Assembly: GCA_002694685.1 (NCBI GenBank)
Contig: NZMW01000003.1
Span: forward strand, 1 to 64,000
Direction: 5' to 3'
Length of the DNA stretch: 64,000 bases
DNA from: Balneola sp.
GTDB taxonomy: Bacteria; Bacteroidota; Rhodothermia; Balneolales; Balneolaceae
In this document: piece by piece, positions 1-64,000 of the stretch
How positions within the stretch are numbered: position 1 is the stretch's first letter
Layout of the letters: every line of letters starts with the position of its first letter
Position numbers and translations under genes: made by a program
Notes under the pieces: model-generated
Databases searched by the model: none
Told to the model about the DNA's origin: nothing
What the model saw: only the letters and a program-made list of their open reading frames with translations

Positions 1-242
1 CGATCTACTTTCACATTAATGAAAGCATCGTTCATGAGCTCAGCAATTTCAGGATCTTCAAAGCTTTCATGAGCCATTACATGACACCAGTGGCAGGTGG
101 CATAACCAATAGAGAGGAATATAGGTTTGTTCTCAGCTTTTGCTTTTTGAAAGGCTTCATCACCCCAGGGATACCAATCCACAGGATTATCGGCATGTTG
201 TTTTAGATAGGGACTTTTCTCGTTTTTGAGTTTATTCGGCAT
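1..242 (-). CDS. DUF255 thioredoxin-domain protein (YyaL/SPATA20-like), N-terminal part
   Basis: This is the first 80 residues of a gene running off the left edge. My translation opens [20 protein letters not shown] and continues with DWYPWG and the ATCHWCHVM motif. These are signatures of the DUF255 (thioredoxin_7) domain that begins YyaL/SPATA20 proteins, which normally go on for about 600-700 residues into an alpha/alpha toroid domain. The CHWC pair is the thioredoxin-like CxxC. The precise reaction of the family is not settled. The start codon overlaps the end of the methylglyoxal synthase gene by 11 bases, so the two are probably co-transcribed. Only the N-terminus can be judged here. 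Confidence 0.88.
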
Positions 243-723
243 CGAAATCTTTTTTAAATCGCTGACTGTAATCCACAATAAAGCGATCGTATTTAGTCTT
301 CATAATAGGGGAGGTGATGAGGAAGTCGGCAGAGGAACGGTTGCAGGCCATTGGAATATTATAGACGATACTAATACGCTGCAGAGCCTTCACATCTACA
401 TCATGAGGCTGGGCTTGTAGCGGATCCCAGAAAAAGATCATCACGTTAATTTCATTTTGCACAATGGCGGTACCGATTTGAAGGTCACCACCTAGCGGCC
501 CGCTCTTAAACGTAAATACCGGAAGTTTTAATTTTTCTGAAACCAAAGAGCCGGTTGTACCGGTACCAAACAGGTTGTGTTCGGAAAGATGTTCGCTGTT
601 GTATTCCGCCCAATCAAGTAAATCAGCTTTACGGTGATCATGAGCGATCAGCGCAATGTTTTTCTTGGGTTTCATGGGTTCAATAGTATCAGCAATGGAA
701 GGATGTAATTTATTAGCAGACAT
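232..723 (-). CDS. mgsA: Methylglyoxal synthase
   Basis: Converts dihydroxyacetone phosphate to methylglyoxal and phosphate, a cytoplasmic bypass of lower glycolysis used under phosphate limitation or sugar-phosphate stress. The family signatures are all visible: [10 protein letters not shown] near the N-terminus, the phosphate-binding [16 protein letters not shown] with the catalytic Asp, FFWDPL and [10 protein letters not shown] start at MSANKL, giving 163 residues, close to the usual length of about 150. An upstream in-frame start at 759 would add 12 residues not typical of the family. The gene precedes and overlaps the DUF255 gene. Identification is secure; only the start is uncertain. 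Confidence 0.93.
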
Positions 724-847
724 AGTGAGATGTCGGTTGAGTGAGTAATCAATAACCAAAGATGCGAAGTGAAGGGCAATTATGAAAGTGAATTACTAAA
801 GATAACCAACTGGTAACGCTTTTAATGTGAGGGAGACCTTCATTCTG

Positions 848-987
848 GTTGCTAACTCCAGCTTAGCAACACAGTCCGGGAAGCTCCAGCTTCCCAAGCC
901 TTAGTTTGATACACTGTATACCTAACTGCGTTAATGACTGGAAGCTGGAGCTTCTGGGTGGGCGTCACGAAGGTAGACCTTCGTGAC
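848..987. repeat. Cluster of four REP-like hairpins
   Basis: Four short inverted repeats follow one another. At 848-870 the arms are GTTGCTAA and TTAGCAAC. At 878-895 is GGGAAGCTCCAGCTTCCC. At 941-954 is GAAGCTGGAGCTTC. At 964-987 the arms are GTCACGAAGG and CCTTCGTGAC around TAGA. Three share the core CTCCAGCTT or its complement, as does the palindrome at 56411-56434. They occupy the 760-1241 gap upstream of mgsA, where I see no gene. Their form resembles REP elements mobilised by TnpA-REP (RAYT) transposases; no such transposase lies in the window. Confidence 0.7.
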
Positions 988-1017
988 GAGGGAAAGAGAA
1001 ACGAATGCGCACAGTTT

Positions 1018-1149
1018 CCGACCTCTTTTGTTTTCTACTTCGCAAGGAGAAAGACTCTTTTAAAACGTTTTGCTAAAAAATGGCATCATGGCAAGAAAAA
1101 GCAATTGCATGTCTCCTCCTTGAGAAGGAGGAGATATAGAGGAGGTCGG
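1018..1149. repeat. Copy 1 of a long imperfect palindromic element
   Basis: A 132-base element begins CCGACCTC and ends with its exact complement GAGGTCGG. Inside are a conserved AAGGAGAAAGACTCTTT and, near the right end, a strong hairpin with arms CTCCTCCTT and AAGGAGGAG. A related copy with the same order of parts lies at 17569-17721. It has no convincing coding potential. It probably is a miniature mobile or REP/MITE-type element, but no transposase is nearby and target duplications were not identified. Confidence 0.6.
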
Positions 1150-1241
1150 TGGTGATAGAAGGGAAAGAGTTGTATTTAGTAGTTAATTCGTTTAGCGTTC
1201 TACTGAGGGTTGAAATCAAAGACCCCTGACTCAAACTATAA

Positions 1242-3089
1242 CTAAATAACCAATCTCATTGGTGGACGTTCAAGGCGGATTTGCTTCACTTTAAACTCTT
1301 CATCGTCGAAACCTTTAAGCTCTTTCATGCTTTCTTTAACGAAGAAGGTATCAGAGTTTTTTTCGAGATAAAGTTGTACATCAGGATGATTAAAAACAGC
1401 TTCTGAAACCATAATCTCCTTCTCTGATGCAATATCCACCAAACGGGAGGCGATATTAACTGTTGTACCAAAATAATCGATTCTGCCGTTTAAGTTTACG
1501 GCTGTGCAGTCTCCGAAATGGACCCCTGCTTTAATCTTAAAGGCATCGCCCATGGAAGTTGAAGTCGTAAAAATCTGCTGAATACGCTGAATGGCTTTAA
1601 GGGCAGAGACGGGTTCCCAAAAGACAGCCATCACCGAGTCGCCAATGGTTTTCACAATACCGCCACGTTCCTCAGCCACAATCTGCTGAATAATTTTAAA
1701 ATGACCCATTACTCGTCCTATAGCAGATTCATCACCTTCCTGAACATAAAGTTCAGTTGAGTTCATGAGGTCTGTGAAAAGCATGGTTACTTCCGATGCT
1801 TTAACCTTGCTGGTTTCCTTAAGAGTTTCATGAGAGAAAAGCTCTCTGAAGTCATGAGAAGAACTGACCTCGCTGGCATAAATGGCTTCTTCCTTCCAGT
1901 TAAGCTTATCAATAAAGCACACCGTTTTTTTCGATGAGCGGTTGCTGATAATCAGGTTTGGGTTGGTTGAAATAGTTATTTCCTGCCCATCCAATTCCGT
2001 ATCTGGAATATGTATTGTAACGTTTTCAAAACCTTCATCCCGCACATGTAATATCAGGTGTCCCTGGTGATTATGGGTTCGGAATAAGTAAGTTCCCTCT
2101 TCGAGCTTAACCTGCGGATAACGCTCACTTCCAATCTCGAGCTTTTGCTGAATTACCCGGTGAGGCTTAGAACGTGGTCCGCCGAGGCAGAATTTTTTAT
2201 CGGCTAATTTCCTAATCAGGGGATGTGGCCTGAAGACAAGATGCATATTGCGATTGAAGTCCATCATGTAGTCATTATCGCAATTTTCGCAAAATAGATG
2301 TACTCGGGCTTCCTTCATTTTTCTGAAGGTATGTTGGGGAGATTTACAAGTTGGACAGCATACATCCCAGCTAAAGTCGAGAAGGTTTAACTTTGCTGCA
2401 TGGAGGAACACATTTAATACAGAATACTTTTTCTCCCCCCAATATTCAGCAAGGGAATAGGGGTGGATGCGCTCCAAGTCTTCATCATCAGCAGAAGTAA
2501 TGAGGTCCAAGAGACGGTTAACAATTCGTTTTCTCTTACTCGCCTCTAGCAGCTGTTCTTTTATAACTTTGATCTTGCGGTCTGCCCCTCGCACTAATTT
2601 ATTCTCTTTAGAAAGCTCATAAGGCTTCAGGTTTTGGCTGACACTTTCATCTACCTGATTTATGAAGTTTGTAAGCTTTCGTTTTATCACATAATCAACA
2701 AAGGTTTTAACCATAAAAGAAAAGAAGGGATTGGAAGGCTGAACCCAAAGTTTGATACTTAGCTTGGTTCCATTATCCGTTTCAGTCAGCTCTACAAATA
2801 ATTTCAATTCCTTCAGGATACCTAACTTATAATATCGGCTAACTCCATAGCGGTAGGGTTCTTCCCACGTGTAGGGATCTTCCTGCCAGGTAGCATAAGA
2901 CTTGAGCTTGTTGTGGCTAAGCTCTAAAAAACCTTTTGGGGTGGTTCGGGAAAGTGAGGTTTGATGAACAGGGGTAGCACCCAACTTTCGAAATATTCGA
3001 TTGGTATCAGATAGATACGGCCATAATTCAGCCGGTTCTCCAGCAAGGCTGAAGTGCCAATGGTGTAATTGTTGTTGTCCTTCCTTCAT
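1242..3089 (-). CDS. Class III adenylate/guanylate cyclase with SRPBCC and DUF5939 domains
   Basis: A 615-residue cytoplasmic protein. Residues 1-150 look like a SRPBCC/START-type lipid- or ligand-binding domain. About 170-300 resemble DUF5939, with Cys pairs at 245/248 and 267/270 that could bind zinc. A beta-rich linker follows to about 400, then a class III nucleotidyl cyclase domain from 432. In the cyclase the metal Asp residues are D440 (FTDLMNST) and D484 (GDSVMAVF). K480 and D538 are the adenine-type substrate selectors, and N545 and R549 the transition-state residues. This argues for an active adenylate cyclase making cAMP, although the purine choice is inferred. It is divergent from ndk, whose product supplies NTPs. 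No membrane segment is visible. Confidence 0.85.
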   Translation of the reverse strand: MKEGQQQLHHWHFSLAGEPAELWPYLSDTNRIFRKLGATPVHQTSLSRTTPKGFLELSHNKLKSYATWQEDPYTWEEPYRYGVSRYYKLGILKELKLFVELTETDNGTKLSIKLWVQPSNPFFSFMVKTFVDYVIKRKLTNFINQVDESVSQNLKPYELSKENKLVRGADRKIKVIKEQLLEASKRKRIVNRLLDLITSADDEDLERIHPYSLAEYWGEKKYSVLNVFLHAAKLNLLDFSWDVCCPTCKSPQHTFRKMKEARVHLFCENCDNDYMMDFNRNMHLVFRPHPLIRKLADKKFCLGGPRSKPHRVIQQKLEIGSERYPQVKLEEGTYLFRTHNHQGHLILHVRDEGFENVTIHIPDTELDGQEITISTNPNLIISNRSSKKTVCFIDKLNWKEEAIYASEVSSSHDFRELFSHETLKETSKVKASEVTMLFTDLMNSTELYVQEGDESAIGRVMGHFKIIQQIVAEERGGIVKTIGDSVMAVFWEPVSALKAIQRIQQIFTTSTSMGDAFKIKAGVHFGDCTAVNLNGRIDYFGTTVNIASRLVDIASEKEIMVSEAVFNHPDVQLYLEKNSDTFFVKESMKELKGFDDEEFKVKQIRLERPPMRLVI

Positions 3090-3212
3090 GATAAATAACC
3101 GAATAACTCTCAGATAAGGTTCGAATCTTGATGTGTGAACTCTTATCTTTACGGATCACATAATAGAGTTTCTGTTATCCTAAATGTTACAAAATTTTAA
3201 TAGACTATAATA

Positions 3213-3644
3213 ATGGCAAAAGAAAGAACACTGACTATTCTCAAACCTGATTGTGTCCGAAAAGGGCTGATCGGAGAAGTGACAAAAAGAATCCAGGAAG
3301 CTGGATTTAAAATCCTGGCAATGAAGCTAACTCGCCTTACCAAAGATACAGCCGGTGGATTTTATGCCGTGCACAAAGAGCGTCCTTTTTATGATGAGCT
3401 ATGTGAGTTTATGAGCAGCGGAGCTTGCGTGCCTATGATTCTTGAAAAGGAAAATGCAATCGCAGATTTTAGAACATTGATTGGTGCTACTAACCCAGCT
3501 GATGCAGATGAAGGTACGATCAGAGCTGACTTTGCAGACAGCGTTGGCGAAAATATTATCCACGGATCTGATTCTGTAGAAAATGGAAAAATCGAAGCCA
3601 ATTACTTTTTTGCAGAATCTGATGTAGTTGCAAATCAGGCTTAA
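3213..3644 (+). CDS. ndk: Nucleoside diphosphate kinase
   Basis: Transfers the gamma-phosphate of ATP to NDPs through a phosphohistidine, maintaining cytoplasmic NTP and dNTP pools. The 143-residue length is standard. Visible motifs are [19 protein letters not shown] at the N-terminus and NIIHGSDS, in which His is the phosphorylated residue. The gene stands alone between the divergent cyclase gene and a strong rho-independent terminator about 30 bases after the stop. Identification is secure. Confidence 0.97.
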
Positions 3645-3670
3645 CAAATTACAGTAATCCTACTAAATTA

Positions 3671-3706
3671 AAGTCCGGCACTAATATAAGTGACGGACTT
3701 TTTTTA
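3671..3706 (+). terminator. Rho-independent terminator of ndk
   Basis: A 12-base stem has left arm AAGTCCGGCACT and right arm AGTGACGGACTT, with a single mismatch and a short AT loop. It is followed at once by a run of T. Placed directly after ndk, it insulates the following lipoprotein gene. Confidence 0.88.
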
Positions 3707-3734
3707 TGAACTGAAGTTTTAACTCTCATTTTCT

Positions 3735-4955
3735 ATGAAGTACACAATCTCAATCCTTTTCATATCCTTGTTTTTTGTGAGTTGTGATGCAAAACAGGAA
3801 AAGCCCGCAACAGTCGTAAAGACCGGGGCTGAAGTATTACTGGATAATCATATATCCGAATTAGAAGGCAAGAGAATCGGGCTTGTGATGAATCCCACCT
3901 CCAGAGTAGATGGTATCCACATGGTTGATACTTTGATAAGTCTTGGGGTGAATGTGACGGCTCTATTTGCTGCAGAACATGGCTTTAGGGGAAATGCTGG
4001 AGCGGGAGAAACCATAGAAGATGGGGTGGATGCTGAAACCGGATTACCTGTTTTTTCTTTATACGGTTCCACAAAAAAGCCTACTCCTGTGATGATGGAG
4101 AACATTGATCTACTTCTTTTTGACTTGCCGGATATGGGCGTGCGATTCTATACCTATAGCACAACAATGGGGCTTGTGATGGAGGCTGTTGCAGAGAATA
4201 ATAAAGAGCTATGGATTTTAGATCGCCCCAATCCCTTGGGGGGCGAATATGTGGCGGGGTGGATTCTGAGAGATGAATTCAAATCTTTCGTTGGAGCTTA
4301 CCCGATGCCCATTGCGTATGGACTTACCATGGGTGAACTGGCCGATATGGCCATAGGTGAGGGATGGCTGAACTTGACTTCAAAACCAAATTACAAAGTC
4401 ATCAAAACCTCCGGATGGGCGCGCGATATGCTTTGGCCGGAAACTGGACTCGAATGGATTGCCCCGTCTCCAAACCTTCCAACTTTTGAACACGCTTTTG
4501 CCTATCCCGGCACAGTAATCTTGGAAGGGACAAATATTTCAGAGGGGCGGGGGACTTCAGATCCATTTCTGATAATCGGTTCTCCGAAAACCAATTTTGA
4601 TACCTCAGCCTTAGCAAAACTTGAAAAAAAGCATAGCCTTAATCTTGAAAAGGTTTCGTTCACACCAAAATCTATACCCGGTAAATCTGCATACCCCAAA
4701 CACGAAGATCAGCAGTGTACCGGTATTAGTATTTCATTTGATGGAGACTACACCCAAACCGATCCGGTACAACTCGGACTAGATCTGCTCATATTCATGA
4801 AGGCAAATACCCCTGATTTTGAGATCAAGGCATTTGCCAACAACCTGTATGGTATCAACCTTAAACAAATCATTGAGCAAGGAAGTGAAATTCCGGGGTG
4901 GGAAAAAGAAGCGAATCAATTCAAAAAGCAGAGAAAAAAATACTTACTCTACTGA
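3735..4955 (+). CDS. DUF1343 lipoprotein, NamZ-like exo-beta-N-acetylmuramidase
   Basis: The 406-residue protein starts with a lipoprotein signal whose lipobox is FVSC at residues 14-17, so it is probably anchored in the periplasm or outer membrane. The rest is DUF1343 (YbbC/NamZ): GLVMNPTS, LFAAEHGFRG, DLPDMGVRFYTY, ILDRPNPLGG and EGTNISEGRGT. Characterised NamZ enzymes release N-acetylmuramic acid from the non-reducing end of peptidoglycan fragments. Its product could feed the AnmK pathway (anmK lies at 29796), although the genes are not linked. The catalytic residues were not assigned from sequence alone. The family call is firm and the substrate inferred. Confidence 0.87.
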   Translation: MKYTISILFISLFFVSCDAKQEKPATVVKTGAEVLLDNHISELEGKRIGLVMNPTSRVDGIHMVDTLISLGVNVTALFAAEHGFRGNAGAGETIEDGVDAETGLPVFSLYGSTKKPTPVMMENIDLLLFDLPDMGVRFYTYSTTMGLVMEAVAENNKELWILDRPNPLGGEYVAGWILRDEFKSFVGAYPMPIAYGLTMGELADMAIGEGWLNLTSKPNYKVIKTSGWARDMLWPETGLEWIAPSPNLPTFEHAFAYPGTVILEGTNISEGRGTSDPFLIIGSPKTNFDTSALAKLEKKHSLNLEKVSFTPKSIPGKSAYPKHEDQQCTGISISFDGDYTQTDPVQLGLDLLIFMKANTPDFEIKAFANNLYGINLKQIIEQGSEIPGWEKEANQFKKQRKKYLLY

Positions 4956-4958
4956 TTG

Positions 4959-5699
4959 TTATTGCTGCCGTTTCCATTCATAACTTACCAAAGCGGCACT
5001 TACAGAAGCGTTCAAAGATTCAACATCATGTTCCATGGGGATGTTAATCAGTTCATCACAACGTTTTAAGTTTGATGGATGAATGCCTTCGCCTTCGCTT
5101 CCTATAAGAAAAGCTAGTGGTCGTTTTAGGTCTGTTTCCCAGAGGGTTTGTTTTGCACTTCCATCCAATCCTACAATTGAGAATCCCGTTGCCTTTAGGT
5201 CTTTAAGGCCTTGATTGATATCGTGAATTCTGATTACAGGAATTCTACCTGCGGTACCTGCTGATGTTTTAAAAACCGTAGCATTTACCGGCGCCTGATT
5301 TTGCATGGGAATAATGACTGCCTCAATTCCGGCAGCAGCGGCAGATCTGAGAATGGCTCCAAAGTTGTGGGGATCTTCAATCCCGTGAAGTAAAAGAACT
5401 GCAGGATTGTTTGAGAGTATGAGGGTCTCAACCCAGTCAAAAAAGTTGGTGTACTTTGCAGCACTCATCTGCAAAACAAAGCCCTGATCATTCACTTTGC
5501 CAACAAGGTTATAGATTTTTGCCCCGGGAACCTTGACTAAGGGGACATCGTTATCAGAAGCAAGTTCAGATATATTTTGATAAGTAGATGGCTTTATATT
5601 GTTCTTTATAAACACTTTGTCAACTTCATCCGGCCGATTTTGTAGAGCTTCTTCGACTGGATTCCGTCCGTAGATAAAAAAGTTTTCTGTTTTTGACAT
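4959..5699 (-). CDS. rlmB: 23S rRNA 2'-O-methyltransferase, RlmB/TrmH (SPOUT) family
   Basis: A 246-residue SPOUT methyltransferase that uses S-adenosylmethionine to methylate a ribose 2'-OH; RlmB acts on G2251 of 23S rRNA. The N-terminal substrate-binding domain opens with FIYGRNPVEEAL. The knotted catalytic domain shows LHGIEDPHNFGAILRSA, FLIGSEGEGI and IPMEHDVESLNASVSAAL, the family's three motifs. It converges with the NamZ-like gene, with 3 bases between stops. The exact target nucleotide is inferred from resemblance to RlmB; TrmH-like tRNA activity cannot be excluded. Confidence 0.9.
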   Translation of the reverse strand: MSKTENFFIYGRNPVEEALQNRPDEVDKVFIKNNIKPSTYQNISELASDNDVPLVKVPGAKIYNLVGKVNDQGFVLQMSAAKYTNFFDWVETLILSNNPAVLLLHGIEDPHNFGAILRSAAAAGIEAVIIPMQNQAPVNATVFKTSAGTAGRIPVIRIHDINQGLKDLKATGFSIVGLDGSAKQTLWETDLKRPLAFLIGSEGEGIHPSNLKRCDELINIPMEHDVESLNASVSAALVSYEWKRQQ

Positions 5700-5775
5700 A
5701 AAAAATTTTAAAGTCGTTTGAGTTTCATTATAATAAATGAGTGTTAGTATACAGGTTAGCTAAAAAATAAAGGAC

Positions 5776-6126
5776 ATGTTTGAAGAAGAGAAACATAAAA
5801 ATTCATTAGTTAGCGATGGGTCAACGCAGCTAAATATAACAAATCGAAACGCCACAGGTATTTCTGATTTTATGGATCGTGTGCATTCCATTAATGGGTT
5901 GCATTTTTTATCTGCCATGAGTCAGATTTTTTTAGGTACATCTGTGGTAGCGCTTTCATTAATAAGCAGTATACAGCCAGTATGGTTAGCAACTATAATG
6001 ACAGTGTTTGGAAGTATTACAACAATGGTCGGTCTATACTTTATGTATAATATTATTACACAAACCGGTGCCTTCGATTCTCTATTGCACAAAGCGATAA
6101 AGCGCGTTATTAGCTCACAAAATTAA
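5776..6126 (+). CDS. Hypothetical two-helix membrane protein
   Basis: I do not recognise this 116-residue protein. It has a polar N-terminal half of about 45 residues rich in Asn, Ser and Thr. Two hydrophobic helices then cover about residues 50-95 (FLGTSVVALSLISSI and ATIMTVFGSITTMVGLYF). A short amphipathic tail ends the protein. A plausible ribosome-binding site, AAAGGA, precedes the ATG. It lies between the divergent rlmB-type gene and the GDPD gene. Lack of a signal peptide and of charged intramembrane residues gives no functional clue. Confidence 0.6.
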   Translation: MFEEEKHKNSLVSDGSTQLNITNRNATGISDFMDRVHSINGLHFLSAMSQIFLGTSVVALSLISSIQPVWLATIMTVFGSITTMVGLYFMYNIITQTGAFDSLLHKAIKRVISSQN

Positions 6127-6220
6127 TCTATCGTTAACAACTAGTTTATTTATTCAATAATTAATCTCATTATTGTTGGGAAGGTTATGTGTTCTTTCTG
6201 CTAAACAAACTGAGGAAAAA

Positions 6221-7081
6221 TTGAAATTCTATTCTCTTATCATTGTATTATTGTTGGTATATATTCCTGCATCAGCCCAACAAGGAAAAATGAATTTACC
6301 CGTCAAACTCTACACAGATAATAATGATGGCTTTGTAATTATCGGTCATCGGGGAGCAAGTGCTTACTATCCTGAGAATACCCTCTCTGCATTTATAGCT
6401 GCGTATGAAATGGGAGCTGAGATGGTAGAGCTCGATATCCTTCTAACCAAAGATGGCGTACCTGTAGTTATTCATGATGAAACGCTGGACAGAACCACAA
6501 ATGGTAAAGGCAAAGTTGCTGATTTTTCATTGGAAGAATTAAAGAAATTGGATGCCGGACTCTGGTTTGGCGAAGCTCATCAAGGTGAACCGATTCCCAC
6601 ACTTGAAGAAGTACTGCAATTCGCAAAAGGCAAGATTGCACTGAATATTGAAATAAAGACAGAAGCTGTTACTGATACACTTAAGAATGGGGTAGAAGAG
6701 AAGGCTCTTAATCTGGTTAAAAAGTACGGAATGCAAGACTACGTACTGTTCTCAAGTTTTGATTACCGGGCTATTGCGCATTTAAGGGAGTTAGATGTTG
6801 ACATCTCAACTGCTTTGTTATATGAAAGGAGTCAGTCGGGGAGTAGCCTTCCTTCTGAGCTAGTAGCTTCTTATCAAGCTAATGCTTTCAATTGCAGCAG
6901 GCGCCAATTCTCCAAAAAGTGGGCAAATGATACAAAGGAGCAAGAAATCCCTGTTTTTATTTATACAGTGAATAAAGAAAAGAATATGAAAAAAATGATA
7001 AACCGCGGCGCTAGCGGGATTTTTTCTGATAAGCCCGACCTTTTGAAGCAAGTTGTGGATAATATGTGGAAAACAAAGTGA
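6221..7081 (+). CDS. Secreted glycerophosphodiester phosphodiesterase
   Basis: Hydrolyses glycerophosphodiesters to glycerol 3-phosphate and an alcohol. I choose the TTG at 6221 because GAGG lies 5 bases upstream and the product then begins with a clean signal peptide, KFYSLIIVLLLVYIPASA. An alternative TTG at 6173 would add 16 unlikely residues. The GDPD TIM-barrel motifs are clear: IIGHRGASAYYPENTLSAF with the catalytic His-Arg, VELDILLTKDG, VVIHDETLDRTTNG with the second catalytic His, and NIEIKTE. The likely location is the periplasm. The specific headgroup is unknown. Confidence 0.9.
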   Translation: MKFYSLIIVLLLVYIPASAQQGKMNLPVKLYTDNNDGFVIIGHRGASAYYPENTLSAFIAAYEMGAEMVELDILLTKDGVPVVIHDETLDRTTNGKGKVADFSLEELKKLDAGLWFGEAHQGEPIPTLEEVLQFAKGKIALNIEIKTEAVTDTLKNGVEEKALNLVKKYGMQDYVLFSSFDYRAIAHLRELDVDISTALLYERSQSGSSLPSELVASYQANAFNCSRRQFSKKWANDTKEQEIPVFIYTVNKEKNMKKMINRGASGIFSDKPDLLKQVVDNMWKTK

Positions 7082-7100
7082 CTTTTATCAGTATTCTACA

Positions 7101-8817
<1,717 letters not shown>

Positions 8818-8818
<1 letters not shown>

Positions 8819-9249
8819 TGTCCGATTCGTTTTCAAATCGGTTAAGGGTACGGTCTTGTGGCATTTTAGTAGAGGATGAAAAAGTATTACTGATCGAGCT
8901 TTTCTCACCAGTCACTAATAAATGGACATGGATTCCACCCGGAGGGGGAGTCGATTTCGGTGAGTCTTTAGAAGATGCATTGATTCGCGAATTCAAGGAA
9001 GAAACAAATCTACAGATATCCGTTGGCAAGCGTTTGCATGTAAACGAAGTTATCGTAGGTTCTATACATGCCATTGAATTCTATCACTTAGTGAAACGAG
9101 AGGGTGGGGCTTTGAAGCTTGGATCAGACCCCGAAATGACTCCCGACCAGCAGATCTTAAGAGACATCGGTTTTTTCACAAAAGAAGAACTTCAGGAAAT
9201 AGAGTTAGCACCCGATTTCCTTAAATCTGAGCTTTGGTCTTTAATCTGA
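8818..9249 (+). CDS. Nudix hydrolase coupled to pyrG
   Basis: A 143-residue cytoplasmic Nudix protein, expected to hydrolyse a nucleoside diphosphate linked to another moiety, with Mg2+. The Nudix box is present from GGGVDFGES through REFKEETNL; the usual Gly near its end is Asn, a tolerated change. The ATG overlaps the pyrG stop, so the two are co-translated, which hints at a nucleotide-pool role. The substrate cannot be read from sequence. The 3' end overlaps the convergent histidine kinase gene by 9 bases. Confidence 0.87.
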
Positions 9250-11310
9250 TGCTGCTTTGTTAAAAGCCTCTTCATTCTTCGGAAGAGAGAAAGAAAACGT
9301 ACTTCCTTTTCCAACTTCACTTTCTGCCCAAAGCCTGCCATTATTCTTTGAGATGAAGTCTTTACAAAGCATCATGCCAAGACCGGTTCCCTTTTCTTCA
9401 TTAGTCCCATCAGTCGTATAAAAATTCGACTCTTTAAATAACTGAGTAAGCTTTTCCTCATCAATACCGATTCCACTATCTTTAATATGAAATTCTACTT
9501 CCGTCTCTTTTTCTTCGTTCCAAATAGTGACTTCTCCATCATTATGGGTGAATTTCACTGCATTTGATAACAGATTCAGTATTACAAGCCCAACCATATT
9601 TTTGTCGGTGTAAACAAAGGCTGAATCCTTAATCTGGTTTACTATACGAATATTCTTTTCTTTGGCTTGTGATGAAATAAGGTTCACGTTTTCATTCACA
9701 ATGGCTGAAAAATCTAAGGCTTCGGGATGTACATTATATCCTTCAAGTTGACTTTTAGCCCAGTTTAAAAGATTGTTTAGCAGGTTAGAAGTGTATTTGA
9801 ATCTATCCGCTAAATCAGGAATCATTTGTTGTATATGTTCCTTAGACAAATCGCCCATTTGGCTGAGTGTTAAAAACCCATACAATGAACTTAATGGCCC
9901 TCTAAGGTCGTGAGCGATAATAGAGAAGAGGTTGGTCTTAATTTCATTCATCTCCTCCAGGCGTTCTGTTTGTTGCTTGATGTACTCGTTCTTTTCTTTG
10001 AGTAGTTCGTTAGCCTTTTTACGAAGGGATGAATTTCGATATTGTAAATAGGCTACAACAATAGCGATAATGAGAAGAGAAAGACTTATGATTATAAAGA
10101 AATTACGGTTCGCAACTTCTGTAGCATTTCTAAGGTTTTGCTCTTGTTGAGCTTCTCTGAGATTAAGCTCTCTTTCCCTGAACTCATTTTCAGCTTGCAT
10201 GCGCCCGACTTCACGACTTATGTCGTTATTAAAAAGACTATCAGAAAGTGAACTGAAAATTTCGTGAAAACTGAGCGCTTCTTCGAACTCATTCCTTTCT
10301 TTGTGAACTTGATATAAAGTCTGGGCTGATGTGTGCTTTTCAGGAAGTCCTCCAAACTCATGAGCTATGTCATAAGCCTCTTCAGCAAAAGCTAGTGCCT
10401 CCTCTAAATCTCCTAACCGAAGGTAGGTTTTAGAAATACCATTCAAGGATTGGACCTTTTCGAGCTCATTTCCAAGCTCATTGTACTTTTCAATCGAACG
10501 TTTAAAGTAACTTTGAGCTCTGCTATAACTTTCTCGCTGGAGATAAATATCGCCAAGTTTAAAAGTAGCCAGACCTATTGCCCGCTGATCAAAATCTCCA
10601 CCTTTAAAATTTAATACTCTCATAAGCTGTTCTTCAGCATTATCGAGATCTCCAAGCTCATAATAGATGAACCCCAGGTTTACAGGAACAGAGATGGTTG
10701 AAGCTTCTAGCGTGCGAAGGGAATCGAGTTGAAGAAAGATATCCAAGGCTTCTTCATAATCTTCAATTTTAAGATAGCTGACACCGATATTGTTGAGATT
10801 CTGAAAAGCACCAAGATCTTGATCTAATTCTTTAAACAATTCATAGGCTTCTATAAAATAGCTTAGCCCGGGTTGATAGCTGCCCTGAGCGGCGTATGAA
10901 ATTCCAACCATTTGATTTAGATAAGCTCGTTCAATTCGAAACTTGTTGATGTCATTATGACCCAGACCTTTTCGGGCTATCTCATAGGTCTTTTGGTAAT
11001 CCCCGCGGTTGAAGGCGACTGTAGCTAGTAAGTATTGAGCATTAAGAAAGCCTTTTGTGAAATCAATTTGTTGAGATTTCTCTTTTGCTAGTTCAGCATA
11101 CTTCAGGGTGCTGTCAAATTCTGAATAGCGATAGAACGTAGCTAATTCTAAAAGTGTATTAACACGTGCAGTATCCTCTGTACTGTTACTGCTTTCATAA
11201 ACCAATAAAATATCTCTGAGGCTATCTGGTGTATTGGATTGACCAAAGCAGGATACGGTTCCGGCAATTATGAAAACAAAAAATAAATATATGTTCTGTA
11301 GATGATTCAA
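9241..11310 (-). CDS. TPR-containing membrane sensor histidine kinase
   Basis: A 689-residue sensor kinase. It has an N-terminal signal segment ending near CFGQS, then about 330 residues of tetratricopeptide repeats predicted to be periplasmic. A coiled stretch leads into one membrane helix (FFIIISLSLLIIAIVVAYLQ), a second coiled coil, then HisKA and HATPase_c domains. The phosphorylated His is H467 in IIAHDLRGPLSS. N-box LNLLSNAVKFT, G1 DSGIGID and G2 GTGLGM are intact, so it should be active. No response regulator is adjacent; an orphan receiver protein lies at 49108. The TPR sensing region suggests protein or peptide binding outside the cytoplasm, by inference. Confidence 0.9.
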   Translation of the reverse strand: MNHLQNIYLFFVFIIAGTVSCFGQSNTPDSLRDILLVYESSNSTEDTARVNTLLELATFYRYSEFDSTLKYAELAKEKSQQIDFTKGFLNAQYLLATVAFNRGDYQKTYEIARKGLGHNDINKFRIERAYLNQMVGISYAAQGSYQPGLSYFIEAYELFKELDQDLGAFQNLNNIGVSYLKIEDYEEALDIFLQLDSLRTLEASTISVPVNLGFIYYELGDLDNAEEQLMRVLNFKGGDFDQRAIGLATFKLGDIYLQRESYSRAQSYFKRSIEKYNELGNELEKVQSLNGISKTYLRLGDLEEALAFAEEAYDIAHEFGGLPEKHTSAQTLYQVHKERNEFEEALSFHEIFSSLSDSLFNNDISREVGRMQAENEFRERELNLREAQQEQNLRNATEVANRNFFIIISLSLLIIAIVVAYLQYRNSSLRKKANELLKEKNEYIKQQTERLEEMNEIKTNLFSIIAHDLRGPLSSLYGFLTLSQMGDLSKEHIQQMIPDLADRFKYTSNLLNNLLNWAKSQLEGYNVHPEALDFSAIVNENVNLISSQAKEKNIRIVNQIKDSAFVYTDKNMVGLVILNLLSNAVKFTHNDGEVTIWNEEKETEVEFHIKDSGIGIDEEKLTQLFKESNFYTTDGTNEEKGTGLGMMLCKDFISKNNGRLWAESEVGKGSTFSFSLPKNEEAFNKAASD

Positions 11311-11483
11311 TGTGCAGTACTACTAAAAATTCAGGTCATAAATAGCTGTATTCAATACCTTTTTCAATGCCTGATAACCAATATTAGGCAACCTTAATTG
11401 TCAAAATAAATGAAACCTTCTTTAATGCTTATCAAAAGGCATTGCATTCCTTATATTCAAGAAATTCTAACCAACAAATACCA

Positions 11484-13145
11484 ATGAAAAAATTACTTGT
11501 ATCGTCTTTTGCACTGTTGATCATAATAATTGCAGGAGCATGTTCAAATTCAGAGAACACAAAAACTTTTGTTAATGTGAATGGCTACACTTTTCAGGGC
11601 GATTCGCTGATTACTTTCAGCTCCTTCGTAATTAAAGATGGCAAGGTAAGTCAGCTGGGTGATGACGAAGCAGGTGTTAACTCCGCGGGAGAGGTTGTTG
11701 ATTTACAAGGTAAGACGGTACTCCCCGGGCTGATTGATGCTCATGGTCACGTAATGGGTTTAGGCTTTCAGGAACTGAATGTGAATGTAGCCGGGATCGA
11801 ATCCCTTGAAGCTACTCTGGATACCATCAGAGCTTATGCTGAAGCTAATCCGGATTTAGAATGGATTCAGGGTAGAGGCTGGAACCAAACGCTTTGGGAA
11901 GAAAATGAATTTCCAACAGCTGCTGACTTAGACCGTGTTGTTCCAGACCGACCTGTATATTTATCCCGGGTTGATGGTCATGCCGGCTGGGTAAATTCAA
12001 AAGCTATGGAATTGGCAAACATCAGCAAAGATACGCCCGACCCTCAGGGTGGTAAAGTTATTCGGGATAGAAGTGGTAATGCTACCGGAGTTTTTGTGGA
12101 TGCAGCAGAGAGTTACATAAATGAAGTGATTCCTGAGCCAACAGAAACGGAGCGAAGACTTGCCCTTGAAGAAGCCCTGAAACAAATGGCAAGTGAAGGT
12201 ATTACCTCCGCACATGATGCCGGAGTTAGCCCAACTAATTGGGAGATTTACAAAGAGTTTGCTGACAATGGAAAGATGACCACTCGGGTATATGGTATGA
12301 TTGGTGGTATGGAAGCCTTCCGGGAATTATCTAAAAATGGCCCTATTGATTCTTATGCAAACGATAGGTTAGCATTGAGAAGCGTGAAATTGTATTCAGA
12401 TGGTGCTTTAGGAAGTCGGGGGGCTGCAATGATTGAGCCTTATTCTGATGATCCCGGTAACCGAGGTCTTCTATTTGCTGATCAGGAAGAGTTTAATAAA
12501 ATAACAATGGAGACTGCTTCTGCAGGCTATCAAACTAATGTACATGCTATTGGTGACCGAGCTAATCGCGTGATTCTCAATTCTTTTGAGAACATTCGGG
12601 AAGAGTTAGGAAATCAGGGATTACGGCACCGGATTGAACATGCTCAAATCGTGTCATTAGAAGATATCCCACGATTTGCAGAATTAGACATTATTGCTTC
12701 CATGCAGCCCCGACATGCAACCAGTGATAAAAACATGGCGGAAGATCGGGTTGGGCCTGATCGTATTGAAGGAGGATATGCATGGCAAACATTTTTAGAT
12801 CAAGGTACTGTAGTTGCTGCGGGATCTGATTTTCCGGTTGAACCATCAAATCCTTTTTGGGGATTATATTCTGCCATAACAAGAATGGATCACCAAGGAA
12901 ACCCTGAAGGTGGCTGGTATCCTGAGGAGTCGCTAAGCAGAGAACAAGCATTGCGAGCTTTCACTATTGATGCAGCCTACTCCGCTCATCAGGAAGAAGT
13001 GATAGGTTCTCTTGAAGAAGGTAAATGGGCTGATTTTGTGGTTATAGACCAGGACTATTTTGAAATACCCGCAAGCGAAATCTGGAAAGTGAATGTATTG
13101 GAAACCTGGGTAGCAGGAGAGAAGGTGTTTTCGAAATCTGAATAA
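11484..13145 (+). CDS. YtcJ-like amidohydrolase (amidohydrolase_3) lipoprotein
   Basis: I start at the ATG giving MKKLLVSSFALL, because it creates a lipoprotein signal with lipobox AGAC; an upstream start at 11442 would spoil it. The 553-residue protein is a metal-dependent amidohydrolase of the YtcJ type. It shows DAHGHVMG with the metal His residues, HDAGVS, NVHAIGDRAN, HRIEHAQIVS and GSDFPVE with the catalytic Asp. It is probably exported. Substrates of the family are poorly known (N-acyl or amide bonds). A strong terminator follows. Confidence 0.88.
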   Translation: MKKLLVSSFALLIIIIAGACSNSENTKTFVNVNGYTFQGDSLITFSSFVIKDGKVSQLGDDEAGVNSAGEVVDLQGKTVLPGLIDAHGHVMGLGFQELNVNVAGIESLEATLDTIRAYAEANPDLEWIQGRGWNQTLWEENEFPTAADLDRVVPDRPVYLSRVDGHAGWVNSKAMELANISKDTPDPQGGKVIRDRSGNATGVFVDAAESYINEVIPEPTETERRLALEEALKQMASEGITSAHDAGVSPTNWEIYKEFADNGKMTTRVYGMIGGMEAFRELSKNGPIDSYANDRLALRSVKLYSDGALGSRGAAMIEPYSDDPGNRGLLFADQEEFNKITMETASAGYQTNVHAIGDRANRVILNSFENIREELGNQGLRHRIEHAQIVSLEDIPRFAELDIIASMQPRHATSDKNMAEDRVGPDRIEGGYAWQTFLDQGTVVAAGSDFPVEPSNPFWGLYSAITRMDHQGNPEGGWYPEESLSREQALRAFTIDAAYSAHQEEVIGSLEEGKWADFVVIDQDYFEIPASEIWKVNVLETWVAGEKVFSKSE

Positions 13146-13192
13146 CACAACTTGTTCCTCCTGATCAGCTTAACCTGATATACAGAACATTT

Positions 13193-13226
13193 AAAAGCCT
13201 CATTTTATAAATGAGGCTTTTTGTTT
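13193..13226 (+). terminator. Rho-independent terminator after the YtcJ-like gene
   Basis: The arms AAAAGCCTCATTT and AAATGAGGCTTTT flank a three-base loop and are followed by a T-rich tract. It ends transcription about 50 bases after the amidohydrolase stop. Confidence 0.88.
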
Positions 13227-13287
13227 TTGAAAGGGTTTCAATAATCATATATTATATGTGCGATATATGTAATCAGAAGGAGCTAGA

Positions 13288-14346
13288 ATGTCAGATATGC
13301 GAAATCCGTTAAGAGGGAGGGGCGCAACAGATAACCCCGTTAATAGGTTTGAAGGAAATTATATCGACTACGACGTTGATGAAGAAACCGGTGAAAAGCC
13401 ATCACCCAAAACCCAACTAATCAGGGACGATACCAAGTCGGTCATCACATATAACAAAAGTGAGGACATCAGTTTTAATGCAAGTATTAATCCATATCGG
13501 GGCTGTGAACATGGATGTATTTACTGTTATGCACGGCCCTATCATGAATTTTTAGGCTATTCTTCCGGGCTGGATTTTGAGTCTAAGATTGTTGTGAAGT
13601 ATGATGCACCGCAATTATTAAAAAAGGAACTAAGCTCTCCAAAATGGAAGCCTCAGGTAATAGCGATGAGTGGAGTCACGGATGTATACCAGCCTTTGGA
13701 AAAGAAGCTCGAAATAACAAGAGGATGCCTTGAAGTATTGGCTGAATTTCGAAATCCGGTGGGACTGATCACCAAAAATCATCTTATAACCCGTGATATT
13801 GATCTGCTTTGTGAGCTTAATGACTATAACTGTGTAAGTGTGACTATTTCAATTACCACCCTCGATAAAGATCTTACCGGGGTGATGGAGCCTCGGACTT
13901 CTCGTCCCAATAAAAGACTTGATGCCATTCGAAAGCTCTCTGCCGCAGGTATTCCGGTTGGCGTGAACGTAGCTCCGATTATTCCGGGGCTTACAGATCA
14001 TGAATGTGCAGAGATTCTGGAAAAAGCGGCAGCAGCAGGTGCCTCATTTGCTGGGTATACCATAGTTCGTTTACCCTATAAGGTGAAAGATATGTTTACA
14101 GAGTGGCTTGGGCATCATTATCCCGATCGCAAAAAGAAAGTGCTACGCAAGATATTAGATATCCGCGATGGGAAGTTAAACAGCTACGAGTGGAATGAAC
14201 GAATGAAAGGGAAGGGCAACTTCTCAAAACAGATATCCGATCTTTTTAAAGTTCAGACGAAACGTTTGGGGCTTAATGAGAAAAAGCGTGTGTTGACTAC
14301 CGAGCATTTTAAGAAGAGTACGGGATCACAGTTGAAGCTGTTTTAA
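13288..14346 (+). CDS. PA0069-family radical SAM protein
   Basis: A 352-residue radical S-adenosylmethionine protein of the PA0069/Rv2578c family, related to spore photoproduct lyase-like enzymes. The 4Fe-4S ligands are the Cys residues of YRGCEHGCIYCYARP. Other family parts are the N-terminal RGRGATDNP, VIAMSGVTDVYQPLEK and ITKNHLITRD. The reaction is unknown; a nucleic-acid repair or modification role is often suggested but unproven. The start follows a GGAG ribosome-binding site. Confidence 0.88.
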   Translation: MSDMRNPLRGRGATDNPVNRFEGNYIDYDVDEETGEKPSPKTQLIRDDTKSVITYNKSEDISFNASINPYRGCEHGCIYCYARPYHEFLGYSSGLDFESKIVVKYDAPQLLKKELSSPKWKPQVIAMSGVTDVYQPLEKKLEITRGCLEVLAEFRNPVGLITKNHLITRDIDLLCELNDYNCVSVTISITTLDKDLTGVMEPRTSRPNKRLDAIRKLSAAGIPVGVNVAPIIPGLTDHECAEILEKAAAAGASFAGYTIVRLPYKVKDMFTEWLGHHYPDRKKKVLRKILDIRDGKLNSYEWNERMKGKGNFSKQISDLFKVQTKRLGLNEKKRVLTTEHFKKSTGSQLKLF

Positions 14347-14376
14347 ATTCTATTACAAATAATTAATGTCAATAAA

Positions 14377-14513
14377 GAAACAATTCGATTTTTCTCTCGT
14401 CTATATAAGTGGTTAGTAACTTTTTAAAAATCCGGCGTCTTAGTTCGGGAGCAAAATAGAAAAAGTAGCTTTTTCAAAAATATCGGCTCTCTTATTTTGA
14501 TGTCGGTTTTTTT
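14377..14513 (+). ncRNA. Candidate structured RNA with ECF-like promoter
   Basis: GAAAC at 14377-14381 and CGTCTA at 14398-14403, 16 bases apart, form an ECF-type promoter pattern. From 14432 the sequence folds. An outer stem pairs 14432-14439 with 14499-14506. An inner hairpin, GAAAAAG-TAG-CTTTTTC, spans 14459-14475. Two further helices, 14447-14452 with 14486-14491 and 14452-14458 with 14493-14499, compete or form a pseudoknot. Seven T follow at 14507-14513, as in a terminator. A transcript of about 100 nt, or a 5' leader of the ankyrin gene, would fit. A second ECF-like pair, GTAAC at 14416 with CGTCTT at 14436, complicates the reading. Confidence 0.35.
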
Positions 14514-14637
14514 ATGCCCTTCATTTTTGTGATTTCATCCAATCTTAATATTAGAAGTGTATTTCTAATTTGACATTTGAACACTCGGAAATTACAATTC
14601 AGTGCTAATCTAAATCTCTTATAAAGGAGGATTCGAT

Positions 14638-15018
14638 ATGAACGAAGAAGCATTTCTTGAAGCTGCAGAGAACGGCGATTTTGAAACTATCCAAGGGTTG
14701 CTACAGGATGGACTAAGCGTTAACACTAAAGATGTACACGACCGAACGGCCTTGCTTAAAGCCGCAAAGTATGGACATAAAAAAATAGTAGAACTGTTAA
14801 TTAAACATGGCGCAGAAGTAGATTATCGTGATAATCGGGGGACTTCGGCTTTATATTGGGCATCAACGAATGGGTACTATGACATTGTACAGTTATTGAT
14901 AGATAACAGCAGCGATGTGGATGTACATGATGACAGGGGATGGTCGGCAAAAGATCAGGCAATTACCCAGCACCACAGTAACATTGTAGAATTATTAAAC
15001 GCTGCAGGTGCTCATTAA
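14638..15018 (+). CDS. Small ankyrin-repeat protein
   Basis: A 126-residue protein made almost wholly of ankyrin repeats: EAAENGDFETIQGLLQDGLS, then HDRTALLKAAKYGHKKIVELL, then NRGTSALYWASTNGYYDIV, plus a partial fourth unit. The repeats mediate protein-protein contacts. There is no signal peptide, so it is probably cytoplasmic. A near-perfect ribosome-binding site, AAAGGAGG, stands before the ATG, stronger than for most genes here, suggesting high expression. The unusual leader at 14377-14513 lies upstream. The partner is unknown. Confidence 0.88.
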   Translation: MNEEAFLEAAENGDFETIQGLLQDGLSVNTKDVHDRTALLKAAKYGHKKIVELLIKHGAEVDYRDNRGTSALYWASTNGYYDIVQLLIDNSSDVDVHDDRGWSAKDQAITQHHSNIVELLNAAGAH

Positions 15019-15045
15019 AGAAAACCGTGATAACTTTTAGGAGAT

Positions 15046-15076
15046 AGCCCCGTCACAAAGTGATGGGGCTTTTTTA
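15046..15076. terminator. Terminator between ankyrin and RsmI-like genes
   Basis: The arms AGCCCCGTCAC and GTGATGGGGCT, with one G-U pair, are followed by a run of T. The 3' end touches the stop of the convergent methylase gene. The stem may serve both directions, but the T-run favours the plus strand. Confidence 0.85.
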
Positions 15077-15790
15077 TTCCTTAGCGTATAAAACAAAAAT
15101 GGTAGGGCGCTTATTTAAATCGGGCAGCTTTTTCGATTCCCATTCAGAGATATGTTTTGAAATGATTTCCTCACTCGGCAAGGTAATATCGGTAGCGGTG
15201 CAAAGCCGTGTTGCTGGAGAACAGGTGTCAATAATATCCTTCAGCAATTCATTATTTCGATAAGGAGCTTCCATAAAAATTTGTGTACGGTCATGTCGTC
15301 TGGATTCTCCCTCAAGCTGTTTAACCATAGACTTTCGCTTATTCTGATCAATAGGAAGGTATCCATGGAAGGCAAAAGCTTGTCCATTAAAGCCGGATGC
15401 CATCATCGCCAATAAAATTGAGGAAGGCCCGATTAAAGGAACGACATCAATCTTATACTGATGTGCGAGTTTAACCAATCTTGCTCCGGGGTCAGCTATT
15501 CCTGGAGCTCCAGCTTCCGATAACACTCCAGCGTTTCTCCCATCTAATAACGGTTTTAGAAAAGAGTGAATTTCCTGATCGGGAGTGTTTTTATTGAGGT
15601 GATAGAAATCAATTTCATAAACCGGCACGGTATCTCCGACCCATTGCAGAAAAGTGGTGGCGCTTTTAAGGTTTTCAACCATCAGCACATCCAGTTTTCG
15701 TAAAATATCAAGCGTGTATTCCGGAAGTGTATTGTTTTCCGGTGTTTTTCCTAAAGTAGTTGGAATGAGATATAAAGTACCGTTATTCAT
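15074..15790 (-). CDS. RsmI-like SAM-dependent methyltransferase (TP_methylase family)
   Basis: A 238-residue protein of the tetrapyrrole methylase fold, the group containing RsmI, which 2'-O-methylates C1402 of 16S rRNA. The visible core is GTLYLIPTTLG, VLSEAGAPGIADPGARLVKLA and PLIGPSSILLAMMASG, with FMEAPYRNNELL later. It is shorter than classical RsmI (about 280 residues) and diverges at the N-terminus. It may be the Bacteroidota paralogue annotated only as a SAM-dependent methyltransferase. Its ATG overlaps the stop of the preceding membrane-protein gene by one base. Confidence 0.82.
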   Translation of the reverse strand: MNNGTLYLIPTTLGKTPENNTLPEYTLDILRKLDVLMVENLKSATTFLQWVGDTVPVYEIDFYHLNKNTPDQEIHSFLKPLLDGRNAGVLSEAGAPGIADPGARLVKLAHQYKIDVVPLIGPSSILLAMMASGFNGQAFAFHGYLPIDQNKRKSMVKQLEGESRRHDRTQIFMEAPYRNNELLKDIIDTCSPATRLCTATDITLPSEEIISKHISEWESKKLPDLNKRPTIFVLYAKE

Positions 15791-16272
15791 TAATCGACTC
15801 GTTCAATTTCAAATTTTTCGTCATCAGCATTAGCTACTTTTCGCCTGACATATCGATTCACAAAGAATCCGGATATTACCGTCACCACAAGCCCTATAAA
15901 TGCTACACTCATGTTAAATAAAGAAGTACTCTTTTGGATGTTGAAGGTAGGATAGAGTACAATTTCCTGCATCGCTCCTTTCTGGTAACGAATTGGGATG
16001 TTTGCACTTTCCATTAGCTCCTGAGCCATTTGTATAGAGAGGGAGAGCCTTCGCTCTATGGTTTCGCCATCTACTTCAAATTTGATATCGATATAACCGT
16101 TGCTTTGTGCCGCAATTTGTTTGACGTCGAAATCAGTGACTTCGGCAAGGTAGGTGGTTCCATTTTCGTAGGTATCAATAGCCCCTTTATGAACCATACC
16201 TTGCTGAAATACCAGAAACAGAAGGTATGCAGGAACGACCCAGTAAAAATATAGATAGCGGTATTTATTCAT
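15790..16272 (-). CDS. DUF3592-like two-helix membrane protein
   Basis: A 160-residue protein with a membrane helix near residues 7-25 and another near 120-145. Between them is a beta-rich extracytoplasmic region (TYLAEVTDFDVKQI, IDIKFEVDGETIERRLSL, IPIRYQKGAMQEIVLYP). This layout resembles DUF3592 proteins, whose role is unknown. I start at MNKYRYLY; four further residues are possible upstream. The start overlaps the end of the upstream beta-lactamase-fold gene, and the stop overlaps the start of the RsmI-like gene, so the three form one operon. Confidence 0.6.
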   Translation of the reverse strand: MNKYRYLYFYWVVPAYLLFLVFQQGMVHKGAIDTYENGTTYLAEVTDFDVKQIAAQSNGYIDIKFEVDGETIERRLSLSIQMAQELMESANIPIRYQKGAMQEIVLYPTFNIQKSTSLFNMSVAFIGLVVTVISGFFVNRYVRRKVANADDEKFEIERVD

Positions 16273-17434
16273 TGTTATCTGCAATTTCTTTTTGGGTGGT
16301 TTGATACAAAGCAGGGTCCCAGATTAAACGTTGCTGGAAGTCTTCCTGCATGTGATTGGCCGACATATGTACCCAGAAGCCAACTGGAAGCTGATCAAAA
16401 AAGACAGCCTGAACGGAAGTATGACCGTCATAGATAGAAGTGCCAAAGTCAATCCCACCCAGAAGTCCCATGCGGTTATCATAGATAGCACCATAGTCTT
16501 CAAAACTACGTGAAATAGGTTCAGAGCCCATGGGCCAGCGAAGCTTTTCTTTGATTTGTTCTGATATCTGTGGACTAATGACTTCATCCCGAAGCAATCG
16601 TACCATCAAATCAGCAAGTTGGGCGGTCGTTGCCTGTGGGAAGTGTTCAAGAGCATCTCGCTCCTGCATAAAAGTTAAGGATAGGCGATCATCATCAAAC
16701 TGGTCTTTGACTTTTTGATTATATGAGGGATCATTGTTCAATCTTCGTGCTTCAGAAATCGATTTCTCGGCAAATTCAGCAAAGCTCATTTCATTTATTC
16801 CTGTGGTATCATTTAACTCCGGATTTATAGCTGTATACATTCCGCTGAAAGGAAGAGGCAGAGATGTTTGAGGCATACCAAGGGAGTCGATCAAAGTACG
16901 AATGTTTTCTTCCCCCAAACGGAACCATAAATAATCTGCTGAAACCAAGTCGCTGTTTTGAAGCATGGCTAGGACCACATCATCAAGTGGAGTATTTCCA
17001 TCCTCAAATTCTTCAATCAGTTTATTGTGATTATTTTCACTGATCTCTGGAAGAGCAAACTTTTTGATTTCTTCTAAGCTGATCAATTCTGTTGGATCCA
17101 AGATACCGTTGGCAACCTGCCGCTCATATTCCATCACCAAAAAGATATTACCGGTGGCACCTAAAGCCCTCGGAACATCCTCTCTATATGAGATGCCAGA
17201 ATCAGGATTGTTAACATTGTAGGAAGTGATGGAAACCCACTCAGGATGTTCGCCGATAAATTCGGCCAAACCAGCCAGTGAGTAGGTATTTTCGATGTAT
17301 TGACTTCCTTCAGCCATCCCTTCTTCATTTTCAAAAAGGGTTTCGAAACCAGAATAATTAAGGCCAATAACCATGGCAAAGACAAAAGCTGCTGCTGCCA
17401 AAAAGGTGAGTAAAAACTTAAATGCTCTCTTCAA
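16265..17434 (-). CDS. Class A beta-lactamase-fold protein with degenerate active site
   Basis: A 389-residue protein with an N-terminal signal or anchor (residues 7-25), followed by a serine beta-lactamase/transpeptidase-like domain. Where class A enzymes have SxxK, this has T94-G-N-I97 in ALGATGNIFLVMEY, so the acylated Ser is Thr and the Lys is lost. The SDN loop reads SDL (161-163) in MLQNSDLVSADYL. The KTG strand appears as LLGGIDFGTSIYDG. I infer a non-hydrolytic or altered-function extracytoplasmic protein, perhaps a peptidoglycan or ligand sensor. It heads an operon with the DUF3592-like and RsmI-like genes. Confidence 0.7.
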   Translation of the reverse strand: MKRAFKFLLTFLAAAAFVFAMVIGLNYSGFETLFENEEGMAEGSQYIENTYSLAGLAEFIGEHPEWVSITSYNVNNPDSGISYREDVPRALGATGNIFLVMEYERQVANGILDPTELISLEEIKKFALPEISENNHNKLIEEFEDGNTPLDDVVLAMLQNSDLVSADYLWFRLGEENIRTLIDSLGMPQTSLPLPFSGMYTAINPELNDTTGINEMSFAEFAEKSISEARRLNNDPSYNQKVKDQFDDDRLSLTFMQERDALEHFPQATTAQLADLMVRLLRDEVISPQISEQIKEKLRWPMGSEPISRSFEDYGAIYDNRMGLLGGIDFGTSIYDGHTSVQAVFFDQLPVGFWVHMSANHMQEDFQQRLIWDPALYQTTQKEIADNNE

Positions 17435-17568
17435 GAAACGGATTGATTTAATAGATTGAAATTACTCATTAAAGATACAAAGAAGAATAGAGGATATCCT
17501 GAGTTTATAGGTGATAAGGGTGAAATTTGATGACCCTGTTAAGAAAGTTAACCATAGTAAAAACCTTA

Positions 17569-17721
17569 CGACCTCTTCTGTCTTTACTGAATCGAGTTCA
17601 GCACTGGCTTCCTTAGCAAGGAGAAGGACTCTTTAGCTAAATTTTGAGTAGATGAGAGGGTAGTTTTCTAATGGCGAGATATAAAAGCCTCTCCTTGAGA
17701 AGGAGAGGTTTGGAGAGGTCG
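17569..17721. repeat. Copy 2 of the long imperfect palindromic element
   Basis: This 153-base copy begins CGACCTCT and ends AGAGGTCG. It carries AAGGAGAAGGACTCTTT in its left half and a hairpin with arms CTCTCCTT and AAGGAGAG near the right end, in the same order as the copy at 1018-1149. It fills most of the 17435-17771 gap, where no gene is apparent. Confidence 0.6.
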
Positions 17722-17771
17722 AAGTGTAAGGCTTTGAGTTAGAAGCTGGCTCTGAATACTTTAGCTCATAA

Positions 17772-19019
17772 TCACATTCCCGCCACAGCTTGCATCATAA
17801 GAGCACAAGCCCACGCACCATAAGTACCTAAGGCATAACCTAATACCGCGAGTAATACACCAACCGGTGCAAGTGCAGGGTGGAATGCAGAAGCTACAAT
17901 CGGTGCCGATGCTGCACCTCCCACGTTAGCCTGGCTTCCTACAGCTACAAAGAAAAAGGGAGCTTTAATCAATTTCCCAACCGTGAGAAGAACAAGGACA
18001 TGAATGAGAATCCAAACGGCACCAATGACGAAAAAACCGGGAGCGTCCAGCATTGAGGCGATATTCATTTTCATGCCGATTGTCATTACAAGGATGTAGA
18101 GAAACAAACTTCCCACTTTAGAAGCACCGGCTCCTTCAAGGTTTCTAACTTTGGTAAAAGAAAGGATAAGCCCACCAGTAGTTGCAACTACTACAATCCA
18201 GAAAAAGGAGGAGTCTAAACTCATACGGGATAACTGAGGAGCATTCGCTTTTACCCAAGGCCCCACTGAGTCACCAACAAGGTGTCCTAAGGCGACCACT
18301 GAAAATGCTACGGCCGCAATTTTTGTGAAATCAACCAATGACGGAACACGAGCAATATTTGCCTGATAGTCAGCGATTTTATTTTTCAATTGATCGATTG
18401 CCGAAGAATCAGCTTTAAACCATTCATCAACTCGGTCAGAGATACCAGCTCCATACAGTAGAAAAGCCAACCAAATGTTAGCTACGATGATATCTACAGT
18501 CACCATAGCGCCAAATAAATCGGTGCTAGGTTCAAAAACTTCCAGCATTGCGGTTTGATTAGCACCACCACCAATCCAACTTCCGGCTACAGTTGCTAAC
18601 CCTCTCCAAACTTCTTCAGGTCCGGTTCCTCCCACAATTTCAGGACTTATTGTTCCCACAATTAATAATGCGATAGGCCCCCCAATCATAATACTTCCGG
18701 TTCCGGCCAAGAACATAATGATAGCTTTGGGCCCAAGATTGTAAATACCCTTCAGGTCGATACTCAACGTGAGTAAGACCAAACTAGCTGGCAATAAATA
18801 TCGGGAAGCCATGTAATAGAGGTTTGATCCTTCCTCTGAAACAATTCCAAATGTTGTTAGCAGAGAAGGAATGAAATAGCACAACAGAAGGGAGGGAACA
18901 AATTTATAGAACTTCTTCCATTTGGGATTATCACTGTGAGAAGTAGCGAAAATTCCGGCTAGTATCGCCATCAGAATTCCAAAGGTGACGGCATCATTGG
19001 TGATAAGTGCTGAATCCAT
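17772..19019 (-). CDS. DUF819 family membrane protein
   Basis: A 415-residue polytopic inner-membrane protein with about ten hydrophobic segments, of the DUF819 (YjcL) family. The N-terminus, ITNDAVTFGILMAILAGIFA, is followed by ATVAGSWIGGGANQTAM and VGSQANVGGAASAPIVASAF, Gly-rich repeats typical of inverted-topology transporters. The family is distantly like sodium-dependent anion transporters, but no substrate is established. It stands alone, flanked by the repeat element at 17569-17721 and the divergent lysine operon. Confidence 0.88.
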   Translation of the reverse strand: MDSALITNDAVTFGILMAILAGIFATSHSDNPKWKKFYKFVPSLLLCYFIPSLLTTFGIVSEEGSNLYYMASRYLLPASLVLLTLSIDLKGIYNLGPKAIIMFLAGTGSIMIGGPIALLIVGTISPEIVGGTGPEEVWRGLATVAGSWIGGGANQTAMLEVFEPSTDLFGAMVTVDIIVANIWLAFLLYGAGISDRVDEWFKADSSAIDQLKNKIADYQANIARVPSLVDFTKIAAVAFSVVALGHLVGDSVGPWVKANAPQLSRMSLDSSFFWIVVVATTGGLILSFTKVRNLEGAGASKVGSLFLYILVMTIGMKMNIASMLDAPGFFVIGAVWILIHVLVLLTVGKLIKAPFFFVAVGSQANVGGAASAPIVASAFHPALAPVGVLLAVLGYALGTYGAWACALMMQAVAGM

Positions 19020-19202
19020 GAAGAGAGATTTATTCCTGATTTATTTCGATTGAGAATACAAAATTCTTGGGAATGAGTCAGAAACTGTTTTCAAGATCTA
19101 GAATAGAAAAAAAGAGTTAAATAGAGCTTTTCTATAAGGGATTGGGTGTGATAGTCTTTATTTTTAGTGTTCTCTCACTCAATACATAAACACATTAAAT
19201 CA

Positions 19203-20531
19203 ATGATTGTATCCAAATTCGGAGGCACCAGCGTTGGCACATTCGAGGCCATGCAGCGCAGTGCCAATATTGTGGCAGCCGACTCTGACCGTCAGCTGAT
19301 AGTAATCAGTGCCACATCAGGCACAACGAACGACTTGGTCGCTTTGTCAGCCAATAACATCGATTCGACACAGCGGGAAGAACTGTTGGGGAATATTGAA
19401 AAAAGGCATATTGATATTATCGAGCAGTGCAAAGAGCAGGATAAACTCAGGGACATTTTCTATAAAGAGTTTTCTGCATTACGAGAACATCTGGATTTTG
19501 TAGGTCGTGATAAGCGCTGGAAAGACCAGCTTTTCGCCTTTGGTGAGTTGATGTCGACTAAAATATTTGTTGAAGTACTGAAAGAAGTAGGCGTAGATGT
19601 AGAATGGCTGGATGCTCGTTCGGTAATGAAAACGGATTCCACGTTTGGGAATGCAGATCCGATTCTGGCTTCTATCAAAAAGAAAGCTGATAAGAATATC
19701 CAGAAAGGAAAAACCTATCTAACTCAAGGATTTATTGGTTCTGATGTATTTGGCAATACAACAACGCTGGGAAGGGGTGGTAGTGATTTTTCAGCCTCAC
19801 TTTTTGCGGAAGCGATAGGCGCAGAGACTCTGGAAATCTGGACAGATGTTGCCGGAGTTTATACAACCGACCCCCGAATTGTGCCAGAAGCTTTTCCTAT
19901 TCAGGAAATTAGTTTTGATGAAGCTGCTGAGCTTTCCGTTTTTGGTGGAAAAGTTCTGCATCCGGCAACACTTAAACCGGCCATAAGGGGAGGAGTGAAT
20001 GTCCGCGTAGCCTCAAGTACGCATCCGGATTTACCGGGAACGTATGTAGTAAAAGAAGCGGACAATAAACCGCCCATCCGAGCAATTTCTCTCCGTAAAG
20101 ATCAAACGCTCCTTACGGTGAACAGCCTTGAGATGCTTCATCAGCATGGATTTCTGGCTCATTTATTCAAAACGTTGGCCGAACATAAAATTTCGGTAGA
20201 TCTGGTAAGTACCAGTGAGGTAAGTGTAGCACTAACATTAGATACCGCAGTAAATGCAGCTAACAAGGTGGAACTGACGGATGATATCATTGAAGAGCTC
20301 GAGCGTTTTGCTGAAGTTATTGTAGAAGATGGATTGGCCCTGATTGCTTTAATTGGGAATAATCTCCAGAAAACTTCCGGTATTGGCGGACCGTTATTTA
20401 CCGCTCTTGAAACATACAATGTGCGTTTGATCTGCCACGGAGCTAGTCCAAATAATCTTTGCTTTCTGGTTGACCATGAGCAGTCGGAAGATGTCGTTCG
20501 TATGTTGCACAAAAAATTTATTACTGAATAA
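19203..20531 (+). CDS. lysC: Monofunctional aspartate kinase
   Basis: Phosphorylates aspartate with ATP, the committed step to lysine, threonine, methionine and isoleucine. I start at MIVSKFGGTSVG, 36 bases inside the longest frame, because KFGGTS is normally near the N-terminus; the product is 442 residues. Further motifs are FGELMST, TLGRGGSDFSA and the C-terminal ACT region (VNSLEMLHQHGFLAHLF). No homoserine dehydrogenase domain is attached. The gene heads the lysC-dapB-dapA-dapD operon, so its ACT domains probably respond to lysine. No lysine riboswitch is evident upstream. Confidence 0.95.
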   Translation: MIVSKFGGTSVGTFEAMQRSANIVAADSDRQLIVISATSGTTNDLVALSANNIDSTQREELLGNIEKRHIDIIEQCKEQDKLRDIFYKEFSALREHLDFVGRDKRWKDQLFAFGELMSTKIFVEVLKEVGVDVEWLDARSVMKTDSTFGNADPILASIKKKADKNIQKGKTYLTQGFIGSDVFGNTTTLGRGGSDFSASLFAEAIGAETLEIWTDVAGVYTTDPRIVPEAFPIQEISFDEAAELSVFGGKVLHPATLKPAIRGGVNVRVASSTHPDLPGTYVVKEADNKPPIRAISLRKDQTLLTVNSLEMLHQHGFLAHLFKTLAEHKISVDLVSTSEVSVALTLDTAVNAANKVELTDDIIEELERFAEVIVEDGLALIALIGNNLQKTSGIGGPLFTALETYNVRLICHGASPNNLCFLVDHEQSEDVVRMLHKKFITE

Positions 20532-20547
20532 AAACCATCAGGTATTT

Positions 20548-21225
20548 ATGAAAATTGCAGTTATTGGAGCAGGAAAAACAGGCGGAAAAGTCGTTGAGCT
20601 TTTGGGAGATGAACTTTCCGAAGTTTTTGACGGGGATAATAAGCTCACCGTTGAAAAGCTAAAAGAATCTGACGCTGCCATTATATTCGTTCCCGGTGAC
20701 GCGGTTTCGGATATTATTGGCACCGTTATTGAATCCGGAATTCCAGCGGCATGGGGAAGTACGGGACATAAGTGGCCGGAAGACTTAGAAGAAAAAGTAA
20801 AAGCAAAAAATACCAGGTGGGTTCTCGCTTCTAATTTTAGTTTGGGGATGAATGTGATCCGCAAAAGCATCGAAGCTATTTCAGCCGGTTCAGCTATTTT
20901 GAAAGACCCGGAATTTCATATTCACGAAGTGCATCACATTCATAAAAAAGATGCTCCAAGCGGAACAGCACTTTCCTGGAAAGAATGGCTTGATAAAGAA
21001 GCAGAGGTCACATCAGCCCGCGAAGGGGATGTAAAAGGAATTCATGAGCTAACCTTGAAAACCGGCACCGAAGAAATCACCCTGAGACACAAAGCATTAG
21101 ATAGAGCTTTATTTGCTGAAGGAGCAATTTGGGCAGCAAAGCAGCTGGTCAATAATTCGAAGATGGAAGCGGGAATTCGTACCTTTGGGCAGTTATTTGA
21201 TCAAATTATGGAGGAACAGGAATAA
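20548..21225 (+). CDS. dapB: 4-hydroxy-tetrahydrodipicolinate reductase
   Basis: NAD(P)H-dependent step of diaminopimelate and lysine synthesis. Starting at MKIAVIGAGKTGGKV gives a Rossmann GxGxxG-type motif at the N-terminus; the longer frame overlapping lysC is not used. The catalytic EVHHIHKKDAPSGTALS is intact. The 225-residue length is short for DapB (about 240-270). The loss is in the N-terminal half, where the cofactor loop is compact. The start is 16 bases after the lysC stop, and the stop overlaps the dapA start (TAATG). Confidence 0.93.
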   Translation: MKIAVIGAGKTGGKVVELLGDELSEVFDGDNKLTVEKLKESDAAIIFVPGDAVSDIIGTVIESGIPAAWGSTGHKWPEDLEEKVKAKNTRWVLASNFSLGMNVIRKSIEAISAGSAILKDPEFHIHEVHHIHKKDAPSGTALSWKEWLDKEAEVTSAREGDVKGIHELTLKTGTEEITLRHKALDRALFAEGAIWAAKQLVNNSKMEAGIRTFGQLFDQIMEEQE

Positions 21226-22112
21226 TGGAAAATTTTCCACTTTGGACGGCGATTGTCACCCCTATGAATACCGATGGGAGTGTAGATTTCAAAAGCTTTG
21301 AAACCATTCTCAAGAAACAGGAAGACGCCGGTAATGGAGTGCTGATTTTAGGAAGCACCGGAGAAGGGTTAAATCTAAATGAAGAAGAAAAACGGGAGAT
21401 CGTAGAGTTTACGAAAGACCTGGATTTGGTTGTTCCAATGATGGTCGGAATCGGAGGATTTAACCTCCCTGCACAGGTCGATTTCATTCATTTCTGCAAT
21501 GAAATTGAACCGGATGCCTTACTACTGGTAACTCCTCTATATGCAAAACCTGGAGCCGAAGGACAGTTTGAGTGGTTTTGCGAATTGATGGCGGAAACAG
21601 AAATTCCATGCATGCTCTACAATGTTCCTTCCCGAACAGGTGTAAAAATGCACCCAAGCGTTCCGGCACGATTGAATGAAGAGTTTGACCATTTGATGGG
21701 AGTGAAGGAAGCCAGCGGAAGCGTAGAAGAGTTTAAGGCTTTTCGCCAGGAAGCTCCTAATGTCAAGTTCTACAGCGGAGATGATGGTATGACGCCGGCT
21801 TTCACCAAAGAAGGCGGTGTTGGCTTGGTTTCGGTAGCCTCAAACGTATGGCCAAAAGCAACACACAAATATGTAGACCTTTGTCTTGAAGGGAAGACAG
21901 ATAATCTATTTCCTCTCTGGAAAAACGCAACGGATGCCTTGTTTAAAGCCCCAAATCCCGTTCCTGTGAAAGTATTACTCAGTACCAAGAACTGGATCGA
22001 TAATGATACGGTTAGGTTACCATTGTCACTAGGTGATATTTCAGATGAGGTAGAGCAAAACCTTGCTAATTACGATAAAGAAATCACGAGCTGGCTAGAA
22101 GAGCAGCACTAA
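21225..22112 (+). CDS. dapA: 4-hydroxy-tetrahydrodipicolinate synthase
   Basis: Condenses pyruvate with aspartate semialdehyde, the branch-point step of lysine synthesis. The 295 residues form the standard class I aldolase barrel. It has GSTGEGLNL near residue 45, YNVPSRTGV with the catalytic Tyr, and the Schiff-base Lys in MGVKEASGS. The gene is translationally coupled to dapB. Feedback inhibition by lysine is common in the family but was not judged here. Confidence 0.96.
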   Translation: MENFPLWTAIVTPMNTDGSVDFKSFETILKKQEDAGNGVLILGSTGEGLNLNEEEKREIVEFTKDLDLVVPMMVGIGGFNLPAQVDFIHFCNEIEPDALLLVTPLYAKPGAEGQFEWFCELMAETEIPCMLYNVPSRTGVKMHPSVPARLNEEFDHLMGVKEASGSVEEFKAFRQEAPNVKFYSGDDGMTPAFTKEGGVGLVSVASNVWPKATHKYVDLCLEGKTDNLFPLWKNATDALFKAPNPVPVKVLLSTKNWIDNDTVRLPLSLGDISDEVEQNLANYDKEITSWLEEQH

Positions 22113-22144
22113 TTAAGAATTGAATTAATTAATACATATATAAA

Positions 22145-22891
22145 ATGAGTTACGAAGATATTTTAGATCAATTAGAAGAAGGAACCGTACGAGCAGCCAA
22201 TAAAACTGAAAATGGCTGGGAGGCGAATATTGAGGTTAAAGAAGCAATTTTGGCTTCTTTTAAAGACGGAGAGAATACTTCTTATGAAGGTATTTATGAA
22301 GGATTTGTAGACAAGCACAATTTGCCTCCGCGATTTTTTGGTCCTGAAGATGGCGTTCGATTAGTGCCCGGTGGTTCTTCTGTACGAAGAGGAGCTTACG
22401 TTTCTTCAGGAGTGATCATCATGCCACCTGCATACATCAACGTAGGTGCATATGTAGATGAAGGCTCTATGGTTGATAGTCACGCGCTGGTAGGTTCTTG
22501 TGCACAGATTGGTAAAAACGTCCACCTCTCTGCAGGTGTTCAAATTGGCGGGGTTTTAGAGCCCGTTGGAATGAACCCAGTAATTATTGAAGATGATTGC
22601 TTTATCGGAGCAGGATCTGTGATCGTTGAAGGAATTCTTGTTAAAAAAGGTGCAGTGATTGCTCCTGGTGTTACCCTTTCAAAAGCAGTACCTGTTTACG
22701 ATACTGTGAATAAAACGGTGCTTGAACGCGGAGCTGATATCCCAGAAAATGCAGTTGTGATTCCAGGAACTCGTCCTGTTAACAACGATTGGGCGAAAGA
22801 AAACGGGCTCAGCATGGCTTGCCCAATTATCGTGAAGTACAGAGATGAAGGGAGTAATGCTTCGCTAGAGCTGGAAGAGGCACTTAGATAA
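22145..22891 (+). CDS. dapD: Tetrahydrodipicolinate N-succinyltransferase
   Basis: Transfers succinyl from succinyl-CoA to tetrahydrodipicolinate, which places lysine and peptidoglycan diaminopimelate synthesis on the succinylase route. The 248 residues include a short helical N-terminal domain and a left-handed beta-helix of hexapeptide repeats. Visible parts are [40 protein letters not shown] and [14 protein letters not shown]. It is slightly shorter than proteobacterial DapD (about 274). It ends the operon just before a strong terminator. Confidence 0.94.
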
Positions 22892-22918
22892 GCCTTATTT
22901 AAAAATTCAAAGATTATA

Positions 22919-22954
22919 AAAAGCCTTCTAGTCATACTAGGAGGCTTTTTTTTA
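22919..22954 (+). terminator. Terminator of the lysC-dapBAD operon
   Basis: The arms AAGCCTTCTAGT and ACTAGGAGGCTT, with one G-T wobble, enclose a CAT loop and are followed by eight T. Confidence 0.9.
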
Positions 22955-23050
22955 ACATTTGTAGTTTTCTTCAAGAGATACAATAATATTTTTCGCAGAC
23001 GTAGCTCATGAATTTAGTTCTTGGAAAAGAATGCTATAGTTCCTAGTAAC

Positions 23051-23914
23051 TTAAAGTATAAACTTTTTGATGTCACCCCAGCTAACCAGTTCAATGCTAT
23101 TTTTTTGTAGTGCTGATTTGATCTTTTCATCCGTAAAAAAGTCGAAGTCGATTTGTCGCCACTCAGATCCAAAATTAGGGTGATTAACTGTGATTCCCTT
23201 CATTTCATCATCATCGAAAGCAGGGTGAATGAGAATGATATTCAAGCCAGCCGATAAATTTTCGATAACATCAGAGTAGTAATTGTTTAGCCCCCCGAAT
23301 TGAAAATCTTCAAAAGTCGCACAATATGCTTTATCTACCAAGAAGTCTTCTTTTTGAATGGTTTCTTCATAATTAAGGCCAACCATTTTCAATAGGTCTT
23401 TGCTCATCAAAACTGGGAGTTTGTACTTATTCCCCAATTGCCGGTATACATCAAAAAAATCAGGACGTGCTCCCACGCTGTACATATGAGAGTCAACGTG
23501 GGTTGGTTTTAAACCGAATTTTAAGGCTCTTTTTATTTGGGCGTTGAGCTCTTTTTCAATATCCGATGCAGTAGCATGATTTCTTAAATCTTCTCTGCTT
23601 TTAAAGAAGTATCCGTTCTCATCTACTAAACTCGGTACCTCAGAAATAGGCAAAACCGGTCCGAATTTATAAGATTCCCACTCGCAGGTAAGCGTTAAGT
23701 GAATTCCATGATCCAGTTGTGAGTTTTCTTTGGCAAAATTCGCCATTTCATAAAACCAGGGACAAGGAACCATTATGCTGTAAGAATTTACTATTCCATT
23801 ATTGAGTGATTGAATAGTAGCCATGTTCTCAGAATGAGATAGTCCGGCATCGTCAGCATGTATAATTAGCAGTTTGGCTTTCTCTGAAAATCCAAGTTTC
23901 TGAGCTAAATTCAT
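23051..23914 (-). CDS. YdjC/ChbG family carbohydrate deacetylase
   Basis: A 287-residue protein of the ChbG/HpnK family, which remove acetyl groups from sugars such as chito-oligosaccharides using a divalent metal. Metal-site motifs are visible: [27 protein letters not shown] and [10 protein letters not shown], plus ILIHPAF near the end. No signal peptide is seen, so it is probably cytoplasmic. The neighbouring genes do not identify the sugar. The 22955-23050 gap holds only the dap terminator tail and no visible gene. Confidence 0.88.
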
Positions 23915-23975
23915 TTTATTTAAAGTTCTGATAATTGTGAGCTTTATTTTTTGAAGGAAGAGTCAGGGCATATAT

Positions 23976-25106
23976 TTACTCAAGATCTTCCCACCACTTT
24001 GTGAAAGTTTGAGTAGAATCATTAAGGTTTACTTTCTCGCCGATAACCGGAGTAACCAGAGGAATAGGATTCTCCTTATTGAAATTACTCACTTCGTTTA
24101 AAGGCTCATCCCAGGGATGCATGGCGAGGACGAATTTAGAAGAGTGAACAGGGAAGAGGCGTTTGGCTTTTAAGTCTTTGGTGGCTTGAATCACTTCTTC
24201 CGGAAATAAATGGAGCTCTCGCCAGGCGACATTATATTGGCCGTTGTCAAGGATGGCCAAGTCGATAGGGCCATATTTCTCACCAATCTCAGCAAAGAAT
24301 GGATCGTAGCCACTATCGCCGCCGAAGTATATTTTTTGTGATGGTGACTCAAATAAATAGGAAGCCCAAAGAGTATTTTTTCGGGTAAATCCACGCCCTG
24401 AGAAGTGCCGGGCCGGCAAGGTTCTGATTACAAAACCTGAATCCGGTCTAAGTTCATTGTACCAGTCCTGCTCGGTGATTTGATCTTCAGAATATCCCCA
24501 ACGCTTAAAATGAGAACCTACTCCAAGCCCGCAAATTACCGTCTTTACTTTGTCCTTAAGGCTTGTGATGGTTTTGTAGTCTAAGTGATCATAATGGTCG
24601 TGGCTGATAAACAAATAATCGATTTCGGGGAGATCTTCCGCTGAGTAGATATCGGTTCCCGGAAAAGCCTTAAGCGTTCCGGGAATAGGAGAAGCATTCC
24701 CGCTAAAAACAGGGTCTACCAATATTTTCTTGCCGTCCAGCTGTATAAAATAGGATGAATGACCAAACCAGATAAGCACATTTTCATCATCAGAAAGACT
24801 CAAAATATCAGTTTTCTGTGATGGTATAGAATTTTTTGGCTCGGTCCGGGGGTGATTATTGAAAAACTGATTATATATAATCCCCAGTGTAGTATAACCT
24901 TCGGTTAAGTCTGGGGTAAAGTTGAGATTTTTAAACTGACTTCCTGCATAGTTTTCTGATTGAGCAATATTTTCAAGATTCTTTCCAGATGGAGCTTGAC
25001 CAAATTGAGGCTGTTTCATAAAGAAAAAAGTGGCAACAGCGAGAATGAGTGCAATACTAATAAAGATGATCATAGTTATTTTTAAAAAAGATAGGAGCCG
25101 ATTCAT
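23976..25106 (-). CDS. UlaG/NAPE-PLD-like metallo-beta-lactamase-fold hydrolase
   Basis: A 376-residue protein with one N-terminal membrane anchor (about residues 10-30) and a metallo-hydrolase domain. The metal motif SHDHYDHLDY is near residue 165, preceded by WFGHSSYFIQLDGKKILVDP. Later motifs are LPARHFSGRG, FGGDSGYDP and FPVHSSKFVLAMHPW. The order of parts matches UlaG-like and N-acylphosphatidylethanolamine phospholipase D-like enzymes. It probably faces the periplasm. The substrate is unknown, and a lipid or lactone target is only a guess from the family. Confidence 0.85.
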   Translation of the reverse strand: MNRLLSFLKITMIIFISIALILAVATFFFMKQPQFGQAPSGKNLENIAQSENYAGSQFKNLNFTPDLTEGYTTLGIIYNQFFNNHPRTEPKNSIPSQKTDILSLSDDENVLIWFGHSSYFIQLDGKKILVDPVFSGNASPIPGTLKAFPGTDIYSAEDLPEIDYLFISHDHYDHLDYKTITSLKDKVKTVICGLGVGSHFKRWGYSEDQITEQDWYNELRPDSGFVIRTLPARHFSGRGFTRKNTLWASYLFESPSQKIYFGGDSGYDPFFAEIGEKYGPIDLAILDNGQYNVAWRELHLFPEEVIQATKDLKAKRLFPVHSSKFVLAMHPWDEPLNEVSNFNKENPIPLVTPVIGEKVNLNDSTQTFTKWWEDLE

Positions 25107-25230
25107 AGCATAGAATGAAGATGCATATATAATTCAGTAAAAGTGGCTGAATATAGGCATCCAGCCGTAATTTTATAAGCTGTAGCCATCTTCACTACAA
25201 AATATATCTGGCAAATAGAGAAAGATAACA

Positions 25231-27057
25231 TCAGTTTTTAAGAATCAGTACAACCCAATCCTTTCCAGTATTAGAAGGTGGAAGACCAAGATCCTGCTCA
25301 CTTCCTCCTACAATCTGTTTTATAGAACCGGTTTTAAGTGCGCCCCCGTTTAGCGGGTCATACCAATAAACATTGAAATTGTCGTATGCTGCACTCAGGT
25401 CAATGGTTGAATTCGAATATTCAGGAATATATGCAGCATAAATCTCATCAGGTTTGGTCAGGCAAAAGCTTTTTGCTTTGCTTATTAATCCATGATTCGC
25501 TTCCATTTCCCAATACGGGAGATACTCATCAAAAAATACTTTTGCATGATTGGTAATCTCCCAAAGTTGATCCCGTTGTCTCCAATCTTCGGTTGTGAGA
25601 TCGTTCTGTGGGCTGTTGGCGCCAAAATACCATTCTACACCTGCTGACCCTGATAATAAAGTTCCCCACAGCACTAAATGCGTAAGGGTGGGGTGATTTG
25701 GGTCGGCAGAGTCTGCTTTAGCACCTGTATGCCACATCCCGATTTCATCCATCGTTACTAGCCATTCATGTCCGGCTTTCTTCGATTTTTCTTTAAGACT
25801 CAATACAACCTCTGCAGCACTTTCTCGCTCGTGATGTTGTAACGAAATGCCATCCAAATAGGGGAATCCGAGTAAGTCATCTAATACAGGTGCCCGTAGA
25901 TCTTCGTCAGGCAACGTGTGAATAACAACGGGATGATTATAAGGATCATTATTTTTGATAAACCTAGCTGCTGCTTTCCGTTGAGCATCCGTTTGGGCTC
26001 CGGTTGGTACCCAGGGAGCAGGTCCATTTTCTTCCCCTAAATTCCAGACCAAAGCGTTATGATGTCCAAACCGGGCAATCAGTTCATGAAAGTATAGTTT
26101 TCTGTCAGGCCCCATGTCACCGCCATCTAACATGGTTTCGTTTTCGGTTTCCTGCAGAACCACATGCATCATAATTCCTTTCGATTGCATGTGCTGAAAT
26201 AGAATTTCCCATTGGCTTAATTTACTCACATCAAACCGGGTAAAATCATCAGGGCTTCTGTACATCCATACATCTTTTCCATCCCCCTTTATGTTTAGTG
26301 TGAGAAAGTAAACCGCATTCATGCCTTTAGAAGACAGGTAATTGATTGCGCCAATAATTCCTTTTCCTTTTCCATCTTGCCAAGTCGGGTCGCCGAGATT
26401 CCAATCCTGTATATGCGGCTCATACCGATGGATTTCTCCCGTTGTTTGGGCTTCACCGTCCTTGTTTAAAATTTCCATACGGTAGGTATTGTCGAAGTCC
26501 TCAAAAGCTAAAAAGTTCTCCGGACTATCAGCTCCAACTTTTAAAAAATAATCCCCGGAAGCTTCAAATTTAAAGTAGCCACTATCAGCAATAATCTTTC
26601 CCGAAGCTCTGAAATCAGATGAAGTTTTCTGTGATGGGATTACTTCAAATGTACCGGTGCTATTTTGAAGTTTGATTTCCTCTGCTGATTCAATCTCTTG
26701 TGATATGGCAATACTGTCACCTTTAAAAAGTGTGGCTTTATACGACCATTCCCCAGTATGTTCAGGATTGAATCTAACTTGCCAAACTGAACCTGAATCC
26801 GCACTGGTTTCCGCAGCGTTACCGTCGGCAGCATAAAATCCGCGAATTACTTCGGTCGTTTCTTTGTGCTCAAATTCAACAAGCAGTAAATACTGAAGGA
26901 ATGGGTTTTCAGTACTGTATTCTGATGTAGCTGGGCCTTCAAATGAAAGGGTATAGGTATGCCACTGCTCAATCTTAGTAATTGAGGATTGCCCAACATT
27001 GTAGCCTATTAACACGAAAGCTAATGTAGTAATCAGACTTATTTTTCTAATCTTCAT
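25231..27057 (-). CDS. Secreted DUF5060 glycoside hydrolase (clan GH-A-like)
   Basis: A 608-residue exported protein. A signal peptide is followed by a DUF5060 beta-sandwich to about residue 120 (EQWHTYTLSFEGP, GFYAADGN). Next is a TIM-barrel with likely catalytic Glu residues in NLGEENG and MDEIGMWH. The last 100 residues resemble the putative collagen-binding domain that ends such enzymes (YWYDPLNGG). It probably trims plant or algal polysaccharide, but the linkage is unknown. A divergent gene encodes a carbohydrate-binding-like protein 62 bases away, suggesting shared control. Confidence 0.83.
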   Translation of the reverse strand: MKIRKISLITTLAFVLIGYNVGQSSITKIEQWHTYTLSFEGPATSEYSTENPFLQYLLLVEFEHKETTEVIRGFYAADGNAAETSADSGSVWQVRFNPEHTGEWSYKATLFKGDSIAISQEIESAEEIKLQNSTGTFEVIPSQKTSSDFRASGKIIADSGYFKFEASGDYFLKVGADSPENFLAFEDFDNTYRMEILNKDGEAQTTGEIHRYEPHIQDWNLGDPTWQDGKGKGIIGAINYLSSKGMNAVYFLTLNIKGDGKDVWMYRSPDDFTRFDVSKLSQWEILFQHMQSKGIMMHVVLQETENETMLDGGDMGPDRKLYFHELIARFGHHNALVWNLGEENGPAPWVPTGAQTDAQRKAAARFIKNNDPYNHPVVIHTLPDEDLRAPVLDDLLGFPYLDGISLQHHERESAAEVVLSLKEKSKKAGHEWLVTMDEIGMWHTGAKADSADPNHPTLTHLVLWGTLLSGSAGVEWYFGANSPQNDLTTEDWRQRDQLWEITNHAKVFFDEYLPYWEMEANHGLISKAKSFCLTKPDEIYAAYIPEYSNSTIDLSAAYDNFNVYWYDPLNGGALKTGSIKQIVGGSEQDLGLPPSNTGKDWVVLILKN

Positions 27058-27119
27058 AGAGGAAAGGGAGAATACTTTAGTATATATTGCCCGTTAATGA
27101 ACTGAAAAATCCCTTCAAT

Positions 27120-27710
27120 ATGAAAAACTATTTTCTCGTTTTGTTCCTGCTTGCCAGCACAACTTCACTATTTCAATCCGGTTCCAATTGCGATGATGGG
27201 GTGCTGGTAGAAAAAGAAGGAATAGTGATCGTGGAGGCCGAGTCCACAACTCTTTCAGAAGGATGGGAATTACAGGATGAAGTAGCGGGATTCTCCGGAG
27301 AAGGCTATCTGACGTGGATGCTGCCCACTAATGTCGAGGCACAAAATCAAGGATTATTGAGTTATTCATTTAAGATTAGTGAACCGGGAAAATACACCGT
27401 TAAAATCAGAAATTACCACGATTGTGAAGACTTTACGGAGTGCAATGATATTTTTTTGAAAATGAATGATGGATCGTGGGAGAAGAACTTCAACCACACA
27501 TTAAGCGAGTGGGACTGGAATTCGCGGCAGGATATTGACCACGTTTTTTCGGATGCTACTTATGACCTTGAAGCAGGAACACATACGCTGCACCTGAGCG
27601 GCCGATCTCAGCACTTTAGTATTGACAAGATTGCCATCTTCCGGGAGGGAACTCCTGAAAAAGTGTACCAAACTGCTGAGGCATCTACCTGTGAGAAAGT
27701 ATCAGAATAG
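27120..27710 (+). CDS. Secreted carbohydrate-binding-module-like protein
   Basis: I start at MKNYFLVLFLLASTTSLF, which gives a signal peptide; an upstream start at 27087 adds 11 polar residues before it. The mature part (about 170 residues) resembles a CBM6/CBM35 jelly-roll. It has VIVEAESTTLSEGWEL, then YSFKISEPGKYTVKIRNYH, and ends GTHTLHLSGRSQHFSIDKIA. Such modules bind sugars with calcium. It stands alone without a catalytic domain, divergent from the DUF5060 glycosidase, and may assist it. It converges with the threonine synthase gene, 5 bases between stops. Confidence 0.68.
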   Translation: MKNYFLVLFLLASTTSLFQSGSNCDDGVLVEKEGIVIVEAESTTLSEGWELQDEVAGFSGEGYLTWMLPTNVEAQNQGLLSYSFKISEPGKYTVKIRNYHDCEDFTECNDIFLKMNDGSWEKNFNHTLSEWDWNSRQDIDHVFSDATYDLEAGTHTLHLSGRSQHFSIDKIAIFREGTPEKVYQTAEASTCEKVSE

Positions 27711-27715
27711 TAATA

Positions 27716-29395
27716 CTAAACGGCCAAAGCTTTATTGGCAACAGCCAATCCCTTCACAAAAGCCTGAATAACAGCCTCAAGTGTATCAGGAGATGCTCCT
27801 TTGGAAGTAAATCGATGTCCTTCTTTTTCGAGGGTCAGAGTTACAATTACAAGGGAATCAGTATCAGGACTTAGAATCTCTACTTCGTGATTAATCACTT
27901 CAAGAGGAAGGAATCCATCGGTCTCAGCTTTGATAGCTGTCAGGATAGCATCAATAGGACCTACGCCCTGATCCAAAGAAATGACCTCATCCCGGTCTTC
28001 AATTTTAAGTTTCACGGCAGCACTTACCAAGCCATGCTTTCGCATTGTAAGTTTATAATCAACAACTTCAACAGGGTGTTTAAGGTCAGCGTCTTCATTA
28101 TATACCAAAGAACGCAGTACTTTGATTTCTTCCTCTTTAAGTGTTTTCCCTTTGCGGTTTATGTTATGCACGTACTCATCATATAGCTTAGTATGACCTT
28201 CATCCATGCTTACATTTTCAAAACCTGCATCACGGGATTGTCCCCAGCTGTTTTTCTGCATATCAATATATCCCGATTCGATATACTGTTGAATGCGCTC
28301 CAGGTTTGCCGGAAGTACAGGGGAGGAGAGCGAATACTTAGCTACAATGTGTGAGCTCTTTAATCCAGTTCCTGTGAGTACAAAAAGACATTTTTTGCCT
28401 TTAAACTTATCCAGATTATTTTTGAATGTAGCCAGTGGGATAGCACAAGCCGGTTCAGTGAAGTAGCCTTCCTCAACCGTCATCTCTTTCATGGATTCGA
28501 GCAACTCATTTTCAGTTGCTGTAAAAGCAAGTCCATCCGTTTCTTCAATACCTCGCAAAACTTTGTAGAAATCAAGGGGGTCTCCAACGGCAACGGCATC
28601 TGCCATCGTGTTAACCTGCTCTTTCACAATTTTGTCTTTTTTGAAAATACCTTCCACTACAGGAGAACTTTGCTCTGGCTGAACGGCCACAAAACGGGGT
28701 ATTTTATCAATCATACCTGAGGCCTTCATTTCCTTGTAGCCCTTATAGATAGCTGCGAAATTGGTTCCGGCACCGATAGGAACAAAGATGTAATCGAAAT
28801 CGGTATCACCTTGTTCTTGCAGCTCATAGGAAAATGATTTCTGACCTTCCTGACGAAATACATAATCTCCTGCTAAGTAATAATTACCGGACTTGGCAAA
28901 TTCACGGCAAAGCTTCTCACAAGCCATGAAATCCCCTTTTATTTTGATGATGTTGGCATCGTAAATAGTTGCTTGAGCTAACTTTACTTCCGGGGTCTTT
29001 TCCGGAACAAACACAAAACAGGGTATTTTAAAATAACAGGCATAAGCGGCCACAGATGCAGCCATATTTCCGGTAGAAGCCAAACAAATTGCATCCGCTT
29101 CTAACTCCAGTGCTTTCTGAACTTCAACATAGCTTCCACGATCTTTGAAACAACCGGTTGGATGTTCAAATTCGAGCTTTGCATAGAGTTCCGCCTCATA
29201 TCTTTCTGAAAGCCTATTTAGTTTTTTTAGAGAGGTGAAATTATTTTTTAAGGGATCCGGGAGAATCTCTTTCAGGGGATACTGAATATTTTGAGCTGTT
29301 TCATTGTATTCAATATCCAACACGCCGCCACATTCTGTGCAGTAAGTACTAGTCTCTCTTTCGTCATTTTCATGGCCACACATAATGCAGCTCAT
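27716..29395 (-). CDS. thrC: Threonine synthase fused to a LeuA-type allosteric domain
   Basis: PLP enzyme that converts O-phosphohomoserine to threonine. A zinc-ribbon-like N-terminus has Cys at 3, 6, 19 and 22. The fold-type II domain shows PTGCFKDRGS (PLP Lys 84), ASTGNMAASVAAYA, GAGTNFA and FVLTGTGLK. After about residue 370 comes an extra segment, KGKTLKEEEIKVL, then a domain from about 439 to 559. It carries DQGVGPIDAILTAI and PDTLEAVIQAFVKGL, the hallmarks of the alpha-isopropylmalate synthase regulatory (LeuA_dimer) domain. Ordinary threonine synthases lack it. I infer allosteric control by leucine or isoleucine. I use the ATG at 29395; 29422 is possible, while 29473 lies upstream of the probable promoter. 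Confidence 0.88.
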   Translation of the reverse strand: MSCIMCGHENDERETSTYCTECGGVLDIEYNETAQNIQYPLKEILPDPLKNNFTSLKKLNRLSERYEAELYAKLEFEHPTGCFKDRGSYVEVQKALELEADAICLASTGNMAASVAAYACYFKIPCFVFVPEKTPEVKLAQATIYDANIIKIKGDFMACEKLCREFAKSGNYYLAGDYVFRQEGQKSFSYELQEQGDTDFDYIFVPIGAGTNFAAIYKGYKEMKASGMIDKIPRFVAVQPEQSSPVVEGIFKKDKIVKEQVNTMADAVAVGDPLDFYKVLRGIEETDGLAFTATENELLESMKEMTVEEGYFTEPACAIPLATFKNNLDKFKGKKCLFVLTGTGLKSSHIVAKYSLSSPVLPANLERIQQYIESGYIDMQKNSWGQSRDAGFENVSMDEGHTKLYDEYVHNINRKGKTLKEEEIKVLRSLVYNEDADLKHPVEVVDYKLTMRKHGLVSAAVKLKIEDRDEVISLDQGVGPIDAILTAIKAETDGFLPLEVINHEVEILSPDTDSLVIVTLTLEKEGHRFTSKGASPDTLEAVIQAFVKGLAVANKALAV

Positions 29396-29461
29396 GGTAT
29401 ATCCGGAATTGGTTGCTTTCATGAATAAAAGATTAATGGGATTCGTGCAATTTTGCGACCC

Positions 29462-29469
29462 CAAAGTTA
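29462..29469 (-). promoter_or_regulatory. Bacteroidota-type -7 element for the threonine synthase gene
   Basis: On the minus strand TAACTTTG matches the -7 consensus TAnnTTTG. Transcription would start near 29455, inside the longest reading frame, which argues for the shorter protein start. No clear -33 TTG is present at the right distance. Confidence 0.45.
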
Positions 29470-29509
29470 TCAAAAAAATCAGATAAAAGCGCTTTTTTAG
29501 CGATTCTGA

Positions 29510-29755
29510 TTACAAAGGAAGAATAATGATTTGTTCGAAGTCAAGGTCGAGTTCTGATAGAACGGGAGCAGCAATTTCTTCAATTTCAGATTCACTATAA
29601 TCGTTGAGCCCTTCCAGTTTCACGTAAAGAATCTCGTTTTGCTCATCAATAAAAAATTGAGCATCATCTGATTCAAAACTCTCTTTCAGCGTTTGTATTA
29701 GAAATTCTACATCTTCAATAAAAGCTTGTAATTCGTCTTCGGTAGGTTCGCTCAT
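29510..29755 (-). CDS. Small acidic protein of unknown function
   Basis: I do not recognise this 81-residue protein. It is strongly acidic (MSEPTEDELQAFIEDVEFL at the start) and seems to alternate helix, three strands (QFFIDEQNEILYVKLEG) and helix, ending EQIIILPL. There is no signal or membrane segment. It lies directly upstream of the threonine synthase gene on the same strand. The promoter-like TAACTTTG between them suggests separate transcription. Confidence 0.65.
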   Translation of the reverse strand: MSEPTEDELQAFIEDVEFLIQTLKESFESDDAQFFIDEQNEILYVKLEGLNDYSESEIEEIAAPVLSELDLDFEQIIILPL

Positions 29756-29795
29756 TTTGTGTAGGTTCTTAGCTTAGAAATTCAGCCCTAAATCT

Positions 29796-30977
29796 ATGAA
29801 TAATTATTTGGCAAAACTGTGGGAAATTTCCCGGAAATCAGAACGACTCATTTTGGGGTTGATGTCTGGTACTTCTCTTGACGGGCTCGATATCTGCCTT
29901 TGCAAAGCCTCCGGTTCGGGAAGTGAAATATCCATCGAAGTATCTGAATTTACTACAGTGGCGTACACGGACAAGTTGAGAAATAGAATTCTTGGTGTTC
30001 AATCCAAAAATCAGATCAACACCAGAGAGCTTACTCTGCTGAATACGGAGCTTGCTTTGGTTTACAGTAATTATGTGCTTGAAGCTTTGGGGAAATGGGG
30101 TATTAAGACCGAAGAAATTGATATGATTGCGAGCCACGGCCAAACGGTCTATCATGCTCCTGAGCAAGAAAAAGGAGGTATGAATGCGACGCTTCAAATC
30201 GCAGATGGAGATCATATAGCTCAGAAAACGGGAATCATCACAGTCTCGGACTTCCGCCAAAAGCATACGGCCGCAGGCGGACAAGGAGCTCCACTTGCAG
30301 GCATTTTTGATGAGGTTTTATTTCGGGAAGAAGCTAAAAACAGAATGCTGCTGAACCTGGGTGGGATTGCTAATTTTACCTGGTTGCCTTCAAAGAAAAG
30401 CGGAAAGTCTACGCTGACAGGAGATATCGGACCGGCCAACACGCTCATTAACGAAGCGATGCAGAAGTATTACAATAAGCCCTATGATGATGGAGGGGAA
30501 GTGGCAGAATCGGGAACCGTCAATACTGAATTGGTTCGTTATGTGTTGTTGGAACCTTATTTCAGAAAGTCATTCCCCAAAACTACCGGACAAGAAGATT
30601 TCCAGCTTGAGTTCATCGAGAACCTGATGGAAGGCCACGGGATTGAGCTCTCAAAGGAAAATTTAGTAGCCTCACTGACAGCCATTACTTCACAAAGTAT
30701 TACCCGTGCTTTTGATGAGATTCTGGGTGAAAATGAACGAGCAGATTGTTTTGTAAGCGGAGGTGGCCTTCACAATAAAACCCTGATGAAAGATTTGAAA
30801 AAGCGAAATCAAAACATTTCATTTATGAACTTTGATGAGCTTGGAATTCCTTCTGATGCCAAAGAAGCGGCTATGATGGGCTTTTTTGCAAATGAATTGA
30901 TTGCCGGAGAAGGATTTCCAATTCCTGGTGTTACAGAAGAAAAAATTCACTTTGGAAAAATTAGTTTACCACACTAA
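29796..30977 (+). CDS. anmK: Anhydro-N-acetylmuramic acid kinase
   Basis: Phosphorylates and opens 1,6-anhydro-MurNAc to MurNAc-6-phosphate in cell-wall recycling. The 393 residues carry the ATP-binding LILGLMSGTSLDGLDI, IASHGQTVYHAP, TVSDFRQKHTAAGGQGAPLAG with the catalytic Asp, and FVSGGGLHNKTLM of the ASKHA fold. Length is slightly above the usual 370. It pairs conceptually with the NamZ-like lipoprotein at 3735. The next gene starts 11 bases downstream. Confidence 0.95.
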   Translation: MNNYLAKLWEISRKSERLILGLMSGTSLDGLDICLCKASGSGSEISIEVSEFTTVAYTDKLRNRILGVQSKNQINTRELTLLNTELALVYSNYVLEALGKWGIKTEEIDMIASHGQTVYHAPEQEKGGMNATLQIADGDHIAQKTGIITVSDFRQKHTAAGGQGAPLAGIFDEVLFREEAKNRMLLNLGGIANFTWLPSKKSGKSTLTGDIGPANTLINEAMQKYYNKPYDDGGEVAESGTVNTELVRYVLLEPYFRKSFPKTTGQEDFQLEFIENLMEGHGIELSKENLVASLTAITSQSITRAFDEILGENERADCFVSGGGLHNKTLMKDLKKRNQNISFMNFDELGIPSDAKEAAMMGFFANELIAGEGFPIPGVTEEKIHFGKISLPH

Positions 30978-30988
30978 TCCACTCAGCT

Positions 30989-31831
30989 ATGAAATGCACT
31001 TCTATCCTGTTTACTTTTTTATTAATTACAAATATCGCCTACTCTCAGAATACCATCACAGGGCAAGTTATTGATGCCGAGACAGGTCAGCCTATACCGT
31101 TTGTTAATATTGGGATCGTAGAGCTTTTGAAAGGTACGGTTAGCACTCAGAATGGGGCTTTTACTTTAGGATATAATGGGGAATCGGACGAAGTAAGCTT
31201 TTCAGCAATTGGTTTTGAACCTGCTAAAAGAACAGTAAAGGAGTTGCTGGCAAATAGTGCAGTAATGCTTCAGCCTGTTCGATATGAACTTGATGAAATA
31301 ACGGTTGAGGAAAAAGCCCTGGGAAGAATAAAAGACATGGGTTTTAACCTCAAGAAAAGAGGACATAGTATTGGATTTGGAAGCACACTGCTCGGTACAG
31401 AGATAGGTGGACTGATCGATATTGACCGGGAGACTATTATCTATTCAGCGCACTTTATTTTCAATCATACAGGAAATGATTCTTTGTTATTCAGAGTGAA
31501 TTTATACGAAATGGAGAATGATAAACCCGGCCGGAATCTTATTCCTGAAAATGTGCTTTTTAATCCTCCAAAAGAACCCGGAACGGCTACTGTGGACTTA
31601 AGAAAATTTGACTTGGTTACCGATAAATCAGTTCTGCTATCTGTAGAATGGGTAGAAGCTGTTTCTTTAGATAACCAGGAGATTCAGGATATTAGTTTTA
31701 GGGCAGATCGGAAAATGCGCAGACCAAATACCTGGTACCGGTCAACGAGTTTAGCTCCCTTTATGAAGATGGATCAATACGTGAAATATAATATTGGTTT
31801 TTATCTGACGGCCCAGCAGGTGAAGAAGTAA
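30989..31831 (+). CDS. Exported protein with carboxypeptidase-regulatory-like domain
   Basis: A 280-residue protein with a signal peptide (KCTSILFTFLLITNIAYS). The CarboxypepD_reg-like domain follows: TITGQVIDAETGQPIPFVNI through STQNGAFTLGYNGESDEVSF. This domain normally begins TonB-dependent receptors, but no barrel or plug follows. The remaining 170 residues are beta-rich and unrecognised, with a WYRSTSLAPF element. It probably lies at the outer membrane or in the periplasm, just after anmK. Function is unknown. The 31832-31926 gap contains several GGATT-type short repeats but no gene. Confidence 0.75.
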   Translation: MKCTSILFTFLLITNIAYSQNTITGQVIDAETGQPIPFVNIGIVELLKGTVSTQNGAFTLGYNGESDEVSFSAIGFEPAKRTVKELLANSAVMLQPVRYELDEITVEEKALGRIKDMGFNLKKRGHSIGFGSTLLGTEIGGLIDIDRETIIYSAHFIFNHTGNDSLLFRVNLYEMENDKPGRNLIPENVLFNPPKEPGTATVDLRKFDLVTDKSVLLSVEWVEAVSLDNQEIQDISFRADRKMRRPNTWYRSTSLAPFMKMDQYVKYNIGFYLTAQQVKK

Positions 31832-31926
31832 ACTATACTTCAAAACTTTAACCATGATTCTTAGGATTTTAGGATTACCCTGATTAAAAATCTGTGGTCA
31901 TTAGATAAAACCGCCTTATCCGAGTT

Positions 31927-33108
31927 CTATCCTTGAGTCTCTTCCAGCGCCCAGGCCAACTCATCAACTATGCGCTTAATTTGTTCATTGGTAATGACGA
32001 GTGGCGGTAAAAATCGCACTACAGTTCCATGTGCGGCATTCCCGAGGATGTTATGCTCAAACATTTTATCGATTACAGGTCTGGCCGGGCGGTCGAGCTC
32101 TACGCCTAACATCAAACCAAGTCCGCGAATGTCTTTTACAGATGGGTGGTTGCCAACTTTCTCTTTGAGCAAGTTCATCATGAAAGCTCCTTTCTCGGCA
32201 GCTTGCTCTACAAGTCCTTCTTCTTCGATAGCATCCAAAGCCGCATTAGCGACATGGCAGGAAAAAGGGTTTCCTCCAAATGTAGTGCCATGATCTCCAA
32301 ACCCTAACGCTGAGGCGACATCTTCTTTAGCCATAATGGCTCCAATGGGAATTCCTCCGGCTAAAGCTTTGGCGGTTGCTACAATATCCGGCTTCACATC
32401 AAAATGCTGGTAGGCATAAAACTTACCGGAGCGACCAATTCCACATTGAACTTCGTCTATTATCATCAGGATATTGAGCTCATCACAAAGCTGACGGGTT
32501 TTATGTAGAAACTCGGCATCAATTACATTCACTCCGCCGGAACCCTGAATGGTTTCAAATCCAATAGCGATGGTGTCTTTATTAGCAACAGCCTTCAATG
32601 TTTCAAAATCATTAAAAGGAACCTGCTCGAAACCGGTAGGCATAGGGTCAAATCCCTCGCGGTAGCTTTGCATACCCATTGCTATGGTTGTAACAGAACG
32701 TCCGTGAAAGCCTTCACTGAGAGTAATGACATTTCCGGTCTTTCCGTGCTTTTTACCCCACTTACGAGCCAATTTTACGCAGGCTTCCATCGATTCAACA
32801 CCACTGTTGCAAAAGAAAACCCGGTCTAACCCCGATAACTTAGCCAGTTTCTCAGCCAGTAAACTTTGGGGTTCATTATAAAAGAAATTGGATGCATGAA
32901 GCATCTTATCGGCTTGCTCTTTGATTGCAGCAACAACTTTTGGGTGAGCATGACCCAGATTGTTTACGGCAAGACCTCCAAAAGCGTCCAGATATTCATT
33001 GCCATCGGTATCCCAAACAAGGGCTCCTTTACCATGTGAAAGAGTGACGGGCAGGCGGTTATATACCTGAAAGTGATATTGCTTTTCGAGCTGCTGAGCT
33101 TTGTCCAT
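31927..33108 (-). CDS. argD: Acetylornithine/ornithine-type class III aminotransferase
   Basis: A 393-residue PLP enzyme of the ArgD/RocD group, transferring amino groups between 2-oxoglutarate and an omega-amine. Motifs are YLDAFGGLAVNNLGHAHP, FFCNSGVESMEACVKLAR, IIDEVQCGIGRSGKFYA and the Schiff-base Lys in ATAKALAGGIPIGA. No other arginine genes are nearby. In many bacteria ArgD also acts as N-succinyl-diaminopimelate aminotransferase (DapC), so it might serve the lysine route at 19203. Ornithine or acetylornithine preference cannot be told from sequence, and the symbol is provisional. Confidence 0.82.
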   Translation of the reverse strand: MDKAQQLEKQYHFQVYNRLPVTLSHGKGALVWDTDGNEYLDAFGGLAVNNLGHAHPKVVAAIKEQADKMLHASNFFYNEPQSLLAEKLAKLSGLDRVFFCNSGVESMEACVKLARKWGKKHGKTGNVITLSEGFHGRSVTTIAMGMQSYREGFDPMPTGFEQVPFNDFETLKAVANKDTIAIGFETIQGSGGVNVIDAEFLHKTRQLCDELNILMIIDEVQCGIGRSGKFYAYQHFDVKPDIVATAKALAGGIPIGAIMAKEDVASALGFGDHGTTFGGNPFSCHVANAALDAIEEEGLVEQAAEKGAFMMNLLKEKVGNHPSVKDIRGLGLMLGVELDRPARPVIDKMFEHNILGNAAHGTVVRFLPPLVITNEQIKRIVDELAWALEETQG

Positions 33109-33113
33109 TTTGT

Positions 33114-33164
33114 TTCGTTATTCGTTAATTCGTTAATGGGTATTCGTAATAGCGGAGAACCTAT
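33114..33164. repeat. TTCGTTA-type repeat, copy A
   Basis: Between the aminotransferase and tex genes, TTCGTTA-like units recur in tandem at 33114-33137. They are followed by TATTCGTAAT and an inverted partner, ATTAACGATTAACC, near 33151-33164. Similar sequence recurs at 35435-35492 and, as AATAACGATTAACGAATCC, near 61000. These are non-coding. Confidence 0.55.
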
Positions 33165-33170
33165 TAACGA

Positions 33171-35351
33171 TTAACCATTTACGAGATTGAGTCCAATTCG
33201 GCCTCTTTCCAAGTCCAAAGTAATAATCTCAAGGCTGATAATATCACCCACGCTAACAACATCATGCGGATCTTCGATCTTTCTGTTCTCAGCCATGTTT
33301 GAAATGTGAAGTAAACCGTCTTGCTTAACTCCAATATCTACAAATGCACCAAAATCGACTACGTTTCGCACGGTGCCTTCTAATTTCTGTCCTACTTTCA
33401 AATCTTCCATCTTCATCACGTCGGTGCGGAGTAATGGTTTTTGGAGGTTTTCACGGGGGTCACGTCCCGGTTTCTGCAGGTTTTCGATGATGAGTTCCAG
33501 AGTAGGAACACCCACACCAATTTGTTCAGCCGTTTCTTTCAGGTTTATGTTTTTGAACTTGGATGCAATCTTATCTTTTTCAGTCGAAAGCTTTTCCAGG
33601 TTCACGCTAAATAGATTGCACAGCTTTTCAGCTGCTTCATAGCTCTCGGGGTGAATGGCTGTGTTGTCCAAAGGATTCTTGGATTCGGGAATGCGCATAA
33701 ATCCGGCTGCCTGCTGAAAGCGAAAATCACCCACTCCGGCAATGCCTTTAATTTGATCACGATCCATAAAAATACCCTGCTCTTCACGATGCTTCACAAT
33801 GTTGGTAGCTACTCGTTTACTTAAACCCGAGATATGAGAGAGCAAAGGAGCAGAGGCGGTATTCAAATTCACGCCCACTTCATTCACACAACTTTCCACC
33901 ACATCATCCAGCTTACCTGCCAGCTGATTTTGATTCACATCATGCTGATACAACCCCACACCAATCGATTTTGGATCAATCTTCACGAGTTCTGCTAATG
34001 GATCCTGAACTCGGCGGGCAATAGAAATATTTCCTCTTTGTGCAGCATCTAGCTCGGGAAATTCTTCTCTTGCAACAGAAGAAGCTGAATACACCGAGGC
34101 ACCGGCTTCATTCACAATCATATAGTGAAGCTCTTCTTCCGGATGTTTTTCTTTTCTTTTCTGAAGGAAGTCAGCCACAATCTGCTCCGTTTCGCGACTG
34201 GCTGTTCCGTTTCCAATAGCAATCAGACTGACTCCATATTTATCAATCAGCTTTTCAAAAACAGCTTCAGCTTCGGCTACTTTTTTCTGAGGTGGAGTAG
34301 GATAGGTAGTAGTGCCTTCCATGTATTTTCCGTGCTGATCGACCACGGCTACTTTACAACCACTTCGGAACGCGGGATCAATTCCCATAACAACTTTATT
34401 GTCCAAAGGAGGCTGCATCAACAAATTCCCAAGGTTGGTTGCAAAGGTCTCGATGGCATGTTCATCGGCTTTGTCGGTTAAATCACTCCGAAGCTCTCGT
34501 TCAAGAGAAGGAAACAGAAGCCGTTTGTAAGCATCTTCTACGGCATCCTGCAAGCGTTCTGTGAAAATGCTTCGATCATTACTAATCACCAGATCATCAA
34601 TATTCTCGAGCGTGCGTTCTTCCCAAAGCTCCACATTCACAAACAGGATATTCTCTTTTTCACCCCGATTGATGGCCAAAACCTGATAAGGCTTCATCTT
34701 GCTTGCACGATATGAGAATTCATAATAATCCTCATAATTCGTACGGTCTTTTACTGCTGGATTTTTCTTGGTTACGATATTCGCATGACTGGCAAATACC
34801 TTTCGCAGCATTTCCCGAACTTCAAGACTTTCGTTAATCCACTCCGCCACAATATCAGTCGCACCGTCAAAGGCATCTTCAACGGTTTCAACTTCTTTTT
34901 CTTTATCGATGTATTCCTTGGCGTACTCAACCGGATCACCGTTTGTAATTTCCTGATCCCAAATTAGCTCAGCCAGAGGCTCCAGTCCTTTTTCTTTGGC
35001 TTTGTCGCCGCGGGTCTTGCGCTTCTGTTTGTAAGGAAGGTAGATGTCCTCCAGCGTAGTCAGGTCGGTACAAGCTTTGATCTGTTCTTCCAGTTCAGAT
35101 GTCAGCTTGTCTTGCTCCCTGATGGCTTTTAAAATGGTTTCTTTTCTGGCTTCCAGCGTTCGCTGTGTTTCCAGTCCATCCCTTACAGCACGGATTTGTT
35201 CTTCGTCTAATCCGTCTGTGGCTTCTTTTCGATATCGCGCTAAAAAAGGAACGGTAGCACCTTCATCTAAAAAATTAGCAACGGTGCTGATTTGCTTGGG
35301 TGAGAAGTTTAATTGCTTCGCTAAAAAACTAAAAATATGGGTATCGCTCAT
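33171..35351 (-). CDS. tex: Tex family RNA-binding transcription accessory protein
   Basis: A 726-residue cytoplasmic nucleic-acid-binding protein with the full Tex layout. An N-terminal helical/HTH region has VPFLARYRKEATDGLDEEQI. A YqgF-like RNase H fold starts VVMGIDPAFRSGCKVAV. Helix-hairpin-helix segments cover VGVNLNTASAPLL to GIAGVGDF. A C-terminal S1 domain has LEGTVRNVVDFGAFVDIG. Tex proteins influence transcription and RNA handling in several bacteria. I prefer the ATG at 35351 to a TTG six codons upstream. Confidence 0.93.
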   Translation of the reverse strand: MSDTHIFSFLAKQLNFSPKQISTVANFLDEGATVPFLARYRKEATDGLDEEQIRAVRDGLETQRTLEARKETILKAIREQDKLTSELEEQIKACTDLTTLEDIYLPYKQKRKTRGDKAKEKGLEPLAELIWDQEITNGDPVEYAKEYIDKEKEVETVEDAFDGATDIVAEWINESLEVREMLRKVFASHANIVTKKNPAVKDRTNYEDYYEFSYRASKMKPYQVLAINRGEKENILFVNVELWEERTLENIDDLVISNDRSIFTERLQDAVEDAYKRLLFPSLERELRSDLTDKADEHAIETFATNLGNLLMQPPLDNKVVMGIDPAFRSGCKVAVVDQHGKYMEGTTTYPTPPQKKVAEAEAVFEKLIDKYGVSLIAIGNGTASRETEQIVADFLQKRKEKHPEEELHYMIVNEAGASVYSASSVAREEFPELDAAQRGNISIARRVQDPLAELVKIDPKSIGVGLYQHDVNQNQLAGKLDDVVESCVNEVGVNLNTASAPLLSHISGLSKRVATNIVKHREEQGIFMDRDQIKGIAGVGDFRFQQAAGFMRIPESKNPLDNTAIHPESYEAAEKLCNLFSVNLEKLSTEKDKIASKFKNINLKETAEQIGVGVPTLELIIENLQKPGRDPRENLQKPLLRTDVMKMEDLKVGQKLEGTVRNVVDFGAFVDIGVKQDGLLHISNMAENRKIEDPHDVVSVGDIISLEIITLDLERGRIGLNLVNG

Positions 35352-35434
35352 TGATGATATTCGTTTCAAAATTAGGAAGCTGAAAATAAGAACTCGGAGA
35401 GGAAATGTTGAACTTTAAATTGGGAAATTTTGGA

Positions 35435-35492
35435 TTCGTTATTCGTTACTCGTTAATGGTAAATTCGAATAACGAATCAACGAATAACGAAA
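35435..35492. repeat. TTCGTTA-type long hairpin, copy B
   Basis: Left arm TTCGTTATTCGTT and right arm AACGAATAACGAA are exact complements, with further near-complementary sequence inside, giving a stem of about 20 pairs. It sits between divergent genes, so it is not a terminator. It belongs to the same family as the repeat at 33114-33164. Confidence 0.65.
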
Positions 35493-35501
35493 ATAATTCT
35501 G

Positions 35502-35528
35502 TAACCTTTTTAGGTATCATCAGTGTAC
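35502..35528 (+). promoter_or_regulatory. Putative autoregulated ECF promoter
   Basis: GTAACCTTTTTAGG begins at 35502, and AGTGTA lies about 16 bases beyond the AAC. The -35 half is nearly the same as that before the DUF5916 gene at 38634 (GCAACCTTTTAAGG). The -10 half matches CGTCTA at four of six positions. It immediately precedes the sigma gene, as expected for autoregulation. Confidence 0.45.
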
Positions 35529-35564
35529 ATAGTTGGAAACAGAAAGCTCGGGAAATTTTACACG

Positions 35565-36128
35565 GTGGATTCAACTTCGGATAAGGCATTAATGATGAAA
35601 GTGAAGAATGGGGACCTTGATAAATTAGGTCTGCTGTTTGAGCGATATAATCGCCCGCTGTTCAGTTTTTTCTACCTGATGTGCAAGGAAGCCGAGCTGT
35701 GTGAAGATCTGGTTCAGTCTGTTTTCGAAAGGATCTTAAAATATCGGGAGACCTACACAGGTGATGGTAAATTTACCACCTGGATGTTCAGCATAGCCCG
35801 AAATGCTCATATCGATCATTACCGAAAGCAACAGCGAGAAGGAATTCCGGTAGAGATTGATGAAGAAAGGTTGGAGCTGGACGATGAAGAAACCAAAGTT
35901 GTTGTCAATAAGCAGGAAAAGAAAGACTTGCTTGAGATGGCACTGGAAAGGTTGGACGAAGACAAGAGAGAGATAGTAATTTTAAGCCGATATGAAGGAT
36001 TGAAATACAAAGAAATCGCTGACATCCTGGATTCTACAGAAGGAGCGATAAAAGTTAAAATGTTTAGGGCCATGAAAGAGTTAAAAGATTTAGTAAACAT
36101 GCTAAATGAGGAGTGCAGCAATGAATGA
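35565..36128 (+). CDS. ECF-type RNA polymerase sigma factor
   Basis: Group 4 sigma-70 factor with only regions 2 and 4. Region 2 spans NRPLFSFFYLMCKEAELCED to KFTTWMFSIARNAHIDHYRK. Region 4 has REIVILSRYEGLKYKEIADI and a typical HTH tail, EGAIKVKMFRAMKEL. The longest frame starts at a GTG at 35523, which would fall inside the putative promoter. I therefore use the GTG at 35565, with ATG at 35592 also possible; the product is about 187 residues. It is followed, with overlap, by an anti-sigma-like gene and two DUF4097 genes, a typical envelope-stress operon layout. Confidence 0.88.
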   Translation: MDSTSDKALMMKVKNGDLDKLGLLFERYNRPLFSFFYLMCKEAELCEDLVQSVFERILKYRETYTGDGKFTTWMFSIARNAHIDHYRKQQREGIPVEIDEERLELDDEETKVVVNKQEKKDLLEMALERLDEDKREIVILSRYEGLKYKEIADILDSTEGAIKVKMFRAMKELKDLVNMLNEECSNE

Positions 36129-36909
36129 GAAACATGAACAGTTGATTGCCGATTATCTAGCCGGGTCTCTCGATGACGCCGGCAAGACAAAAGTAGAGGA
36201 AATGATCGCCAGTGGTGAAATTGACTTTATGGAATTTCGAGAGCTGGAAAAATTACATGAGGATTTGGGTTCAATACCAACCCCGGCGCCTGGCAAGGCA
36301 ATGAGTGCAAATTTCTATGCTATGCTGGAGGAGGAAAAGAAAAATATTAAACCTTCATGGATTGAGTCGGCAGTAGACCATATCCGCCAAGTATTGGAAG
36401 AATTGACTATGCCTCGCCTGGCTTACGGGTTAGTGCTGTTATTTATAGGTGGTTTTATAGGGACACAGCTAAATGGAGGACAGTCTGAAATTGAACAGCT
36501 CAGCCAGGAAGTGCAGGATATGCGTGAAATGATGATGGTAAATATGCTGGAAGGCGCTTCGGCGGCAGACAGGCTTAAAGCGGTGACCATTAGCAGTGAA
36601 TTGACCTCCGTAGATTCTGAAGCTATTCATGCTCTTTTATTTACATTGAATAATGATCCCAGTGTAAACGTACGGGTTCAAGCCATAGAAGCTTTGAAGC
36701 GATGGGGGAATAATGAACGGGTTCGCCAGGGATTAGTTAAATCGATTGCTAAGCAGCAATCCCCAATTGTAATCATAGAATTAGCGGATGCCATGTTGGA
36801 ATTAGAACTTCGCAATTCGGCACCGGAATTCAGAAAGCTTATCGAAGAGAGAACGCTGGATTTCACCGTAAAACAGAAACTTGAAAACAGCATAGCTGCA
36901 CTATCGTGA
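36121..36909 (+). CDS. Anti-sigma-like membrane protein with HEAT repeats
   Basis: The ATG lies inside the sigma gene's last codons, so translation is coupled. The 262-residue product has a cytoplasmic N-terminal segment resembling anti-sigma domains (LIADYLAGSLDDAGKTKVEE) but lacking the zinc Cys/His. One membrane helix follows (LAYGLVLLFIGGFIGTQL, about residue 98-115), then a coiled stretch. About 110 residues of HEAT-like repeats come next, PSVNVRVQAIEALKRWG being the clearest. I infer it holds the sigma factor at the membrane and senses a partner through the extracytoplasmic HEAT part. Confidence 0.72.
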   Translation: MNEKHEQLIADYLAGSLDDAGKTKVEEMIASGEIDFMEFRELEKLHEDLGSIPTPAPGKAMSANFYAMLEEEKKNIKPSWIESAVDHIRQVLEELTMPRLAYGLVLLFIGGFIGTQLNGGQSEIEQLSQEVQDMREMMMVNMLEGASAADRLKAVTISSELTSVDSEAIHALLFTLNNDPSVNVRVQAIEALKRWGNNERVRQGLVKSIAKQQSPIVIIELADAMLELELRNSAPEFRKLIEERTLDFTVKQKLENSIAALS

Positions 36910-36917
36910 GGAAGAGT

Positions 36918-37808
36918 ATGAAAACTGTGATAACGTTTATAATTGTTTTAGCAAGTACAGCTTTATATGCACAAACGACTATTTCATCTCAAAGGGTTCA
37001 GGAAGAGATTGAAATGCGAATCCCAGCTTCTGAATTTAACGCTGAAACCTTCTTTCACCTAAAGAACATAAATGGAGATTTGAATGCTGAAGGTTATGAT
37101 GGAGATGAAATCATCATCACAGGGACAAAGATTATCACAACCAAACCCAGATATAAAGATGACTTTAATCCCGATGAAATTTACCTGGATCGGCTGGACG
37201 GTAGGAATAGCATTTTTGTATTTGTCCGTCAGCCTGGGGTCGAAGTGAGAATACAGGGGGATGAGTTACATTATGACTCAAGAAAAAGAAGCAGGAAAAA
37301 ATATAGCAATGATGATCGTTTGGACTTCGAGTTTAACCTTCAGGCAAAAATACCACGCCATCTAATGGCGGAAATTTCCACTATCAATGGCGGAGAAGTT
37401 GTTGTTGAAGGCATGAAGAATGGTGTTGAAGCATTTAATGTAAACGGAAGTGTTTTTGTGAATGATGTAGCGGGTCATGTAAAAGCCAACACGGTAAATG
37501 GTAATATCCGTGTAGAGTTTAGTGAAACTCCCTTAGATGACTCTGAATTCAACACGGTAAACGGAACAGTTGAAGTATTTGCACCAAAAAATTTAGCTGC
37601 TGTTGTAACCTTCAAGAGTATGCACGGTGAACTATATACCGACTTCGAGAATATTGAATACCTGCCTAACCGGGTAAAAAAGAATAAGGATGGGAAGAAC
37701 CGGTACAGCATAGAGCAAACAGCTCCAATTCAAATCGGCGAAGGCGGTCCTGAAATGCACTTTCAGCTTTTAAATGGAAGTGCCTACATCAAACAAAGAA
37801 AATCATAA
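36918..37808 (+). CDS. Exported DUF4097 beta-repeat protein, paralogue 1
   Basis: I start at the ATG preceded by GAGGAAG, giving a signal peptide ending LYAQ. The 296-residue protein has the DUF4097 right-handed beta-helix-like repeat, visible as STINGGEVVVEG, AFNVNGSVFVNDV, NTVNGNIRVEF and NTVNGTVEVF. Such proteins often sit beside ECF sigma and anti-sigma genes, but their role is unknown. It differs from its neighbour by a long insert of basic residues (HYDSRKRSRKKYSNDDR, about residues 116-132). A location in the periplasm or at the outer membrane is likely. Confidence 0.82.
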   Translation: MKTVITFIIVLASTALYAQTTISSQRVQEEIEMRIPASEFNAETFFHLKNINGDLNAEGYDGDEIIITGTKIITTKPRYKDDFNPDEIYLDRLDGRNSIFVFVRQPGVEVRIQGDELHYDSRKRSRKKYSNDDRLDFEFNLQAKIPRHLMAEISTINGGEVVVEGMKNGVEAFNVNGSVFVNDVAGHVKANTVNGNIRVEFSETPLDDSEFNTVNGTVEVFAPKNLAAVVTFKSMHGELYTDFENIEYLPNRVKKNKDGKNRYSIEQTAPIQIGEGGPEMHFQLLNGSAYIKQRKS

Positions 37809-37820
37809 AGAATAAATACC

Positions 37821-38624
37821 ATGAATACGTTAATAAAACAGTTCGTTTTTACAGTAATAATCAGCCTTCTTTCCATCCCGGCGCTGGCACAAAATAATCT
37901 TGAAATTCCTCTTTCAAACCCCGGGCAACCTGGAAAATTGATTGTGGCGGCTAACTTCTCTGACGAAGTACAGGTGAGAGTACATGACAAAGATAATGTC
38001 ATCGTTAATTATGATGGTCAAGAAGACGAGGATGATCATGATGCCATGAGAAACGGAATGCGAAGGATTTCAGGCGGTGGAGTCAGTATAGATGTAACCG
38101 AAGATAATAACGAAGTACGGGTTAATACCGGCCCTATGCCAAACAGTGATTTAGAGATGATCATCTATGTCCCCAGAAACTTTTCACTGAAGTTAAATAC
38201 CATTCAAGGGGACGTTATGGTTACCGGCCTAAAAGGAGAGTTAGAAATCAGTGCCGTTAATGGCGATGTAGAGCTCTTGGATATTTCAGGTACGGTTTTA
38301 GTGAATAGCGTGAATGGAGATATAGAGATTGATTTCAATGAAGTTGATCCTGATTCCCCAATGTCTTTCACCGGAGTAAATGGTGATATCGATGTGTCAC
38401 TGCCTGCAAATGCTAAGTTCACGGCAAAAATGAAAACCGAGTGGGGTGAAGTTCTCACTAACTTTGATATGGATATAAACCGCACTCCTTCAAAAACGGA
38501 AGAAAATAAAGATGGAGAGTACCGTGTATCTGTGAATAAATGGATCACCGGAAAAGTAAATGGCGGAGGTCCGGAATATTTGTTCAAAACTCTACACGGA
38601 GATATTTCAATTCGTAAAAAGTAA
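37821..38624 (+). CDS. Exported DUF4097 beta-repeat protein, paralogue 2
   Basis: A 267-residue paralogue of the preceding gene, with a signal peptide ending ALAQ. Its repeat series is NTIQGDVMVTG, EISAVNGDVELLD, VNSVNGDIEIDF and TGVNGDIDVSL. Both proteins end with a similar tail (GGPEMHFQLLNGSAYIK and GGPEYLFKTLHGDISIRK), pointing to tandem duplication. It is the last gene of the sigma operon, 12 bases after its paralogue. Confidence 0.82.
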   Translation: MNTLIKQFVFTVIISLLSIPALAQNNLEIPLSNPGQPGKLIVAANFSDEVQVRVHDKDNVIVNYDGQEDEDDHDAMRNGMRRISGGGVSIDVTEDNNEVRVNTGPMPNSDLEMIIYVPRNFSLKLNTIQGDVMVTGLKGELEISAVNGDVELLDISGTVLVNSVNGDIEIDFNEVDPDSPMSFTGVNGDIDVSLPANAKFTAKMKTEWGEVLTNFDMDINRTPSKTEENKDGEYRVSVNKWITGKVNGGGPEYLFKTLHGDISIRKK

Positions 38625-38633
38625 AATAATTCA

Positions 38634-38665
38634 GCAACCTTTTAAGGTTGTGCTCGTCTATATAA
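38634..38665 (+). promoter_or_regulatory. Putative ECF promoter with overlapping inverted repeat
   Basis: GCAAC at 38634 and CGTCTA at 38655 are 16 bases apart. The arms CAACCTT and AAGGTTG around TT (38635-38650) form an inverted repeat over the -35 region. The 13-mer CTCGTCTATATAA at 38653 occurs identically at 14396, ahead of the candidate RNA. Confidence 0.5.
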
Positions 38666-38745
38666 AAAATCATAACTGGAGCTGTAAGCCATTTGTACCA
38701 ATGTGTTTGCAGGGATAGGACTCCTCTCTAAATTCATAATAAACC

Positions 38746-41463
38746 ATGAAAAGTCTATACGCTACAATAGCAATGGTATGTCTATGTGCTAACGTATTTG
38801 CACAGAATTCCTATCAAAAAAGTGGAGATACCATCAACGTAAAAACAGATGATGTACGAAGAGGGACAGCACAAAGCCCTGCAATGGAAGCGGTAAGAAT
38901 TACCGAAGGAAACAAGGTGAATTTAGATGGGTTTCTTAATGAAGATGTCTGGCTTGTTGCTCCCAAAGCAACTCAATTTACCCAACGTGCACCAGACGAT
39001 GGAAGCACTGCTTCAGAGAGAACAGAAATTCAACTGCTATATACCGATTCATATATTTATGTAGGCATCAGAGCTTATGATTCAGCTCCTGATTCTATTC
39101 AGGCTCCTCTGTTTCGCCGCGACGGGAGTGAGGCTAGTGATTGGGTCTATGTAAGTTTTGATAGCTATAACGATAAACGAACCGCTTTCACTTTTGCGAT
39201 CAATCCAAGGGGAGTGCAAAAAGATGTACTGCACTATGATGATACTAACGAAGATATTTTATGGGATGCCGTTTGGGAGGCAAAGACGAATATAAATGAC
39301 GAGGGCTGGTCAGCAGAGATGAAAATTCCCCTTTCACAATTGCGCTTTAGTTCTAAAGACATGGTGCAGTCGTGGGGGGTTAATTTTCAAAGAAGAGTTG
39401 CCCGAAATGGAGAGGTATCTTTCTGGGCACCAACCTCACAGAATGAGACAGGTATAGTCTCAAAATTTGGAAGATTGAATGGGATTGAAAATTTAAGAGA
39501 ACCCCGCCGGCTTGAAATAGCACCTTATGTATCAGCAGATTTAACACGTGTTCCATCTTCAAACACCTCAAGTCCTTATATCAGCAGAAACGAATTAGGG
39601 GGAAGTATTGGGGGAGATATTAAATATGGCTTAACCACTGATTTAACCCTCACAGCTACAATAAACCCTGATTTTGGTCAGGTAGAAGCTGATCCTGCAG
39701 TCATCAATCTATCAGCTAACGAGAATTTCTTTGCCGAACGCCGGCCTTTCTTTCTTGAAGGAAACGATATTTTTCAGTTTGGAAACACTAAAACATTCAG
39801 TCGGTTTGGAAATCCAGTAACATTCTATTCAAGACGAATTGGTCGGTCACCTCAGGGAAGTCCGGGACGGGCAGGTATTAATGCTGAATATGTTGACCGA
39901 CCTGATTTTACGACCATTGCCACCGCTGCAAAAGTAAGTGGAAAAACTCAAAATGGATGGTCATTAGGTTTTTTGGATGCTTATACCCTGAAAGAGGAGG
40001 CTAACTTTACCCGGCAAAATGGAACAGAAGGTTCGTTTGCTGTAGAGCCGGCAACTAACTACATGGTGTTTCGGACGAAGAAAGATATCAACGAGGGAAA
40101 TACTTATTTCGGTGGATTTGCAAGTGCGGTTAATAGAAGTATAGATGGTACTTACTTTGAAGATTATCTGCGGTCTTCGGCCTACCTGGGGGGCGTGGAC
40201 TTTGAACATAACTTCAATAATCGAAACTGGATTGCGAGTGGTGCATTTTCATACAGTTCGATTAATGGGACGCAAGAAGCTATTCAGTTAGCGCAAACCT
40301 CACCGGTTCGGCGTTACAATCGGGTGGATTCTGACGAACTTTTTGTTGATCCCACCGCAACAAATCTCTCCGGATTCGCTACAGAAGTTAGCATTCAAAA
40401 ACGTGGAGGAGAAGATAATTGGCTAGGGTCACTGACTTATTCGGATGTGTCTCCCGGATATGAAACAAATGACATTGGCTTTCAGAATAGATCAGATTAT
40501 CGGTCGATAAACGGTGGTGGCGTTTACCGGGAAACGGATCCTAAACGGGTTCAGTATTTTGAACAATGGTTGTTCAAAGGGCTGTCTTGGAATTACGACA
40601 ATGATGTGATTAGTAATTGGTATGGAATTGGAGCGTTTGTTCGGTTCGACAATCTTTGGACCTTCAATTATAACGCTAATGCATCAGGAAAGAGCTATTC
40701 CGATCGAATAACTCGCGGTGGACCGGTTATGGAAGTTGCTAAAAACTGGAATTTCAATATGAACATTAACACGAACCAGAATAAAGATGTCTCTTTTAAT
40801 TTTGGCACCTATCAGAGACAAGATGTTGCTGGTGAGTTTGATAATGATGTTTGGGTTGGAGTGACATTTCTTCCCACTTCTTTTGTACAGCTATCTATTT
40901 CTCCCGAATTCATCTACCAAAGAGATATTGACCAGTATGTAACAAGAGTTGATGATGCCAATGCAACAGACACCTACGGAACCCGATATGTATTCGCAGA
41001 TATTAAGCAAAGGACTCTGGTGGCTAGCGTCAGACTAAACTGGACTTTTACTCCTACAGTGAGCCTTCAAACATACGTTCGGCCATTTATATCAACAGGT
41101 GAGTATTCAAAATTCAAGGAATTTGCCGAACCACGAACTTATAACTTTGATGTTTACGGAAGAGACAAAGGAACGATAACTCAGGCAGAAAACGGCAATT
41201 ATACCATCGACCCAGACGGCACTGGTAGTTCAGAACCTTTTAGCTTTTCTGATCCCGATTTCAACTTTCGTTCGGTTCAGGGGAATGCTGTATTCAGATG
41301 GGAGTATATGCCCGGATCCACCTTATTCCTCGTATGGCAACAACAGCGGAATGATTTTGTTGGAATGGGGAATTTTGATTTAGGCCGAGACCTGGACGGG
41401 TTGTTCAGTGCTAAACCCACAAATATTTTCTTAGTGAAATTGAGTTATTGGTTTGGATCTTGA
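38746..41463 (+). CDS. DUF5916 outer-membrane protein with CBM9-like domain
   Basis: A 905-residue exported protein. The signal peptide ends VFAQ. A CBM9-like domain follows at about residues 45-220 (VNLDGFLNEDVWLVAPKATQ, WDAVWEAKTNINDEGWSAEM). Then comes the DUF5916 region with alternating aromatic strands ending LVKLSYWFGS, typical of a large outer-membrane beta-barrel. It contains INPDFGQVEADPAVINLS and FFAERRPFFLEG, strongly conserved in the family. Function is unknown; polysaccharide binding or uptake is a guess from the CBM9 part. Its promoter links it to the sigma operon just upstream. Confidence 0.87.
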   Translation: MKSLYATIAMVCLCANVFAQNSYQKSGDTINVKTDDVRRGTAQSPAMEAVRITEGNKVNLDGFLNEDVWLVAPKATQFTQRAPDDGSTASERTEIQLLYTDSYIYVGIRAYDSAPDSIQAPLFRRDGSEASDWVYVSFDSYNDKRTAFTFAINPRGVQKDVLHYDDTNEDILWDAVWEAKTNINDEGWSAEMKIPLSQLRFSSKDMVQSWGVNFQRRVARNGEVSFWAPTSQNETGIVSKFGRLNGIENLREPRRLEIAPYVSADLTRVPSSNTSSPYISRNELGGSIGGDIKYGLTTDLTLTATINPDFGQVEADPAVINLSANENFFAERRPFFLEGNDIFQFGNTKTFSRFGNPVTFYSRRIGRSPQGSPGRAGINAEYVDRPDFTTIATAAKVSGKTQNGWSLGFLDAYTLKEEANFTRQNGTEGSFAVEPATNYMVFRTKKDINEGNTYFGGFASAVNRSIDGTYFEDYLRSSAYLGGVDFEHNFNNRNWIASGAFSYSSINGTQEAIQLAQTSPVRRYNRVDSDELFVDPTATNLSGFATEVSIQKRGGEDNWLGSLTYSDVSPGYETNDIGFQNRSDYRSINGGGVYRETDPKRVQYFEQWLFKGLSWNYDNDVISNWYGIGAFVRFDNLWTFNYNANASGKSYSDRITRGGPVMEVAKNWNFNMNINTNQNKDVSFNFGTYQRQDVAGEFDNDVWVGVTFLPTSFVQLSISPEFIYQRDIDQYVTRVDDANATDTYGTRYVFADIKQRTLVASVRLNWTFTPTVSLQTYVRPFISTGEYSKFKEFAEPRTYNFDVYGRDKGTITQAENGNYTIDPDGTGSSEPFSFSDPDFNFRSVQGNAVFRWEYMPGSTLFLVWQQQRNDFVGMGNFDLGRDLDGLFSAKPTNIFLVKLSYWFGS

Positions 41464-41472
41464 TGAGATAAA

Positions 41473-42261
41473 CTACAGCTGCTTTCGGATTACAATAAAC
41501 ACCAAGATCATGGAAGAGTAGCCGATGAAAAAAGGTATAATGAAATCTTTCAGACCAAGAACAAGCATTACACTGATAATAAGAAGCTGGAAGCCAAGGC
41601 CAAAAGTAGACACGGCTGTCATCAACCAATTAGGGAAATGGGATGAATCGGCAGCTGTTTTATCCATCATATAGATTGTTTTATCAAAGTAGCCATAGCA
41701 GATTTTATATAAGCGAAAAAGGATGTTGACGGTTTTCTGCTTTTCTCCTTTTAGAGCTGTTGGGGTGGAGTCTTCGAAAATTCTGCTGGTTTTGTCTCCG
41801 CCGTGAGCATTCCTTAGGATCACATAGTAATAATTATACAATGTGCCTTGTAGCTGTAGGCCGAGAAATGCGAGTACGGTAAGAGTAATATTGGAATCCG
41901 TGATATACCACAGAGAAGAGAGTATCAGCATATTAAGGATCACATCAGATACTGAATCAAGATATCGGCCGGTATAGGAAGGAGTTTTTTTGAGCCGGGC
42001 CAGTTCACCATCGGCAGCATCCAGAATAGACTTAAACACAAGGAAAAATGCAGCAGCACCATAATATCCATTGACGATACAAAAGATGGCAATAAGCCCA
42101 GATACTATAAATCCTAAGGTAACATGAACCGGAGTGAAGGATGTATTTTTCAGAGAATGTGCAATGACCCTTGCTACTGGCCTTCCATAATCGGATAAAT
42201 CTATAAACTGATAATCTTTAGGTAATTTAGACACTAATACGTATTTGGGAAAGCGTTTCAA
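41473..42261 (-). CDS. CDP-alcohol phosphatidyltransferase family protein
   Basis: A 262-residue integral membrane enzyme with the family motif visible as DAADGELARL, then TGRYLDSVSDV. This supplies the four Asp residues that bind metal and CDP-diacylglycerol. At least six hydrophobic helices are present. It would transfer a phosphatidyl group to an alcohol such as inositol, glycerol phosphate or another acceptor. The acceptor is not evident. It converges with the DUF5916 gene. Confidence 0.86.
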   Translation of the reverse strand: MKRFPKYVLVSKLPKDYQFIDLSDYGRPVARVIAHSLKNTSFTPVHVTLGFIVSGLIAIFCIVNGYYGAAAFFLVFKSILDAADGELARLKKTPSYTGRYLDSVSDVILNMLILSSLWYITDSNITLTVLAFLGLQLQGTLYNYYYVILRNAHGGDKTSRIFEDSTPTALKGEKQKTVNILFRLYKICYGYFDKTIYMMDKTAADSSHFPNWLMTAVSTFGLGFQLLIISVMLVLGLKDFIIPFFIGYSSMILVFIVIRKQL

Positions 42262-42337
42262 GTTTTGGCTAGCTAAATATCAAACACACTTAGCTAGTAG
42301 GATATACAAATAGAAGTATACAGGTTTTGTTTTGATG

Positions 42338-42592
42338 CTAACCTATAGAATTGGCGATGAGTTCCTCCTTTTCCTTTTTTGGATATTGCTTTATCTGATA
42401 TTCTCTTTTACAGGCCTTTGATCGATTAGCAAGTTCCTCAACATAGACCAGTGATTTAGGTATGTGAGCTCGCAAATAACGAGCTCCCTTTCCCTTTTTG
42501 TGTTGATTCCAACGCCTTATAACATGGTTGGTACATCCAGTGTACAGACTTCCATCCATACACCTAATGATGTAAACAAACCAAGTCTTCAT
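42338..42592 (-). CDS. GIY-YIG domain protein (UPF0213/YhbQ-like)
   Basis: An 84-residue stand-alone GIY-YIG nuclease domain: WFVYIIRCMDGSLYTGCTNH, RRWNQHKKGKGARYLRAHIP and LVYVEE. The first motif is YII-YTG. Small members of this kind are common in bacteria; some show nuclease activity, but cellular roles are unclear. No homing or recombination context is visible. Confidence 0.88.
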   Translation of the reverse strand: MKTWFVYIIRCMDGSLYTGCTNHVIRRWNQHKKGKGARYLRAHIPKSLVYVEELANRSKACKREYQIKQYPKKEKEELIANSIG

Positions 42593-42681
42593 ATGGATAT
42601 GAGATTTATTCTGAACGTAATTCTGATTTAACTCCAGCAGAGCTTAGCTAGGTAATCGTAATAAATAAAGAGCAGAAGATT

Positions 42682-42891
42682 TTATTCTACTGAAGTTTTG
42701 CACGTCTTTAGTCCAAACGGCGCATAAAGCGGACAAAAACTGAAAAGACTTGTAAGTACAAATACGCCTGCAAGTACTAATAAAACAATTCCAAGTGTGC
42801 CTGTTACCGTTCCCGTAAAGTATAAGGCCACAAAAATGATAGCCAAAACAAACCGAATAATTTTATCAGCGGAACCCATATTCTTTTTCAT
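42682..42891 (-). CDS. DUF2892 small membrane protein
   Basis: A 69-residue protein with the DUF2892 pattern: MGSADKIIRFVLAIIFVAL, a second helix TLGIVLLVLAGVFVLTSLF, and the tail SFCPLYAPFGLKT. The family forms the membrane part of YgaP-type rhodaneses, though here no rhodanese is attached. A GAGG ribosome-binding site precedes the ATG. It is downstream of a 28-residue membrane peptide gene. Confidence 0.87.
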   Translation of the reverse strand: MKKNMGSADKIIRFVLAIIFVALYFTGTVTGTLGIVLLVLAGVFVLTSLFSFCPLYAPFGLKTCKTSVE

Positions 42892-42909
42892 GATATCCTC
42901 ATATTTTTA

Positions 42910-42996
42910 TTAGATAAATTTTTGAATCAATAAAACTAAGCCGGTAATAATTAATATACACAGTACACAAACGGCTAGAAGTTTTAGTATTTTCAT
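42910..42996 (-). CDS. 28-residue single-helix membrane peptide
   Basis: A very small frame encodes MKILKLLAVCVLCILIITGL followed by VLLIQKFI. It has a positive N-terminus, one membrane helix with two Cys and a charged end. It reads into the DUF2892 gene with a 19-base gap, on the same strand. No strong ribosome-binding site is seen (GGG five bases upstream). The amino-acid pattern is convincing for a membrane peptide, but real expression is unproven. Confidence 0.45.
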   Translation of the reverse strand: MKILKLLAVCVLCILIITGLVLLIQKFI

Positions 42997-43038
42997 GCCC
43001 ATAATAAAACTTATTTATAAAGGTTTCGTGAACTTGTT

Positions 43039-43057
43039 ATTACAATCGAATTGTAAT
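43039..43057. promoter_or_regulatory. 19-base perfect inverted repeat, possible operator
   Basis: ATTACAAT and ATTGTAAT flank CGA, giving a perfect dyad 24 bases before the Bax inhibitor-1 family gene. The position and symmetry suit a repressor or activator site. No cognate regulator is evident nearby. Confidence 0.45.
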
Positions 43058-43080
43058 TAAAATATTTATCAAAAAGAGAA

Positions 43081-43773
43081 ATGAATACACAGCATCTTAC
43101 GGCAGAACAAGTTAAATCAGTTCAAGCCAGTTTTATCAATAAAGTGTACGGCTGGATGGCTCTGGCATTAGCTTTAACCGGCTTTGTTGCTTTAAGAACT
43201 GCAGACTCAGGATTTGCGTCCACGGTAGCTCAAAACCAGATTTTATTTTTTGGGATTGCATTGGCAGAAATTGGATTGGTAGTATGGCTGTCGAGCAGAA
43301 TTAATTCCATGAATGCCAGCATGGCGATTGGACTGTTTTTACTCTATTCGGCTCTTAATGGACTTACGATGTCGATTATATTTCTGATTTATACTTCCGC
43401 TTCCATCGCCTCCACGTTTTTTATAACAGCCGGTACATTTGGCGTGATGAGTGCCTATGGTTACTTCACCAAAAAAGATTTGACGAGTATTGGGAATATA
43501 GCCTTTATGGGCCTTATAGGTATAATTATCGCCTCAATTGTGAACATATTCTTGCAAAGTTCTATGCTGTATTGGCTAGTGACTTACGCTGGGGTTTTAG
43601 TATTTGTAGGGCTTACCGCTTATGACACTCAGAAGATCAAGAAAATGAGCCTTGAAATGGATATTGAATCGGAGGAGGGAAGCAAAGGTGCAATAATGGG
43701 AGCCCTTGCACTATATCTTGACTTCATCAACATGTTTATTTTCTTACTTCGAATCTTTGGGCAGCGGAAATAA
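43081..43773 (+). CDS. Bax inhibitor-1/YccA family membrane protein
   Basis: A 230-residue protein with seven membrane helices. It has the family's opening FINKVYGWMALALALTGFVA, the middle FFITAGTFGVMSAYGYFTKKDL and the C-terminal LTAYDTQKIKKM, where the Asp belongs to the conserved pH/calcium-sensing pair. Bacterial relatives include YccA, an FtsH modulator, and the calcium-leak protein BsYetJ. The exact role here is unknown. A dyad operator-like site lies just upstream. Confidence 0.93.
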   Translation: MNTQHLTAEQVKSVQASFINKVYGWMALALALTGFVALRTADSGFASTVAQNQILFFGIALAEIGLVVWLSSRINSMNASMAIGLFLLYSALNGLTMSIIFLIYTSASIASTFFITAGTFGVMSAYGYFTKKDLTSIGNIAFMGLIGIIIASIVNIFLQSSMLYWLVTYAGVLVFVGLTAYDTQKIKKMSLEMDIESEEGSKGAIMGALALYLDFINMFIFLLRIFGQRK

Positions 43774-43821
43774 ATGGATTGAAAGTATCGGATAAATTGT
43801 ATTGCTGAGAAAAAGGCAGAA

Positions 43822-44076
43822 ATGGCTGATTTCAGTACATTATCTAAATCCGATAAAAGCAGAATTGTAGAGATGGCGTGGGAAGACCGTACCCCTTTTG
43901 ATGCCATCGAATTTCAGTTTGGTCTCAGTGAAGATGAAACCATTCAGCTAATGCGATCCGAAATGAAACGTTCCAGCTTTAAGATGTGGCGGGAACGTGT
44001 TTCCGGAAGAGATACCAAACACCGCAAAAAGAGAAAAGAAGAAGTGAATCGATTTGTAAGCCCAAATCAAAACTAG
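43822..44076 (+). CDS. TIGR03643 family protein
   Basis: An 84-residue cytoplasmic protein matching the TIGR03643/DUF2805 family. It shows RIVEMAWEDRTPFDAIEFQF, GLSEDETIQLMRSEMKRSSF and MWRERVSGRDTKHRKK. The basic C-terminus and helix-turn-helix-like middle suggest nucleic-acid binding, which is inference only. Its last 4 bases overlap the convergent amidohydrolase gene. Confidence 0.87.
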   Translation: MADFSTLSKSDKSRIVEMAWEDRTPFDAIEFQFGLSEDETIQLMRSEMKRSSFKMWRERVSGRDTKHRKKRKEEVNRFVSPNQN

Positions 44077-45479
44077 TCCATTTCTTCTAAAATCTTCTCT
44101 AATTCTCCTTTATCATAATGCTTGCCGTTTGAAACTACCGAATAGATTTGCTCAGTATTTTTAATATCGGATAATGGATTCGCATTTAGAATAAGTAGAT
44201 CTGCCTGCTTGCCAATGTTGATACTTCCTGTTTGATCGTAATCACCAAAAAAGAGAGATCCGTTTAATGACGAAGCTTGCAAAGCTTCCAGTGGAGTTAA
44301 GCCTGAGCTAACAAATTCCTGCAGTTCTTTGTGTAGAGAAATACCGGGATAAACATAAGAATTGTAGGCTCCGGCATCAGAACCTGCTAATATTTTAATA
44401 CCAGCCGCCTGCATATCTCCCGTTATTTTCTTGAATAAATCATTGAGCTCTTTTTCAAACTGGATGGCTTCTGCGTCCCGGCGCTGAGCAGAGCGAACTC
44501 TTCGCTGATAAGTCTCCTGAATATCTTCCGGAATATATTTCAAGTACTCATCGTCAGTATGATCAACCTCATGAAGAAAGCTTAAGATATTGTCAATGTG
44601 CAGGGTTGGGATCACATAAACTTCCTCTTCAACCAATCTTTGATAGAAAACTCTGGCGGTATCTTCATTATAGCTTTCTTTAAGTTCAGCGACTGCAGAC
44701 CAAAACCCAAGCCTCCCATTATAGACATCGCTGGTGATTTCAAGTTCTCTGTCTGAGGTTCCTTTCAAAACGTAATACAAATGCTCAATGCCATCCAGAC
44801 CTTCGGAAATGGCATCATCAATAAAGATACTCATTGGCATATGTCCGGTGACGGTAAGTCCTCGTTCTTCGGCTTGACGAATAATCTCGAGGTATGCTTC
44901 CCCACTCAAGGTACTTTCGTAGATCTTAACATAATCAACCCCGATAGACTCAAGAGAATCGAGAGCTGCAGATATTTCCTCAGAATTCACCACTTCGATG
45001 GAACCTTCCCAGGTGGGGTCGGGGCCATCAATTTTTGGTCCGGATGTGTAGATGTCAGGTCCTTCAAGCGATCCGGCTTCAATCTGTGACTGCCAGTCAA
45101 ATATCGAAGGGGTTAGATCACCGCCGGCATCTCGCACCGAGGTCACTCCACTTGCTAAGTACATGGGCAGCAAACTTCGGTTTGAAGGTACAAGTTCTTG
45201 TCCGCCGCGTAAGTGGATGTGCATATCCCAGAGTCCGGGTATTACATACTTACCCTCCATCGCGATAGTCTCAAATACATCGGGTGATTTTGCTCCATCC
45301 TCAAAAATATCTGCTATCTCGTTCTTGTTGATTAGTATAGATTGATTTTCAGAGATGTTGCCGGTCTCAATATCAATGACATTCACGCCGGTAATTAAAT
45401 ATTGATCAGGGTTAGCAGAGTTGGAACAAGCTGAGAAAAATAGAATCAGAGATAAAAACAGGTAATTAGTGATACGCAT
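44073..45479 (-). CDS. Imidazolonepropionase-like amidohydrolase lipoprotein
   Basis: A 468-residue exported metal hydrolase with a lipobox (FFSAC) near residue 18. The amidohydrolase motifs are LWDMHIHLRGG, SVRDAGG, VKIYESTLSG with a possible metal-bridging Lys, TVTGHMPM, and LAGSDAGAYNSYV with the catalytic Asp. It resembles Xaa-Pro dipeptidase- or imidazolonepropionase-like secreted hydrolases. Peptides or cyclic amides are likely substrates. Confidence 0.87.
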   Translation of the reverse strand: MRITNYLFLSLILFFSACSNSANPDQYLITGVNVIDIETGNISENQSILINKNEIADIFEDGAKSPDVFETIAMEGKYVIPGLWDMHIHLRGGQELVPSNRSLLPMYLASGVTSVRDAGGDLTPSIFDWQSQIEAGSLEGPDIYTSGPKIDGPDPTWEGSIEVVNSEEISAALDSLESIGVDYVKIYESTLSGEAYLEIIRQAEERGLTVTGHMPMSIFIDDAISEGLDGIEHLYYVLKGTSDRELEITSDVYNGRLGFWSAVAELKESYNEDTARVFYQRLVEEEVYVIPTLHIDNILSFLHEVDHTDDEYLKYIPEDIQETYQRRVRSAQRRDAEAIQFEKELNDLFKKITGDMQAAGIKILAGSDAGAYNSYVYPGISLHKELQEFVSSGLTPLEALQASSLNGSLFFGDYDQTGSINIGKQADLLILNANPLSDIKNTEQIYSVVSNGKHYDKGELEKILEEMD

Positions 45480-45508
45480 AATTTGAGCTTTGGCTTATTC
45501 TTAATCTT

Positions 45509-46333
45509 TTAGTGAAATTGTATAACAACCGGCAAGTGATCGGATGGAGTGCGATTATCTTTGATCTCGTTGATCACGGAGTAGCTTTCAACGGTAATAT
45601 CTTCCGATACAAAAATGTAGTCGATTCGATCCTCAAGAGGATGGGTAGTATCAAATCCATTGAAGGTGCCAATAGGTCCCATAGGTTCTGTTTTGCTGAT
45701 ATCCCTCGAATCTTTGAGATGAGTTGTAAGGAAATTAATAGGATCTGAGCCCGGAATGGCATTAAAATCGCCCATCACCAACATAGGGTAGTTTTGGGAA
45801 TTCAGATTTTCAGCTCTTTCCCAAATCAGTTTGAGAGCCTCCAATCTGGCTGTGGCTCCTCTGTGATCGAGGTGGGCATTAAATACCCAGAAATGCTCAT
45901 CACTATCTATGTCTCTTAAAAGAACAAAGGTGCAAACACGGAGATTGGCTGCATCCCAGCCCATAGAGACTTCCTCAGGAGTTTCTGATAACCAAAAAGT
46001 ACCTTCTTCAAGAAGCTGAAGACTGCTTGTGTTGTAGAAAATAGCCGAGTGTTCACCGGCACTAACGCCGTCTCGTCTGCCAACTCCGGCATAGTCATAG
46101 TTACTCAGTGTGCTATCTAAGTAGGAGATTTGTTCCGGTAAACCTTCCTGAGTTCCAAATACGTCAAGCTTTAAGTCCAGGATTTGTGAGGTCACCCATT
46201 CCTTTCGGTTCTCCCACTGGTTAATTCCATCGCTTTGCGTATTCATTCTGATATTATAAGTAGCTGCTTTGTAATTTTGTGTTTTGCAGCCTGTAAAGAC
46301 TAGAAAAATTAAAAGGGTAATTATATATCGCAT
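45509..46333 (-). CDS. Endonuclease/exonuclease/phosphatase family protein, exported
   Basis: A 274-residue EEP-fold protein with a lipoprotein-like signal (LLIFLVFTGCKTQ). Conserved parts are AATYNIRMN, VFGTQEGL with the metal Glu, VMGDFNAIPGSDP, DRIDYIFVSED and SDHLPVV with the catalytic Asp-His. The exported location favours a phosphodiesterase or lipid/sugar phosphatase over a DNA repair enzyme. It is one gene ahead of the amidohydrolase on the same strand, 29 bases apart. Confidence 0.87.
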   Translation of the reverse strand: MRYIITLLIFLVFTGCKTQNYKAATYNIRMNTQSDGINQWENRKEWVTSQILDLKLDVFGTQEGLPEQISYLDSTLSNYDYAGVGRRDGVSAGEHSAIFYNTSSLQLLEEGTFWLSETPEEVSMGWDAANLRVCTFVLLRDIDSDEHFWVFNAHLDHRGATARLEALKLIWERAENLNSQNYPMLVMGDFNAIPGSDPINFLTTHLKDSRDISKTEPMGPIGTFNGFDTTHPLEDRIDYIFVSEDITVESYSVINEIKDNRTPSDHLPVVIQFH

Positions 46334-46520
46334 GGACTCATCTTTTAACTTAAGATACTTGAACTGTCTTAAAATTACTTTTTGCGTATGTAAAAGAGTT
46401 TTTCGTAAAAGGGATCGAATGGATTAAAGAAAATGGAATTTAAATCTTATAGCTATTTTAGAAATTCCTTATCTTTTAGATTCGAAAAAATTCTCCGTAA
46501 AAATCGGAAAGAAAAAGTTA

Positions 46521-46904
46521 ATGAGTAAAGCAGTTGATAAGGACAATCAGGGATTTTGGGATCGTATGGGGATCGGGTTATCCGGACTTTGCGCTATTCA
46601 CTGTTTACTGGTTCCGGTATTTGTTTCTTTAATTCCTCTCTGGCCGGCTATTGAAGAATTTCATGAATATACTCACCTGATATTTTTCCTTGCTATAGCA
46701 CCGGCAGTCATTTTGTCCATAAAAAACCGTAAAGATTTAAAAGCTATTTCCGGGTATTTGTTTGTAGGTCTCGCCATTATTTTTGTTGCCTGGTATTTTA
46801 ATCATCAGCTTGGTGATTACGGCGAGGCAGGTGTGACATTAGTCGGCAGCTCATTACTCATCAGGGGGCACTGGTTAAATTATAAAACTAAGATTGGGCG
46901 TTAG
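46521..46904 (+). CDS. MerC-domain membrane protein
   Basis: A 127-residue protein of four hydrophobic helices with the MerC signature GLSGLCAIHCLLVPV; the two Cys are those of the mercury-transport family. The second Cys pair of classical MerC is absent, as in many chromosomal relatives. No mer operon or other metal gene is adjacent, so mercury transport is not implied. Its end overlaps the convergent oxidase gene by 4 bases. Confidence 0.85.
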   Translation: MSKAVDKDNQGFWDRMGIGLSGLCAIHCLLVPVFVSLIPLWPAIEEFHEYTHLIFFLAIAPAVILSIKNRKDLKAISGYLFVGLAIIFVAWYFNHQLGDYGEAGVTLVGSSLLIRGHWLNYKTKIGR

Positions 46905-48016
46905 TTCAGGTTCTGTTCCAGAAGTTTTATTACTTCCATTGCGCATCCCCAGCTTAAGGTTACCCCGGCACCTCCGTGCCCATAGTTATGAATGACAAGT
47001 TTGTCGTGAATGACTTCGGGTTCAAGTCTTAACCCATCTTCTTTTTTTCTTATGTATCGATATCCAACTTTGGATTTCAGTTTTGACAATTCATCAATTT
47101 TATTGACACCAAAAGTGTGTTCAATAATTTCAGTGTTGATCGCTAAAATTTGTTTTGGGACTTCCAGGTTTCCAATAGTTACGGTAGGTTGAATAGATTG
47201 CTCTCCGTTCCAGTTTCCGCTTTCGTCTAGTCGACCTGCTTGTCTGCTTCCGCCAAAAATCCAACCGTCACTGCGTGGATAGAAATAGACATCTTGAAGG
47301 CTGCCATTCTCACTTTTATAAACTTCTTGACCAGGCGAAAAGTTATAAGAGACCAACTCCCCATCTGGATTTCGAAGCTTTGTTTTTCCGGGAATACGTA
47401 ATAAGTGTCCGCGGTGAATGAGCTGATTTGGGTCATTCATCAATTCCACAGCACCAAGTCCGGAGCAGTTGATGACATACTGAAATGGGAGTGTTGAAAT
47501 ATCCTCTGATCTCAGATCCCTGATTTCTAACCTGATATTACCCCCCAGTATTTTATCAATCAAAGCTGGGAAATAGAGACTCCAATCCGCGAAAAAGCAA
47601 TTAAACTTCCATCCGGATGATATCTCAATTGATGGATGTGAAGGATGGAAAGAGTTCCTAAAAGCCGGGAAATTTTGAAACTCCCTCATTAAACCTGCAT
47701 AGGATGGAAGTGAAGTTTCAGAAGCAAATAACTCAAAATGCTGATGGATATTCAGCCCCGGAAACCCTTCATTAAACAGCTTTTGAAAATGATTTTGACT
47801 ATTAATAAACAGAGCGTCTAATCTTTCCGAAGAAACAGAATGAGGAATTACTGAAGCCGCAGGATAAAGGCTTGCAAATGCAGGGTCAGCCTGTGCTTTC
47901 CTTGGATCGGCTTTACTGATGATAGTAACATCCCAACCCTTTCGCTCAAGTAAGAGGGCGGTAGTTAAACCGGAAACACCGCTTCCAATGATGCATATAT
48001 TTTTTTTAGAACTCAT
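46901..48016 (-). CDS. FAD-dependent D-amino-acid oxidase-like protein
   Basis: A 371-residue flavoprotein of the DAO family. The N-terminal dinucleotide fold reads ICIIGSGVSGLTTALLLERKGWDVT. Later parts are QYVINCSGLGAVEL, IFGGSRQAGRLDE and the C-terminal NYGHGGAGVTLSWG, the usual DAO tail. It should oxidise a D-amino acid to the imino acid, producing peroxide, and so may recycle cell-wall D-amino acids. Substrate choice cannot be fixed. No signal peptide is seen. Confidence 0.87.
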   Translation of the reverse strand: MSSKKNICIIGSGVSGLTTALLLERKGWDVTIISKADPRKAQADPAFASLYPAASVIPHSVSSERLDALFINSQNHFQKLFNEGFPGLNIHQHFELFASETSLPSYAGLMREFQNFPAFRNSFHPSHPSIEISSGWKFNCFFADWSLYFPALIDKILGGNIRLEIRDLRSEDISTLPFQYVINCSGLGAVELMNDPNQLIHRGHLLRIPGKTKLRNPDGELVSYNFSPGQEVYKSENGSLQDVYFYPRSDGWIFGGSRQAGRLDESGNWNGEQSIQPTVTIGNLEVPKQILAINTEIIEHTFGVNKIDELSKLKSKVGYRYIRKKEDGLRLEPEVIHDKLVIHNYGHGGAGVTLSWGCAMEVIKLLEQNLN

Positions 48017-48126
48017 ACCAAAATATAAAGGCTTAGAAGTTGGAATAAATTAATTTTAAGGAGTCTTAAGTTGTTGTTTCAAGTAGCTAATTTTGGTAAT
48101 TTTAGTAAACTTTAGGACAGGCTTTA

Positions 48127-48981
48127 GTGTATAAATTAATATCATCTGTATTACTACTGGTAATCTTGTCGGGCATAATATCTTGCAATTTGCTCACCGT
48201 GGATGAAGAAGCTTCAAACTACCCGTCGGTGTTTCCTCAACTGGAGTTTTCTGAACTTCGGGAAATGAATGAAACGTACCAATCTGAGAATAGCGAACAC
48301 ATTTGCTCCACGCTGAATATGTACGGTTTTACAGGTTATAGTGAAATATTTTTTGAGAATGGAGTTAATCCCTGTGAAAACCGGGAAGTGCTAAGGGTTG
48401 AAATGACAAACCCTGATACCGTGCAAGCAGCAGCTAAGAAATCTCTTTTACAGAATGAAAAATACACGGGTGTTTCTGATACTTCCCAACTGAAATTAAA
48501 AGGGATGGAGTCTATCCAAGGGTGCATTGTTTGTTCCGGCCCCGACCAGTACAGTGGAATCATTGAGTGGAAACTGGTTTTTGAAAATCAGTATATCGAT
48601 TCCGTCAAAGTTATTGATACCGAAATCACGGTGATAATGGATGCGGAAGGAGTAAATCAAATTTGGGGAAATTGGTATCCTGATTTTAAAGTACCCGATT
48701 TTGTAAACTTTGGATACGAAGAAGTTCAGGAAGGTATGGTTGGTTGGCAAATTGATATGAGGCCTTACACCGGCGAGGAAGAAATTTATACAGTACAGGC
48801 AGAAGATCTGTCTGATCAACCATATAAAGTTCACTTACCGGTAGAGGTTGATAGCGAAAGACAGCTAGAACTGAGGACTTGTTGGGCAATTCCAATTTCA
48901 CAAGATAGATCAGGTTTTGATGGTTGGATAGCATATATAGATATTGAAGAGGGCTTTTTAGTAGATATAGAAGCTCAGTAA
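48127..48981 (+). CDS. Lipoprotein of unknown function
   Basis: I do not recognise this 284-residue protein. It begins with a GTG codon and a lipoprotein signal with lipobox GIISC (Cys near 20); AGGA upstream supports the start. The mature part has four or more further Cys, including a CxxC in GCIVCSGPDQ, and alternating beta segments. It probably sits at the outer membrane or in the periplasm and may be disulfide-bonded. Its neighbours do not indicate a role. Confidence 0.7.
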   Translation: MYKLISSVLLLVILSGIISCNLLTVDEEASNYPSVFPQLEFSELREMNETYQSENSEHICSTLNMYGFTGYSEIFFENGVNPCENREVLRVEMTNPDTVQAAAKKSLLQNEKYTGVSDTSQLKLKGMESIQGCIVCSGPDQYSGIIEWKLVFENQYIDSVKVIDTEITVIMDAEGVNQIWGNWYPDFKVPDFVNFGYEEVQEGMVGWQIDMRPYTGEEEIYTVQAEDLSDQPYKVHLPVEVDSERQLELRTCWAIPISQDRSGFDGWIAYIDIEEGFLVDIEAQ

Positions 48982-49107
48982 AATGGAGAGGTTTAGTATT
49001 TATGCTGACTCTAAATTTTGCAGAGTTAAATAATTAGTAACATATTTGAGGTTAGATACTCTTAACTTAGATAGGTAGCTACATTTTAAAGTTTAAAGGA
49101 TAATAGT

Positions 49108-49476
49108 TTGACAGAATCGACAAAAAAAATACTGATCGTTGAAGATGATATGATCATCTCTTTAGTTGTTGAAAACATGATAAAAAAATTAGGCTACACT
49201 CTGGTTGGCAAAGCAGCTTCGGGAGAAGAAGCCATTGACCTGGCCAAAGAACACAAGCCTGATATTGTGTTGATGGACATCCGTTTAAAAGGAGAGATGG
49301 ATGGTATTGAAGCAGTTACTCAGATTAGGGAGCATATTAAGACGGACGTTATTTACCTAACCGGAAATTCGGATAAGGTGAATTATGAGCGTGCAAAGGC
49401 TACTGAATGTATTGACCTGATTTCGAAACCATTTACTATTGGTGAACTAACCCGTTCTTTAGAACTAGTTGCCTGA
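49108..49476 (+). CDS. Orphan single-domain response regulator
   Basis: A 122-residue CheY-like receiver without an output domain. It has KILIVEDDMI (acidic pair), DIVLMDIRLKGEMDG with the phosphorylated Asp in LMD, YLTGNSD and LISKPFTIGEL with the conserved Lys. It starts with TTG preceded by AAAGGA. No kinase is adjacent; the TPR histidine kinase at 9241 is one possible partner. Receiver-only proteins with the RLKGxMDG pattern commonly occur near hybrid kinases. Confidence 0.9.
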   Translation: MTESTKKILIVEDDMIISLVVENMIKKLGYTLVGKAASGEEAIDLAKEHKPDIVLMDIRLKGEMDGIEAVTQIREHIKTDVIYLTGNSDKVNYERAKATECIDLISKPFTIGELTRSLELVA

Positions 49477-49542
49477 TAATTTTTTGCATCTTTATTGGGT
49501 TTAAACCGTAGGCTACTCCGATAAAATTAACGGGCATATGCT

Positions 49543-50232
49543 ATGAGTACAAAATTTAAAAATCTGAGAAATGATTTAGAGGACCTTGAACAAGAAGGTC
49601 AGTTTGATGTAAACGAAAGCTCATCTGTTAGAGGCGGTAAATCAAACTCAAAGCTTGCAAATTATATTCTTCTATTCGCCTTTTTAGCCACGCTTACTTT
49701 CTACGCAGGTTCAAAAATAAATTTCGATAGCCTGACCTGGAATCCAATTGAAAACATTGTTCAGGAACTCAATCAGCCTAATGAATCACTCTTAACAGGT
49801 ATGGGTGAATGGATGGAGGAGATGGGATATGGAACCCTGACAAGAGAAGAGCTTATCGCATTACGTCAGGAAGGAGTTACCGCAACCTATACCTCTCAAA
49901 TCAGAGATGCCGGCTATACCGATGTAACTCTTGATCAACTGGTTGAACTTTCGGATGCTGGCGTAAGTGCCACTTTTACCCGAATGATGAAGGAATTAGG
50001 TTATGAACTGAGTATCCCTGATTTGATAGATCTTGAGAGAGCAGGTGTCACGGCTTATTTCACAAGTAACATGCTGGACCTTGGTTACACAATGGAAGAT
50101 CTGTCGAAAGAAAACCTGATTCGCCTCGGAAATATTGGAGTAACCCACTCTCTTGCTGAACGCCTTATCGAAGAGCAGGAAGTGCGCCCAACAATAGATG
50201 AGTTAATTCGGTATCGTATTAGTAACCAATAA
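49543..50232 (+). CDS. Single-pass membrane protein with helical repeats
   Basis: A 229-residue protein with a polar N-terminal 40 residues, one membrane helix (LANYILLFAFLATLTFYAG) and then a series of about 36-residue helical repeats. Examples are LTREELIALRQEGVTATY, VTLDQLVELSDAGVSATF, LSIPDLIDLERAGVTAYF and LSKENLIRLGNIGVTHSL. Similar Gly-Val repeats occur in sensor regions of BlaR1-type peptidase proteins. They probably form an extracytoplasmic protein-binding solenoid. It is 66 bases after the orphan response regulator. Confidence 0.72.
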   Translation: MSTKFKNLRNDLEDLEQEGQFDVNESSSVRGGKSNSKLANYILLFAFLATLTFYAGSKINFDSLTWNPIENIVQELNQPNESLLTGMGEWMEEMGYGTLTREELIALRQEGVTATYTSQIRDAGYTDVTLDQLVELSDAGVSATFTRMMKELGYELSIPDLIDLERAGVTAYFTSNMLDLGYTMEDLSKENLIRLGNIGVTHSLAERLIEEQEVRPTIDELIRYRISNQ

Positions 50233-50308
50233 CTTACAAGGTTTTCCGGAACATTTATTTCTTTAAAACCTTTATAAGTAGTGAATAGACACAACAAAAC
50301 TACTTATA

Positions 50309-50878
50309 ATGAAAAAATTACTATCAATATTTACCTTATTAACTCTTTCAGCGCTCTTTACGCAGGCTACTGCACAGGAGTATTTAATAGAAAATTCATC
50401 TGGGATTGGTCCAAAAATTGGCTTTTATAAAGCCCCTGATGCTGAAGACGGTGCTATGTTTATCGGACTTCAGTCCAGAACAAAAGGACAGTATGTTGGC
50501 GCTGAATTTTCTCTGGAATATAGAGGTGAACAAAGCTATTCAACCACTGGTGGCGAAGTAACAGTATCTCAAGTGCCCGTTACAGGTTCTTTGATGGTAT
50601 TTGCCCCGCTAGCTGAAAACTTTGCACCCTATGGATTAGCTGGATTAGGAGCTTATTATACGATCTATGATTATGACGGTGGTTTTACAAATCCCGGTGA
50701 TGATACTGACGTTAACTTGGGCTATCACTTAGGTTTTGGTGCTGATGTAGCGCTATCGGAATCAGCTGCACTGAATGTTGATTACAGATATTTGTTTCTT
50801 GACGGAAATAATGACGGTTTTTCTGATAATGAATTCAGTGGGAATGTAATTTCAGCTGGACTCACATTTTATTTCTAG
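50309..50878 (+). CDS. Small outer-membrane beta-barrel protein
   Basis: A 189-residue protein with a signal peptide ending ATAQE. Alternating strands follow (GPKIGFYKAP, FIGLQSRTKGQYVGAEFSLE, NLGYHLGFGADVAL) and the chain ends in LTFYF, the terminal-aromatic signal for barrel insertion. It matches the OmpA-like/porin-type eight-strand outer-membrane proteins (OMP_b-brl). A strong terminator follows the gene. Confidence 0.87.
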   Translation: MKKLLSIFTLLTLSALFTQATAQEYLIENSSGIGPKIGFYKAPDAEDGAMFIGLQSRTKGQYVGAEFSLEYRGEQSYSTTGGEVTVSQVPVTGSLMVFAPLAENFAPYGLAGLGAYYTIYDYDGGFTNPGDDTDVNLGYHLGFGADVALSESAALNVDYRYLFLDGNNDGFSDNEFSGNVISAGLTFYF

Positions 50879-50899
50879 TCAAAACTATCCTATTTTAAG

Positions 50900-50933
50900 A
50901 ATCCTGTACTTTAAAGGTGCGGGATTTTTTTGT
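50900..50933 (+). terminator. Terminator after the beta-barrel gene
   Basis: The arms AATCCTGTAC and GTGCGGGATT pair with G-U wobbles around a TTTAAAG loop, followed by seven T. Confidence 0.75.
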
Positions 50934-50985
50934 TTAAATCACTCAGTAAACATCACTCACTCATACTCAATTTCAATTCATACTT

Positions 50986-51912
50986 ATGTCGGAACTTGTA
51001 TTACCTGAAGTAGAACTCAATATTTATTCACCTAAGGATCCCACAGAAATAACCGTTGTGGAGAACTATGTGTGTACCAAGGAAAGCAGCCCTAATTTTG
51101 TCCGTCACGTCACCTTCGATGTTTCAGGAACAGAACTGGAAGGAAGGGTAAGGGCAGGACAGTCAATTGGGATTTTACCTCCCGGAGAAAACGAGAAAGG
51201 AAGGCCGCACAAGCTCAGGTTGTACTCTGTATCGTCTCCAACAAAAGGAGAGGGTGGTAAGTTGAATTTAATTTCTACGACCGTTAAACGGACCATTGAA
51301 GAATTGGATGGTAAATTATACACCGGAATTGCTTCTAATTATCTGGCTGATCTGAAGCCGGGTGATAAAGTGAAAGCGACAGGCCCTAGCGGCAAGCGGT
51401 TTTTGTTGCCTGAAAATGAAAAGAGTTTCAACTACGTGTTCTTTGCGACTGGAACTGGAATTGCACCTTTTCGGGCGTTCATAAAAGAACTGTATGAGGA
51501 GAATGATTATGACGGTCACATTGCTCTTGTATTTGGCTGTGCATATCGGACGGACCTTATCTACGCTGATCTCTTTAAGGAAATGGATGAGAAGCATGAG
51601 AACTTTCACTATATAACATGTGTGTCTAGAGAAGCTCGCCGCTCTGATGGGACAAAGAAATATGTTCAAAGTTCAATTATGGATTGTGCTCCACAGCTCG
51701 ATCCTATTCTAAGCCAAGAAAATACCCTGCTCTATATTTGTGGGTTGAAAGGCATGGAGACAGGAATCTATCAAAACTTGGCAATTAAAGGGTTTTCAGA
51801 GTATCTGGTTCTAAAATCTGATTATGCAGAAATAGATCCTGCCGAATGGGACTGGGAAGAGATGCGCCGAAATGTTAAACCTGGTGACCGGACGTTCGAA
51901 GAAGTTTATTAA
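50986..51912 (+). CDS. Plant-type ferredoxin-NADP reductase
   Basis: A 308-residue flavoprotein of the ferredoxin-NADP+ reductase class with two-domain FNR architecture. The FAD domain has GQSIGILPPGENEKGRPHKL and RLYSVSSPTKGEG, with GIASNYLADLKPGDKV. The NADP domain has FFATGTGIAPFRAFIKEL, ALVFGCAYRTDL and YICGLKGMETGI. It resembles the cyanobacterial and plant enzymes, although the C-terminal Tyr is here in TFEEVY. It would move electrons between ferredoxin and NADP(H). Partner ferredoxin is not in the window. Confidence 0.9.
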   Translation: MSELVLPEVELNIYSPKDPTEITVVENYVCTKESSPNFVRHVTFDVSGTELEGRVRAGQSIGILPPGENEKGRPHKLRLYSVSSPTKGEGGKLNLISTTVKRTIEELDGKLYTGIASNYLADLKPGDKVKATGPSGKRFLLPENEKSFNYVFFATGTGIAPFRAFIKELYEENDYDGHIALVFGCAYRTDLIYADLFKEMDEKHENFHYITCVSREARRSDGTKKYVQSSIMDCAPQLDPILSQENTLLYICGLKGMETGIYQNLAIKGFSEYLVLKSDYAEIDPAEWDWEEMRRNVKPGDRTFEEVY

Positions 51913-52487
51913 TCACTTCCATGTGTTTTTGTTACTCCCCCTGAGACGATAAATCGCATGAAGTTGGTTGGATCTGTTTTTATCAGGGTTACTTTATCTT
52001 TTGGGACGATATATAAGTTTCCTGAAAAATTATAGGAGTGAGGGCAGTAGACCGCTACTTCTCCATCAAGGCCGAAGTGAGCCAGAGATTCCTGAGTGAT
52101 AAATCCGAATCTTTTCATTCCTGCAGGTTCACTGAATTCAACATAAACCGGTTTGGTGAATTTCTTTTTATCACCAACAAAGGCCTCTGTCAAATCCTTT
52201 AAGGACGAGTACACAATGTTAACGAAAGGCGTTTTTGTTAAAAGTCTTTCGAAAAAGTGAACTACCGGTTTAAGAAATGTTTGGGTAAGAATGAATCCGA
52301 CGACCGTAACCACAATGAAGCCTGTAACGATTCCTAGTCCTGGTATTTCTAGATCAAACCAGCTATAGAAAAGGCTGTTAAATAAGCTATTCATCCAGAT
52401 AACAAATGCGTATACCAAATAAATAGTAGCGCTTAAAGGCAGGATGATTAACATACCCCGCAGAAAGTAATTCAGAATTGTTTTCAT
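51909..52487 (-). CDS. DUF502 membrane protein
   Basis: A 192-residue inner-membrane protein of the DUF502 family. Two helices cover about residues 7-30 and 50-75 (GMLIILPLSATIYLVYAFVI and GIVTGFIVVTVVGFILTQTF). The conserved part FVNIVYSSLKDLTEAFVGDK and a beta-rich tail follow (EVAVYCPHSYNFSGNLYIVP). Function is unknown. It converges with the FNR gene, overlapping by 4 bases. Confidence 0.87.
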   Translation of the reverse strand: MKTILNYFLRGMLIILPLSATIYLVYAFVIWMNSLFNSLFYSWFDLEIPGLGIVTGFIVVTVVGFILTQTFLKPVVHFFERLLTKTPFVNIVYSSLKDLTEAFVGDKKKFTKPVYVEFSEPAGMKRFGFITQESLAHFGLDGEVAVYCPHSYNFSGNLYIVPKDKVTLIKTDPTNFMRFIVSGGVTKTHGSD

Positions 52488-52639
52488 GATAGGTAGATGA
52501 TTTTGGCTTTAACTGAATCTAAAGGTAAATCCCGAAAGATGTAGGTAGATCAACTTTATAAAAATAGCCTTCATTAAGTGAGTCATTCCTCAAGGACTTC
52601 AGAAATAACTATTCAACGATTAGGCAGCTTAACAACAGA

Positions 52640-53170
52640 CTACTCTAATTCAATTTTGTCAATGAGGAGGCGAAAGGATTGTGGCTTCTTGTTTCCTATT
52701 AAAAACCCAATCTCTTCAATGGTTTGGAAGTTAAAGTTATCCCTGTTCAATCGATTTCCCCTGTAAATAGGATAGAGCTCATTTAGAGAGATTTCTACTT
52801 CTTGCCACTTACCATTGGTTTCAAAATAGGTAACGTAGGATTGATAAGCTCTGCGGTTATGCTTTACACGAAACTGATACTTCTCTCCATTTCCCTTCAG
52901 GCGAATAATGATTTTCTGTTCAGGTTTAACATCTAATGCACGTAATGGCAAACGGACTGAAGAAAATCCGCCGTTATTCTCAAGGGACACTTCACCCTCA
53001 AAAAGTCCATGCCCCTCCGGTGATATTTTCATGTTTCCGTCGGATCTTCCTCCCATCACAACATCATCAACAATGCTCCACCTGTTGGGGTTGGAGTCAG
53101 TATTAAAGTCGAAAATTACTTTGGGATTAAAAGCCATCATTAAGAATAAAAAACCAGCTATATACTTCAT
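52640..53170 (-). CDS. CIA30 family exported protein
   Basis: A 176-residue protein matching the CIA30 (complex I intermediate-associated protein 30) jelly-roll. It shows FDFNTDSNPNRWSIVDDVVM, GGRSDGNMKISPEGHGLFEG and FSSVRLPLRALDV. A short hydrophobic N-terminus suggests export. In bacteria this family is unrelated to complex I assembly in any demonstrated way. Function is unknown. It is 65 bases upstream of nothing obvious and does not overlap the CreD operon. Confidence 0.84.
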   Translation of the reverse strand: MKYIAGFLFLMMAFNPKVIFDFNTDSNPNRWSIVDDVVMGGRSDGNMKISPEGHGLFEGEVSLENNGGFSSVRLPLRALDVKPEQKIIIRLKGNGEKYQFRVKHNRRAYQSYVTYFETNGKWQEVEISLNELYPIYRGNRLNRDNFNFQTIEEIGFLIGNKKPQSFRLLIDKIELE

Positions 53171-53235
53171 AAGTGTTCCTTTTTAGTACACAAGTAAAAG
53201 TATTCATGCTGCTGATTAGTTCCTTTAGTTAACCT

Positions 53236-54540
53236 TTATGTTTCCTGATTTGAGCTGTTCATAATTTCAAACCAGTTGATGTTTCGGGTTAAATACATCA
53301 CCACCGACAAAACCACAAACAAACCGAGACTGCCGAGAAGTAAGGCGAAATCTTGAAGCTGAAGTAGAATATAGAGGTATCCATATAAGATGATTAACAC
53401 TCCTGCTATAACCCCTGTTTTAAGCTTATCAGATAGTATGCTGTACGAATAGATGGTAATCAATGAAATGATGGCAGTGGAGGCAATGATGTATGCAAAG
53501 CTAAACACCACATATTCAGAAATAGATAAAAGAAGGGTATAGAAGATCAATAGCGCAAAACCTATTAAAAGATATTGCAGGGGGTGGATGATATTCTTGC
53601 TGAGCAGCTCAATCATGAAGAAAGTCAAGAATGTGAGCGAGATAAACATGATGGCATATTTTGCAGTACGCATCGTCTTCTGATACTCATCAACCCCGAG
53701 CAGGAGGTCTACACCAAAGGTAGAATTCGAGATTTCCTGGTTGGCTCCGGTCCACTGTTGAGGGAAGTTTCTATTCAGGTGAAGTACTTTCCAATTAGCC
53801 TCAAAACCGGCTTCGCTCACCTCCCGATCTACAGGAAGAAAATTACCTGTAAAGCTTGGGTTAGCCCATATCGAGGAAAGTTCGACTGCAGTTTGTTTTC
53901 CAACAGGGGAGAATCGCATTCCTGTACTTCCGTTTAGGTTTAGTTCAAAACTGAAAGAGTATGGTTCGCCCGGTTGAATGTCCGGAGCAATTGAAATACC
54001 TGACTGTAAAACATCATTCGTTTCGATTCCGGGATTAGCTAGCAATGCTTCGCCTTCCCAGTTTATGGTCACAAAGTCTTTGATCCCGGTCATATCAGAA
54101 ATGCCAAATGAAACAAAGGCATTTTCAGGCAGGAAGTCTTCTTCGGGGATTTTGAATCCATCTAAATCAATAGCAGGGAAATTACCGGAGACAGATAATT
54201 TGCTGTTATAAACAATGACCTCGTAAATACCTCGATAACGAACTTCAGGAAGTACTTCGCCTTCTATATTCAGGTTTTCAGGTAGAAAGTGTGCATACCG
54301 GATAGTTTGCTCAACATCATCTTCACCTTTAAAATAATATTTGTAGGGAATAGTAATGATTGGGCCTACAAGATCCTGTTCACTTCCCCATTTCTGACTG
54401 ATTTCATCAGCTACCAAATCACGCCGATCTTCCCTTTCTGAAATCAAATTCTGTATTAGCAATGCAGGAATCAGGAGAATAAGAGTCAGAAAAGCTATGA
54501 TAAATAATCGGGTTCCTAGTGAGTGCTTTAAATTCTTCAT
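53236..54540 (-). CDS. creD: CreD family inner-membrane protein
   Basis: A 434-residue protein of the CreD/Inner_membrane family. It has an N-terminal helix (LFIIAFLTLILLIPALLI) and a large extracytoplasmic beta domain of about 260 residues (DLVGPIITIPYKYYF, RYRGIYEVIVYNSKLSVSGN, PSFTGNFLPVDREV). Six or so C-terminal helices start near residue 300. CreD relatives are linked to envelope integrity and colicin or beta-lactam response, with the mechanism unknown. It ends the operon beginning at 56308. Confidence 0.9.
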   Translation of the reverse strand: MKNLKHSLGTRLFIIAFLTLILLIPALLIQNLISEREDRRDLVADEISQKWGSEQDLVGPIITIPYKYYFKGEDDVEQTIRYAHFLPENLNIEGEVLPEVRYRGIYEVIVYNSKLSVSGNFPAIDLDGFKIPEEDFLPENAFVSFGISDMTGIKDFVTINWEGEALLANPGIETNDVLQSGISIAPDIQPGEPYSFSFELNLNGSTGMRFSPVGKQTAVELSSIWANPSFTGNFLPVDREVSEAGFEANWKVLHLNRNFPQQWTGANQEISNSTFGVDLLLGVDEYQKTMRTAKYAIMFISLTFLTFFMIELLSKNIIHPLQYLLIGFALLIFYTLLLSISEYVVFSFAYIIASTAIISLITIYSYSILSDKLKTGVIAGVLIILYGYLYILLQLQDFALLLGSLGLFVVLSVVMYLTRNINWFEIMNSSNQET

Positions 54541-54554
54541 GATCTTGAATTTAT

Positions 54555-55139
54555 TTATTTAGTTGTGGTATGTGCTTTATTCTGTTCTCCGATAGCGTGT
54601 CTGAAAAATAATCCGGATGTCGCAAAGAGTATTACAAAGAAGGTGTTGAGCACAAATACACCTGATACACCGGCCGCTCCCCATGAGATAACTTCTGGTG
54701 GCCATAAAATCAATGCAAAAACAGGTACAAGGGCTTGAGCAAGAGCTGTGGCAAACATTACATAAGCCATTCCTTGAGTCCTTAGCCAGGCTATAAGGGC
54801 TCCAATAATTTCAATTGCTATGACACCAAGATACATCAGGTTGGCAGGATTACCCTCATTCCCAATAAAGCCAACGGCTCCATTAATCCAAAGAACGAAG
54901 AAAGGTCCGACTAGAGCCAATCCCAGCCCAATTCGATAACTCCAGCTTTTTCTGTTTTTGGTTATTAAGAGATAACTGAAACCAGTGCCAAAAATTAAGC
55001 CGCCCATGAAAATGAAGTCGCTAAGCGTCCATACCACTTCGGTGGTAAATTGCATCGCAATTAAAGGGATCAGAAGGAGGAGTCCCGTCAAAGCGGCCAA
55101 TAGTGCGGTAGATCTATAGAAATGTTGGTTCGTGTTCAT
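54555..55139 (-). CDS. Six-helix membrane protein of the CreD operon
   Basis: A 194-residue polytopic protein with about six hydrophobic segments and short polar loops. I do not recognise a family. Features are the N-terminal LLAALTGLLLLIPLIAMQF, YLGVIAIEIIGALIAWL and LNTFFVILFATSGLFFRH. It is 14 bases upstream of creD, and an operator-like site at 55164-55186 lies ahead of it. It probably works with CreD in the envelope. Confidence 0.72.
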   Translation of the reverse strand: MNTNQHFYRSTALLAALTGLLLLIPLIAMQFTTEVVWTLSDFIFMGGLIFGTGFSYLLITKNRKSWSYRIGLGLALVGPFFVLWINGAVGFIGNEGNPANLMYLGVIAIEIIGALIAWLRTQGMAYVMFATALAQALVPVFALILWPPEVISWGAAGVSGVFVLNTFFVILFATSGLFFRHAIGEQNKAHTTTK

Positions 55140-55163
55140 AATGTTTGTTTAGTTGTATTTACG

Positions 55164-55186
55164 GAAAGTACTTTGAATTACAAAGT
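55164..55186 (-). promoter_or_regulatory. Operator-like dyad, site A
   Basis: Minus strand reads ACTTTG-TAATT-CAAAGT followed by ACTTTC, a perfect dyad overlapping the AAAGTACTTT palindrome. A near copy lies at 56310-56332. It lies 25 bases ahead of the six-helix membrane protein gene and is probably the binding site of the adjacent HTH_34 regulator. Confidence 0.5.
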
Positions 55187-55202
55187 GTAGTTATAAAAAA
55201 AT

Positions 55203-55397
55203 TTAGGCCGGTTGGTTTTTATTCTTTTTGATAATGATTAAAAGCCAAATAGATCCTGTAACAATCATTCCTAGTGGGACAGCACCTGGTTCATCTTCAA
55301 CCACAATCATAAAGACTAATAATAAAACGCCAATAATGATTGTGAGTAAAGATAAAAACCGTTGTGTATTCTTCTTATTTGAGATTCTTGAAGTCAT
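55203..55397 (-). CDS. Small two-helix membrane protein
   Basis: A 64-residue protein, unrecognised. It has a basic N-terminus (MTSRISNKKNTQRF), helix LLTIIIGVLLLVFMIVV, a short acidic loop EDEPGAVPLG, helix VTGSIWLLIIIKK and a basic tail. Its ATG overlaps the regulator's stop (ATGA), so translation is coupled. Confidence 0.7.
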   Translation of the reverse strand: MTSRISNKKNTQRFLSLLTIIIGVLLLVFMIVVEDEPGAVPLGMIVTGSIWLLIIIKKNKNQPA

Positions 55398-55696
55398 GAT
55401 TTTTTCGCATTTATGATTTTTTCCATTAGGCTGAGGTAGTCATCAAAAGCAGCTTTACCTTCGGCAGTCATTTCATATTTAGTATTGGGTTTATTGTCAA
55501 TGAAAGACTTTTCAACGGAAACAAACCCTTCCTTTTCCAATTTTTTGATATGAGTGGCAAGGTTTCCATCAGTCACGCCGAGAAATTCCTTTAACGCACT
55601 GAAATCCAGAGAGTCATTAACAGCCAAGGCAGACATGATTCCCAGTCTTACCCTGCTTTCGAATGCTTTATGTAAGTCATCGAATGATAGTTTCAA
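55394..55696 (-). CDS. Winged-helix transcriptional regulator (HTH_34 family)
   Basis: A 100-residue regulator with a winged helix: AFESRVRLGIMSALAVNDSL, DFSALKEFLGVTDGNLATHI and the wing KFEMTAEGKAAFDDYLSL-like tail. It starts with TTG at 55696, which suits the conserved N-terminus KLSFDDLHKAF. It lies 6 bases after the preceding membrane-protein gene. Such regulators usually repress neighbouring envelope genes. The matching dyads at 55164-55186 and 56310-56332 are its likely targets. Confidence 0.86.
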   Translation of the reverse strand: MKLSFDDLHKAFESRVRLGIMSALAVNDSLDFSALKEFLGVTDGNLATHIKKLEKEGFVSVEKSFIDNKPNTKYEMTAEGKAAFDDYLSLMEKIINAKKS

Positions 55697-55702
55697 TTTA
55701 GA

Positions 55703-56308
55703 TCACCGCTCAAACCTGAAGTACATGTAAATCCCATAGATCAGATGGATAACGCCGAACCCAATGGTCCAAAACAGAATGCCAAACTCAATAAACCAGA
55801 TATTCATCAGGCCTAAAAGTATCTGAGCAAAGCCCATGAACTTCACTTCTTTGATGGTGTAGCTGCCGGCGTTATATAAGGCAAGTCCGTAAAATATAAG
55901 CATGAACGGAGCTGCTAAACCAATCAGCCCTTTGACTATAAACATCAAAACTAAAGCACCTCCAACTGAAAGCGGAACAGCCATGCTAGCCAGAAGTCTT
56001 CGGGAAGTAGCATTCCAGACCTGTTCACCTTTATCACTCGCTTTTCTTCGGGAGAAGAGTACTGCTGTAATCAATGCCAGAACTAAAATTCCTAAAGCCA
56101 GTAGTACAACCGGAGTGAGGTTTGAGAATGAATACTGAACTGCATCCGGATTAAATTCCAGGACGGCGTAGGCAACATAAGCTCCTGCAAGGGCATAAAT
56201 GCCCGCCATGATTCCTGCCCACCCTGAGAGGGATAAAAATTTTGAAGAGCGCTCCATCATGGAACGGATCTCTGCAATGTCTTGGATATAATCTTGTTGT
56301 TCTTTCAT
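55703..56308 (-). CDS. Polytopic membrane protein heading the CreD operon
   Basis: I start at MKEQQDYIQDIAEI, dropping seven upstream residues. The 201-residue protein has a polar N-terminal helix and about five membrane helices (GWAGIMAGIYALAGAYVAYA, LTPVVLLALGILVLALITAV, PLSVGGALVLMFIVKGLIGL). I do not recognise a family. It is the first gene after the promoter at 56327-56357 and the operator at 56310-56332. Confidence 0.72.
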   Translation of the reverse strand: MKEQQDYIQDIAEIRSMMERSSKFLSLSGWAGIMAGIYALAGAYVAYAVLEFNPDAVQYSFSNLTPVVLLALGILVLALITAVLFSRRKASDKGEQVWNATSRRLLASMAVPLSVGGALVLMFIVKGLIGLAAPFMLIFYGLALYNAGSYTIKEVKFMGFAQILLGLMNIWFIEFGILFWTIGFGVIHLIYGIYMYFRFER

Positions 56309-56309
56309 G

Positions 56310-56357
56310 CAAAGTACTTTTAAATACAAAGTTAGTTTTTATAAAGATACTCTGCAA
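56310..56357 (-). promoter_or_regulatory. Promoter and operator site B of the CreD operon
   Basis: On the minus strand a TTG (56357-56355) is 20 bases from TAACTTTG (56334-56327), an excellent Bacteroidota promoter. The dyad ACTTTG-TATTT-AAAAGT with the following ACTTTGC overlaps the -7 element and start region (56310-56332). It matches site A at 55164-55186. A regulator here would block initiation. Confidence 0.6.
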
Positions 56358-56410
56358 GTCTTGAGAGAATTATTTTTTTGAAGGATTATGAATCAGAGCT
56401 CGGGGTATGC

Positions 56411-56434
56411 GTTCCCAAGCTGGAGCTTGGGAAC
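56411..56434. repeat. REP-like perfect palindrome
   Basis: Arms GTTCCCAAGCT and AGCTTGGGAAC flank a two-base GG loop. It shares the core CTGGAGCTT with the cluster at 848-987, 55 kb away. It lies between the CreD operon and the oxidoreductase gene, where a terminator role is possible but no T-run follows. Confidence 0.65.
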
Positions 56435-56462
56435 GAGTAAGAGAATATTTCTAAGTCTTAAA

Positions 56463-57929
56463 TTAAACTTCCCAGCCTTTTCGGTAGGTACGTCCAACGA
56501 ACTGATTGGCTTGTTTGAGATTTGTAATCTCGGTGTTCTCGCCATCCCAGAGTAGTTTCTTGCGTCCGTAGTATTCCAGGCGTCCTTCACTATTTTCTCT
56601 TCGCAGTAAATAGCTGCGAATAGCAAGATTCCCCATCAGCACGGTTTCGGTCATGGGGCCAGCGTAGTCAAAAGAGGAGGTAAGCTCTCTGTGTTCTTTG
56701 CTGTCAAAACCGGCTTTGCAGGCATCAATCCATTTTCGGTGATGTCCGTATTCAGGTTCTTCATTTTCTTCTGTTTCAGGACCAAATTCAGTGGTTCCGT
56801 CATTCAGGTACAGTTTGGGCATTAATGGAGAACTGTCGTTGATGTTTGTGGATATCACTCCGTTTTCACCAATTATCAAAACACCATTTGCGCTGTTATT
56901 TCCGCCCATATCATGATCGGCTGGGATGATTTCCGGGCGAGATGGCTTAATGCCACCATCACTCCAGGTCATTGTAACAGGGGATTGAGTTTTATCAGTG
57001 GCCTCATAATGCATGGTAATAAAGGAGGAAGCCGGACAACCTTCAGGATGATAGTCTGGAGTCCACATTTCGGTATAAATGGTACCAACACTGCATTCGG
57101 CATCAGTTGGGTAGGTAAGCCCTAAAGTCCGGTACGGAATATCAATCAGGTGACAGCCGACATCCCCCAAAGCTCCTGTGCCATAATCCCACCAACCCCT
57201 CCAATTGAAAGGGTGTAAGTTTGGAGTGTATGGGCGCATTTCAGCAGGACCCAGCCATAGATCCCAATCCAGTGCATCGGGTTTTTGGCTTGGATCCGGT
57301 TCAGGCATAGCAAAACCCTGAGGCCAAACGGGGCGATTAGTCCATACATTCACTTCTGAAATCTTTCCTAACTTTCCGGAATCAATCCAGCCCTGTACCA
57401 TATTAAGCAGAGGGTTCGATGCTCCCTGATTTCCCATTTGAGTTACTATTTTCTTTTCCCGTGCCATTTCTGTTAAAAGCCGGGCTTCCCTGATATTGTG
57501 CGTCATGGGCTTTTGGACATACACATGAATTCCAAGCTCCATGGCATATTTGGCAGCCGGAGCGTGATTATGATCCGGCGTTGAAATGGTAACAGCATCC
57601 AGGTCGGGTTCGGCCTCCAGCATTTCCCTATAATCACTGTATCTTTTGGCTTCAGGAAATGCTTCCACTGATCGCTGAGCAGAGCCTGAGAAATCCACAT
57701 CACACAGAGCAGCTACACGTTCTCTTCCATTCACGGAAGCATGTTGTATATCACTGGATCCTTTTCCACCTGCCCCAATCGCTGCTATATTCAGCTGATC
57801 GCTCGGTGCGGTAAAACCAACTCCACCTAACACATGGCGGGGGACAAAAAGGAAGGAAGTTGCGATAGCACTTTTTTTAAGAAAGGATTTACGGGTTATT
57901 GAGCCGGTTTCTTTTTTATCATTCTTCAT
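56463..57929 (-). CDS. Gfo/Idh/MocA family oxidoreductase with Tat-like signal
   Basis: A 488-residue NAD(P)-dependent sugar-type dehydrogenase. I start at MKNDKKETGSITRKSFLKKS, whose TRKSFLKK resembles a twin-arginine signal, though only the RK pair is seen. The Rossmann part has NIAAIGAGGKGSSDI and AALCDVDFS. The family motif EKP appears as VQKPMTH, with Glu replaced by Gln. A large C-terminal domain includes NRPVWPQGFAMPEPDPSQKP and WDYGTGALGDVGCHLIDIPY. Such exported members act on sugars or inositols; the substrate is unknown. Confidence 0.87.
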   Translation of the reverse strand: MKNDKKETGSITRKSFLKKSAIATSFLFVPRHVLGGVGFTAPSDQLNIAAIGAGGKGSSDIQHASVNGRERVAALCDVDFSGSAQRSVEAFPEAKRYSDYREMLEAEPDLDAVTISTPDHNHAPAAKYAMELGIHVYVQKPMTHNIREARLLTEMAREKKIVTQMGNQGASNPLLNMVQGWIDSGKLGKISEVNVWTNRPVWPQGFAMPEPDPSQKPDALDWDLWLGPAEMRPYTPNLHPFNWRGWWDYGTGALGDVGCHLIDIPYRTLGLTYPTDAECSVGTIYTEMWTPDYHPEGCPASSFITMHYEATDKTQSPVTMTWSDGGIKPSRPEIIPADHDMGGNNSANGVLIIGENGVISTNINDSSPLMPKLYLNDGTTEFGPETEENEEPEYGHHRKWIDACKAGFDSKEHRELTSSFDYAGPMTETVLMGNLAIRSYLLRRENSEGRLEYYGRKKLLWDGENTEITNLKQANQFVGRTYRKGWEV

Positions 57930-58066
57930 AGCTGAAAGGCGATTTTGGATTACCAAATAATTGGCAATCAGTTGGTTAAAGGAATATGACGGGAATATTC
58001 AACAATCCGCCCAATTTTAAAAATGGAAATAGGGTGCTTTCATCTGATAGCAGAGTCTCTTATAAG

Positions 58067-58915
58067 CTAGTCGATGACTTGCCTTTTCTTTAAGTCGTAT
58101 TTGTCGCCTGAGCGCAGAAAGTAGAACAAGTCATCGGAGGGGAGTTGTTTGTCGCTGCTTCCTTCACGTGACCAAAAACCTCCATCATACATAATCACAT
58201 AACTGCTGCCAATCACCTCAAAGGTATTACCGGTTACCACAACGGCTGTACTTTCATCGATGCTCATCCCCAGCAGTTCAGGTTTATTTTCGAGGATATT
58301 GAACATATCGAAGTGGCGGTTACGGGCAATCACGTGCTGATCGATTGCAATATTTTTAACAAAGCCAAAGCCTTCTTCATGGTCACCCATCATAATTTGG
58401 TTGGTTTGAGTATCCCCACGAGCCAGGTAAGATCCCTGAATAGTTGCCCCGGCTGAAGACCCGCCAATTACTCCGCCCTTATTTAATACTTCCCAGAACA
58501 TGTCCTCGGTTTTGGTTCCGGCATATGCATCTACAAGTCTCCATTGGCGACCACCGCTAAACCAAACCGCTGTTGCCTCTTCCAGCTGCTCCGCAAATAC
58601 ATCGGTATCTGCAACTTTAGGGTTGTTAGTGTGCAGGACGGTTACCCTGCCGGCCCCGGCTTCACGAAATACTCCGGCTCCCCCATAATTCTCGCCATAG
58701 GTATCTCTGCCACCGGCTGATGGGATCACAACGATATGTGCATTTTCCCCGCCGGCCAATTCAACAAACTTGTCTACGATACTCGCATCTAAACGCCCGC
58801 CTCCAACAATAACCAGCGTGCCGTTATCAGGGCCGGTAGTGGTAGATGATTGTGCAAATAGGGAAGAAGGAATGCCCGCAAGCAAAGCTATTATAAAGAA
58901 GACAGTGATTTTCAT
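58067..58915 (-). CDS. Cyanophycinase-like peptidase (S51), exported
   Basis: A 282-residue serine hydrolase of the peptidase S51/cyanophycinase group. A signal peptide ends LFAQ. The fold is visible as LVIVGGGRLDASIVDKFVEL, VWFSGGRQWRLVDAY and VIGGSSAGATIQGSYLARGD, in which Ser of GSSAG is the nucleophile. IARNRHFDMFN follows. Cyanophycinases release Asp-Arg dipeptides. No cyanophycin synthetase is visible here, so a secreted peptidase on another polymer or peptide is as likely. Confidence 0.86.
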   Translation of the reverse strand: MKITVFFIIALLAGIPSSLFAQSSTTTGPDNGTLVIVGGGRLDASIVDKFVELAGGENAHIVVIPSAGGRDTYGENYGGAGVFREAGAGRVTVLHTNNPKVADTDVFAEQLEEATAVWFSGGRQWRLVDAYAGTKTEDMFWEVLNKGGVIGGSSAGATIQGSYLARGDTQTNQIMMGDHEEGFGFVKNIAIDQHVIARNRHFDMFNILENKPELLGMSIDESTAVVVTGNTFEVIGSSYVIMYDGGFWSREGSSDKQLPSDDLFYFLRSGDKYDLKKRQVID

Positions 58916-59001
58916 AAGAGATCAAATAAGTTCAGATTCAGGAATACAAGCTGATAAATATTTCTTGAAATCGGAAATAGTGTTTAGGACAGCAGTTCTA
59001 T

Positions 59002-60579
59002 TTAAAACTTGGAACCCCGAATCCATGTGTCCGATCGAGCCCAGCTTTTCTCGAATGCTTGTTGGGTTGAATCGTTTTGGGCATTCATAGCTTTTTCCGC
59101 TTCAAGGAGTCCGTAAAGTGACCAGCCATTATTAGGATGATTCTCTAATTCCTTTTTAAAGGTATCGGCTGCATTATCAGGTTGATCCATTTCTAAATAT
59201 AGAGCTCCCAGCCAGTGGCGGGGAGAAAAGGGCAGAGGTTCGGGCTCATCATAATCCAGATTATCATAAAACATTACACCTTCTTGAAAAGACATAAGTG
59301 CTGCGCCAAGGTCTCCTTCCGCCCAATGAATTTCTCCTTCCAAAATTCCTTTAACTGTTCCCAGTAAATTTTCTGCGCTATGGAATCGGAATCTGCCATC
59401 CGAATTTTCCGCTAGTTTTTGAAGCTCTTTCAGCTGGTTCTCAGCTTTTTTGATATCATTCATTTTGAGAGCCGCATAGCCTTGGGAGAAATGCCATATT
59501 CCTAAAGCTACATCACCGTTCGGTTTTGTTGAGATGGCAGGAATTTCATCGAACCGCCCAAACCGAACCAAGGTTAACACATGGTACATGTTATTACCGG
59601 TAAGCTTGGCGTAATCTTTACCGGCTTGAGTGGCAAGTCCGCCCTGCCCATCCATACTGGCTGCAAAAAGAAGCATGTGCAGGTTGTGGGAAGGATAGAT
59701 CGCAAAGCCTTTGCCCACGGCCGCTTTTTGATCGGAATGCCAAGCCTGAATATTGGCATGAACGGCATCATTCCATCTACCAACTTCATTCCAGGTGTGA
59801 GAGGGCATGTGATTAATGTGACTGGCTCCGGGAATTGAATTTCCGATGAACTCCGCACAAGGTTCAGCCAACTCCGGTTTTTGGGTAGATTCTGTTGCGT
59901 GAATATATAAGTGACAAGCACCGGGGTGCTTGATGTCTCTTTCCAGAATTCCTTCCAAAACGCCATGCAGAAATTGAACATCCGGGTCGTTCACATCCCG
60001 GGTTCCACGCCGTGGTTCCAGTAGAAATAAAGCTTCAGCATACAGGGTTCCGATATCTGAATCATCGGGATAGTTTTCATAGACTTCCTTCATAGCATCA
60101 GCGTAGGCAGAATCCAGCGCAGAGCGATTGGAGTTCTCGTAATCTTCCACATATCGAACAGCTGTCGCTTCAATAATAGCTCGCTCTTTTTCGGTGGCTG
60201 AAATTTTTGAAAGTCGAAGAGCTTCCTGAATAGCCGCGTACGCTCTGGGTGCTTCGGAATCTCGCATTCCCCCATTTAGGTAAGGTCCCCAGGTCCAAGC
60301 TTCGCCCCACCAGCAAATAGCACATTCGGGATCTTTTTGTCGGGATACATAAAACGATCGGGCGGCATCGCCTTTGGCAAAGGCATACATCATTTGATAA
60401 CCCTGATTGAAATAGGCCTGAGCTTCTTCGTTGTTTGAGGAAATATCCCGGGTGAAGTCACCGAGGGCTTCTTCATACAAAGGCATGGGTTCAGAGAAAT
60501 CGTCAGGATAATCAATCTGAGCAAAAAGATTGCCGGTACATAATAGCAGAGCAGGAAGAGTTAAAGAGAAAGCTTTCAT
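59002..60579 (-). CDS. Exported TPR-like protein
   Basis: A 525-residue protein with a signal peptide (MKAFSLTLPALLLCTGNLFA) and TPR-like helical repeats. It has YFNQGYQMMYAFAKGDAARS, then CAICWWGEAWTWGPYLNGGM, an unusual Cys-rich and Trp-rich segment. Next are CHLYIHATESTQKPELA and SHINHMPSHTWNEVGRWNDA. TPR units cover both ends. This resembles a family of secreted TPR proteins annotated only as hypothetical. Likely periplasmic, with binding partners unknown. Confidence 0.75.
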   Translation of the reverse strand: MKAFSLTLPALLLCTGNLFAQIDYPDDFSEPMPLYEEALGDFTRDISSNNEEAQAYFNQGYQMMYAFAKGDAARSFYVSRQKDPECAICWWGEAWTWGPYLNGGMRDSEAPRAYAAIQEALRLSKISATEKERAIIEATAVRYVEDYENSNRSALDSAYADAMKEVYENYPDDSDIGTLYAEALFLLEPRRGTRDVNDPDVQFLHGVLEGILERDIKHPGACHLYIHATESTQKPELAEPCAEFIGNSIPGASHINHMPSHTWNEVGRWNDAVHANIQAWHSDQKAAVGKGFAIYPSHNLHMLLFAASMDGQGGLATQAGKDYAKLTGNNMYHVLTLVRFGRFDEIPAISTKPNGDVALGIWHFSQGYAALKMNDIKKAENQLKELQKLAENSDGRFRFHSAENLLGTVKGILEGEIHWAEGDLGAALMSFQEGVMFYDNLDYDEPEPLPFSPRHWLGALYLEMDQPDNAADTFKKELENHPNNGWSLYGLLEAEKAMNAQNDSTQQAFEKSWARSDTWIRGSKF

Positions 60580-61096
60580 CAGGTGGATCTGTTTCTTGAG
60601 ATAAAAGAATAGATACGCGAAAGGGAGGGTGGAGTCAAGGGGAGATAAATAGTTATTTAGTCTGGAAAATTTCAGCTTTTAGAGAATTAGCATTTTGTAG
60701 TTTACTCTAACTCTCCTGTTCATTTTGTCTTGATACAAAATGAACCAAAAGATCAAGGCGGATTAAAAAAAGCTAAAGCTGATTCCATTCAGCTAAAATA
60801 AATCTATGCTCCATAGCCGGGCCTGCTTGTAATTCAAGTATGATGCGGTGTGATTTATTTTTTAACGCTTCATTCCATCATCTTCTTTACGCTCTTTTTT
60901 CTAAGGCCAGAGAAATATCAAGCGTGGCAGATTGGCATTGGTTTAGCACGGAGCGAGAGGTGGAATAGATGAGTTCTAAAGCTTACTAAACCAATCAACA
61001 AATAACGATTAACGAATCCTAAACCACAGATGAGTTCAACTCATATTTTTCCTATCTTCAAGGCTCTGTAAAATCAACACTCACACATCAAGTTTA
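60580..61096. other. 517-base gap with dispersed repeat
   Basis: No gene is apparent. At 60719-60744 a hairpin has arms TTCATTTTGT and ACAAAATGAA around CTTGAT. A CTTGAT complement, ATCAAG, follows at 60752, a layout I know as a common Bacteroidota intergenic repeat; copy number in this genome is unknown. Near 60999-61018 the AATAACGATTAACGAATCC motif of the TTCGTTA repeat family recurs. The rest is featureless AT-rich sequence ending in the alaS leader. Confidence 0.45.
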
Positions 61097-63781
61097 ATGT
61101 CTCACAAGACTTCTGCCCAGATACGTCAGGAATTTTTTGATTTCTTTGCTGAAAAAGAACACGCTATTGTAGATAGTGCTCCTGTAGTACCCAAAAATGA
61201 TCCCACGCTGCTTTTCACCAACGCGGGGATGAATCAGTTCAAATCTATATTTCTGGGAGAAGAAGATGCGCTTAAGCATGAGGGAAAGAATTGGAATCGA
61301 GCCGCCGATACCCAAAAGTGTATTCGCGTAAGCGGGAAGCACAACGATCTGGAAGAAGTAGGACATGACACCTACCATCATACGCTTTTTGAGATGCTGG
61401 GAAACTGGTCATTTGGCGACTATTTCAAAAAGGAAGCCATTGGCTGGGCCTGGGAATTACTGGTGGATGAATGGGGATTAGAACCCGACCGTCTCTACGC
61501 TACCGTTTTTGGTGGAGACGAAGAAGATGGACTTCCGGTGGATGAAGAAGCCATCGAGCTTTGGAAAAGTGAAACGAGTATTGATCACGATCACATTTTA
61601 AAGTGTGGCAAAAAAGATAATTTCTGGGAAATGGGCGAAACCGGTCCGTGTGGACCGTGCTCGGAAGTGCATATCGATTTACGTCCCGATGAAGACCGCA
61701 AGAAGAAGCCCGGCGCTGACTTGGTGAATATGGATGACCCCCGGGTGATGGAAATCTGGAACCTTGTATTTATTCAGTTCAATAGAAAACCAGATTCTAG
61801 TCTCGAAAAACTCCCCGCACAGCACGTTGATACCGGAATGGGTTTCGAACGAATTTGTGCTGTCCTTCAGAATAAAACATCGAATTACGACACGGATGTA
61901 TTCACCCCGGTAATTAATAAAATTGCCGATTTAGCTGGAATCACATACGGGAAGGAAGAGGAAAAAGACATTGCCATGCGGGTTATTGCTGATCATATCC
62001 GTGCAGTGACGTTCTCCATTGCCGATGGAGCTTCACCAGGAAATGATGGTCGTGGATACGTGATTCGGCGAATTCTACGCCGTGCTATTCGGTACGGCTG
62101 GGATGTGCTGGATTTCAAAGAGCCGTTTTTCTACAAGTTGGTGGAAGTATTGGCTGATCAGTTTGAGGATGTGTTTCCTGAGATCACAGCACAACAGGAG
62201 TACATTGTGAATGTGATTCGCTCAGAAGAGAAGAGTTTCCTGAAAACATTGGGGCAAGGAATCGAGCTGTTCAATGAAATGGTGGAAGGCAAGGATAAAA
62301 TTTCCGGCGAAGATGCGTTCAAACTTCATGATACCTATGGTTTCCCAATCGACCTGACCGAGCTGATGGCTCGCGAGCAGGGTGTGGAAGTGGATGTAGA
62401 AGGCTTCAACAAAAACATGAAAGAGCAGAAAGAACGAGCTCGTGCTGCGGGTAAGTTTTCGGTGGATCAGAGTGAGGCTTACGTTTGGAATGTTGTTACT
62501 AAAGAGCCTTCTGATGGTTTTAAGCCAAACTTTGTTGGATATGATGATGCTAGTATTGAAACTAGAATTATCAGATATAGAAAGGAAGGTGATAAGTTTG
62601 CTCTTCATTTAGAAAAAACGCCATTCTATGCGGAAAGTGGAGGACAGGTTGCTGATACTGGAACTATTTTTAAAGGAGATGAATATTTGGAGGTTTTAAA
62701 TGTTCAAAAAGGTATTGATAACTTTCATATTCATTATGTAGATAAGCTTCCTGAAGATTTAACTGGCACATGGACAGCCCGAATTGATTTGGATCGACGT
62801 ATTGAAATCCAGAAACATCACTCAGCAACGCATTTAGTTCATGCGGCATTACGAGGGATTTTAGGCGACCATGTTGCTCAGAAAGGGTCATTAGTAGATG
62901 AACACCATCTGCGTTTTGACTTCTCTCACTTTGAAGCAATGACGGACGAGCAGCTGGAAGAAGTAGAGCAGTTGGTTAATGAAAAAGTACAGGAAAACAT
63001 CCCGCTGACTGAAGAACGCGGTGTTCCTATAGAAGAAGCCAAAGAACGCGGAGCGATGATGCTCTTTGGAGAAAAGTATGGCGAAAGCGTTCGGGTGATA
63101 TCCTTTGATGAAGATTATTCAGTTGAACTTTGCGGCGGAACCCATGTGGGAGCTACCGGAGAGATTGGATACTTCCGGTTCACACAAGAAACTTCTGTAG
63201 CTGCCGGCATTCGACGTATCGAAGCTGTTTGTGGAGCGCAAGCAGATAAAGTTCTGAGAGATGAAAAGCGACTACTTCAACAGGTAAAGGCATCGATTGG
63301 TCAGACTCAAGATTTGGCCGGAGACATTGTAAAACTTCTTGAAGACAAGAAATCACTCGAGAAAGAGCTCGAACAGATGCAGCTTCAAAACACCGGTGCC
63401 AAGCTGGATGAACTGATCCAAAATTCCGAAACGTTGGACGCAGGAATCAACTTGGTAAAAGGCGAAGTTGCCGGCGCGGATATGGATGTACTCAAGCAAT
63501 TGGGATACGATGGAATTGAAAAGACGAAAGAAAATACGGCTATTGTACTAGGCTCCAGAGATGAGGAAGAAGGCAAGGTATACCTCATGGTTGCCCTCTC
63601 TGACGACCTTGTCAAAGAAAAAGGCTTAAAAGCAGGCGCTATTGTGGGTCAGCTTGGAAGGCTTGTTGGAGGCGGAGGTGGCGGTCAGCCAAACCTTGCA
63701 ACAGCTGGTGGGCGTCAGCCTGAAAAGTTGGGTGAAGCCCTTAAAAAAGTGAATGAAATAATTACAGAATCAATTTCTTAG
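61097..63781 (+). CDS. alaS: Alanyl-tRNA synthetase
   Basis: Charges tRNA-Ala with alanine. The 894 residues carry the catalytic class II core (QIRQEFFDFFAEKEHAIVDS, LLFTNAGMNQFKSIFLG and FEMLGNWSFGDYFK). The editing domain has HHSATHLVHAALRGILG and CGGTHVGATGEIGYFRF, with zinc-site His and Cys. The C-terminal oligomerisation region ends in a Gly-rich GGGGGGQPNLATAGG segment. Full length. It starts with ATG 14 bases after a TTTAATG-free leader with no strong ribosome-binding site. Confidence 0.98.
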   Translation: MSHKTSAQIRQEFFDFFAEKEHAIVDSAPVVPKNDPTLLFTNAGMNQFKSIFLGEEDALKHEGKNWNRAADTQKCIRVSGKHNDLEEVGHDTYHHTLFEMLGNWSFGDYFKKEAIGWAWELLVDEWGLEPDRLYATVFGGDEEDGLPVDEEAIELWKSETSIDHDHILKCGKKDNFWEMGETGPCGPCSEVHIDLRPDEDRKKKPGADLVNMDDPRVMEIWNLVFIQFNRKPDSSLEKLPAQHVDTGMGFERICAVLQNKTSNYDTDVFTPVINKIADLAGITYGKEEEKDIAMRVIADHIRAVTFSIADGASPGNDGRGYVIRRILRRAIRYGWDVLDFKEPFFYKLVEVLADQFEDVFPEITAQQEYIVNVIRSEEKSFLKTLGQGIELFNEMVEGKDKISGEDAFKLHDTYGFPIDLTELMAREQGVEVDVEGFNKNMKEQKERARAAGKFSVDQSEAYVWNVVTKEPSDGFKPNFVGYDDASIETRIIRYRKEGDKFALHLEKTPFYAESGGQVADTGTIFKGDEYLEVLNVQKGIDNFHIHYVDKLPEDLTGTWTARIDLDRRIEIQKHHSATHLVHAALRGILGDHVAQKGSLVDEHHLRFDFSHFEAMTDEQLEEVEQLVNEKVQENIPLTEERGVPIEEAKERGAMMLFGEKYGESVRVISFDEDYSVELCGGTHVGATGEIGYFRFTQETSVAAGIRRIEAVCGAQADKVLRDEKRLLQQVKASIGQTQDLAGDIVKLLEDKKSLEKELEQMQLQNTGAKLDELIQNSETLDAGINLVKGEVAGADMDVLKQLGYDGIEKTKENTAIVLGSRDEEEGKVYLMVALSDDLVKEKGLKAGAIVGQLGRLVGGGGGGQPNLATAGGRQPEKLGEALKKVNEIITESIS

Positions 63782-63845
63782 GCAAAGATAATAGAACGCG
63801 GATAAGACAGATTGAGCGGATAGTCGCGGAAAGAAAGAAAATTAT

Positions 63846-64000
63846 ATGAAGCATGAGGAACTAACGGAAAAGATTATTGAATGCTTTTATACAGTTTACA
63901 ATCGGCTGGGATATGGTTTTCTAGAGAGCGTTTATGAGAAAGCAATGCTCATCGAGTTAAAGCGAGTTGATGTTAAAGCAGTTAGGCAATTTCCAATTAA
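63846..64000 (+). CDS. GxxExxY protein, N-terminal part
   Basis: The first 51 residues of a gene cut by the right edge read MKHEELTEKIIECFYTVYNR and then LGYGFLESVYEKAMLIELKR. This matches the GxxExxY family (GFLESVYEKAL), small nuclease-like proteins of unknown function. They are often found in intergenic repeats. The gap before it (63782-63845) holds repeated GCGGA units, which recur as GCGGATAAGAC, GAGCGGATAG and TCGCGGA. Confidence 0.82.
   Translation, partial: MKHEELTEKIIECFYTVYNRLGYGFLESVYEKAMLIELKRVDVKAVRQFPI

Follow-up and report, generated by a model that had tools for sequence, protein, structure and literature searches.

The 64,000-nucleotide stretch of Balneola sp. DNA analysed here (the window) contains, between a gene of the PA0069 radical SAM (rSAM) family and an ankyrin-repeat gene, an intergenic element at positions 14377–14513, the parts of which are listed in Table 1. 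The original prediction, made from the letters alone, described an ECF-like promoter pattern followed by a compound fold with an outer stem, an inner perfect hairpin and seven T residues, and all of these were found. The promoter reads GAAAC-N16-CGTC, and the fold has a predicted energy of −29.3 kcal/mol (z = −2.99) that was equalled by none of 200 shuffled sequences. The 5′ end of the small RNA, as read off the position of the promoter, would lie at about 14408–14411. In the RNA of the window, the segment 14411–14426 has a mean unpaired probability of 0.71. The RNA carries two near-copies of the motif GUA(A/G)CUUUUU, one at 14415–14425 and the other in the loop at 14464–14474, where it sits within the perfect hairpin; the loop sequence GTAGCTTTT is kept across most relatives. 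It is because of these two near-copies that the element appears to have mutually exclusive helices. The relatives keep the copies as sequence and not as alternative helices, which argues against the switch that had been read from them. At the gathering score, Rfam gave no match in the 64-kb window.

Table 1. Features of the small-RNA locus, and RNAs of like design elsewhere (positions are those of the window unless a locus is named)
Feature	Position	Strand	Remarks
PA0069-family radical SAM gene, conserved upstream neighbour	13288–14346	+	NCBIfam NF033668, 472 bits against a cut-off of 360
ECF-type promoter	14377–14401	+	−35 GAAAC at 14377–14381, 16 bp, −10 CGTC at 14398–14401
Predicted small RNA	14409–14513	+	Fold z = −2.99; covariance models R1 and R2
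5′ unpaired antisense segment GGTTAGTAACTTTTTA	14411–14426	+	16 nt complementary to susC codons 2–7 (G000:C13:21744)
Outer (terminator) stem, left arm CCGGCGTC	14432–14439	+	Covariation and MFE fold
Inner stem, left arm GGGAGC	14447–14452	+	MFE fold
Perfect hairpin GAAAAAGTAGCTTTTTC	14459–14475	+	Holds second GUAGCUUUUU motif, 14464–14474
Inner stem, right arm GCTCTC	14486–14491	+	MFE fold
Outer (terminator) stem, right arm GATGTCGG	14499–14506	+	Covariation and MFE fold
T7 of intrinsic terminator	14507–14513	+	T-run at equivalent place in relatives
Separate ankyrin-gene promoter TTGACA-N17-TACAAT, outside the RNA	14570–14598	+	
Ankyrin-repeat gene, downstream neighbour in the window's genus only	14638–15018	+	Pfam Ank_2
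RNA of like design, not beside rSAM gene	292–381 of L190 (G031)		12-nt match to susC start of own genome
RNA of like design, not beside rSAM gene	1501–1600 of L197 (G021)		11-nt match to susC start of own genome
RNA of like design, not beside rSAM gene	1501–1602 of L045 (G010)		15-nt match to susC start of own genome
RNA of like design, not beside rSAM gene	1501–1610 of L051 (G022)		18-nt match to susC start of own genome
RNA of like design, not beside rSAM gene	1511–1592 of L046 (G027)		Match to susC start not found

A DNA search across the genus detected the region in every one of its 10 genomes (the window's own among them), each time with the same two flanking genes. The alignment of the genus resolves into distinct conserved blocks, namely the promoter, an unpaired 5′ (A/U)GUAGCUUU motif, the stem CCCGATATC/GATATCGGG, the loop, which carries one more GUAGC motif or, in some cases, two, and the T-run; past the T-run follow a distinct TTGACA-N17-TACAAT promoter and a conserved block in the 5′ UTR of the ankyrin gene. 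A covariance model built from these 10 sequences only, and blind to gene neighbours (R1), matched 12 places outside the genus but within the family (E ≤ 0.0122), nine of which lie directly 3′ of the same radical SAM gene. A second model, R2, built from 19 sequences, was run against 128 genomes of the order and counted at E ≤ 5e-4, weaker matches down to E 0.05 staying outside the counts. It placed the RNA at 35 places in 34 genomes, all within the family, with 19 of the 35 being its own training set. Covariance-model matches extend the RNA to seven other genera of this family. It lies 45–110 nt downstream of the rSAM gene in 31 of the 35 places, while the downstream neighbour varies by genus (redoxin and pdxH, OsmC, or a TonB receptor). 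None of 80 named rSAM loci carried the RNA at E ≤ 5; nearly all of them are from other lineages, and they include that of Fodinibius sediminis, the best named match (61% identical rSAM). Since these loci of other lineages are without it, the lineage of the RNA is probably the Balneolales.

The outer stem covaries. In 31 aligned sequences (30 distinct), changes on both sides occur in six of the 11 stem pairs (32 cells) and 94.2% of the stem cells pair, although these counts lean towards structure because the alignment was fitted to the model. The values were reached by none of 500 shuffles, and slid partners gave far lower ones. A MAFFT alignment of the genus alone has both-sided changes in four of the 11 pairs. 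Compensatory changes, whose absence from homologues was to have counted against an RNA, are thus present, and the region 14377–14513 holds a real, conserved small-RNA gene.

Throughout the genus (10 of 10 genomes) the promoter is kept, if GTAAC/CGTG is allowed in one of them, with a spacing of 16 bp in eight and of 17 bp in two. Across genera, the strict pattern GAAAC-N16/17-CGTC precedes 23 of the 35 model matches (shuffle expectation, 0.001) and the relaxed pattern GNAAC-N16/17-CGT precedes 28 of them (shuffle expectation, 0.06). It is from this conservation that the promoter draws its support, since the bare pattern is not enriched in the window's own genome, where GNAAC-N16-CGTCTA matched twice and the reversed control 10 times. 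Among 31 genomes, GGAAAC-N16-CGTCTWA matched six times, only one match being the RNA, and the copies of the motif elsewhere in the own genome and in the 31 genomes formed no clear regulon. An A/T motif upstream of the −35 box is conserved in only 14 of 28. Judging by the promoter motif, the RNA is probably transcribed by an ECF sigma factor. An overlapping GTAAC...CGTC, which had seemed to allow a second promoter reading, is most simply due to chance because its CGTC is the left stem arm. F. psychrophilum is described as having sigma-ECF promoters whose −10 box is CGT, one of them before the putative regulatory RNA Rfp11 (PMC9723704).

The shared 13-mer CTCGTCTATATAA pointed out earlier is exact at both 14396 and 38653, and two matches with at most one mismatch occurred in none of 100 shuffles. 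Its second copy belongs to a promoter-like GCAAC-N16-CGTCTATATAA at 38634, which overlaps a palindrome and stands before a DUF5916 gene (so named in the original prediction). Upstream of that gene, an operon at 35523–38624 includes an ECF sigma factor gene, followed by genes that look exported or regulatory. It is possible that 35523–38665, which comprises the ECF operon and the promoter-like GCAAC site, shares a regulon with the sRNA, and we regard this as a lead, not as evidence.

Several weak covariance-model matches away from the rSAM gene proved to be the antisense strand of the start regions of SusC-like TonB receptors. At one such locus (L188 in G018), the sequence ...GAGGTCATCT ATG TTC AAA AAG CTA CTA... 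encodes M F K K L L. In genus g5, the loop sequence GAGUAGCUUUUUAAACAUAGAUGACC is the reverse complement of a susC start, covering the Shine-Dalgarno sequence, the AUG and the signal-peptide codons for lysine and leucine. The start pattern, searched for in 128 genomes, matched receptor starts, the antisense strand of RNA genes and also coding sequence related to neither. The short seed alone is useless, being barely above its control in the own genome (224 sites for AAAGCTAC versus 195); among 30 loci inspected, the bare-seed sites included one signal-peptide start (L070).

Receptor genes were gathered mainly by protein similarity, lest complementarity choose the targets, with the query P0001, itself a predicted target. 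The starts examined came from all 16 receptor matches (E ≤ 1e-8) of the own genome and from 84 of the 127 matches in 18 other genomes (two of 37 in G027). Four of the 84 starts (L193, L196, L219 and L238) were taken from pattern or model-match loci, and the protein search lists all four. Start codons were set by a scoring rule and not by annotation, and the measure used was the longest perfect complementarity between a genome's own RNA and the −30 to +36 region of a receptor gene. The longest runs were 25 nt in G001 (L307), 24 nt in G003 (two genes, one of them L309), 21 nt in G026 (L297), 18 nt in G008, G021 and G022, 16 nt in G000, G006 and G013, 14 nt in G004 and G018, 13 nt in G002, 12 nt in G015, 11 nt in G005 and 10 nt in G025. 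Low values were obtained among the examined receptors of G031 (8 nt), G009 and G010 (7 nt each) and G027 (6 nt). Control windows of the same locus never reached the best run in the 14 genomes with runs of at least 11 nt, and 6.8% of them reached it in G025. Dinucleotide-shuffled RNAs were beaten in 15 of 19 genomes, with 0–13 of 500 reaching the observed run, and not in the other four; with rSAM-linked RNAs only, this was so in 14 of 16 genomes (runs of 10–25 nt), the misses being G009 and G031.

The complementarity is specific to the genome. RNA and target vary in matched ways in the own genome (GUAAC/GUUAC) and in the pairs with L307 (G001), L309 (G003) and L297 (G026). The runs of the 19 genomes sum to 274 with their own receptor sets and on average to 203 when RNAs and receptor sets are swapped; for the 16 rSAM-linked RNAs the sums are 243 and 188. 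In either case the own-pair sum was reached in 0 of 20,000 permutations, the draws not being independent because the genomes are related. The smaller set omits L051 (G022), which was added after its antisense motif had been seen, as well as L045 (G010) and L046 (G027), which are not rSAM-linked. The own-pair excess corresponds to 76 of 20,000 permutations within the genus and eight of 20,000 in other genera. The fit to own targets is not universal, since the RNAs of G005, G025 and G031 fit foreign receptor sets as well or better; for G005, 13 of 18 foreign sets are at least as good. The targets are proteins with TonB plug and CarboxypepD_reg domains, and a SusD/RagB-family lipoprotein gene comes next in five of five operons checked (two in G000, three in G001 and G018). 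In the own genome they are encoded on other contigs than the RNA, which has its own promoter and terminator.

The window's own RNA deviates from those of its relatives by a 5′ GUAAC in place of GUAGC. The closest susC homologue, L267 (G000:C13), deviates correspondingly, with AAG TTA CTA versus AAG CTA CTA, a synonymous Leu change. Between RNA positions 14411–14426 and codons 2–7 of L267, 16 contiguous pairs can be formed (−21.1 kcal/mol for the segment), a run matched by 0 of 111 control windows and 0 of 500 shuffled RNAs. In a second susC gene (L268, G000:C2), AAAAAGCTACT just 3′ of the AUG matches the loop motif at 14464–14474, 11 nt of which are complementary to codons of this gene, and TACTAACC upstream matches the 5′ segment. 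Both L267 and L268 are followed by a SusD/RagB-family lipoprotein gene. The energies of the whole duplexes are unexceptional, 12.6% of control windows being as good for L267 and 81% for L268; the own-genome signal resides in the contiguous runs and not in the whole-duplex energy.

The computed features are the conserved gene unit, the covariation of its stem, the promoter motif, the genome-specific perfect complementarity to susC starts and the susD gene downstream; from these we infer transcription, its start site, the sigma factor and repression as the outcome. With a probability of roughly 0.8, which rests on sequence analysis, we consider 14377–14513 to be the gene for a trans-acting antisense sRNA of about 105 nt that is probably ECF-driven and would block the initiation of susC translation. 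An ECF sigma factor, probably of the envelope-stress type, would transcribe an RNA consisting of a single-stranded 5′ segment and a long terminator hairpin, the large loop of which would bear further antisense segments. The 5′ segment and the loop would pair with the Shine-Dalgarno sequence, the AUG and the signal-peptide codons (M-F/Y/L-K/R-K-L-L) of susC mRNAs, which encode TonB-dependent receptors of the SusC type and whose genes come first in susCD operons. Such pairing should keep ribosomes from initiating, and less receptor would be made while the sigma factor is active. Across the 15 genomes, the pairing segment has mean unpaired probabilities between 0.25 and 0.80; with values as low as 0.25, the loop may not open unaided. 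Hfq (PF17209) was not found in the own genome at E ≤ 0.1, a search that gave matches in five of 14 control genomes, and the sRNAs of this genome may therefore do without Hfq or use a different chaperone. A wider proposal, which we hold with less confidence but still find rather probable, is that a new sRNA family serves as the noncoding branch of an ECF response to envelope stress in one Balneolales lineage that lacks Hfq. It would hit the KKLL codons and the start of several susC operons, RNA and receptors would co-evolve via synonymous codons, and unlinked paralogues (L190 and L197) would serve other susC groups.

The position of the RNA could suggest other roles. In the window's genome it ends 124 nt upstream of the ankyrin gene, which it precedes in each of the genus's 10 genomes, as a 5′ leader or switch of that gene might. 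However, the T7 terminator stands ahead of the separate conserved ankyrin promoter, which is followed by a 5′ UTR block (GCCAATCTAAA in most relatives; region 14570–14637). This promoter and block are kept before orthologues of other genera without the RNA (L019–L021 and L023), other genera have the RNA but not the ankyrin gene, and complementarity between the RNA and the ankyrin start extends to 6 nt at the longest. The ankyrin leader or riboswitch was rejected because the RNA does not stay with the gene and because a terminator and then a separate promoter lie between them; we consider it extremely improbable. Of the two roles originally offered, the switch for the ankyrin gene is not supported and the stress-controlled RNA of about 100 nt is, with an ECF-type promoter of its own, a covarying terminator stem and conservation across genera. 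The place on the other side, 45–110 nt behind the rSAM gene in 31 of 35 places, together with a stem and T-run that make a good terminator, would also suit an RNA that is mainly the terminator or 3′ UTR of the rSAM mRNA, possibly processed out, with an incidental or secondary complementarity to susC. Yet a conserved promoter lies between the rSAM gene and the RNA, the loop is far too long and too conserved for a plain terminator, and the perfect susC complementarity is genome-specific, which makes such an origin quite unlikely.

Pairing alone gives no direction, and the RNA could pair with susC mRNAs without repressing them, the mRNA acting as a sponge or the pairing activating translation or stabilising the mRNA; FoxJ, a sigma-E sRNA, is described as also activating (PMC11005410). 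Against this, the pairing spans the AUG and the first codons and often lies close to the Shine-Dalgarno sequence or includes it, a geometry that normally blocks initiation, and FopS is described as repressing at susC (PMC11697453). An effect other than repression is accordingly unlikely, and the antisense repressor of susC translation is the reading that we prefer.

Several known systems resemble this predicted repressor. RybB and MicA of enterobacteria are sigma-E-dependent sRNAs that repress outer-membrane proteins (OMPs), and the enterobacterial sigma-E sRNAs depend on Hfq. The window's RNA differs from these Hfq-using RNAs in that no Hfq was found in its genome. In Fusobacterium, FoxI and FoxJ belong to the same class of sigma-E-dependent, OMP-repressing sRNAs (PMC11005410). 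As with RybB/MicA and with FoxI/FoxJ as described there, an ECF-type promoter is combined with complementarity to the start regions of outer-membrane protein mRNAs; unlike them, the present RNA has SusC receptors as predicted targets and unusually long contiguous pairing, and no sequence relation to them was found. FopS of Bacteroides thetaiotaomicron prevents the translation of susC mRNA by binding close to its start codon, susC being first in the operon; its family is described as having 14 paralogues, sigma-ABfr promoters and binding by RbpB, with no Hfq (PMC11697453). A single-stranded 5′ seed, a terminator hairpin and pairing, here predicted, near the susC start codon are common to both, as is the lack of Hfq, which was not found in the window's genome. 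The window's RNA, in contrast, has one rSAM-linked locus per genome with only a few unlinked relatives, an ECF-type promoter and antisense segments inside the terminator loop, and by promoter and copy number, as these are given for FopS in that report, it is not a FopS member. In its action it would be closest to FopS and the sigma-E sRNAs. The DonS RNAs of Bacteroides are likewise short RNAs against susC homologues, but they are cis-antisense RNAs encoded opposite each susC, whereas the present RNA is encoded elsewhere (PMC7366714). GibS (RF04182), also from Bacteroidota, is an sRNA whose 5′ seeds are directed at start codons, and shares the 5′ antisense seed; the two direct targets given for it are not SusC (PMC7366714), unlike the targets predicted here, and no significant Rfam match links the two. 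Searching seven of the RNA loci against Rfam at E ≤ 5 gave no credible match at the RNA, with a library that includes GibS and possibly a FopS model; the weak matches either miss the RNA or score far under the cut-off, save for eukaryotic models over L045 (E = 0.1 and 3.4).

A literature search for small or non-coding RNA of Balneolaceae, Balneola or Gracilimonas found no relevant paper. If the proposal is true, a lineage without a described regulatory sRNA in the literature searched would have its own sigma-factor/sRNA arm over outer-membrane receptors, one that arose separately from RybB/MicA, FoxI and FopS. The matched differences between species in RNA and mRNA, including the synonymous Leu codon, would then be ready-made compensatory mutants, and covariance-model matches antisense to start codons would offer a route to finding sRNA targets.

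In genus g6 (L044, L049, L181 and L184), the loop is without GUAGCUUUU and a new conserved sequence, AUAGCCCUGA, is present in three of the four; the targets of this RNA have probably changed. In families f3 and f5, a similar susC start was seen (L050, L257 and L265), in which GAGGTC is followed by ATGTTTAAAAAGCTACT or a close variant. The rSAM-linked RNA was not detected in the f3 and f5 genomes bearing these starts, and a distant RNA may exist in both families. Among the unlinked RNAs of like design, the matches of L190 and L197 concern other receptor starts of their genomes, which were spotted by eye and lie outside the statistics. L045 carries AACATACAAGACCTC, the 15-nt complement of GAGGTCTTGTATGTT at the susC start L252 of G010, a start found by the target pattern and not by protein similarity, and hence outside the counts.

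Follow-up and report, generated by a model that had tools for sequence, protein, structure and literature searches.

We report a gene fusion in Balneola sp. that joins a threonine-synthase-like, PLP-dependent enzyme to a C-terminal LeuA_dimer domain, encoded on the minus strand of a 64,000-nucleotide stretch of contig NZMW01000003.1, the whole of which is referred to here as the window. That the fusion is real is near certain. We consider it probable that the protein is a threonine deaminase that comes from the threonine-synthase branch of its fold family and is controlled by a sensor of the type found in 2-isopropylmalate synthase (IPMS) and citramalate synthase, and not by an ACT domain. This reading is well supported for the orthologues in CPR bacteria, and for the window protein, to which it is extended by sequence comparison, it is the most likely one. 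In the open-access papers that we surveyed, no PALP-LeuA_dimer protein is described.

Gene coordinates and domain architecture

The frame at 27719-29395 (-) translates into 559 aa, and all residue numbers of the fusion protein given here refer to it. The frame remains open upstream of 29395, the start adopted in an earlier, sequence-only reading of this DNA, and an in-frame ATG at 29422 (MKATNSGYTMSC...) would add nine residues (MKATNSGYT). Since relatives keep a comparable N-terminal extension (MKSSNSGYTMSC, MESTNTGYTMSC), the fusion gene probably spans 27716..29422 (-), with its stop codon at 27716-27718 and a product of 568 aa. The two-domain protein that had been placed at 27716-29395 is thus present there, on the minus strand, and only its start is likely to move. 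Upstream of the fusion and on the same strand lies a small, conserved, acidic ORF of 81 aa (29510..29755 (-)), which recurs at 31 of the 45 loci with a fusion gene and matched no Pfam or NCBIfam family. A search of the window with Rfam found no regulatory RNA.

The catalytic domain (28370..29236 (-)) is a PLP fold-type-II domain of the threonine-synthase branch, assigned from its Pfam match and its motifs. It matches PF00291 (PALP) over residues 54-342 with an E value of 1.4e-62, and it carries the PLP lysine K84 within GCFKDRG, the loop ASTGNMAAS, and LAGDYVFRQEGQKS in place of NSxNPxRxEGQKT; F83, K84, D85, R86 and G87 are kept in all 29 aligned members. It is preceded by a zinc-ribbon-like Cys4 segment (29327..29390 (-); C3, C6, C19 and C22), recognised by its cysteine pattern, whose matches to zinc-ribbon Pfam families stayed below cutoff and whose C6 is lost in some relatives. 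A linker and helical connector (28118..28369 (-), roughly residues 343-426) lead to the LeuA_dimer regulatory domain (PF08502; 27746..28117 (-)), which contains the GVGPIDA motif and is supported by both Pfam and the AlphaFold2 model. The sequence-only reading had recognised both domains, and profile searches bear it out: PF08502 matches residues 427-550 with 61.2 bits (E 1.2e-16), above its gathering cutoff of 24.9, as that reading had required, and the C-terminal domain profile matches the regulatory domain of Leptospira citramalate synthase (3f6g/3f6h) with an E value of 2.6e-12.

In the AlphaFold2 model the protein forms two well-formed domains, with the lowest confidence in the linker at about residues 385-400. 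The modelled C-terminal part consists of two beta-beta-beta-alpha repeats, as in the IPMS regulatory fold (strands at 442-450, 457-465 and 471-477 and a helix at 480-492, followed by strands at 499-507, 516-524 and 527-535 and a helix at 538-557). Whole-protein fold searches returned no PDB entries for the regulatory domain, a result that says nothing against the identity of that domain. A tree of regulatory domains did not separate a LeuA-type from a CimA-type origin. A Tyr present in most CPR domains and in that of Leptospira is replaced by His in Balneolales (His503 of the window protein); judging from this divergence, the ligand in Balneolales could differ.

Departure from ordinary threonine synthases

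By sequence and by fold, the nearest solved relatives of the fusion protein are threonine synthases (structure Z about 37-41 in the fold search), the window protein reaches 176 bits with TIGR00260 (threonine synthase; cutoff 167), and two CPR members exceed the cutoff of PRK08197. Despite this kinship, we judge it likely that the protein is not an ordinary threonine synthase. Five solved threonine synthases, as well as the canonical ThrC of the window genome, have N-S-x-N ahead of an arginine, a segment that we take to be the contact to the phosphate of O-phosphohomoserine (1v7c complex). In every fusion protein aligned at this site, from Balneolales and CPR bacteria alike, it is replaced by L-A-G-D-Y-x-F-R, which is one residue shorter, and A175, G176 and D177 are invariant in the 29-sequence alignment of fusion proteins.

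The hosts of the fusion point in the same direction. In the window genome, a canonical thrB-thrC pair exists apart from the fusion, beside a ThrA-type homoserine dehydrogenase. In nine Balneolaceae fusion genomes (G006, G007, G009, G011, G014, G015, G019, G022 and G029), neither a homoserine kinase over the cutoff of TIGR00191, the one model on which this absence is based, nor a PF14821 ThrC was found, and eight of them (all but G006) also lacked detectable KARI_C (IlvC) and HMGL-like (LeuA) genes. Several of the nine are 97-100% complete; five are at least 97% complete and entirely without a second ThrS-like match, and G019, which has a second ThrS-like gene, is the weakest case among them. 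As thrB and canonical ThrC were not found in these nine hosts, an enzyme limited to converting O-phosphohomoserine into threonine would be idle there. The absence of IlvA or thrB from any single incomplete genome is weak evidence. Residues 1-370 had been described from sequence as a complete threonine synthase, a description that is hard to maintain given that N-S-x-N is gone and that the protein is kept in nine genomes with no thrB or canonical ThrC found.

Distribution, phylogeny and selection

A survey of other genomes, which the sequence-only reading had proposed, recovered the fusion across Balneolales and in a few CPR bacteria. Each of the nine same-genus genomes searched has a full-length copy, as do most members of Balneolaceae, and the fusion also occurs in two more families of Balneolales; Gracilimonas, Balneola and Fodinibius/Aliifodinibius are among the carriers. 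The CPR carriers (Peregrinibacteria, Gracilibacteria and Wirthbacteria) share the same architecture at 34-36% identity over the full length; the fusion occurs in six of 380 genomes of the CPR phylum, and the LeuA_dimer domains of nine CPR members score 64.9-83.9 bits. Searches of plasmids yielded no further LeuA_dimer fusion, their sole match being a LeuA.

Two trees unite the Balneolales and CPR fusion proteins in a clade that excludes IlvA and the characterised threonine synthases (support 86/94 in one tree and SH-aLRT 99 in the second); the second tree contains two plasmid sequences, xL203 and xL204 (from L203 and L204), that are wrong-frame translations and were left out of its reading. 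Comparisons of the window gene with its same-genus copies gave dN values of 0.03-0.08 for either domain, whereas dS was saturated or exceeded 1.4. Purifying selection is strong on the two domains, the sensor being constrained like the catalytic domain. This selection, together with the conservation, rules out a chance or assembly artefact. One copy (L036, genome G034) has a single in-frame TGA, which marks either a pseudogene or a sequencing error.

Genomic context in CPR bacteria

The CPR loci place the fusion among genes of branched-chain amino acid biosynthesis. We observed the order fusion-ilvE-ilvD-ilvC-ilvB in G127 and G141, fusion-x-ilvE-ilvD-ilvB with ilvC next in G163, ilvE-ilvB-ilvN-fusion-ridA in G062, and ilvB-ilvN-ilvC-x-ridA-fusion in G361. 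On shorter contigs, the order is fusion-ilvE (L119), leuC-leuD-leuB-x-fusion (L123) or fusion-ridA (L117 and L118), and no neighbours of the ilv, leu or ridA type were seen at L121 and L124. The neighbours in G062 and G141, the RidA of G361 and the IlvE of G163 were confirmed by profiles, and the remaining genes were named by reading their sequences. Threonine/serine dehydratases yield enamine/imine products, which RidA deaminates (PMC9127364, PMC12172467). A PALP scan of seven fusion-bearing CPR genomes, all drafts of unstated completeness, found CysK, TrpB and sometimes ThrC among the PALP proteins; it found no classical IlvA in any of the seven and no match to canonical ThrC in four.

We therefore regard the fusion as likely to be a threonine deaminase in CPR bacteria. 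A link of this protein to the threonine-isoleucine node had already been drawn from sequence and is supported here. That reading had placed the regulation on threonine formation, and the position of the CPR orthologues, which is that of ilvA, points instead to control of threonine use.

Genomic context in Balneolales

Around the window gene, the genomic surroundings tell a different story. The lysC-dapB-dapA-dapD genes (19167..22891 (+)) are convergent with the fusion, from which about 4.8 kb of other genes separate them here, and they adjoin it directly in relatives, including Gracilimonas and Balneola; dapD is convergent with the fusion at 17 Balneolales loci, and in Fodinibius thrC-thrB-thrA lie between the fusion and the dap genes. 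An earlier statement that the location offers no clue therefore no longer holds. The anmK gene stands beside the fusion at 28 of 45 loci, and no functional connection could be drawn from this association alone. Among the other genes of the region, the segment 23051-27710 between dapD and the fusion encodes a YdjC deacetylase, a metallo-beta-lactamase fold protein, a DUF5060 protein and a GH115_C-like protein, and the same gap measures only about 65 bp in the same-genus genomes G006 and G007. A DUF819 membrane protein (17772-19019 (-)) is divergent from lysC, and similar genes lie by lysC/dap in several relatives.

In Balneolales the fusion is not part of an ilv operon. Classical IlvA, encoded in the ilv region, coexists with it in the window genome, CimA coexists with it in G028, G037 and G040, which have a CimA-type operon, and the fusion persists in Balneolales without a branched-chain pathway. 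Taken together, these three observations make an isoleucine-biosynthetic role unlikely in this order. The invariant substrate-loop motif, which the CPR proteins also carry, speaks for a common chemistry in the two groups, and we hold it slightly more probable than not that the fusion acts as a threonine deaminase in the window organism, where it would probably serve as an additional or catabolic enzyme under similar control.

The branched-chain genes of these hosts showed two further features. The sole HMGL-family gene of the window genome encodes a 2-isopropylmalate synthase (L009:16667-17824, contig C4; 385 aa) without a LeuA_dimer domain, and such short LeuA proteins are the rule in relatives too, so that leucine feedback must work otherwise there. 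The branched-chain operons of Balneolales come in two types, one with IlvA and a KARI of about 146-149 bits (L009) and one with CimA and a KARI of about 215-229 bits (L181-L183 and L185-L188), which suggests wholesale operon replacement.

Proposed mechanism and alternative explanations

We infer the reaction, the ligand, the sign of the regulation and the role in Balneolales from the evidence above. The proposed reaction is the conversion of threonine into 2-oxobutyrate and ammonia, by an enzyme whose origin would lie in the threonine-synthase branch of fold type II, as opposed to the IlvA branch, and which would have gained an IPMS/citramalate-synthase-type regulatory domain where IlvA carries ACT domains. 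Threonine would form an external aldimine at K84 and then be dehydrated, and the loss of N-S-x-N would disfavour O-phosphohomoserine. The LeuA_dimer domain of the dimer would bind a branched-chain amino acid, with isoleucine the likeliest, and activity would be lowered through the linker; in CPR bacteria, the 2-oxobutyrate would be supplied for isoleucine. Two observations favour isoleucine as the ligand, the ilv context and the similarity of the domain profile to the regulatory domain of Leptospira citramalate synthase; we give it about an even chance, leucine or valine being possible instead. The chemistry has precedents: the ThrC of Microcystis aeruginosa acts in vitro as a threonine deaminase, showing sigmoidal kinetics, and threonine deamination by Thermus and Bacillus ThrC is possible at high threonine (PMC12172450).

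In line with the sequence-only reading, the protein could be a regulated threonine synthase isozyme, which would make threonine from O-phosphohomoserine under inhibition by a branched-chain amino acid. Its closest solved relatives and its TIGR00260 score agree with such an enzyme, as does its adjacency to thrC-thrB-thrA in Fodinibius and to lysC-dap in Gracilimonas and Balneola. We nevertheless find it unlikely, in view of the replacement of N-S-x-N in all members, the canonical thrC beside thrB in the window genome, the nine fusion genomes in which thrB was not found, and the position in CPR ilv operons with RidA. A bifunctional synthase/deaminase, with the balance between the two activities set by the LeuA domain, is a somewhat less probable variant; both activities do reside in one ThrC (PMC12172450), and in the four of seven scanned CPR genomes without a canonical ThrC match the fusion could cover both steps, but the signature of a true synthase for its substrate is lost and thrB was not found in many fusion hosts.

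A PLP reaction unrelated to threonine, such as cysteate formation, serine dehydration or O-acyl-homoserine elimination, would suit the persistence of the fusion in genomes without threonine and branched-chain pathways, and the structural matches include, at middle rank, a sulfonolipid-type PLP enzyme of Alistipes (9k3c, CapA2). It appears improbable given that the CPR orthologues are tied to ilv operons, and cysteate synthase in particular was rejected, since TIGR03844 gave 40.9 bits, far below its cutoff of 324.9. Even less probable, in our view, is a phosphorylation-independent route, in which O-acylated homoserine would be turned into 2-oxobutyrate or threonine under branched-chain control with homoserine kinase bypassed. 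In five of the thrB-negative genomes examined, metX-like genes, identified by eye, lie beside hom; if this route were true, its reaction would be without precedent in the fold family, and Balneolaceae that appear to be threonine auxotrophs would be prototrophic. The idea of a trans action of the LeuA domain on the truncated LeuA of the host draws on the fusion having the only LeuA_dimer domain of the window genome, whose LeuA ends at 385 aa without one. We consider it very improbable and rejected it: at least eight fusion genomes lack any gene of the HMGL family, and LeuA without LeuA_dimer also occurs in the fusion-free genomes G012, G026 and G030.

Implications and comparison with known systems

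If the threonine deaminase reading is true, feedback on threonine use has been built twice, once from IlvA with ACT domains and once from a ThrC-type catalyst with the sensor of IPMS/citramalate synthase. A missing isoleucine step would be filled in some CPR bacteria, where the copies are scored by NCBIfam as threonine synthase, and a conserved protein of Balneolales would have its likely annotation corrected. Metabolic engineers would gain a differently regulated threonine deaminase, and the fusion would provide a natural test of the LeuA domain as a portable allosteric module.

Short-class ThrC proteins (B. subtilis 6cgq, T. thermophilus 1uim and M. tuberculosis 2d1f) share the fold of the fusion protein, with 31-34% identity over the catalytic domain, and they share the FKDRG motif of the PLP lysine, the STGN loop and the LTGxGLK segment. 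The fusion differs from them in that N-S-x-N-P-x-R becomes A-G-D-Y-x-F-R, with one residue fewer, in that the GNAGN loop becomes G-x-G-T-N, and in its extra C-terminal LeuA_dimer domain. Several plasmid genes labelled thrC or 'threonine synthase' (L195, L198 and L205 from haloarchaeal plasmids, together with L201 and L202) also lack N-S-x-N and fall into separate clades; judged by this segment, they may be misannotated as well. The one from Haloarcula lies near amidohydrolase and nucleobase-transporter genes.

The ThrC of Microcystis aeruginosa resembles the fusion as an enzyme of the ThrC lineage for which threonine deaminase activity has been measured. It differs in being active as a synthase too and in having a short, incomplete regulatory segment (E419-L433), and the text of that paper does not mention a LeuA or isopropylmalate synthase domain (PMC12172450). 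To IlvA (BTD1/BTD2, ACT-regulated; PMC3851459) the likeness lies in the predicted reaction, in the place within CPR ilv operons and in the overall plan of a catalytic domain followed by a C-terminal feedback domain. The C-terminal domain of the fusion is, in contrast, LeuA_dimer and not ACT-like, and the IlvA models score far under their cutoffs (TIGR01124, 74.6 against 411 bits; TIGR01127, 91.4 against 379; TIGR02079, 90 against 441). The R domain of 2-isopropylmalate synthase and citramalate synthase (3f6g/3f6h) is matched by a PF08502 score over the cutoff, by the two beta-beta-beta-alpha repeats and by the GxGPxDA motif; there the domain is attached to a TIM-barrel acyltransferase, whereas here it is carried by a PLP enzyme.
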